From contig JAGNIV010000031.1 of NCBI GenBank assembly GCA_018001015.1, forward strand, positions 1 through 32,509: DNA of 32,509 nt. The letters run 5' to 3'. The DNA comes from Phenylobacterium sp. (lineage in GTDB: Bacteria > Pseudomonadota > Alphaproteobacteria > Caulobacterales > Caulobacteraceae). Shown here piece by piece: positions 1-32,509 of the stretch. Under the pieces are notes generated by a model. That model searched no databases. It was not told where the DNA came from and saw only the letters and a program-made list of their open reading frames with translations. Within the stretch, counting starts at the first letter, position 1. Every line of letters begins with the position of its first letter. The position numbers and the translations under genes are program-made.

Positions 1-1
1 C

Positions 2-724
2 TACGACGCCCTGCCCCAGATCAAGGACCATCGATTGCGGGTCTATGCCGCGATGGTCCGCAACCTGGACCGCAATGTGGGCCGCGTGCTGCAGACCCTG
101 AAGGACGAGGGCCTGGACGACAACACCCTGGTGATCTTCACCAGCGACAACGGAGGTGCAGGCTATATCGGCCTGCCGGAGATCAACCGCCCCTATCGCG
201 GCTTCAAGTCGACCTTCTTCCAAGGCGGCATCCGCACACCCTTCTTCATGCGCTGGCCCGGCAAGATCGCGCCCGGGTCCCGCTATGCCAGCCCCGTCAG
301 CCACATCGACATCTTCGCCACCGCCGCTGGCGCGGCGGGCGCAGCGGTTCCCCAGGATCGGGTGATCGATGGTGTCGATCTCGTTCCCTATCTGGCAGGC
401 AAGGCCACGGGCCGCCCGCACCAGACCTTGTTCTGGCGCTCGGGCCAGTACAGCACCGTGCTGGACGGCGACTGGAAGCTGCAGGTGAACGGGGCCCGCG
501 AAAAGGTCTGGCTCTACGACCTGGCGACCGACCCCACCGAGCAGCGCGATCTCTCGAAGGCGAAGCCCGATAAGGTGGCCGCGCTGAAGGCTCTGCTGAA
601 GGCCCAGGACGCCCAGACGAAGAAGCCGATGTGGCCCTCGCTCCTGCAGGGCCCGGTCTTCGTCGACCATCCGAGCGGCCAGCCGCAGAAGCCCGGCGAG
701 GAGTACATCCTCTGGGATAACTGA
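2..724 (+). CDS. Sulfatase, C-terminal part (cut by window edge)
   Basis: The reading frame is open from base 2, so this is the 3' part of a gene that begins outside the window; the TTG at 35 is not a credible start. The visible 240 residues match the C-terminal half of the type I sulfatase (alkaline-phosphatase superfamily) fold. A DRNVGRVLQTL helix leads into TSDNGG, the metal-binding Asp-Asn strand, followed by the typical GGIRTPFFMRWPGKI and HIDIFATAAG segments. Sulfatases hydrolyse sulfate esters and usually act in the periplasm of Gram-negative bacteria. The formylglycine Cys/Ser-x-Pro-x-Arg site and any signal peptide lie upstream of the window, so activity and location cannot be judged. 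The substrate is unknown. The gene ends at TGA and is followed by a hairpin shared with the convergent DUF1330 gene. Confidence 0.9.
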   Translation, partial: YDALPQIKDHRLRVYAAMVRNLDRNVGRVLQTLKDEGLDDNTLVIFTSDNGGAGYIGLPEINRPYRGFKSTFFQGGIRTPFFMRWPGKIAPGSRYASPVSHIDIFATAAGAAGAAVPQDRVIDGVDLVPYLAGKATGRPHQTLFWRSGQYSTVLDGDWKLQVNGAREKVWLYDLATDPTEQRDLSKAKPDKVAALKALLKAQDAQTKKPMWPSLLQGPVFVDHPSGQPQKPGEEYILWDN

Positions 725-737
725 CAAGGTCCGCGAT

Positions 738-772
738 CCACCCTGGGCGGCCGTCAGGCTGGTCCAGGGTGG
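738..772. terminator. Bidirectional hairpin between convergent genes
   Basis: A perfect 9-bp inverted repeat, CCACCCTGG (738-746) and CCAGGGTGG (764-772), lies in the 54-base gap between the sulfatase (plus) and the DUF1330 gene (minus). There is no clear U-tract on either side, so calling it a terminator rests on the stem and its position between convergent 3' ends. Confidence 0.5.
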
Positions 773-778
773 GAGCGG

Positions 779-1189
779 TTAGGCCCGGGCCTTGGTCTTG
801 ATGTTGAGCTGGCCGGCCAGGCCCGCCTTGCGGTGGTGCTCGATGGCCGCCATCTCGGGGCTCAGGGCCATGTCGCGGAAGGCCGCCAGAGATGGGTACT
901 CCACCAGGGCCACCAGGTCCCAGAGATCCTCCACCTCGCCGATCATCAGGCCGGTGACCTCTCCCGAATAGTGCATGGCGCCGCCCAGGGCCTCCACCAG
1001 CTTGGTGACGCCCTCGCCGTAGCGGGCATAGGCCTCGCGGCCGGTGAGTTGGGCGTCGGAGCCGTCGGCGTACTCCGCCCGGTCCTTGAATTTCAGCAGA
1101 TTGACCATGACGAAGGGCCCATCCTCGGGCGCTCCGAAGAATTCCAGGGCCTGCTCCATCGGCGGGATGACGGCGTTCTCGACCTTCAT
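779..1189 (-). CDS. DUF1330-family protein
   Basis: This 136-residue cytoplasmic protein has the DUF1330 pattern: FVMVNLLKFKDRAEY near residues 26-40, a GREAYARYGEG segment, and a central VALVEYPSLAAFRDM strand-helix. The family adopts a dimeric alpha/beta-barrel (ferredoxin-like) fold related to NIPSNAP and EthD-type proteins; its biochemical role is generally not established. It sits only 3 bases after the stop of the haloalkane dehalogenase gene, with AGAGGA as ribosome binding site inside the end of that gene, so the two are almost certainly co-transcribed. A role linked to the dehalogenase (product handling or a small-molecule binding partner) is a guess from context. Confidence 0.8.
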   Translation of the reverse strand: MKVENAVIPPMEQALEFFGAPEDGPFVMVNLLKFKDRAEYADGSDAQLTGREAYARYGEGVTKLVEALGGAMHYSGEVTGLMIGEVEDLWDLVALVEYPSLAAFRDMALSPEMAAIEHHRKAGLAGQLNIKTKARA

Positions 1190-1192
1190 GGC

Positions 1193-2095
1193 TCAGGTCC
1201 TCTCACGGATCATGGTGTCGAGGATTGCCGCGATCTCGTCGGGACAATCCTCCTGCAGGAAATGGCCGCCCTTGGTGGTGACGTGGGGCTGGCCCTTGGC
1301 GCCGGGAATGCGGGTCTGGAAGATGGCGTCGCCGCCGCGGCTAACGGCGTCGCCGTCGCTGAAGGCGGTGATCACGGGCTTGTCGAAGCGTTCCAACACC
1401 TCCCAGGCGGCCTTGTTCTCGACGACCTGGCCATGCTCGGGCGTGACCGGCACCAAGGTCGGGAACTGCCGCGCGCCTTCCTTGTAGGTCTCGTCCGGGA
1501 AGGGCGCGTCATAGGCGGCGACCTCCTCGGGCGTGAGGTCGCGGCCGGTCCCCATGTTGACGATCATGCCGATAGGCATCTCCGGGACCGACTGGCTGAA
1601 CTCCAGCCAGGCCTTGAAGCCGTCAGTCATGCCTGAGCCGGTGGGCAAGCCGGTATTGGCGATCACCAGGCCGGCGAACCGCTCCGGGAAGGCCGCGGCC
1701 AGCCGCAGGCCGATCAGCCCGCCCCAGTCCTGGCAGAAGAGCGTGACGTCGCGCAGGTCCAGCGCGGTGAACCACTGGCTCATCCAATCCACATGGCGGG
1801 CATAGGTATAGTCGGTGCGCAGGGTCGGCTTGTCTGAGCGGCCGAAGCCGATCAGGTCGGGCGCGATCACCCGGTGACCCTTGGCCGCCAGGGCCGCGAT
1901 GATCCTGCGGTACAGATAGGACCAGGACGGCTCGCCGTGCATCAGCAGCACGACGGCGCCGTCGCGGGGACCTTCGTCGACATAGGCCAGGCGCAGGTCC
2001 GTGCCGTCGGCGTCCCTGATCTGCGCGTAGTGGGGCGCGAAGGGCCAGTCGGCCAGGCCGTCGAATCGTTCGTCCGGGGTCCTCAGAACCTGCAT
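1193..2095 (-). CDS. dhmA: Haloalkane dehalogenase (alpha/beta hydrolase)
   Basis: This 300-residue alpha/beta hydrolase matches the DhlA/DhmA type of haloalkane dehalogenase, which cuts carbon-halogen bonds to give alcohol, halide and a proton. The oxyanion region is [11 protein letters not shown] (53-63, Glu as in DhlA-type enzymes rather than the Asn of LinB/DhaA). The nucleophile elbow is CQDWGG with Asp123 and the halide-stabilising Trp124. The acid is probably Asp250 in [11 protein letters not shown] and the base His278 in GGHFLQED. The start chosen is ATG at 2095, preceded by GAGAGG; the longer open frame to 2275 runs through the divergent promoter region and is not credible. No signal peptide is visible, so it is cytoplasmic. 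Physiological substrates in this family are often unknown, and related epoxide hydrolases are the main alternative. Confidence 0.85.
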
Positions 2096-2139
2096 GCCAT
2101 CCCTCTCGCCAGTTCTCTCTGGCTCTCGATCAAAACTAG

Positions 2140-2156
2140 TGGCAATATGCGTGCCA
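2140..2156. promoter_or_regulatory. Perfect dyad TGGCA-N7-TGCCA in divergent promoter region
   Basis: The 97-base gap between the divergent dehalogenase and metallo-hydrolase genes holds TGGCA (2140-2144), an A/T-rich spacer of 7 bases, then TGCCA (2152-2156). Its symmetry and its place between two outward-facing genes fit an operator serving both. The regulator is not identified; the TetR gene at 4383 is a nearby candidate. Confidence 0.4.
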
Positions 2157-2192
2157 ATATATTCCCGGGTCAAGCCGGGCGGGAGGACGAAG

Positions 2193-3287
2193 ATGTCGAA
2201 GCGGTGGATGGCGGCCCTGATCCTGGTGGGCCTGGTCACGGTGGCCCTGGCGGGCGGGTGGCTGATGCGGGGCAAGCTGGCGACGGCGGCGATGGAGAAG
2301 ATCTACCTCCAGGCCATGGCGCGCGATCCCTATGCCGGCCTGCCGGACGGGCTGCATGTGGGTCTCTGCGGATCCGGGTCGCCCATGCCCGACCCCACCC
2401 GCGCGGGTCCCTGCACGGCGGTGCTGGCCGGCAAGAAGCTGTTCGTCATCGACGCCGGCGCGGGCAGCACCAAGAACCTGTCCCTGATGAACCTGCCGCC
2501 GGCCCGGGTGAACGCGGTCTTCCTGACCCACTTCCACTCCGACCACATCGACGGCCTGGGGGAGCTGATGCTGCAGCGCTGGGCCAGCGGGCCCAACACC
2601 AGCCCGCTGCCGATCTATGGCCCCACAGGGGTGGACCAGGTGGTGGCAGGGTTCCAGTCGGCTTATGTCCTCGACAGCGGCTACCGCGTCGCCCACCACG
2701 GGCCGACCGTGGTGCCGCCCTCCGGCTTCGGCGGCGCGGCCCATCCCTTCGAGGCCCAGCCCAACCTGCCCAACGTGACGGTCATCGACGAGCCGGACCT
2801 GAAGGTCATCGCCTTCCCGGTGCACCACAATCCGGTGGAGCCGGCCGTCGGGTATCTGTTCATCTACAAGGACCGCCGCGTGGTGATCAGCGGCGACACC
2901 GCCGCCTCACCGCGCCTGGAGGCGGCCTCCAAGGGGGCCGACCTGCTGGTGCATGAGGGGCTGTCGCCAGAGCTGGTGGGCCTGCAACGCAAGGCCGCCC
3001 TGGCCGACGGACGCGCCAACCTGGCGGCCATCTTCCATGACATTCTCAGCTACCATACCACCCCGGAACAGGCCGCCGGCATCGCCCAGCGGGCCGGGGT
3101 GAAGTCCCTGCTGTTCACCCACGTCATCCCGCCCCTGCCGGCCCGGGCGCTGGAGGGGCCGTTCCTCGGCAACGCGCGGGACATCTTCAAGGGCGAGATC
3201 CGCGTCGGCCATGACGGCGACCTGGTGAGCTTGCCCGCCGGCTCCAAGGACATCACCCATTCCAACCGGCTCATGACCTTCCGCTGA
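2193..3287 (+). CDS. Exported or anchored metallo-beta-lactamase-fold hydrolase
   Basis: This 364-residue protein starts at ATG 2193, six bases after GGGAGGA; the longer frame from 2094 overlaps the divergent dehalogenase start. Residues 5-25 form a hydrophobic signal or membrane anchor, so the enzyme is probably periplasmic or membrane-tethered. The metallo-beta-lactamase fold is shown by THFHSDH (His113, His115, Asp117, His118), His211/212 in FPVHHNP, Asp235 in ISGDTA, and His310 in FTHVIPP. The spacing resembles RNase Z/arylsulfatase-like members rather than true beta-lactamases. The HTTPEQA segment at 288-294 is also typical of that branch. A hydrolytic role on an ester or phosphoester is likely, but the substrate cannot be read from sequence. 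The GST-like gene follows 11 bases later. Confidence 0.85.
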
Positions 3288-3298
3288 GGATGACCCCC

Positions 3299-4321
3299 AT
3301 GTCCGATCCCATCGCCCTCTCCGGCGCGCCCGGTTCGCCCTACACCCGCAAGATGCTGGCGGTGCTGCGCTACCGGCGCATTCCTTACCGCTTCCTGCCG
3401 CCCAGCGGGCCGGCCCTGGACGGTCTGCCCGCGCCGAAGGTCGCTTTGCTGCCGACCTTCTATCTGCCCGATGAAGCTGGAGAGCTGCAGGCGGTCACCG
3501 ATTCCACCCCGATCATCCGGCGGCTGGAGCGGGAGCACGCCGGCCGCAGCCTGATCCCCACCGACCCGGCGCTCGCCTTCCTCAACGAGCTGATCGAGGA
3601 CTATGCGGACGAGTGGCTGACTAAGGCCATGTTCCATTACCGCTGGGCCTATGAGGCCGATATCGCCAAGGCCGCCGCCATCCTGCCCTGCTGGCGCGGC
3701 TTCTGCGTGCCCGACGAAGAACTGGTCGCCCGCGGGGCGATGTTCGCCGAGCGCCAGATCGGCCGCCTGCGCTATGTCGGCTCCAACCCCACCACCGGAC
3801 CGGTGATCGAGGCGGCCTATGTCCGCTTCCTCGAGGCCTTCGACGCCCACCTGACCCGCCAGCCTTACCTGCTGGGCCAGCGCCCGTCCTCCGCCGACTT
3901 CGCGGTCTTCGGCCAGCTCACCCAGCTCGCGGAGTTCGACCCGACGCCGATGGCGCTGACCCTGAAGACCGCGCCGCGCGTCACCGCCTGGGTCGGGATG
4001 ATGGAGGACCAGTCGGGGGTCGAGCCCGCGCAGGATGGCTGGAACGACATCGCCGACCTCCCGCAAACCCTGACCGCCCTGCTGACGGAGATCGGTCGGG
4101 TCTATCCGCCGGTCATGCTGGCCAACGCCCGCGCGGTGATGGCTGGCGGCCCGGAGGTCGAGGCGGTGGTGGACGGTCATGCCTGGACCCAGCAGCCCTT
4201 CCCCTATCAGGCCAAGTGCCTGCAATGGCTGCGACAGTCGCGAGTTGACCTTGAGGCAGGCGCCCGCGAACGGGTCGATTCCGTGCTTGCGACGACGGGA
4301 TGCATGGCGCTCTTCGCCTGA
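3299..4321 (+). CDS. Glutathione S-transferase-like protein
   Basis: The N-terminus carries a thioredoxin-like GST domain: SGAPGSPYTRKMLAVLRYRRIPY, then LPTFYLPDE with the cis-Pro strand, and the DSTPIIRRLE glutathione-binding turn. A long helical C-terminal part contains the GST-C signature QPYLLGQRPSSADFAVFGQL. At 340 residues it is longer than a typical 200-230-residue GST, with an extra C-terminal helical extension found in a set of proteobacterial GST-like proteins. ATG 3299 is preferred because TGAGGA, overlapping the stop of the preceding gene, sits 8 bases upstream; ATG 3290 (three residues longer) is possible. Tight spacing to the metallo-hydrolase gene implies one transcript. Glutathione conjugation or dehalogenation is plausible but unproven. 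Confidence 0.8.
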   Translation: MSDPIALSGAPGSPYTRKMLAVLRYRRIPYRFLPPSGPALDGLPAPKVALLPTFYLPDEAGELQAVTDSTPIIRRLEREHAGRSLIPTDPALAFLNELIEDYADEWLTKAMFHYRWAYEADIAKAAAILPCWRGFCVPDEELVARGAMFAERQIGRLRYVGSNPTTGPVIEAAYVRFLEAFDAHLTRQPYLLGQRPSSADFAVFGQLTQLAEFDPTPMALTLKTAPRVTAWVGMMEDQSGVEPAQDGWNDIADLPQTLTALLTEIGRVYPPVMLANARAVMAGGPEVEAVVDGHAWTQQPFPYQAKCLQWLRQSRVDLEAGARERVDSVLATTGCMALFA

Positions 4322-4382
4322 GCACTGGCGTGAGGGCGCGAGCGGCCTTAATCACCGGTTAGGGCTGGATGAGTGAGATCGC

Positions 4383-4979
4383 GTGGCGGACCTGGCGGAC
4401 CTGAAGACTGACGCGCCAAGTGGCTCGTCCGACGGCCGGCGCAAGCGTGGCGAAGACAACCGCGCCCGCATCGTCGCGGCCATGCTGGAGATCGTACAGT
4501 CGGGGGAGGTGGCTCCCAGCGCCGAGCAGGTGGCCGCCCGCGCCGATGTCGGCCTGCGCACGGTCTTCCGCCACTTCAGCGACATGGACAGCCTCTACCG
4601 CGAGATGTCCGAAGCCATCGAGATCGAGGTCAAGGCGGTAGCTGACCAGCCCTTCAAGGCGCCGGACTGGCGTGGGCGGGTCTTGGAGTTGGTGGGCCGA
4701 CGCGGCGTCGCCTTCGAGAAGATCGGGCCGTTCCGCAAGGCGTCGGACGCCTTCCGGCACCGATCACGATTTCTCGGCGACGACGCCGACCGCCTATCCC
4801 AGAGGCTGCGGGAAATCCTGGAGCGGGTCGTGGCCGACGCCGTCGATCGTCAGACCCTAGAGGCCCTCGACCTGCTGCTGAGCTTCGAAGCCTGGTCCCG
4901 GCTGCGCGAGGAGCAGGGTCTCTCGGTCGACCAGACCCAGGCCGTGCTCGAGACCGCCGCCCGGCGCCTCATCGCGTAG
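4383..4979 (+). CDS. TetR/AcrR-family transcriptional regulator
   Basis: This 198-residue protein has an N-terminal TetR helix-turn-helix at about residues 22-70 (RARIVAAMLEI followed by SAEQVAARADVGLRTVFRHFSDMDSLY). A helical C-terminal ligand-binding and dimerisation domain without recognisable specificity follows. The start is GTG 4383; an upstream ATG at 4369 is out of frame. Such proteins usually repress their neighbours until a small hydrophobic ligand binds. Here it lies 61 bases after the GST-like gene and upstream of the acylase gene, so the dehalogenase/hydrolase/GST genes or the acylase are the natural target candidates (inference). Confidence 0.85.
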   Translation: MADLADLKTDAPSGSSDGRRKRGEDNRARIVAAMLEIVQSGEVAPSAEQVAARADVGLRTVFRHFSDMDSLYREMSEAIEIEVKAVADQPFKAPDWRGRVLELVGRRGVAFEKIGPFRKASDAFRHRSRFLGDDADRLSQRLREILERVVADAVDRQTLEALDLLLSFEAWSRLREEQGLSVDQTQAVLETAARRLIA

Positions 4980-5053
4980 CGCCGGATCGGACGGGCGGGG
5001 AATTCCGCTTGGCCGACGTTGCCGTGGCGCGGGCCAGACCCTAGCGTCGCGGC

Positions 5054-7225
5054 ATGCACATGCTCCCACGCGCCGTCGCCCTGATCGCCCTGATCGCTTT
5101 CGGCTCGCCCGCCGCCGCGACCGAGAGCGCCAGGTGGGAGAGTCAGGCGGCGCGGATCCGCATTGTCCGCGACGACTGGGGCATCGCCCACGTGCGCGGC
5201 AAGACCGACGCTGATGCCGTGTTCGGTATGGTCTATGCCCAGGCCGAGGACGACTTCAACCGGGTCGAGACCAACTACCTCAACGCCCTGGGCAGGCTGG
5301 CCGAGGCCGAGGGCGAGAAGGCGGTCTGGCAGGACCTGCGGATGAAGCTGTTCATCGACCCCGCCGAACTCAAGGCGCAGTACGCGGAAAGCCCGGCCTG
5401 GCTGCGGACCCTGATGACCGCCTGGGCCGACGGCCTGAACTACTACCTGGCCACCCACCCCAAGGTGACGCCGCGGGTGATCACCCACTTCGAGCCCTGG
5501 ATGGCGCTAGCCTTCACCGAAGGTAGCATCGGCGGCGATATCGAGAGCATATCCCTCACCCAGCTTGAGGCCTTCTATGGCGGCCGCCAGACCTCGACGG
5601 CGCAGGAGCAGGTGGCGCTGGCCCGGTTCAAGGAGCCCTCGGGTTCGAACGGCTTCGCCATCGCGCCGGCCAACACCACGGCGGGTCACGCCCTCTTGCT
5701 GATCAACCCGCACACCAGCTTCTTCTTCCGCTCCGAGCAGCAAGTGACCAGCGACGAGGGGCTGAATGTCTATGGGGCGGCGACCTGGGGGCAGTTCTTC
5801 ATCTACCAGGGCTTCAACGCCACGGCCGGCTGGATGCACACCTCCAGCGGGGTCGACGTCATCGATGAATTCGCCGAGACCATGTCCGGAGACAGGCTCA
5901 CCTATCGCTACGGGACCGAGGACCGCCCGGTCACCACCAAGCTCATCACCGTCCCCTATCGCGCCGCCGATGGCTCGATGAAGAGCAGGACCTTCACGGT
6001 CTATCGCACCCACCACGGCCCCATCGTCCGCGAGGCCGACGGCAAGTGGATCAGCGTCGCCCTGATGCACCGGCCCATCGCCGCGCTCAGCCAGTCGTTC
6101 CTGCGCACCAAGGCGACCGACTACGCCAGCTACATGCGGGTCATGGCCCTGCAGGCCAACTCTTCGAACAACACCCTGTTCGCCGACGCCAAGGGCGAGG
6201 TTGCCTATCTGCATCCGCAGTTCATTCCCCGGCGCGACGACCGGTTCGACTATCGCGCGCCGGTGGACGGCGCCGACCCGGCCACCGACTGGAAGGGGCT
6301 GCACGCGCTGGACGAGGCGCCGCGCCTGCTGAATCCGCCGAACGGCTGGATCACCAACACCAACAACTGGCCCTACTCAGCAGCCGGCGCCTTCAGCCCC
6401 AAACGGGCGGACTTCCCCCGCTACATGGATTCAGCCGGCGAGAACCCGCGCGGGATCCACGCCATCGCGGTGTTGGAGGACCGCAAGGACTTCACCCTGC
6501 CGGGCCTGATCTCGGCGGCCTACGACCCGCACCTGACGGCCTTCGACAAGCTGATCCCGCCTCTGCTGGCGGCCTACGACGCGACACCGGCCACCAACCC
6601 CTTGAAGGCCAGGCTCGCCGACCAGATCGCCCTGCTGCGGAGCTGGGACCGACGGTCGTCGGCGGAGTCGCCCGCCACCTCCCTGGCGGTGTTCTGGGGC
6701 GAGCAGCTTTGGAGCGAGGTGGCGGTTGCCGCCCGTGCCGCGCGGCGGCCGGTCTATGACGACATGGTCAGCCAAACGACCGCCGAGCAGAAGCTTGCCG
6801 CCCTGTCGGCGGCCTCGGACCGGCTGGCGGCGGACTTCGGGACCTGGAAGACGCCCTGGGGCGAGATCAACCGCTTTCAGCGGCTGACCGGTGACCTGGT
6901 GCAGCCCTTCACCGACGCGGGTCCCAGCCTTCCCGTGCCCTTCGCCTCGGCCCAATGGGGCTCGCTGGCCTCCTTCGGGGCGGGCCGCAAGCCGGGGACC
7001 AAGCGATACTACGGGACCAGCGGCAACAGCTTCGTGGCGGTGGTGGAGTTCGGCGACAAGGTCCGCGCTCGGGCGGTGACGGCGGGCGGGGAGAGCGGCG
7101 ATCCGGCCTCCAGGCACTTCAACGACCAGGCGGCCCGCTACGCCGCGGGCGACCTGCGGGAGGTCTACTTCTATCCCGAGCAGCTGGCCGGCCACACGGA
7201 GCGCACCTATCGGCCGGGGCGTTGA
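5054..7225 (+). CDS. Penicillin/AHL acylase-family Ntn-hydrolase
   Basis: This 723-residue precursor has an N-terminal signal peptide (about residues 1-22, ending SPAAA), so it should act in the periplasm. The family is made as one chain that cleaves itself into alpha and beta subunits, and the new N-terminal Ser of the beta chain is nucleophile. Here the site is KEPSG/SNGFAIAP, with Ser198 predicted catalytic. The motif DDWGIAHVRG near residue 40 and YAQAEDDF at 61-68 are typical of the alpha chain. The beta chain has INPHTSFFF and NTNNWPYS, the latter carrying the conserved oxyanion Asn. Family members remove acyl chains from penicillins, N-acyl-homoserine lactones or lipopeptides; which one applies is not decidable here. 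Quorum-signal or antibiotic deacylation fits the surrounding hydrolases. The ribosome binding site is weak; ATG 5060 is an alternative start. Confidence 0.87.
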   Translation: MHMLPRAVALIALIAFGSPAAATESARWESQAARIRIVRDDWGIAHVRGKTDADAVFGMVYAQAEDDFNRVETNYLNALGRLAEAEGEKAVWQDLRMKLFIDPAELKAQYAESPAWLRTLMTAWADGLNYYLATHPKVTPRVITHFEPWMALAFTEGSIGGDIESISLTQLEAFYGGRQTSTAQEQVALARFKEPSGSNGFAIAPANTTAGHALLLINPHTSFFFRSEQQVTSDEGLNVYGAATWGQFFIYQGFNATAGWMHTSSGVDVIDEFAETMSGDRLTYRYGTEDRPVTTKLITVPYRAADGSMKSRTFTVYRTHHGPIVREADGKWISVALMHRPIAALSQSFLRTKATDYASYMRVMALQANSSNNTLFADAKGEVAYLHPQFIPRRDDRFDYRAPVDGADPATDWKGLHALDEAPRLLNPPNGWITNTNNWPYSAAGAFSPKRADFPRYMDSAGENPRGIHAIAVLEDRKDFTLPGLISAAYDPHLTAFDKLIPPLLAAYDATPATNPLKARLADQIALLRSWDRRSSAESPATSLAVFWGEQLWSEVAVAARAARRPVYDDMVSQTTAEQKLAALSAASDRLAADFGTWKTPWGEINRFQRLTGDLVQPFTDAGPSLPVPFASAQWGSLASFGAGRKPGTKRYYGTSGNSFVAVVEFGDKVRARAVTAGGESGDPASRHFNDQAARYAAGDLREVYFYPEQLAGHTERTYRPGR

Positions 7226-7269
7226 GGTTTGGGCGGCGCATGAAGTGGTTCTGCGGGTTGTCAGGGCGT

Positions 7270-7283
7270 TGACACCGGTGTCA
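7270..7283. promoter_or_regulatory. Perfect 14-bp palindrome upstream of ppc
   Basis: TGACACCGGTGTCA is a perfect palindrome ending 23 bases before the ppc start. Its form (TGACA half-sites around a central C/G pair) resembles operators of LacI/GalR-family sugar regulators. Lying this close to the start codon, it would fit repression at the promoter or early transcript. The regulator is not in the window. Confidence 0.45.
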
Positions 7284-7306
7284 TAAGCGTTTGTCGAGAG
7301 GTCGCC

Positions 7307-9991
<2,685 letters not shown>

Positions 9992-10032
9992 AGGCCTCGC
10001 GCCTGCGAGTCGCGCGGCGCGCAACGCCAAGG

Positions 10033-10168
10033 CGTCATCCCGGCCAAGGCCCGTGAGGGCCGCAGAGCCGGGACCCAGAGGCGACCGCACCGCACCGGCC
10101 CCTGGGTGACTGCTTCGCGCCGCCGCTTCGCGGTCCCGGGTCTCCGCTGCGCTGTGCCCGGGAAGACG
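10033..10168. repeat. REP-like dispersed palindrome
   Basis: This imperfect nested palindrome in the 198-base gap after ppc begins CGTCATCCCGGCC and ends with GCCCGGGAAGACG, with GGACCCAG/CCTGGGT-type inner arms. It belongs to the same family as the elements at 15438-15534 and 17573-17610. It may end transcription of ppc and of the convergent receiver-like gene. No gene is seen in the gap. Confidence 0.6.
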
Positions 10169-10189
10169 GTGTAGGTTGCGGCCCGCCGA

Positions 10190-10570
10190 TCAGAGGCAGA
10201 CGGCGTCGATCTCGTCGGCTCGCCCCAGGACGCGGCGCAGACCCTCGATCTGCCGGGGGTTGGCCGACCAGGCGAGGTCGCTGGCGCCCTTGTCGCGCTC
10301 CGACACGGCGTCGTCCAGAATCCAGGACCGGATGCCCCAGTCGCGCTCCAGGGCCTGGGCCAACTCCACCGCGCCGCGCCGGCCGGTGGGCGGGTTGGCG
10401 ATCACCGCCAAGGTGGGCTGAGCGTGGGTGGCGACCGCCAGGGCCATCCGAGCACTGTCGACCGGACCAACAGCATCCACACCATTCCGGAACAGCGCTT
10501 CCAGCAATTCGTCCGCGAGTTTTGAGTCGTTACAAACAACCAGAACAGTTTCGGAAGTCATGTCTTGCAT
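10190..10570 (-). CDS. Degenerate receiver-like (CheY-fold) protein
   Basis: This 126-residue protein has the alternating strand-helix pattern of a response-regulator receiver domain: VLVVCND (strand 1), ADELLEALFRNGVDAVGPVDSARMAL, then TLAVIANPPTG (strand 3). The usual acidic pair is reduced to Asn14-Asp15, and the phosphorylation Asp is replaced by Asn59. Normal Asp phosphorylation is therefore unlikely. Such stand-alone pseudo-receivers are common in Caulobacterales and may act through protein binding alone. The start is ATG 10570, with TTGGGG just upstream; ATG 10561 and an upstream TTG at 10606 are alternatives. No output domain is present. The function and partner are unknown, and the assignment rests on fold pattern rather than clear identity. 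Confidence 0.6.
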   Translation of the reverse strand: MQDMTSETVLVVCNDSKLADELLEALFRNGVDAVGPVDSARMALAVATHAQPTLAVIANPPTGRRGAVELAQALERDWGIRSWILDDAVSERDKGASDLAWSANPRQIEGLRRVLGRADEIDAVCL

Positions 10571-10696
10571 ATTGGCCCCAACTCTTTCACGCGACGAGGG
10601 GGACAATATAGCGAGAACGTCCAGCGAGGCGCCCTACCTATCTTGACAATTGCGTGATGGTCGCAAGTTGCTGATATGGAACACGTTTGGAAGGAC

Positions 10697-11992
10697 TCAG
10701 AACGGGAAGAACAGCGGGATGGCCGCCGCCCCGACCGCCCAAGTCAGCAGGTTGAGCGGCACGCCGATCTTCACGAAGTCCATGTAGGAATAGCGGCCCA
10801 GCTGGAAGACCAGGACGTTGGTCTGATAGCCGAAGGGGGTGGCGAAGGCCGCGCTGGCGGCCATCATGATCCCCACCAGGAAGGGCCTGGGGCTGACCCC
10901 AAGGCTCTCGGCCAGGGCGATGGCGACGGGCGTCAGCAGCACGGCGACGGCGGCGTTGGAGAGGATCTCAGTGAGCAGCAGGGTCGCGCCGTAAAGCAGG
11001 ATGAGCGCCAGGCCGGGACCGAGCACCTTGACCCACTCCACCAGGGCGTTGGTGGCCAGGGAGGCGAGGCCGGTGACCTCCAGGGACAGGCCCACCACCA
11101 CCATGCCGGCGATGAGCAGCAGGATATCCGGCCGCAGCCCCTTGTAGGCGTCATCGATGCTGATCACCCGCATCAGCACCAGGAGCACGGCGCCGGCGAA
11201 GGCCGCGGCGGCGATCGGAGCGACGCCCACGGCCGCCACGAAGACCACGAGGACGAAGACCCCCAGGGACGCGAAGGCCTCGAAGGGTCGGAAGTCGCGA
11301 TTCACCGGCACCAGGCTCGGGTCGTCTCCCGCGGCCTGCGCCGCCTTGGCCGGGAGCGGCTCGGGCGCCTCCTCGGACGCGGCGCCGCCCAGCAGGCGGC
11401 CTCCGAACAGGAACAGATAGATCCCCCCCGCCGCCGCCACGATCAGGGCCACCGGGGTGGCCTCGAACATGCCAAAGCCGGGTTGGCCGCCGTTGCGGGC
11501 CATGTCGTTGACCAGCAGGTTGGTGGAGGTGCCGATCAACGTACACGCGCCACCCATGATGGTGGCGTAGGACAGCGGGATCAGGAACCGCTTGGGCGAA
11601 AGGCCCATGGACTCGGCCACGTCACGAACCACCGGCCCCGCGAGCACGACGATGGGGGTGTTGTTGAGAAAGGCCGAGGCCGCCGCCGACAGGACGATGA
11701 CGATCCAGAGGCCCAAGGCGCCCAGGCGGGCGCACAGCTTTATGGCCTGGCGGATGATCAGACCGAGCAGGCCCGACAACTCCATGGCGTAGGCGATCAC
11801 GAACAGGCTGGCCAAGGCGAGAATGGCGGGGCTGGCGAAGGCGCCCTGAACCTCCACCGGACGGATCGTGCGGGTGGCCAGCAGGACGGCCGCGCCGGCC
11901 AGGGCCACCACGTCGGAGCGGAGCTTTCCCCAGATGAGGGCCGCGACCACACAGATCAGCACAGTCAGGGCGATCAGTTGATGGGCGGTCAT
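10697..11992 (-). CDS. SLC13-family (DASS/ArsB-type) membrane transporter
   Basis: This protein of about 431 residues has roughly eleven hydrophobic segments, with a two-repeat architecture of the ion-transporter superfamily. Repeat one carries LNNTPIVVLAGP (about 109-120) and IGTSTNLLVND (about 153-163). Repeat two carries LSNAAVAVLLTP (about 344-355) and TPFGYQTN (about 385-392). These are the paired hairpin motifs that bind substrate and Na+ in SLC13/DASS carriers. A charged, Ala/Pro-rich cytoplasmic loop separates the halves; no TrkA-C (RCK) domain is inserted, unlike many bacterial relatives. The substrate is probably a dicarboxylate, sulfate or similar anion, but cannot be assigned. ATG 11992 just before the first membrane segment is preferred; the open frame to 12103 would run into the divergent gene's promoter. 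Confidence 0.85.
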   Translation of the reverse strand: MTAHQLIALTVLICVVAALIWGKLRSDVVALAGAAVLLATRTIRPVEVQGAFASPAILALASLFVIAYAMELSGLLGLIIRQAIKLCARLGALGLWIVIVLSAAASAFLNNTPIVVLAGPVVRDVAESMGLSPKRFLIPLSYATIMGGACTLIGTSTNLLVNDMARNGGQPGFGMFEATPVALIVAAAGGIYLFLFGGRLLGGAASEEAPEPLPAKAAQAAGDDPSLVPVNRDFRPFEAFASLGVFVLVVFVAAVGVAPIAAAAFAGAVLLVLMRVISIDDAYKGLRPDILLLIAGMVVVGLSLEVTGLASLATNALVEWVKVLGPGLALILLYGATLLLTEILSNAAVAVLLTPVAIALAESLGVSPRPFLVGIMMAASAAFATPFGYQTNVLVFQLGRYSYMDFVKIGVPLNLLTWAVGAAAIPLFFPF

Positions 11993-12105
11993 AGCGGCGC
12001 AGACGCCAGCTGTAACAGTGAAGCTTGCTCCTCTTTCCTGAGCCACGCGCCCAGAAACCTCTGAGGAACTGTCAAAACGCCGCCGCCATCTGCTAAGGTT
12101 CACCG

Positions 12106-12963
12106 ATGTCCGATCATAGACCGGCGGCGCCGCGCCGCAAACTCTCGCTGATCGCGCCCCTGATCATGGCCGGCGTGCTGATCGCCATTCTGCTGTTGGC
12201 GGTGTTGCGCCGCCCCGCGGCGCCCGAACCTGAACCCCCGCCCCCCGTGGCCGTCGCCACGCCCTCCGTGGTCGCGGTCGGACCGCCGCCGGCCCTGACC
12301 CGAACCGAACTGGTGGAGGCGGCCAACCTGGCGGCGTCCGCCTTCGCCACCGGCGCCAAGCCCGCCGCCGGCAAGTCTCCCCTGGTGGGACGGACCTTCA
12401 GCCTGGACATTCCGTTCGGCTGCAATGGGCCGCGCACGGGGGCGGACGGCGCCCAGGCCTATGCGGAATACGACATCGACAAGGGCTCGCTGCGGCTGGT
12501 GGCTCGGCCCGTGGACCTCTCCACCCTGCCCCTGGTCAAGCAGTTGCCGGAGGCCGCGAAGGTGGAGGCCGCGGAAGGCTTCTGGGCGCCCCGCCCCTGG
12601 GCCGCGTCGGCGGCCTGCCCGCCCCGCCGCGAGACCGACCTGCCCGCGACGCCGACCCCTCCGGCCGCGCAGACCCTGGGGTTCGTCCAGCTGTTCGACG
12701 CGGGAAGTTCGCGTCTGCAACAGCGCGGCGGCCGGCCCTATGAGTTCGTGCGGAAGGTGGACAAGGCCGACACCAACATCCTGTCGCACAGCTATCGCCT
12801 GCGGCTGGAAGGCCGCCTGGTGGGATTCCAGGACGGGCGCGCAAGCCATTGCTGGAGCGAATCGCCCGACCATCGGCCGATCTGCCTCTACGCCGTGACC
12901 TACGACCGGGTCGCCTTCGTCGACGGCGAGACCGGCGAGACCTTGGGCGAGTGGCGCGACTAA
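12106..12963 (+). CDS. Membrane-anchored protein of unknown function
   Basis: I do not recognise a family. The 285-residue protein has a short basic cytoplasmic N-terminus, one transmembrane anchor at about residues 15-34, and a Pro-rich linker (PEPEPPPPVAV). A periplasmic domain of about 220 residues follows. That domain has a FGCNGPR segment, four further Cys that could form disulfides, and a GLRVGFQD-like stretch reading GRLVGFQDGRASHCWSES near the C-terminus. The layout suggests a periplasmic binding or envelope protein. ATG 12106 is preceded by AAGG at a suitable distance. It is divergent from the SLC13 transporter, sharing a short upstream region, which is the only functional hint. Confidence 0.7.
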   Translation: MSDHRPAAPRRKLSLIAPLIMAGVLIAILLLAVLRRPAAPEPEPPPPVAVATPSVVAVGPPPALTRTELVEAANLAASAFATGAKPAAGKSPLVGRTFSLDIPFGCNGPRTGADGAQAYAEYDIDKGSLRLVARPVDLSTLPLVKQLPEAAKVEAAEGFWAPRPWAASAACPPRRETDLPATPTPPAAQTLGFVQLFDAGSSRLQQRGGRPYEFVRKVDKADTNILSHSYRLRLEGRLVGFQDGRASHCWSESPDHRPICLYAVTYDRVAFVDGETGETLGEWRD

Positions 12964-13054
12964 AGCGTTCGCGGAGGGTCCTCCGGTGGGTGGCGCGAAG
13001 GTCCGAGCATCCAGGATGAAGACCACCTCGTGGAGGCCGGATTGGGCGCCCAGG

Positions 13055-13213
13055 CTTCCTCCACATCGTGGGGGAAGTGGGCCGACAGCCGTTTGGCTGG
13101 AGGGTCGATGGGGGTGCGTGCCGGAGGCGCACAGGGCGTCAGACTCTCACCCCCATCGTCACGCGTCTCGCTTCGCGATCCTTGTGACACTTCCCCCACC
13201 TGCGTGGGGGAAG
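13055..13213. repeat. Paired-hairpin dispersed element between convergent genes
   Basis: Two related hairpins bound this 159-base element. CTTCCTCCAC/GTGGGGGAAG (13055-13077) has one G-T pair. CTTCCCCCAC-CTGC-GTGGGGGAAG (13190-13213) is a perfect 10-bp stem with a 4-base loop. Between them are inverted arms CGATGGGGGTG and CACCCCCATCG. The element fills the gap between the 3' ends of the anchored protein and the monooxygenase gene, so it can also stop transcription from both sides. Confidence 0.65.
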
Positions 13214-13218
13214 CTGGC

Positions 13219-14718
13219 CTATTTGTAGACGAAGGCCTTGTCGTCGAGGTCGATGGCGGGGAACTGGTCCTTCTCCGTCAGGTAGTCCTGGCTGTGGCGC
13301 CACTCGGGCTTGTCGCCGCTCTTGGGCAGCAGGTGCATGCCGCGCATCAGGTAGCCGGGGTTAAAGTTCTCCGGGTCGATCCAGGGCAGCATCGGCATGC
13401 CCTTGTCTTCCGGGCGCAGGGCGACCTCGACCTTTTTCGCGCCCTTCTTGTCCATGTGGTCGAGCAGACGCAGGACGAACTCGGCCACCATGTCGGCCCG
13501 CAGGGTCCAGGAGGCGCGGAAGTAGCCGAACACCCAGACCATGTTGGGCACGCCGGTGAACATCATGCCGCGATAGGTGACGGTGTCGGCGAAGTTCAGC
13601 TTCTTGCCGTCGATGGTGAAGTCGATGTCGCCCAGCACGCAGAGCTCGAAGCCGGTGGCGGTGACGATGATGTCGGCCTCCAGCTCCTGGCCGGACTTCA
13701 ACAGGATGCCCTTTTCGGTGAAACGGTCGATCTCGTCGGTGACCACGGACGCCTTGCCCGAGGCGATGCCCCGGAACAGGTCGCCGTCCGGGATGAAGGC
13801 GATGCGCTGGCGCCACGGGCGGTAGCGGGGGGTGAAGTGCTTGGCCACGTCGAAGCTCTCGCCGAGGAAGGCGCGGACGCCTCCCAGCAGCTCGGCGGTG
13901 ACCGCCTCGGTATCCTCCACCGCCCGCCGGGCGAAGGCGGCGCCGTCATGGACGATCTTGCGACGGACGATCTCGTGGATCCACTTCTCGTCGATCTTCA
14001 GCTCACGCAGGGTGTCGGCCAGCTCGTTGGCGTTGCGACCCGGGATGAAATAGGTGGGCGAGCGCTGCAGCAGGGTGACGTGGGCGCAGTCCCCGGCGAT
14101 GGCCGGGACCAGGGTCGCGGCCGTGGCGCCCGAGCCGATCACCAGGACCTTCTTGCCCTTGTAGTCGAGGCCCTCCGGCCAGGTCTGGGGATGGACGATC
14201 TGGCCCTTATAGTCGGTCATGCCCTCCCACTCGGGGGTGTAGCCCTTGGCGTGGCGGAAATAGCCCTGGCACATCCATAGGAAGTTGGTGGTGAAGCCCA
14301 AGCGTTCGCCGGTGTCGGTGCGCTCGGCCTCCAGGGTCCAGAGGTTGTCCTGGCTGGACCAGACGGCGCTGACGATGCGGTGCTTGTAGCGGATATGGCG
14401 GTCCAGATCGTTCTCTTCGATCACCTCGCCCATGTAGCGCAGAATCTCGTCGGCCGTGGCGATGGGGGCGCCGACCCAGGGCTTGAAGTGGTAGCCGAAG
14501 GTGTAGAGGTCGCTGTCGGAGCGGATGCCGGGATAGGTGTGGGTGGTCCAGGTGCCGCCGAACTTGTCCTGGTTGTCCAGCACCACGAAGCTGGTCCCCG
14601 GCCGCTCCTTGGCCAGGTGATAGGCGCCGCCGACCCCGGAGATGCCGGCGCCGACGATCAGGACGTCGAAATGCTCGGTCTTCTGGACGGTGCGCGTCAG
14701 GGTGGCGGCTTGCGACAT
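13219..14718 (-). CDS. EthA-like flavin monooxygenase (type I Baeyer-Villiger)
   Basis: This 499-residue FAD/NADPH monooxygenase has GAGISG at 23-28 (FAD Rossmann), FGGTWTTHTYPG at 53-64, and YKGQIVHPQTWP at 170-181. The last is close to the Baeyer-Villiger fingerprint FxGxxxHxxxWP. GSGATA at 195-200 is the NADPH Rossmann, followed by the LQRSPTYFIPG stretch seen in EthA-type enzymes. Such enzymes insert oxygen next to ketones or oxidise sulfides and thioamides. ATG 14718 (MSQAATL) begins 8-10 residues before the conserved domain; the longer frame to 14802 would consume the FNR-type box and is rejected. It is divergent from the rubrerythrin gene across a 266-base regulatory region. The natural substrate is unknown. 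Confidence 0.9.
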   Translation of the reverse strand: MSQAATLTRTVQKTEHFDVLIVGAGISGVGGAYHLAKERPGTSFVVLDNQDKFGGTWTTHTYPGIRSDSDLYTFGYHFKPWVGAPIATADEILRYMGEVIEENDLDRHIRYKHRIVSAVWSSQDNLWTLEAERTDTGERLGFTTNFLWMCQGYFRHAKGYTPEWEGMTDYKGQIVHPQTWPEGLDYKGKKVLVIGSGATAATLVPAIAGDCAHVTLLQRSPTYFIPGRNANELADTLRELKIDEKWIHEIVRRKIVHDGAAFARRAVEDTEAVTAELLGGVRAFLGESFDVAKHFTPRYRPWRQRIAFIPDGDLFRGIASGKASVVTDEIDRFTEKGILLKSGQELEADIIVTATGFELCVLGDIDFTIDGKKLNFADTVTYRGMMFTGVPNMVWVFGYFRASWTLRADMVAEFVLRLLDHMDKKGAKKVEVALRPEDKGMPMLPWIDPENFNPGYLMRGMHLLPKSGDKPEWRHSQDYLTEKDQFPAIDLDDKAFVYK

Positions 14719-14788
14719 GTCTCTGATCCCAGGGCGCCGGGGCGCGGTTTCCTCATCGCCAAGGTTCAGGTCCGCGACGGGACCGGCC

Positions 14789-14802
14789 TTGATCAAGATC
14801 AA
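14789..14802. promoter_or_regulatory. Perfect FNR/FixK box TTGAT-CAAG-ATCAA
   Basis: TTGATCAAGATCAA at 14789-14802 equals the FNR/FixK/ANR consensus TTGAT-N4-ATCAA on both half-sites. It lies 71 bases before the monooxygenase start and 183 before the rubrerythrin start. Low-oxygen control of one or both genes follows from the motif (established for the family); which direction it serves is not clear, because no strong -10 is evident at the expected distance. Confidence 0.75.
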
Positions 14803-14879
14803 GATAACTTATCAACGATCACAAATGAAAGCCCGATCCGGCGCCCCTCGGCGCGCATCGAGCATTTCTATGCTGTGGA

Positions 14880-14901
14880 TAGATTAATTCGATTAGGTCT
14901 A
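14880..14901. promoter_or_regulatory. A/T-rich imperfect dyad upstream of rubrerythrin
   Basis: TAGA (14880-14883) and TCTA (14898-14901) flank an A/T-rich core with partial symmetry around ATTCGAT. It stands out in a G/C-rich region and lies 83 bases before the rubrerythrin start. A second regulator site (Rrf2- or Irr-like) or simply the promoter core are both possible; 14 of 22 positions are symmetric. Confidence 0.25.
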
Positions 14902-14984
14902 TGTCGCAAAGCGCTCATAGTGGCCGCCGAGCAAGGCTGGGCCTCGACGCCCGGACGCCCTTCGACTCATAGGGAGACGACCAG

Positions 14985-15401
14985 ATGACGCTTGCCACCA
15001 GCAAGACCCTGCAGAACCTCAAGGACGCCTTCGCCGGCGAGAGCCAGGCCAACCGGCGCTACCTCTATTTCGCCCAGAAGGCCGACATCGAAGGCTATAA
15101 TGACGTGGCCGCGGTGTTCCGCTCCACCGCCGAGGGCGAAACCGGCCACGCCCACGGCCACCTCGAATTCATGGAAGGCGTCGGCGATCCCGCCACCGGC
15201 CTGCCGATCGGCGGCACCGAGCTGAACCTGAAGGCCTCCATCGCCGGCGAGACCCACGAATACACCGACATGTATCCGGGCATGGCGCGCACCGCCCGCG
15301 ACGAGGGCTTCGACGAGATCGCCGACTGGTTCGAGACCCTGGCCAAGGCCGAGAAATCCCACGCCGGCCGCTTCCAGCGGGCGCTGGACACACTGGCTTA
15401 G
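14985..15401 (+). CDS. Rubrerythrin (di-iron, without rubredoxin domain)
   Basis: This 138-residue ferritin-like four-helix protein carries rubrerythrin ligands: Glu19 in FAGESQAN, Glu52/His55 in ExxH, Glu89/Glu92 in AGETHEYTD, and Glu123/His126 in EKSH. Rubrerythrins reduce hydrogen peroxide with a di-iron centre. The classical form (about 190 residues) ends in a rubredoxin domain with two CxxC pairs that delivers electrons. Here that domain is absent and no Cys is present, so a separate electron donor is needed. The Fe-S protein downstream is an obvious candidate. GGGAG sits about 10 bases before ATG 14985. A large palindrome separates it from the next gene, which may lower or stop read-through. 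Confidence 0.92.
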
Positions 15402-15437
15402 ACCACTCAAGGCGCGGGCGCTCCGCGCGCCCCGCCT

Positions 15438-15534
15438 CGTCATCCCGGACGGCCGACAGGCCGATCCGGGACCCAGGGGCCGCTTGCGCCGCCCCTGGGT
15501 CCCGGCTCTCCGCTTCGCTGCGGCCGGGATGACG
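15438..15534. repeat. REP-like nested perfect palindrome
   Basis: The outer arms CGTCATCCCGG (15438-15448) and CCGGGATGACG (15524-15534) enclose inner 15-bp perfect arms (15466-15480 and 15491-15505, starting CCGGGACCCAGG) around a 10-base loop. The element lies between the rubrerythrin and Fe-S genes. Its open frame makes the Fe-S gene look longer at its N-terminus, which is an artefact. Confidence 0.75.
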
Positions 15535-15588
15535 TGGGGTGGCGTGGCGCAGCGCGACCCCGCAAGGGGAGAAGGATGGGAGATCCTG

Positions 15589-16947
15589 GTGGACGAGAGC
15601 CGCAAGACCATCGCGCGGGAAGGGAGCCTGGACGCGCCGTTCCGCCATCCCATCGCCTGGCGCGACGAGGCCTATTACGACCTGGCCGCCGTCGAGGCGG
15701 AGATGGAGCGGCAGTTCGACGTCTGTCACACCTGCCGACGCTGCTTCAATCTGTGCGACAGCTTCCCGCGGCTGTTCGACATGATCGACGAGGCGCCCAC
15801 CGGCGAGCTCGATAGCGTGCCCAAGGCGGAATACGCCAAGGTCGATGAGGCCTGCACGCTGTGCGACATGTGCTTCCTGACCAAGTGCCCCTATGTGCCG
15901 CCGCACGAATTCGACATCGACATCCCCCACCTGATCCTGCGCTATCGGGCGGCCAAGCGTCGGGCCGGGCAGACCGATTTCATCCGCGACCAGCTGGGCC
16001 AGACCGACCGCAACGGCAAGTTGGCCAAGCCGGTGGCGGGCCTGGCCAACTGGGCCACTGCGCGCAAGAACACGCCGCTGCGCAAGCTGCTGGACGCCAT
16101 CGCGCAGATCGACGCCGAGGCCGAGCTGCCGAAGTATCACGCCAAGACAGCCACAGATCTTCTCAAGGCGCCCGTGCCCGCCAACCCCCAGGGGCCAGCC
16201 TTTGGCCTGCGCAAGGCGGTGATCTATGCGACCTGTTTCGTGGACTACAATCAGCCCGACACGGCGGTGGCCGCCGCACGCGTGCTGGCGCTGCAGGGCG
16301 TCGAGACCAAGCTGATCTATCCGGAATGCTGCGGCATGCCGCAGCTGGAGGCCGGCGACCTGAAGGACGTGGCCGGGCGGGCCGAGCGGATCTCGCAGGC
16401 CTTCGCCCCCTGGATCGCCGAGGGCTATGATGTGGTGGCCCTGACCGCCTCCTGCGGCCTGATGATGAAGTTCGAGTGGCCGCTGCTGCACCCCGGGAAC
16501 CCCGAGGTCGGACGGCTGGCGGCGGCGACGCGGGACATTAGCGAGTACGTGCTCGACATCGCCCGCACCGAGGGTCTGTCGCCGGGACTCAGCGCCGTCG
16601 AGGGCGGGGTGACGGTGCATCACGCCTGTCACGCGCGGGCGCAGAACATGGGCCAGAAGTCGGCCGACCTGCTGCGGCTGATCCCCGACACCAAGGTCGA
16701 CGTGGTGGAGCGCTGCTCGGGCCACGGCGGCACCTTCGGGATCATGAAGCAGACCCGGCCCGCCGCCCTGAAGGTGGGCAAGCCCACCACCCGGCAGGTG
16801 GCGCAGAAAGCCAATGCCGAGCTCTGTTCCGACTGCCCCCTGGCCTGCAAGCACATCGGCCAGATGCTGACGGCCGAGACCGGCGACGCCGCCCAGCCGC
16901 GCCAGTCCCACCCCATCGAGATCTTCGCCCGCGCCTACGGGCTTTAG
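15589..16947 (+). CDS. Heterodisulfide-reductase/GlpC-like Fe-S oxidoreductase
   Basis: GTG 15589 is preferred, with GGGAG six bases upstream; the frame back to 15484 only translates the palindromic repeat. The 452-residue product has two 4Fe-4S motifs: CHTCRRCFNLC (Cys46, 49, 52, 56) and CTLCDMCFLTKCP (Cys89, 92, 95, 100). These are followed by two cysteine-rich CCG-type domains (IYPECCGMPQ, and a variant ERCSGHGG in the second) as in HdrD/GlpC subunits, and a terminal CSDCPLACKH. Such proteins pass electrons to or from thiol/disulfide or quinone partners. The conserved neighbours rubrerythrin and DUF3501 suggest it feeds electrons to rubrerythrin for peroxide removal (inference). The second CCG motif is altered, which may change its special Fe-S site. 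Confidence 0.88.
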   Translation: MDESRKTIAREGSLDAPFRHPIAWRDEAYYDLAAVEAEMERQFDVCHTCRRCFNLCDSFPRLFDMIDEAPTGELDSVPKAEYAKVDEACTLCDMCFLTKCPYVPPHEFDIDIPHLILRYRAAKRRAGQTDFIRDQLGQTDRNGKLAKPVAGLANWATARKNTPLRKLLDAIAQIDAEAELPKYHAKTATDLLKAPVPANPQGPAFGLRKAVIYATCFVDYNQPDTAVAAARVLALQGVETKLIYPECCGMPQLEAGDLKDVAGRAERISQAFAPWIAEGYDVVALTASCGLMMKFEWPLLHPGNPEVGRLAAATRDISEYVLDIARTEGLSPGLSAVEGGVTVHHACHARAQNMGQKSADLLRLIPDTKVDVVERCSGHGGTFGIMKQTRPAALKVGKPTTRQVAQKANAELCSDCPLACKHIGQMLTAETGDAAQPRQSHPIEIFARAYGL

Positions 16948-16956
16948 GAGAACGCC

Positions 16957-17553
16957 ATGCCCGCGAGCCAGCGCCAGATCACCAAGGCCGACCTGCTCCC
17001 CGACGCCGAGTTCGCCAAGGTGCGGGCTGAGCGCCGCAAGGCCCTGCTGCCCACCAAGCGCCTGCGCCGCATCGACCTGGGGCCGATCTGCTCATTCTAT
17101 TTCGAGAGCTTCGAGACCATGCTGTTCCAGGTCCAGGAGATGCTGCTGATCGAGAAGGGCGGCGACGCCCAGCTGGCCGACGAGCTGGCCGCCTACAATC
17201 CGCTGATCCCGCAGGGGCGTGAGCTGGTGGCCACGGTGATGTTCGAGATCGAGGACGAGGTGCGCCGCGCCGCGACCCTGGCCCGCCTGGGCGGGGTGGA
17301 GGACCATTTCTTCGTCCAGGTCGGCGAGGACCGGGTGATGGGCGTTCCCGAGGGCGACGTCGAGCGGACGCGGGAGGACGGCAAGACCTCGTCGGTCCAC
17401 TTCCTGCGCTTCCCCCTGAAGCCCGAGCACCCGGCGCAGTTCCGCGACCCGGCGGTGACCGTGGCCATCGGCTGCGCCCACGAGAGCTATGGCCACCTGG
17501 CCCTGCTCAGCCCCGCGACGCGGGCGGAGCTGGCCAAGGACTTCGCCGGCTGA
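16957..17553 (+). CDS. DUF3501-family protein
   Basis: This 198-residue soluble protein has the DUF3501 pattern: an N-terminal KALLPTKRLRRIDLGP, the strongly conserved FYFESFETMLFQVQEML helix, NPLIPQGRELVATVMFEI, and a C-terminal HESYGHLALL. The function of the family is not established. It follows the Fe-S gene by 9 bases with AGGAG as ribosome binding site, so the two are co-transcribed. The trio rubrerythrin, HdrD-like protein and DUF3501 recurs in proteobacteria, which points to one complex or pathway in peroxide or redox defence (inference). Confidence 0.9.
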   Translation: MPASQRQITKADLLPDAEFAKVRAERRKALLPTKRLRRIDLGPICSFYFESFETMLFQVQEMLLIEKGGDAQLADELAAYNPLIPQGRELVATVMFEIEDEVRRAATLARLGGVEDHFFVQVGEDRVMGVPEGDVERTREDGKTSSVHFLRFPLKPEHPAQFRDPAVTVAIGCAHESYGHLALLSPATRAELAKDFAG

Positions 17554-17572
17554 TCCTCGCTTCCCGCAAATT

Positions 17573-17610
17573 CGTCATCCCGGGCGACCGCTGGGAGACC
17601 CGGGATGACG
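17573..17610. terminator. Perfect 12-bp hairpin, REP family
   Basis: CGTCATCCCGGG (17573-17584) and CCCGGGATGACG (17599-17610) form a perfect 12-bp stem with a 14-base loop. It is the short form of the repeats at 10033 and 15438. It sits between the 3' ends of DUF3501 (plus) and the YeiH-family gene (minus), so it can terminate both. Confidence 0.65.
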
Positions 17611-17639
17611 GTGATAGCGGGCAGAGGGAACGGGCTCGC

Positions 17640-18743
17640 TTAACCCAGCAGCAGCAGCGCCAGCACCCAGGCCAGGACCACGGCGGTCTCGGCGACGATC
17701 AGCAGGACCGGCCTCCAGCCGACATGGACCAGCTCGCCCAGCGAGGTCTTCGCGCCCAGGGCGGCGATGGCGGTGACCAGGCACCAACGCGAGGCCTCGC
17801 CGGTCTGCTCCATGAGGCCGGCCGCCGTCACGCCGGAGGAATTGACCGCCACCAGGGCCACGAAGCCCAGCAGGAACATGGGCACGAGCAGCGGCCGCTT
17901 GCCCGACGGGCCGGCGGTCATCTTCGAGCGGAAGATCAGAGCCACCACCACGATGGTCGGCAGCAGCAGGGCGACCCGGAACAGCTTGACGATGGTGGCG
18001 GTGTCGCCGGTCTCCTTTGAGACGCCGTAGCCGGCCCCCACCACCTGGGCCACGTCGTGGATGGTGGCGCCGAGGAAGACCCCGGTCTGGGTGTGGGTCA
18101 GGCCGAGGCCCGCGGCGATCAGCGGGTAGAGCACCATGGCCACCGTCGAGAGCGTGGTGACCCCCACCACGGTCAGGGTGGTGTCGCGCTCGCGGGTCGG
18201 CGAGGGCGGCAGGACCGAGGACAGGGCGAGCGCCGCCGAGGCGCCGCAGATCGCCACGGCGCCGCCGGTGAGAATGCCGAAGTCGGGCTTCAGCCTGAAG
18301 GCGCGGGCCAGGCCCCAGCCGGCCAGGATGGTGACGATGACGCCACCGGCGGCGATCACCAGCACTTCGCCGCCCAGGGAGCTGACCTGGTCGATGGTGA
18401 TGCGCGCGCCCAGCAGGGCGACGCCGAGGCGCAAGACCGTGCGGCCCATGAAGTCGATGCCCGGCCGGCAGCGCGGGTCCTGGCCGACGAAGTTCACCGC
18501 CATGCCCAGCAGCAGGGCGAACAGCATCACCGGCGCGCCATAGTGGTCGGAGAGCCAGGAGGCCGCCAGGGCCACGACGACAGCGATCAGGCCGCCGGGC
18601 AGGATGCGCTGAGCCGCGCGGTAGAGGCGCAGATAGCCGGGCGTGCCGGCCGGCGCTGGGCTGAGGACCGGGACACCCTCCAGCGAGTCGAAGGAGGCGA
18701 AAGCGAACTCGTGCTTTGGCGCGTCGTCCTCAGGCGAGGTCAC
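17640..18743 (-). CDS. YeiH/UPF0324-family membrane transporter (putative sulfate exporter)
   Basis: This 367-residue protein has a cytoplasmic N-terminal tail of about 45 residues and then about ten membrane segments. The family signatures present are LFALLLGMAVNF, GVALLGARIT, LTGGAVAICGASAALALSSVLPP, GVFLGATIHDVAQVVGAGYGVS, and a terminal AALGAKTSLGEL. Members are annotated as putative sulfate exporters, but direct evidence is thin. GTG 18743 is used, with GGGGAGA eight bases upstream. It lies 13 bases after the galM stop, so it probably shares the galactose operon's transcript, although no metabolic reason is clear. The C-terminus is close to a strong hairpin at 17573-17610. Confidence 0.88.
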   Translation of the reverse strand: MTSPEDDAPKHEFAFASFDSLEGVPVLSPAPAGTPGYLRLYRAAQRILPGGLIAVVVALAASWLSDHYGAPVMLFALLLGMAVNFVGQDPRCRPGIDFMGRTVLRLGVALLGARITIDQVSSLGGEVLVIAAGGVIVTILAGWGLARAFRLKPDFGILTGGAVAICGASAALALSSVLPPSPTRERDTTLTVVGVTTLSTVAMVLYPLIAAGLGLTHTQTGVFLGATIHDVAQVVGAGYGVSKETGDTATIVKLFRVALLLPTIVVVALIFRSKMTAGPSGKRPLLVPMFLLGFVALVAVNSSGVTAAGLMEQTGEASRWCLVTAIAALGAKTSLGELVHVGWRPVLLIVAETAVVLAWVLALLLLG

Positions 18744-18756
18744 GGCGGGGTCTCCC

Positions 18757-19728
18757 CTAGCTCAGCTTGAACACCGTCGTGGATTTCAGCACCACACCGG
18801 GCCGCAGCAGGGTGGGCAGGAAGTTGGGGTGGTTGGGGGCGTCGGGCGCGTGCTGGGTCTCCAGCGCGACGCCGCCCCAGCCGGTATAGGCGGTGAGGCA
18901 GGGCTCCGTGGTGTCGATCCGCAGGCTGCGGCCCGAGCCCTCATGGGTCAGGCGGGCGGCGGGCGCCAGGGCGCCGCGCTTCTTGTCGGCCAGCACGAAG
19001 GTGTGGTCGAGGTCGGCGGTGAGCGCGCGGGGCTGGCGGTAGTCCAGATCGGTTCCGGCCACGGCCCGGACCTCGCCGGTGGGCAGCAGGGCCTCATCAG
19101 TGACCAGCACGCCGTCACCCAGGATCTGCAGTTCGTGGTCGCGGACGTGGCGCGAATTCAGCCCGCCGAGGTTCCAGTAGGTGTGGTTGGTGAGGTTGAC
19201 CACGGTCGGCGCGGTGGTGGTGGCCGAGATCTCCAGCCGCAGCTCATTCCCGCGCGTCAGTTCGTAGACCGCCTGCACCGCCAGCTCGCCGGGGAAGCCC
19301 ATGTCGCCGTCCGGGCTGACGTGGTTGAGGGTGAGCTTGGCGCCGACCCGCGTCTCCTGAGACTTGGCGGTCCAGACCGTCTTGTCGAAGCCCAGTCTGC
19401 CGCCGTGCAGACAGCTCCCGCCCTCATTGCGGTCGACGTCGTAATCGCGGCCGTCGATGGAGAACTGTCCGTGGGCGATACGCCCGGCATAGCGGCCCAC
19501 CAGGCAGCCGAAATAGCGCGGGCTCTCCAGATAGCGCTCCAGGTGGTCGTAGCCGAGGACGATGTCGTCCATCTCGCCGTCCCGGTCGGGCGCGCGGATC
19601 GACTGGATCGCGCCGCCATAGGTGAGGATGCGCACCGAGACGCCATGGACGTTGGTGAGGGTATAGGCGTCCACCATCCGGCCATCGGGCAGATGGCTGA
19701 GCGGCTTCATGGTGATGGGGGCGTTCAT
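18757..19728 (-). CDS. galM: Aldose 1-epimerase (galactose mutarotase)
   Basis: This 323-residue cytoplasmic enzyme converts beta-D-galactose to the alpha anomer used by GalK. The signatures are GRYAGRI at 78-84, CLHGG with His108, [10 protein letters not shown] with catalytic acid His182, and [16 protein letters not shown] with catalytic base Glu290. Length is normal. ATG 19728 overlaps the galT stop in an ATGA arrangement, so translation is coupled. It is the last gene of the Leloir part of the operon; galE is not in the window and must be supplied elsewhere. Confidence 0.95.
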
Positions 19729-20729
19729 GTCAGGTCCCGCAGACGCGCCGCGGCCTCCTCGGGCGTCAGGTCGCGTTGGGGCATGGCCAGCATCTCGTAG
19801 CCCACCATGAACTTGCGCACCGAGGCCGAGCGCAGCAGCGGCGGATAGAAGTGGGCGTGCAGGGTGATGTGCGGGTGGGCCGCCCCGTCCGTGGGCCGCT
19901 GATGGAAGCCCATGGTGTAGGGGAAGGAGACCTCGAACAGCCGGTCATAGGCCCGGGTCAGGCGCGAGAGGATGTCGGCCAGGCCCGCGCGCTCGGGGGG
20001 GGTCAGTTCGTCGAGGCCGGTGACGGAACGGCGCGGCAGGACCAGGGCCTCGAAGGGCCAGGCGGCCCAGAACGGGACCAGGGCGACAAAGGTCTCGTTG
20101 GCGCAGATGATCCGTTCGCCGGCCTGAAGCTCGCGGGCCAGATAGGCCGACAACAGGGTCTGGCCGTGGGTCTCGAACCAGGCGCGCTGCTGGTCAGCCT
20201 CGCGAACCTGCTCGTTGGGGACGTGCTGCTGGGCCCAGATCTGGCCGTGGGGGTGCGGGTTGCTGGCCCCCATCATCTCGCCGCGGTTTTCGAACACCGT
20301 CACCGCGCCGATCTCCGGGCGGGCGGCAAGTTCGACGAACTGCGCGGTCCAGGTTTCGACCACCGTCTCGATCTCGCGCGGGGACATGCCGGCCATGGTG
20401 AGGCTGTGGTCGGGGCTGTAGCAGATCACCCGGCAGAGCCCGGCCTCGGCCTGCGCCACCAGCAGGGGGTCGTCGGATACCCCTTCGGTCAAGCCCGGCA
20501 GCAGGGCCGGATAGTCGTTGTCGAAGACATAGACGCCCTTGTACTCCGGGTTGCGCACCCCGCCCGCCCGCATCACCCCGGCGCAGAGATAGCAGGCCGG
20601 ATCGTGGGTCACGCGATCACGGGGCGCGGCCTCGCTGGCCGCCCCCTGCCAGGGCCGGCTGACCCGCTGCGGCGAGACCAGCACCCAATCGCCGGTCAGC
20701 AGGTTGAGGCGGCGCTCGGGACGGCTCAC
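19725..20729 (-). CDS. galT: Galactose-1-phosphate uridylyltransferase
   Basis: This 334-residue enzyme swaps UMP between UDP-glucose and galactose-1-phosphate. The active-site NPHPHGQ (His159, Pro160, His161) is present, with the upstream metal site CYLCAG (Cys46, Cys49), and the C-terminal [13 protein letters not shown] block. The start is GTG 20729, which overlaps the galK stop as GTGA; a longer frame to 20867 is only the galK antiframe. Length (about 335) is normal for class I GalT. It is translationally coupled on both sides. Confidence 0.96.
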
Positions 20730-21859
20730 GCGAGAACCTCCGAGGCGCCGGCCACCGCGCGGCAGGCGAAGGTCTCGGGGGGTTCGCCGATCAGCGCGCC
20801 GTAGGCCGCGACGATGGCGGCCTGGACGGTGTCGACCGCCTCGGCGTCCACCAAGGCTATGACGCAACCGCCGAAGCCGCCGCCCATCAGCCGGGCGCCG
20901 TGGACGCCCGGCGTCGCCTGGGCGATGGCGGCCAGCTGGTCGATGACCGGCAGGCTGACCTCCATGTCGTCGCGCAGGGAGGCGTGGGACTGGTTCATCA
21001 GGGCGCCCAGGGCCGCGAGGTCGCCGGCCGCCATGGCGGTCAGCGCCCGGCCGACCCGCGCGTTCTCGGTCACCACGTGGCGGCAGCGTTTGGCGGGATC
21101 GCCGCTGAGCCTAGGCAGGGCGGCGGCCAAGTCCGCCTCGCCTACGTCACGCAGGGCGGGAACGCCGAGGGTGCGGGCCGCGGCCTCGCAGTCCTCGCGG
21201 CGCTGGCGGTACTCGCCGCCCACCAGCCGGTGGCGGACCATGGAGTTCACCAGCAGGAAGCTCGCGCCGTCCGGCAGGGCGGCGGGCGTCGCCCGCAGGC
21301 TGCGGCAGTCCAGCATCAGGGCCCCGCCCTCGACCCCGTTGGCGCAGGCGAAGCCGTCCATGATCCCGCAGGGCATGCCCACGAAGCGGTTCTCCGAGGC
21401 CTGGGCCCAGCGCGCCACCTGGGCGCCGTCGGCTTGGATGGCCGAGAGCGCCAGCAGGGCGTGGATGACCGCCACCTGCAGGGCCGCCGAAGAACTGACC
21501 CCAGCCCCGACCGGCACGTCCGACGCGATCAGCAGGTCAGCGCCCACCACGGCCAGGCCCGCCTCCAGCAGGATCTTGGCGGGTCCGGCCACATAGTCGC
21601 TCCAGTCCCCGCGCGGCGTAAGCGCCGCCAGGTCGGCCTCCATCTCCTCGCCCAAGGTCTGGGAGACCACGCGCAGCCGGCCCAGGCCGTTGGGCGCGGC
21701 GGCCACCAGGCACCAGCGGTCGATGGCGGCGGGCAGGACGAAGCCCTCGGAATAGTCGGTGTGCTCGCCGATGATGTTGATGCGGCCCGGCGCGCGGAAC
21801 AGGCGCGGTTCGGCGCCGAAGCGCGCGCGGAAGTCGGCGGCCAGGGCGGCGAGAGTCAC
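20726..21859 (-). CDS. galK: Galactokinase
   Basis: This 377-residue GHMP kinase phosphorylates alpha-D-galactose with ATP. Three GHMP motifs are present: [12 protein letters not shown] at 25-36 (galactose binding), [13 protein letters not shown] at about 115-127 (ATP loop), and [11 protein letters not shown] from about residue 321. The start is GTG 21859, overlapping the alpha-galactosidase stop (GTGA). The length is that of ordinary bacterial GalK. Confidence 0.97.
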
Positions 21860-23973
21860 GGCGCGATCCGCGTCAGCCGAAAGACCGCGATCTCGCCGGC
21901 CCGCATCACCGGCAGGGGGATGCCCGTCCCGGCCAGCATCGCGCCGCTGGCGATCAGGGCGTCGCCCTTCACCAGGGGGATGCGCCGCTTCATCACCGCG
22001 AAGGGCCGCTCGGGCGGGTTGACCATGACGATCTCATAGTCCGCTCCGGGCTCCAGGCCCACCACCCGCAGAGGCGCCAGGGCCGCGGCCTTCGAGGTCT
22101 CCACCTGGGCGGCGGAGACCAGGACGCCGCCCGCCCCCACATTGGCGAAGGCCAGGCAGTCGGGGTGCTCCAGGCGCAGGGTTCGCCCCGCATGCAGGTC
22201 GGTTCTCAGGGTCTTGTGCAAGGCGATGGCGGCGGCCAACTGCGCCCGCTCTTCGGGTGTGAAAGCCCGCAGGTCGGCCTCGATCCCCATGTGACCGCCG
22301 AGCGCGGTCATGGCCCGCAGCTCCAGGCTGGCGGTGCGCGCGGTGGTGTGGCTGGCGGCCGCGCCCACATGCGATCCCATGACCTCGGGCGGGAAGAAGA
22401 TCGAGAAGCCGCGCTGGATCGCCTGGCGCTCGATGGGGTCGTTGCAGTCCGACGTCCAGATGCGGTCGGTGCGCCTGAGGATCTCGTAGTCGGCCCGGCC
22501 GCCGCCCGATGAGCAGCTCTCGATCTCGACGGTCGGATGGGCGGTGCGCAGCCGGTCCATCAGGGCGTAGACCGCCAGGGTCTGGTTGTGGACCGCCGCC
22601 CGCCCGCCGCTGAGCGCGTGGGTCAGGTCGCGGTTCATGTCCCACTTCAGATAGCCGATGGCGTTGTCGGCCAGCAGGGCGTCGATCTGGCCGAAGAGGT
22701 TGTCAGCCACCTCGGCCCGCGTGAGGTCGAGGACATACTGGCCCCGCCCCAGGGGCTGGTCGCGGCCCGGATCGCCGAGGATCCAGTCGGGGTGCGCCCG
22801 CAGCAGGTCGGAATCGGCGTTGGCCATCTCCGGCTCGACCCACAGGCCGAACTCCATGCCGAGGCCGCGGACATGGTCGATCAGGGGGGTGAGGCCGTCG
22901 GGATACTTGGCGGGATCGACCGTCCAGTCGCCGAGCCCCGAGCGGTCGTCGGGGCGGCCCCGGAACCAGCCGTCGTCCAGGACGTAGCGCTCGGCGCCGG
23001 CCTGGGCGGCGAGGTCGGCCAGGCCCTTCAGGGTGGCCAGGTCGTGGTCGAAATAGATGGCCTCCCAGCCGTTGTAGTGAACCGGCCGGGTCTTGCCTCG
23101 CAGCCGGCCGCCCAGGATCACGTCGCGGACGAAGGGATGCAGCCGGTCGGACAGGCCGTTCAGGCCGCTCTCCGAGCGGGCCATGTAGAGGGCCGGCGTC
23201 TGGTAGCTCTCCCCCGGCCCCAGGATCACCTCTCCGGGATGCAGCAGTTCGCCGGCCTGGACCTGGATGCGGCCGTCCCGCAGGCGCTCGGCGAAGATGC
23301 GATGGTCGCCGCTCCAGGCCAGGTGCAGGGCGAAGGCCTCGCCGCGCGTCTCGCCGAAGCCGGTCTCGCCGACCACCGCGAAGGGTGGGGCATGGTGGGA
23401 GGTGCGGCCGGTGCGGTTCTCCTTGGCGATCAGGCCGGTGGAGATCGTCTGGCGAACGGGCGCGAACTCTCGGGTCCAGCGGCCGTCGAACAGCAGCAGG
23501 TCGGCGTGGGGACTGTCGAAGGCGCCGGCCGCCAGCCAGTCGACGGTCAGCGGTTCGGCGCCCAGGTTCTTCAGGGCCGCGCAGCTGGTGAGCACACCGG
23601 TGGCGGGCTCCAGGGTCAGGGTCAGGGTCAGCTCGATCCCGGCGGCGGCGTCCTCCAGCACCAGGGTCGCGGCGCCGGGCGCCAGGTCGGCGTCGCGCAG
23701 GGTCATCTGGCTGACCAGTTCGGCGCCGTTGCGGTGGGCCAGCAGGCCCGGATGGCCGGTGAAACCCTGCCCCGCCTCCGGCAGCCAGGTCAGCCGCTCG
23801 CCCCCGTCCAGCATGCCGTGCGGGATGGCGCGGAGCGACAGCCGCGCCAGGGCCGGGATGGGGTCGGCGGGACCCAGGTCAGGCCCCCAATAGACCAGCC
23901 GCGGCGCGCCGGCCTCGGTGGTGAGGAACACCAGGCTTTCAGCCCCGCCGTCCAGCCGGAAACTCTGGGCCAT
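21856..23973 (-). CDS. GH36 alpha-galactosidase
   Basis: This 705-residue enzyme releases terminal alpha-linked galactose from melibiose, raffinose-type sugars or galactomannan. It has an N-terminal beta-sandwich and a TIM barrel with GH36 signatures. YLKWDMNRDL carries the nucleophile Asp445, CSSGGGRADYEIL is the sugar-binding block at 487-499, and WTSDCNDPIER carries the acid/base Asp509. LDDGWF at 332-337 and FGLWVEPEM at 375-383 are also conserved. There is no signal peptide, so substrates must be imported first. ATG 23973 overlaps by one base the stop of the methyltransferase gene (TGATG). The galactose freed here is the substrate for the downstream galM-galK-galT genes. Confidence 0.96.
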   Translation of the reverse strand: MAQSFRLDGGAESLVFLTTEAGAPRLVYWGPDLGPADPIPALARLSLRAIPHGMLDGGERLTWLPEAGQGFTGHPGLLAHRNGAELVSQMTLRDADLAPGAATLVLEDAAAGIELTLTLTLEPATGVLTSCAALKNLGAEPLTVDWLAAGAFDSPHADLLLFDGRWTREFAPVRQTISTGLIAKENRTGRTSHHAPPFAVVGETGFGETRGEAFALHLAWSGDHRIFAERLRDGRIQVQAGELLHPGEVILGPGESYQTPALYMARSESGLNGLSDRLHPFVRDVILGGRLRGKTRPVHYNGWEAIYFDHDLATLKGLADLAAQAGAERYVLDDGWFRGRPDDRSGLGDWTVDPAKYPDGLTPLIDHVRGLGMEFGLWVEPEMANADSDLLRAHPDWILGDPGRDQPLGRGQYVLDLTRAEVADNLFGQIDALLADNAIGYLKWDMNRDLTHALSGGRAAVHNQTLAVYALMDRLRTAHPTVEIESCSSGGGRADYEILRRTDRIWTSDCNDPIERQAIQRGFSIFFPPEVMGSHVGAAASHTTARTASLELRAMTALGGHMGIEADLRAFTPEERAQLAAAIALHKTLRTDLHAGRTLRLEHPDCLAFANVGAGGVLVSAAQVETSKAAALAPLRVVGLEPGADYEIVMVNPPERPFAVMKRRIPLVKGDALIASGAMLAGTGIPLPVMRAGEIAVFRLTRIAP

Positions 23974-24779
23974 CAGACCGGCGCCTTGGGGGTCATGACC
24001 AGCCAGGGGGTGGGCCGGATGCGCCACTCCCAGACCGCGATCAGGTGGTCCAGATGGCCCTGGGCGGCCAGCCAGTCGGGCAGCAGCACGCTCTTGCCCT
24101 GCTGGTTCAGGCGCTGAATATCGTGGGTGGCGGAGAACCGCTCGGTCAGCCGGTCGAGCACGCCGGGCCGGTAGACGTCGTGGGTCTCGACGATCAGGCT
24201 CATCGCGGCCAGGGCGGGGGAGAGATCCGGGCGCAGCAGGTCGTCCTCGGCGCCCTCCACGTCCATCATCACCAGGCACCTGCGGTCGGCGAATTCCTCG
24301 AAGCCCTCGGGGGTGAAGGTCTCGCGCACCACCACCCGGTCGGCGACGCCGTTCTTGGCGGCCAGCTCGGCGCAGGCCAGGCGCGCGGCCTCGACGATGT
24401 CGTAGGCGTAGACGGTGACGCCGGGCATCAGCCGGGCCAGGCCCACGGCGTAGTAGCCCTCCGCGCAGCCCACATCGACCACGCAGTCGAAGCCCTGGCC
24501 GGCGAACCGGGCGATGGCCGGGTGAAGCTCGGACTCGTAGGAGCCCAGCAGCCGCGGGGCCAGCGCCCCCTCGGTGGCCGTGCCCACATAGTCCATGCCG
24601 GCGAAGGGGCCGCTGAGGATCTTCGCGCCCTCGCGCCGCAGCAGGGCGCCGGCGATGGTCCGCGAGCGCCAGATCGCCAGGACCCGCAGCAGGGCGCCCA
24701 GTTCCGGCTCGGACGCCAGGGGCGGATCGCGGGCCACCCGCGCCTTGATCCAGGCGGCCACGGTTTCGAGATTGCTCAT
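23973..24779 (-). CDS. FkbM-like SAM-dependent methyltransferase
   Basis: This 268-residue protein has a Rossmann methyltransferase core: motif I VDVGCAEGYY at 101-110, VYAYDIVEAAR at 123-133, and MMDVEGAEDDLL at 171-182. The DVEGAE block is the mark of FkbM-type enzymes. An N-terminal helical part of about 95 residues precedes it. The substrate is not predictable; FkbM relatives often methylate sugars or lipids. ATG 24779 (MSNLETV) is the start, as the upstream frame is low-complexity. It is the first gene of the operon and its stop touches the alpha-galactosidase start, which is unusual company for a Leloir operon. A role in a sugar-modified glycan is possible but unsupported. Confidence 0.8.
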   Translation of the reverse strand: MSNLETVAAWIKARVARDPPLASEPELGALLRVLAIWRSRTIAGALLRREGAKILSGPFAGMDYVGTATEGALAPRLLGSYESELHPAIARFAGQGFDCVVDVGCAEGYYAVGLARLMPGVTVYAYDIVEAARLACAELAAKNGVADRVVVRETFTPEGFEEFADRRCLVMMDVEGAEDDLLRPDLSPALAAMSLIVETHDVYRPGVLDRLTERFSATHDIQRLNQQGKSVLLPDWLAAQGHLDHLIAVWEWRIRPTPWLVMTPKAPV

Positions 24780-24858
24780 CGTCCGACCATAGCCGCGCGG
24801 CCTAGGGACAGGCCAGACGGAACTCCAGGCCCGCCTTCGGGGCGCCTGAGGAAGGCGC

Positions 24859-24884
24859 CGCGGCGGGGGCGCCGCCCCGCCGCG
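24859..24884 (-). terminator. Strong G/C hairpin after btuB
   Basis: CGCGGCGGGG (24859-24868) and CCCCGCCGCG (24875-24884) form a perfect 10-bp stem with a 6-base loop, 14 bases after the btuB stop. A second short hairpin, GGCGCC-N7-GGCGCC (24841-24859), follows. No U-tract is visible. The same 118-base gap must also hold the promoter of the galactose operon. Confidence 0.55.
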
Positions 24885-24897
24885 AACCCTTATCGCA

Positions 24898-26877
24898 TCA
24901 GAACCTGGCGCGCACGCCGAGGGTGGCGGCGCGGCCCGGAGTTCCGTAGTTGCGGACCGTTTCGTAGCGGTCGTCGAAGACGTTCTCGACCCGGCCATAG
25001 ACCTCCAGGGTGTCGTTCACCGGGTAGGCCGCCCGCAGGTCCAGCAGGGTGTGGCTCTGCAGGGTGTAGCTGCCGGCGGCGTTGTCGGAGCTGGCCCCGA
25101 CGTGGCGTATGTCGGCCGTCGTGGAGAGACCAAACCCCCATTGGTAGGTGGCCGCCAGGTTGGCCTGGTGCTCGGGCCGGCGGGCCAGTTGCTTGCCCAG
25201 GTTGGCGCCCGCAGAACGGTTCTCCGTATGGGTCCAGGTGTAGTTGGCGTCGAGGCTGAAGGGGCCCCGTTCGACCGCCGCCACCAGCTCAACCCCATGC
25301 GCGGCGGTCTTTGCGGTGTTGTCGTAGTAGCCGAACCGGGCCACGCCGCCGGGGTTGCAGAGGGGCGTCAGGGACCCGAAGGCGCAGGAGACGAAGTCGA
25401 TCTGGTTCTGCGTCTCGCGGCCGAAGGCCGTCGCCGCCACCACCAGCCAACCGTCACCGACCGTGTGCTCGACACCGGCGTCCCAGGCGTCGGCCTGCTC
25501 GGGTTTCAGCCCCAGGTTCCCGTAGCTGCTATAGAGCTGGTAGAGGGTCGGGGCCTTGAATCCTTGGCCGAAACTGGCGCGCAGGACGGTTGCGTCGCCA
25601 ACGGACCAGGCGGCCGAGACCTGCCCCAGGGTGTGGTCGCCGAAGGTGTCGTGGCGGTCGCGGCGCAGGCCGACCGTGACCGACAGGTGATCGCCGAGGT
25701 CCCCACGAACCTGGGCATAGAGGCTGTCGATCCCCGCCTTGGCCGTCGCGGTGGGCGGGTTGGGCGCGAAGGCCGAGGGCGAGCGGGTGCGGAAGCTGGC
25801 CTGCTCGCGCTCGGCGCCGAAGGTGGCGGTCCAGGCCGGCGCGATCTCCAGGCTCCCCTGGTACTCCCAGCGCCGGTTGCGGCCCGTCGAATCGAAGGTA
25901 ACCGGTGTCACGGCCTGGGCCGGGTCATAGTTCAGGCTGTCGGAGTTGGTGTAGCCGAAGGCCAGGCGGTTGCGGAACCGGCCCTCGAGCAACGCGACGT
26001 TCAGGCCGGCATAGGCCACCAGCTCCTCGATCTCCGCGTACTGGCCGGTGTCGGCGAACAGATAGGCCGGGGCCGGGAAGCCGTCGAAGTCGTTGCGGCT
26101 GTCGGTATAGACCGCCCGCAGGTCCAGCGAGAGGGCGCCCGAGGCGATCACCCGGGCCCGGCCGCTGACCGCCGTGCTGCGATAGCCGTCGTCCTCGGCC
26201 CCGCCGGCCACGGCCGAGACCCCGTCGGTCTGGTCATGGCTGGCCGACAGCCGCCAGACCAGGTGGTCGCTGATCCCGCCGGCCGCGCCACGCACATAGG
26301 CGCTGTTCTGCGTGCCCACCTCGGCCTGCAGCCCGCCCTCCAGGGCCGAGGTCGGCTCGGCGGTGACGATGTTGATCACCCCGCCGATCGCCTGGCTGCC
26401 CCACAGGGTCGACTGGGCGCCGCGCAGGATCTCGATGCGGGCCACGTCGCCGGTCAGCAGGTTGGCGAAGTTGTAGCCGCCGCCGGGCGCCGAGGGGTCG
26501 TTGATCTTCACCCCGTCCACCACGGCCACGGTCTGGTCGCCCTCCGCCCCGCGGATGCGCAGGGTGGTGACGCCCCCCGGCCCGCCGTTGCGGGAATAGG
26601 CGACGCCGACGGTGCGCGAGACCAGGTCGGAGACCAGCAGCTGCTGGCTGGCCTCGATGTCGGCGGCGGTCAGCACGGTGACCGACTGACCGACCTTGGC
26701 GCGTTCCTGCGGCCCGCGAGCGGCGGTGACGATCAGTTCGCTGACCGGATTGGCCGCCTCGGCGCCGGCGGCGTCGGGCGTGGGCGCCACGGGCGCGAGC
26801 GCCCGGTCATCGTCGGCGAGCGCGGGAGATGCGCAGAACACGGCCAGGGCCGCGGTGGCGTGGAGATAGGTCTTCAT
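24898..26877 (-). CDS. btuB: TonB-dependent vitamin B12 receptor
   Basis: This 659-residue outer-membrane receptor has a signal peptide (about residues 1-21, ending SPALA) and a TonB box region (PVSELIVTAAR). The plug domain contains TLRIRGAEGDQTVAVVDGVKIND and VARIEILRGAQSTLWGSQAIGGVINIVT. A beta-barrel follows and ends in a terminal Phe (RARF), as porin-like barrels do. BtuB takes up cobalamins with energy from TonB. The assignment to B12, rather than another siderophore, is fixed by the cobalamin riboswitch just upstream. The start ATG 26877 has AAGGGG eight bases before it; the frame to 27174 merely translates the riboswitch. No other B12 uptake or synthesis genes are next to it. Confidence 0.94.
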   Translation of the reverse strand: MKTYLHATAALAVFCASPALADDDRALAPVAPTPDAAGAEAANPVSELIVTAARGPQERAKVGQSVTVLTAADIEASQQLLVSDLVSRTVGVAYSRNGGPGGVTTLRIRGAEGDQTVAVVDGVKINDPSAPGGGYNFANLLTGDVARIEILRGAQSTLWGSQAIGGVINIVTAEPTSALEGGLQAEVGTQNSAYVRGAAGGISDHLVWRLSASHDQTDGVSAVAGGAEDDGYRSTAVSGRARVIASGALSLDLRAVYTDSRNDFDGFPAPAYLFADTGQYAEIEELVAYAGLNVALLEGRFRNRLAFGYTNSDSLNYDPAQAVTPVTFDSTGRNRRWEYQGSLEIAPAWTATFGAEREQASFRTRSPSAFAPNPPTATAKAGIDSLYAQVRGDLGDHLSVTVGLRRDRHDTFGDHTLGQVSAAWSVGDATVLRASFGQGFKAPTLYQLYSSYGNLGLKPEQADAWDAGVEHTVGDGWLVVAATAFGRETQNQIDFVSCAFGSLTPLCNPGGVARFGYYDNTAKTAAHGVELVAAVERGPFSLDANYTWTHTENRSAGANLGKQLARRPEHQANLAATYQWGFGLSTTADIRHVGASSDNAAGSYTLQSHTLLDLRAAYPVNDTLEVYGRVENVFDDRYETVRNYGTPGRAATLGVRARF

Positions 26878-27044
26878 GGGTCTTGCCCCTTCCATCTGAC
26901 GACGGGCCGCGGGCAAGCGGGGGCCGGCAGCCAGGCGCCAGGACGCACGGTCGCCAGCCCACGCCGACACGCGGACCAACAAACGTCGCCTCTCGGGACA
27001 ATCCCCGTTCGCTCGGCGCACCCCGGCCGGTCGAAGGACGACTG

Positions 27045-27210
27045 CGTCAGGCAGGTCTCCTGGCTCACGGGTCAGCACCCATTGCGCGCCGCCTTCCCAG
27101 ACCCCGAGGGACCCAGTGGCTGATGGCGCGCGGGCTCGCCGCTTACAGTTGCGGGGGCAGCCCAGGTTTTCCACCTGAGTTCCCTTTTCATCCCCTCACG
27201 GGGAACCTGT
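27045..27210 (-). promoter_or_regulatory. Cobalamin (B12) riboswitch
   Basis: Reading the minus strand, the leader begins with a GGTTCCCC...GGGGATGAAAAGGGAA stem. It continues with the core GCTGCCCCCGCAACTGTAAG and GCGGCGAGC, then the B12-box GCCACTG (27115-27121), GGGAAGG, and the closing TGACCCGTGAGCCAGGAG followed by ACCTGCC. These are the hallmark blocks of the cobalamin aptamer. When adenosylcobalamin binds, such elements turn off the downstream gene, here btuB. About 167 bases separate the aptamer from the btuB start and would house the expression platform; whether it acts on translation or on termination is not clear. Confidence 0.97.
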
Positions 27211-27219
27211 CGCAGGGGG

Positions 27220-27249
27220 GGTTTAGGGCGAAGGCGGGGGCGGGGTCAA
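27220..27249 (-). promoter_or_regulatory. Putative btuB promoter
   Basis: On the minus strand TTGACC (27249-27244), an 18-base spacer and TAAACC (27225-27220) match -35 and -10 elements. CCTAAACC is close to the Caulobacter housekeeping -10 (GCTANAWC). Transcription would begin within a few bases of the riboswitch 5' stem, which supports the call. Confidence 0.55.
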
Positions 27250-27298
27250 TGTGGGGGGGGATCGCGGAGCTAGAGCAGCCCCCGATCAAACTACTTTT

Positions 27299-27625
27299 TC
27301 AGTCGGCCCTTGGGAGCCGGGTGGGGCATTTATAGGCGTTGCCGAGCGTGTTGCTGCCCATCGGGCCGGAAGAGCTGTCGAGAAGCACGACATGCGTCGC
27401 GCCGAGCGCGAGCGCTCGCTTCTTCAGGCCGTCGCGCGCTCGATTATAGGCCATATTGGTGACTAGCCCGCCCCAAGCGGATGAACCCTTCACCTCGCCG
27501 AGATACTCGCAACCAGCGACGGAGGACTCATCCTTCACAATGATGATTTCGGTCGCTTGAGCGGCGAGCGCCGCACCAGCTATCATTGCAGCACACGCTG
27601 CTGCCATGGACACTTTGTGAACCAT
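27299..27625 (-). CDS. Small secreted DUF4156-like protein
   Basis: This 108-residue protein has a signal peptide (about residues 1-22, [18 protein letters not shown]). A compact domain follows: [14 protein letters not shown], then [23 protein letters not shown], and a C-terminal NAYKCP. The pattern of a Gly-Glu-Val strand, an Asn-x-Ala-Arg helix, LGATHVV and a final Cys is that of DUF4156-like envelope proteins of unknown role. The start is ATG 27625, or 27607 if the shorter signal peptide is used. The upstream sequence lies inside the Argonaute remnant, which is read in the opposite direction, so its promoter must lie within that remnant. That suggests the two were brought together by rearrangement. 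Confidence 0.7.
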
Positions 27626-28330
27626 CCCGATCCACGGCTCGGCCTCTTTGAGGCCGGGCCGCTGCAGGCCTTCGCAGGCGATGTGATCAAGGTGGGCGTT
27701 GTCGGCAGCGCGAAGACAATCGAGGACACGCGCAAGTTCTTCGACGCCGCCAAGGGCGGTTTCGAGGGTATGTCGGAGAAGCACCCCAACCTGCATCCAG
27801 CCTTCCCCGGCCTCACCAATCAAAACCCCTACCGATGCCGGTTCGAGATAGAGGAAGGGGCCGCTCTCGCTCTGTCCCAGGCGCGTATTGAGAAGATCAC
27901 CAAGGAGCCGAACCATCAGAAGGCCGTGGAACTAGCCGTCGGCGAGATCATGGACCAGCTCCGCGCCATGGACGAAAGCGGCGACAGGCCTCACGTCGCC
28001 ATCGTCGCCTTGCCCGTCGCCCTTATCGAGCGGGTGTGGAACGCCAAGGTCGATTCCAAAGGGTCTCTCGAAAAGGACGACAGCAGCGGCTCCGACGCGC
28101 CGAACTTCCGCGGCATGCTCAAGGCCAAGGCCATGGGGATTAGCTTCCCGATCCAAATTGTCTGGGAAGACGTCGTAGACGCGAGGGCGAAGATTCCACG
28201 GAAGGTCAAGGAGACCAGCGCCCGCAAAATCCAGGACCCTGCCGGCATCGCCTGGAACCTGCTCAGCACCCTCTACTACAAGGGAAGCGGCCGCATCCCG
28301 TGGCGACGGATGCCGCGCGAGGGCGAGTAG
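27617..28330 (+). pseudogene. Truncated prokaryotic Argonaute (MID and start of PIWI)
   Basis: The 237 codons match the first half of a short prokaryotic Argonaute. [13 protein letters not shown] is the MID entry motif (DPRxGLxxxGP), and [19 protein letters not shown] is its first Rossmann strand-helix. HPAFPGL follows, then [17 protein letters not shown]. The end, [21 protein letters not shown], is the PIWI block usually written AWxxxxALYYKAGGxPW. Intact short forms run to about 450-500 residues; here a TAG at 28328-28330 ends the frame right after this block, so most of PIWI is lost. The next in-frame codons read Ala-Thr-Cys, which would fit the strand that normally follows, then lose similarity. 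No TIR/Sir2-APAZ or nuclease partner gene is next to it. The start is unclear (GTG 27617 or upstream, overlapping the opposite gene). It is probably a non-functional remnant of a defence gene. Confidence 0.7.
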
Positions 28331-28483
28331 GCGACCTGCACTTCTGTACGTATCCTCAGACTATTCGCGACCACCGTCTATCGGCCCTGCGACGACGTCA
28401 CAACTCTGCGCCGCGAAACGGAGGCCCGAGAGCGATCGTAGTGGAGCCCAGCGCGAACTGACTGAATACCGGACCGGACACCC

Positions 28484-28816
28484 ATGCCCACTCTCGCCAC
28501 CTGCCACTGCTCTGCTGTCCACCTCACCTGCGATCCCGCGCCGGTGGAGGTGACCGAGTGCACCTGCTCCATCTGCCGGCGCTATGGGGTGCTGTGGGCC
28601 TATTATGAGCCGTCCCAGGTGCGGATCGAGGGTGCGGCCACCGAGGTCTATGAGTGGGATGACCGGTCGATCCGGTTTCATCGCTGCGTCGCCTGCGGCT
28701 GCGTCACCCACTGGAGCGCCAAGGACTCGGCGGTGAACCGGATGGGGGTGAAGGCTGATGGACCTGGAGGTCCTGGCTGGGCCCCGCGTGCGGCATCTGG
28801 AGGGGGCGGGCGGTAA
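28484..28816 (+). CDS. GFA/CENP-V-family zinc protein with frameshifted C-terminus
   Basis: This 110-residue protein has the GFA (glutathione-dependent formaldehyde-activating-like) zinc motifs: CHC (Cys7, Cys9), CTCSIC (Cys26, Cys28, Cys31) and CVACGC (Cys68, Cys71, Cys73), with the FHRC and HWSAKD segments. After RMGVKA the frame turns into a Gly/Pro-rich tail. The usual C-terminal segment, MDLEVLAGPRVRHLEGAG, appears in another frame from ATG 28758. A 5-base deletion near 28751-28757 would explain this (normal homologues read about N-A-R-L-M-D there). The zinc-binding core is intact but the last strand is lost, so the protein may be unstable. Most GFA proteins have no proven formaldehyde role. 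Confidence 0.75.
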   Translation: MPTLATCHCSAVHLTCDPAPVEVTECTCSICRRYGVLWAYYEPSQVRIEGAATEVYEWDDRSIRFHRCVACGCVTHWSAKDSAVNRMGVKADGPGGPGWAPRAASGGGGR

Positions 28817-28852
28817 CTGGAGGCCCAAGCGGCGGGCGGCTTGCCCTCTGGC

Positions 28853-29197
28853 CCGAGGCGGAGGTCATGGGTCCTCGGGACAAGCCCGAGGATGACGGTT
28901 CAGGGGCTCGGGCCGGGGACGCGGCTGCGGCGGCCGGAGGTCCGCACCGCCCCTGCATCCGGACGCGGCCCGGCGCCGTACCGAAAGCATGTCGAGGGGA
29001 GCATGAGCATGGCGAATCCCGCCCAGGTGACGGTCTGGTATGACGGCGACTGTCCGCTGTGCCGCCGGGAGATCGCGGCGCTGCGGGGGCTGGATCGCAA
29101 GGCGCGGATCGCCTTTGTCGATCTGTCGATCGGCCTGCCCTGCCCGCTGGACCGGGACGCGATGATCGCGCGGCTGCACGCCCAGGAGGCCGGCGGG
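28853..29197 (+). repeat. 345-bp direct repeat, copy 1
   Basis: Bases 28853-29197 match 29658-30002 with about nine substitutions and no gaps (constant offset of 805). The unit holds a CCTCGGG-ACAAG-CCCGAGG hairpin, the 5' leader and the first 65 codons of a DUF393 gene. The copy ends abruptly at 29197, where the sequence turns unrelated. Confidence 0.9.
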
Positions 29198-29227
29198 AGT
29201 TACGGTGACACTGTACGAATTGCCTAA
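29003..29227 (+). pseudogene. Truncated DUF393 (DCC thiol-oxidoreductase) gene
   Basis: The first 65 codons equal, with three or so changes, the DUF393 protein at 29808-30209, including the DCPLC (DxxCxxC-type) motif. After codon 65 the frame runs into foreign sequence (SYGDTVRIA) and stops, giving 74 residues instead of 133. The 3' half of the domain is missing, so this is a broken duplicate. A ribosome binding site (GAGGGGAG) is still present, so a short product could be made. Confidence 0.8.
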
Positions 29228-29299
29228 AGCAGGTGGGTTGACGCCGCCCTTGCCGGCTATGCCGTCGCACCGAGCCTGAAAACCCCCTAGCTTGACCGC

Positions 29300-29656
29300 A
29301 TGAAGTTCCTCCGGCCCTTCGCCCTGATCCTGCTGGCGCCTTGTCTCGCCACGGCGGTGCTTTCGGAGGTCGTGTTCCACGAGGTGAGCCGTGCGAGCTT
29401 TGTCGCCCTGCCCTTCGCGATCCTTGGAACGGCGGCGGTGGCGACGGCTTGCGGCTGGGTGGTGGAGGCCGGCTGGGTGCGCTGGTTCGCCTTGGTCTTC
29501 ACGGTCGCCTTGGGCGCCGTGCTGGGCGCCGTGCTGGGCCTGCTCAGCGGAACGGACGACACGATGCTCTTCGGGGTGGTCTATGGGAGCGGCTGCGCGG
29601 CGGCCTGGGTCCTGCTCGACCTGACCGTCCCGAGGCGGCGGCGCTCCGACCTCTGA
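29300..29656 (+). CDS. Small four-helix membrane protein, unknown function
   Basis: I do not recognise this 118-residue protein. It has about four hydrophobic segments: residues 5-25, 32-55, 60-83 and 90-108. It ends in a basic tail, VPRRRRSDL. No motif points to a function. The gene sits exactly between the two copies of the 345-bp repeat, and its stop is one base before copy 2, so it belongs to the 460 bases that separate the copies. The ribosome binding site is weak. The frame is G/C-rich in codon third positions, which supports real coding. Confidence 0.55.
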   Translation: MKFLRPFALILLAPCLATAVLSEVVFHEVSRASFVALPFAILGTAAVATACGWVVEAGWVRWFALVFTVALGAVLGAVLGLLSGTDDTMLFGVVYGSGCAAAWVLLDLTVPRRRRSDL

Positions 29657-29657
29657 T

Positions 29658-30002
29658 CCGAGGCGGAGATCATGGGTCCTCGGGACAAGCCCGAGGATGA
29701 CGGTTCAGGGGCTCGGGCCGGGGACGCGGCTGCGGCGGCCGGAGGTCCGCGCCACCCCTGCATCCGGACGCGGCCCGGCGCCGTACCGAAAGCATGTCGA
29801 GGGGAGCATGAGCATGGCGGAACCCGCCCAGGTGACGGTCTGGTATGACGGCGACTGCCCGCTGTGCCGCCGGGAGATCGCGGCGCTGCGGGGGCTGGAC
29901 CGCAAGGCGCGGATCGCCTTTGTCGATCTGTCGATCGGCCTGCCCTGTCCGCTGGACCGGGACGCGATGATCGCGCGGCTGCACGCCCAGGAGACCGGCG
30001 GG
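29658..30002 (+). repeat. 345-bp direct repeat, copy 2
   Basis: This is the second copy of the unit at 28853-29197. Here it continues smoothly into the intact DUF393 gene, so this copy is probably the original and copy 1 the derived, truncated one. Confidence 0.9.
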
Positions 30003-30209
30003 CCGCTGCTGTCGGGGGCCGAGGCCTTCGCCGCCATGTGGCGGGCGATCCCGGCGCTGCGGCCGTTCGGCGAGATGGCGCGGCGGCCCGGCGTGCTGGG
30101 GCGGCTGGAACGTCTCTATATCGCCTTCCTGCGGGTGCGTCCGCTGCTGCAGGGCCTGCTGGGCGGACGGCGATCGCGGCCGGAGGCGCCGCGCCGGGCG
30201 CGGGTATGA
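29808..30209 (+). CDS. DUF393 (DCC-family) thiol-disulfide oxidoreductase-like protein
   Basis: This 133-residue protein has the DCC signature near its N-terminus: VWYDGDCPLCRREI, with Cys17 and Cys20 spaced as a CxxC pair in a thioredoxin-like strand-turn. GAEAFAAMWRAIPALRPFG follows, and an amphipathic C-terminal half with Leu/Arg-rich helices. Members are predicted thiol-disulfide oxidoreductases, but few have known partners. Starts at 29808 and 29814 are both in frame; GAGGGGAG precedes them. Its stop overlaps the ATG of the FAD oxidoreductase gene (ATGA), so the two are coupled and may share a redox task. Confidence 0.88.
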   Translation: MSMAEPAQVTVWYDGDCPLCRREIAALRGLDRKARIAFVDLSIGLPCPLDRDAMIARLHAQETGGPLLSGAEAFAAMWRAIPALRPFGEMARRPGVLGRLERLYIAFLRVRPLLQGLLGGRRSRPEAPRRARV

Positions 30210-31153
30210 CCCCAAGGATCGCGGTGATCGGGGCGGGCCTGGCCGGACTGGCCTGCGCCACCGGCCTGCGCCGCGCCGGCTTCCCGGTGACGGTGTTGGA
30301 CAAGGGGCGCGGCCCGGGCGGGCGGATGTCGGCGCGGCGGGTGGAGACGCCCCGGGGCCAGGTGACCTTTGATCACGGCGCCCAGTATTTCACCGCCCGG
30401 GCCCCGGGCTTTCGGGCGCAGGTCGAGGCCTGGGCCCTGGACGGAGTGTGCGCGCCCTGGCCGGCGGCGGGGGACGACGCCTGGGTCGGGACCCCGGCCA
30501 TGAACGCGCCGATCCGCGCCCTGGCGCAGCCCCTGGAGGTGGTCTGGGGACGCCGGGTGGAGACCCTGGTCAGCCGCGCGAAGGGCTGGACCCTGATCGC
30601 CGAGGGCGCCGCGCCGCTGGAGGCCGAGATCGTCATCCTGGCCGTGCCGGCCGAACAGGCGGCCGATCTGCTGGACGCCCACGACCCGGCGGGCGCCCGC
30701 CTGGCCCGGGCGACCCCGGCGGCGCCCTGCTGGACGCTGATGGCGTCGTTCCCGGAACGCCTGCCGGTGGCGGCCGACATCTTCCGAAGCGATGGCGTGA
30801 TCGGCTGGGCGGCGCGCAACAACGCCAAGCCCGGGCGCGGCGACACCGAGGCCTGGGTGATCCAGGCCAGCCCCCAGTGGTCGGCGGCCCACCTTGAGGA
30901 CCCGGCCGAGGCGGTCGCCGGGGCCCTGGCGGGCGCTTTCGCCGAGCTGGCCGGCGTCGCCTGGCCCGCGCCCCTGTCGCTGGCCGCCCACCGCTGGCGC
31001 TACGCCCGCTCCGGGACGGCCGACGCCGAGGCCCTGTGGTCGCCGCAGGCCGGCCTGGGGATCTGCGGCGACTGGCTGATCGGGCCGCGGGTGGAGTGCG
31101 CCTGGCTGTCGGGCCAGGCCCTGGCCCGAAAGGTGGCGGCCGCCCCGGCGTGA
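30206..31153 (+). CDS. FAD-dependent amine oxidase/renalase-like oxidoreductase
   Basis: This 315-residue flavoprotein has an N-terminal Rossmann motif (IAVIGAGLAGLACA, GxGxxG at 9-14) with acidic Asp34 at the end of strand two. GPGGRMSARRVET, the FAD-contacting Gly-Gly-Arg-Met block, follows, then HGAQYFTAR. Near the C-terminus GICGDWLIGPRVECAWLSG is the second FAD-contacting motif. This is the pattern of bacterial renalase-like NAD(P)/FAD-dependent oxidoreductases. Substrates may be oxidised nicotinamide forms or amines. The start is ATG 30206, overlapping the DUF393 stop; a longer frame from 29864 is the DUF393 antiframe. No signal peptide is seen. Confidence 0.9.
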   Translation: MTPRIAVIGAGLAGLACATGLRRAGFPVTVLDKGRGPGGRMSARRVETPRGQVTFDHGAQYFTARAPGFRAQVEAWALDGVCAPWPAAGDDAWVGTPAMNAPIRALAQPLEVVWGRRVETLVSRAKGWTLIAEGAAPLEAEIVILAVPAEQAADLLDAHDPAGARLARATPAAPCWTLMASFPERLPVAADIFRSDGVIGWAARNNAKPGRGDTEAWVIQASPQWSAAHLEDPAEAVAGALAGAFAELAGVAWPAPLSLAAHRWRYARSGTADAEALWSPQAGLGICGDWLIGPRVECAWLSGQALARKVAAAPA

Positions 31154-31245
31154 ATCGCGCCCCGTCGCCCGACCACGCCGCGGCGAGACGGGGGGCGGGA
31201 AATCGGTATCATGGGGACGATGCGCCTAGGCGCGGGGGACCCTGC

Positions 31246-31836
31246 ATGGAACGCGACCGGCTGACGGCCTTCACCGACGGGGTGCTGGCGATCATCATCA
31301 CCATCATGGTGCTGGAGTTGCGGCCGCCGCATGGGGCGGGGTTTGAGGACCTGGTGGGGTTGCTGCCGGTGTTCCTGAGCTATGTGCTGAGCTTCATCTA
31401 CGTCGGCATCTACTGGAACAATCACCACCACTTCTTCCAGCTGGTGGAGACCGTCGACGGGGCGATCCTGTGGGCCAACCTGCACCTGCTGTTCTGGCTG
31501 TCGATGGTGCCGTTCACCACCGCCTGGATGGGGGAGAACCACTTCGCCCCGGCGCCCACGGCGCTGTACGGCGGCTCGCTGCTGATGGCGGCGGTGGCCT
31601 GGGTGATCATGCAGCGCCTGATCTTCCGGCGGCAGGGGGCGGGCTCGCCGTTGAAGGCCGCCCTGGGGCGCGACCTGAAGGGCAAGCTGTCGCCGGCGAT
31701 CTATGTCGCCGGGATCGCCCTGTCCTTCGTCAGCCCGCCGGCGGCCGCGGCCATGTACCTGGCCGTGGCCCTGATATGGCTGATCCCCGACAAGCGGGTG
31801 GAGGCCCATATCGAGAGCCACAATGCTCAGCCCTGA
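31246..31836 (+). CDS. TMEM175-family (DUF1211) ion-channel-like membrane protein
   Basis: This 196-residue protein has about six membrane segments. The first opens with the TMEM175 signature, here AFTDGVLAIIITIMVLEL; the usual FSD triplet is FTD (residues 9-11). NNHHHFF and WLSMVPFTTAWMG are also typical. Bacterial members are single-repeat proteins that form tetrameric, potassium-permeable channels with a hydrophobic gate rather than a normal selectivity filter. The Ser-to-Thr swap is conservative. ATG 31246 follows GGGGGA. Its end overlaps the start of the next gene by 14 bases. Confidence 0.88.
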   Translation: MERDRLTAFTDGVLAIIITIMVLELRPPHGAGFEDLVGLLPVFLSYVLSFIYVGIYWNNHHHFFQLVETVDGAILWANLHLLFWLSMVPFTTAWMGENHFAPAPTALYGGSLLMAAVAWVIMQRLIFRRQGAGSPLKAALGRDLKGKLSPAIYVAGIALSFVSPPAAAAMYLAVALIWLIPDKRVEAHIESHNAQP

Positions 31837-32188
31837 TCCGGAGGGCGTGCTGGCCCGGCTGCGGGGCCTGTGCCTGGCGCTGGCGCAGACCGACGAGGTG
31901 ATCAGCCACGGCATCCCGGCCTTTCGCGTGGCGGGCAAGATGTTCGCCTATTACCGCCACGACCATCACGGCGACGGGATGACCGTAGTCTGCGTGAAGA
32001 CCTCGGGGCGCGATGAGCAGGAGATGCTGATCGAGGCCGACGCCGACGTGTTCAGCAAGCCGGCCTATCTGTGGCCGTCGGGCTGGGTGGGGATGAGCCT
32101 GGCGGCGCCCGACTGGGAGCACGTGGCGGCGCGGCTGGCCACGAGCTGGCGGCTGGCGGCGCCGAAGCGGTTGGTGCGGGACCTCTAA
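31823..32188 (+). CDS. MmcQ/YjbR-family protein
   Basis: This 121-residue protein shows the MmcQ/YjbR pattern: ISHGIPAFRVAGKMFAYY near residues 27-44, VVCVKTS, and a C-terminal YLWPSGWVGMSL followed by a helix with VAARLATSWRLAAPKRLV. The fold is a CyaY-like alpha/beta module and is often annotated as DNA-binding, though the role is not proven. It starts inside the end of the TMEM175 gene, so the two are probably co-translated. Downstream lies only repeat sequence and an insertion element. Confidence 0.87.
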   Translation: MLSPDPEGVLARLRGLCLALAQTDEVISHGIPAFRVAGKMFAYYRHDHHGDGMTVVCVKTSGRDEQEMLIEADADVFSKPAYLWPSGWVGMSLAAPDWEHVAARLATSWRLAAPKRLVRDL

Positions 32189-32226
32189 CCCCTCCCCCGC
32201 TCCCTCAACCGCTCACCCCGGCGAAG

Positions 32227-32398
32227 GCCGGGGCCCAGATTCACCTCGGGCCTTCGATCAGGATTTCCCGTTCGTGTGGTTCGTGGACAATCTGATGGGT
32301 CTATCGGCGGCGCCAGCGCAAGAATTGGAACCACGAACCACACGAACCACACGAACGGGAGGCCAACTCCAACCGCCCGGCCTGAATCTGGGTCCCCT
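32227..32398. repeat. Large nested palindrome next to IS30 element
   Basis: Outer arms GGGGCCCAGATTCA (from about 32230) and TGAATCTGGGTCCCC (ending near 32396) differ by one base. Inside them, a 20-base arm at 32267-32286 (CCCGTTCGTGTGG start) is complementary to 32331-32359, where the unit CCACACGAA occurs twice. The 257 bases from 32189 to 32445 hold no gene, only this element and the left edge of the insertion sequence. Confidence 0.7.
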
Positions 32399-32416
32399 GA
32401 GTTCTCAAACGAAGTG

Positions 32417-32443
32417 CAACACCTTGCGTTGGCGGAGGTGTTG
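32417..32443 (+). promoter_or_regulatory. Hairpin over the transposase ribosome binding site
   Basis: CAACACCT (32417-32424) and AGGTGTTG (32436-32443) form a perfect 8-bp stem ending three bases before the transposase ATG. The right arm and the adjacent loop contain the GGAGG ribosome binding site. It could hold back translation of transcripts entering from outside (inference). Confidence 0.45.
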
Positions 32444-32445
32444 TC

Positions 32446-32509
32446 ATGGGACGGCTCTACGAGCAGCTCAGCCTTGAGGAGCGGTGCGAGATTTCCCGGC
32501 TACGTGGCT
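32446..32509 (+). CDS. IS30-family transposase, N-terminus (cut by window edge)
   Basis: The 21 visible codons begin MGRLYEQLSLEERCEISRL, the usual opening of IS30-type transposases (a YxxLSLEER...I helix that begins the N-terminal helix-turn-helix). GGAGG lies seven bases before ATG 32446. The catalytic DDE domain is beyond the window. Confidence 0.75.
   Translation, partial: MGRLYEQLSLEERCEISRLRG

Follow-up and report, generated by a model that had tools for sequence, protein, structure and literature searches.

The closest described system to the locus analysed here is NbaSPARDA, whose Argonaute (NbaAgo, from Novosphingopyxis baekryungensis; 485 residues; PDB 9jsb) has a solved structure. 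As described in PMC12205087, the MID domain of the Argonaute in the intact system holds the 5′ end of the guide RNA, and the guide-target duplex is held by the Argonaute PIWI domain together with the APAZ domain of the partner protein. Target binding leads to filament assembly, which switches on the DREN nuclease. The same source places the PIWI domain at residues 250-485 and lists further guide contacts in the C-terminal half of the protein (S447, N451 and R459); for MID it prints limits of 12-50, which we take to be a misprint. Short prokaryotic Argonautes (pAgos) that have lost a domain are already on record in a 2018 survey (PMC6299218), and the piece reported here resembles them in that respect. 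Unlike the six truncated pAgos described in that survey, which are without MID, it has a MID domain and no PIWI domain. In the accessible text of the open-access literature on truncated or remnant pAgos, or on pAgos in this bacterial group, we found no MID-only fragment.

The window, that is, the whole stretch of DNA analysed, is a contig of 32,509 nt (JAGNIV010000031.1) from a draft genome of Phenylobacterium sp. (GCA_018001015.1, 77 contigs). An earlier, sequence-only reading of it had proposed a short-pAgo remnant in an open frame of 237 codons at 27617-28330 (+), running from GTG to a TAG at 28328-28330, and the frame is present and reads as quoted. Its homology to pAgos is, by sequence comparison, far beyond chance. 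The PADLOC profile pAgo_I matches it at E 2e-58 over profile positions 18-226 of 455, and a phmmer search of PDB sequences aligns frame residues 2-237 to residues 20-255 of 9jsb with no gaps (390 bits, E 3e-116). Neither Pfam nor NCBIfam has a match for the remnant; an intact relative of this Argonaute, that of locus L008, is likewise missed by Pfam.

At the DNA level, the remnant occupies 27623-28329 (+), as delimited by blastn to L008 and in line with the 9jsb and PADLOC matches, so that only the first two codons of the frame and the last base of the TAG lie outside the homology. It comprises the codons for residues about 21-255 in NbaAgo numbering, which is nearly all of the MID domain. PADLOC, phmmer, blastn, the protein alignment and Foldseek agree that this is the MID domain of a SPARDA-clade Argonaute. 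The PIWI domain is absent from the same protein, the DNA homology stopping at 28329. A block of 20 residues that the sequence-only reading had assigned to PIWI turns out to be the end of MID, since residues 212-231 correspond to NbaAgo 230-249 and the PIWI domain starts at 250. The remnant is a member of the SPARDA Argonaute clade, and the Argonaute part itself is ordinary. An origin from SPARTA or SPARSA was considered and rejected, because the best matches in both the phmmer search of PDB and Foldseek are SPARDA Argonautes. We found no relatives of the remnant in viral contigs by tblastn, and none in phages.

A search of genome contigs gave 40 homologous loci, of which L008, from the Brevundimonas MAG Ess09-07, is nearest to the remnant (95% protein identity). 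The blastn match between the two is ungapped and sharp-ended, with 657 of 707 bases identical (92.9%), and the remainder of the 15.6 kb of L008 has no alignment to the window at E 0.01. Unlike the remnant, the L008 operon has a complete Argonaute of 485 aa, immediately preceded by a DUF4365 frame of 483 aa, which is the DREN-APAZ partner of SPARDA. The comparison with NbaSPARDA is similar: the remnant is homologous to NbaAgo over residues 20-255, whereas three parts are absent from its locus: approximately 20 residues at the N-terminus, the PIWI domain (250-485) and the DREN-APAZ partner gene.

The 3′ end of the homology coincides with the stop codon. In 40/40 relatives the codon at this position encodes tyrosine or phenylalanine and is followed by a well-conserved stretch, and the similarity of the window to these relatives drops at once after the TA of the stop. 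By manual count, L008 shares 5 and L018 shares 6 of the 10 bases that follow, compared with 93% inside the remnant, which places the end of homology at 28329 or no more than about 12 bases away; the protein match of the L008 Argonaute extends a few residues past the stop. Most simply, the TAG would belong to the junction. We rejected a point nonsense mutation as the only event, because agreement falls to 5-6 of 10 bases directly after the TA; a slightly later break combined with a point stop could also produce this pattern. Such a later break would leave the remnant verdict as it is, the PIWI half being absent in both cases; nor does the verdict hang on the TAG base call alone, since the stop sits where homology is lost.

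The rest of the system was sought elsewhere in the same genome and in relatives. When the full-length L008 Argonaute is used as the query, the draft genome that carries the remnant gives one match only, the remnant itself, over residues 19-260 and including one TAG, so neither the approximately 20 N-terminal residues nor the PIWI domain was found at another place. The L008 DREN-APAZ protein has no match in this genome; in a control, the same search found it in its source genome and, at 65% identity, in the genus genome G021. The sequence-only reading had noted that no APAZ, TIR or Sir2 partner stands beside the piece. The absence of a partner holds for the whole draft genome, and the partner to be expected here is DREN-APAZ (SPARDA), not TIR or Sir2. 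Because only MID is left, and neither a PIWI half nor DREN-APAZ was found in the genome, SPARDA would be unable to act here: guide-RNA-dependent DNA targeting with collateral nuclease activity is not expected without PIWI and DREN-APAZ.

The homologous loci show what is missing, and in relatives both the full-length gene and the partner that the sequence-only reading had suggested looking for were found, L008 being one example. A DREN-APAZ match is present in 41/41 loci; in L009, L020 and L047 it is split in two or three, and in some of the short loci it runs into the end of the contig. Length past the break was measured in 40 of them, the forty-first, L002, lying in an open frame of 623 codons. 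In 38/40, the Argonaute continues for 223-230 codons beyond the end of the remnant; the two others, L044 and L047, stop 38 and 51 codons beyond it, and in L037, L045 and L047 an interruption of the frame lies upstream of the remnant's end. With DREN-APAZ in every locus and 38 of 40 running on past the break, the piece is a remnant and not a member of a short family. In fact, the conserved short family that the sequence-only reading had itself named as the case against a remnant is not seen in the 41 loci: no second MID-only copy occurs among them, and a test for the same short length in several genomes came out against such a family, 38/40 being much longer. Among 101 genus genomes, a cut-off of E 0.001 leaves seven with a match to the remnant: this genome, G021 (70% identity) and five others (28-38%).

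On these sequence comparisons, we consider it highly likely that what remains here is a fragment of a SPARDA short Argonaute gene and that it no longer functions. In favor of this reading, the remnant ends at the equivalent of residue 255, and the PIWI domain of the solved relative starts at 250. Several features count against it. The cut falls near a domain boundary, the reading frame stays open over 235 codons, free of stops and frameshifts, and all eight guide-contacting residues checked are kept (equivalents of R183, K187, K240, W201, W159, F182, N181 and R221), as are five of six filament-interface residues, the exception being Q134, here R. A promoter-like sigma-70 match lies at 27557-27586 (+), 30 bases before the GTG at 27617, and agrees at 9 of 12 positions; it is the only one on the plus strand of 27200-28600 (1.4 kb), where shuffled sequences gave 0.2 ± 0.4, and as evidence for expression it is weak.

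Codon substitutions were compared across the window and 25 relatives, 15 of the 40 loci being left out. The remnant and L008 differ silently at 39 codons and by a residue at 11, which gives, by NG86, a dN of 0.0206, a dS of 0.286 and a dN/dS of about 0.07. Neutral evolution ever since the remnant and L008 diverged should have produced many more residue changes than this, so either the truncation is younger than most of the divergence or selection persists. At the 11 differing residues, the one commonest among the other 24 sequences is in the window once and in L008 three times, with neither carrying it in seven. In a branch-wise codon fit, fixing omega at 1 for the window branch is 2.4 log units worse than the best fit, and that branch then shrinks to 0.012; the best fit itself is degenerate on the L008 branch, and the fit favors neither reading. 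The intact frame and the low dN/dS fit a recent truncation and, as sequence patterns, would also fit retained function. Probably, most of the divergence from L008 is older than the truncation and the loss was recent.

Retained function would mean that the piece is a MID-only protein with one of two roles: binding guides, or acting as a dominant-negative decoy, which would insert itself at the MID-MID and MID-PIWI interfaces of an incoming SPARDA and so disrupt the filaments of that system. Support for it comes from the open frame, the conserved residues, the excess of silent over residue changes and the promoter-like match, and also from the predicted fold, given below. Against it stand the absence of a second MID-only copy in the 41 loci and of any SPARDA to regulate in the genome, and the loss of the guide contacts of the C-terminal half (S447, N451 and R459). 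Moreover, no ribosome-binding site was seen by eye before the GTG at 27617, and the start abuts that of the opposite-strand gene. We regard such a protein as very unlikely. In the bolder form of the idea, a SPARDA Argonaute would have been reduced to an independent guide-binding MID domain, still produced, whose role is to decoy or inhibit SPARDA systems brought in by plasmids or to sequester guide RNAs; this strikes us as extremely improbable. The 'minimal MID-only variant' that the sequence-only reading had offered as an alternative thus keeps its open frame, its guide-contacting residues and a promoter-like match, but lacks a second example.

AlphaFold2, supplied with the 24-sequence alignment also used for the protein comparison (window included), predicts a MID-like alpha/beta fold for the 237-residue frame with moderate confidence (mean pLDDT 69.5, pTM 0.71; 60 of 237 residues under 50). 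The top 22 Foldseek matches of this model are SPARDA Argonautes. The predicted structure, which the sequence-only reading had proposed as a check, is consistent with its pAgo assignment and adds little beyond the sequence match.

The remnant lies in a variable slot of 1.2 kb (27260-28480), delimited by blastn of window positions 24801-32509 against four relatives (G067, G008, G065 and G009; the slot of G065 is in locus L079, that of G009 in L081, and those of the other two in L094 and L095). At least four genus genomes have both flanks close together among the matches listed. On the left, the homology of the four ends at 27255-27260, and on the right it restarts at 28481-28489, at the start codon of a GFA gene (28484). 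Between these borders the content is unrelated in 4/4 relatives (12 bp in G008, 168 bp in G067, 4.1 kb in G065 and 4.9 kb in G009), in agreement with the patchy accessory region suggested from the sequence alone. Here the slot holds a DUF4156 gene, the Argonaute remnant and 151 bp (28330-28480) without a convincing relative: these bases have no plasmid match, no convincing relative in the genus genomes and, among the fetched loci, E 0.85 at best. The G+C content of the slot is 0.61-0.63, compared with 0.68-0.74 in 25000-27249.

A position of this kind suggests how the fragment may have arisen. Horizontal transfer would have brought a SPARDA operon, or part of one, into the slot, which has a cobalamin riboswitch on one side and the GFA gene on the other, and illegitimate recombination would then, recently, have removed the rest of the SPARDA genes; the defence system of which the remnant is left was probably acquired by transfer. 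An artefact of assembly, in which the 707-bp piece or its flanks were wrongly joined, has also to be weighed, because the genome is a draft in 77 contigs and both junctions are known from the assembly alone. The outer flanks, however, stand in the same order in four relatives whose slots also differ, and neither the missing part of the gene nor the partner was found on another contig, where a chimera formed within the genome should have left them. A chimera is accordingly most improbable. As a fragment, the piece is an ordinary trace of defence-gene turnover, which records the loss of a SPARDA system, probably a recent one, and by itself leaves the understanding of SPARDA unchanged.

On the left, the slot adjoins a cobalamin riboswitch at 27033-27225 (-; RF00174, 126.8 bits), upstream of a gene for a TonB-dependent receptor. 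The longest frame of that gene, 24898-27174 (-; PF00593 E 2.6e-50, PF07715 E 3.6e-21), overlaps the riboswitch, and its true start presumably lies downstream of it. We found no open-access paper on this slot. It carries different cargo in related species; we regard it as the most useful by-product of the analysis and as meriting a survey; slots like it are good places for seeking new defence genes. In G009, the slot (in L081) contains an 843-aa helicase matching the PADLOC candidate-defence family PDC-S28 (E 1e-266), followed downstream by three smaller frames at 6073-7678 (+): one STAS-like (DUF4325, above the Pfam cut-off), and one HATPase-like and one other with sub-threshold matches only. 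The G065 slot encodes a protein of 1292 aa (L079, 4123-8001, -) in which Pfam matches PIN-TPR-GreABC and, below the cut-off, TPR repeats. Its N-terminus by eye resembles a restriction endonuclease, and it has no PADLOC match; it is possibly an unlisted defence gene.

The DUF4156 gene beside the remnant (27299-27625, -) encodes 108 aa with a complete domain (PF13698, E 1.5e-9, profile positions 3-90 of 90) and, by eye, a signal-peptide-like start. It was found in this genome only, both among 101 genus genomes and among 299 family genomes (partly the same as the genus set), and in 3 of 385 class genomes including this one, the other two at E 2e-9 and 3e-4; it has no match on plasmids. Short DNA matches of this stretch in G012, G079 and G096 (35-42 bases, E 1e-5 to 9e-4) fall in different parts of the query and were taken as chance. 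The gene had been read as starting inside the remnant, which holds for the candidate ATG at 27625-27623, by at most 3 nt, but not for the one at 27607-27605, which is outside; only the mechanically longest frame, from 27916, reaches deep into it. The DNA upstream of the gene is now the Argonaute remnant, and the ATG at 27625-27623, if used, derives from it.

On the right, the GFA-domain gene (28484-28816, +; PF04828) has a 5-nt deletion relative to two relatives in the alignment that shifts its 3′ end, which bears out the frameshift noted before. Elsewhere, this gene has a stop in G067, and only 114 bp of it align in G008; from these alignments it seems to be decaying in several species. An IS30 element had also been listed among the flanks; no IS30 gene was found among the 20 window frames, a subset, that were scanned with Pfam. 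The duplication of DUF393 was confirmed: the beginning of a DCC1-like/DUF393 gene is present twice, at 28841-29227 (cut short) and 29697-30209. In G067, the stretches matching the two copies fall on overlapping DNA, as they would for a single copy.
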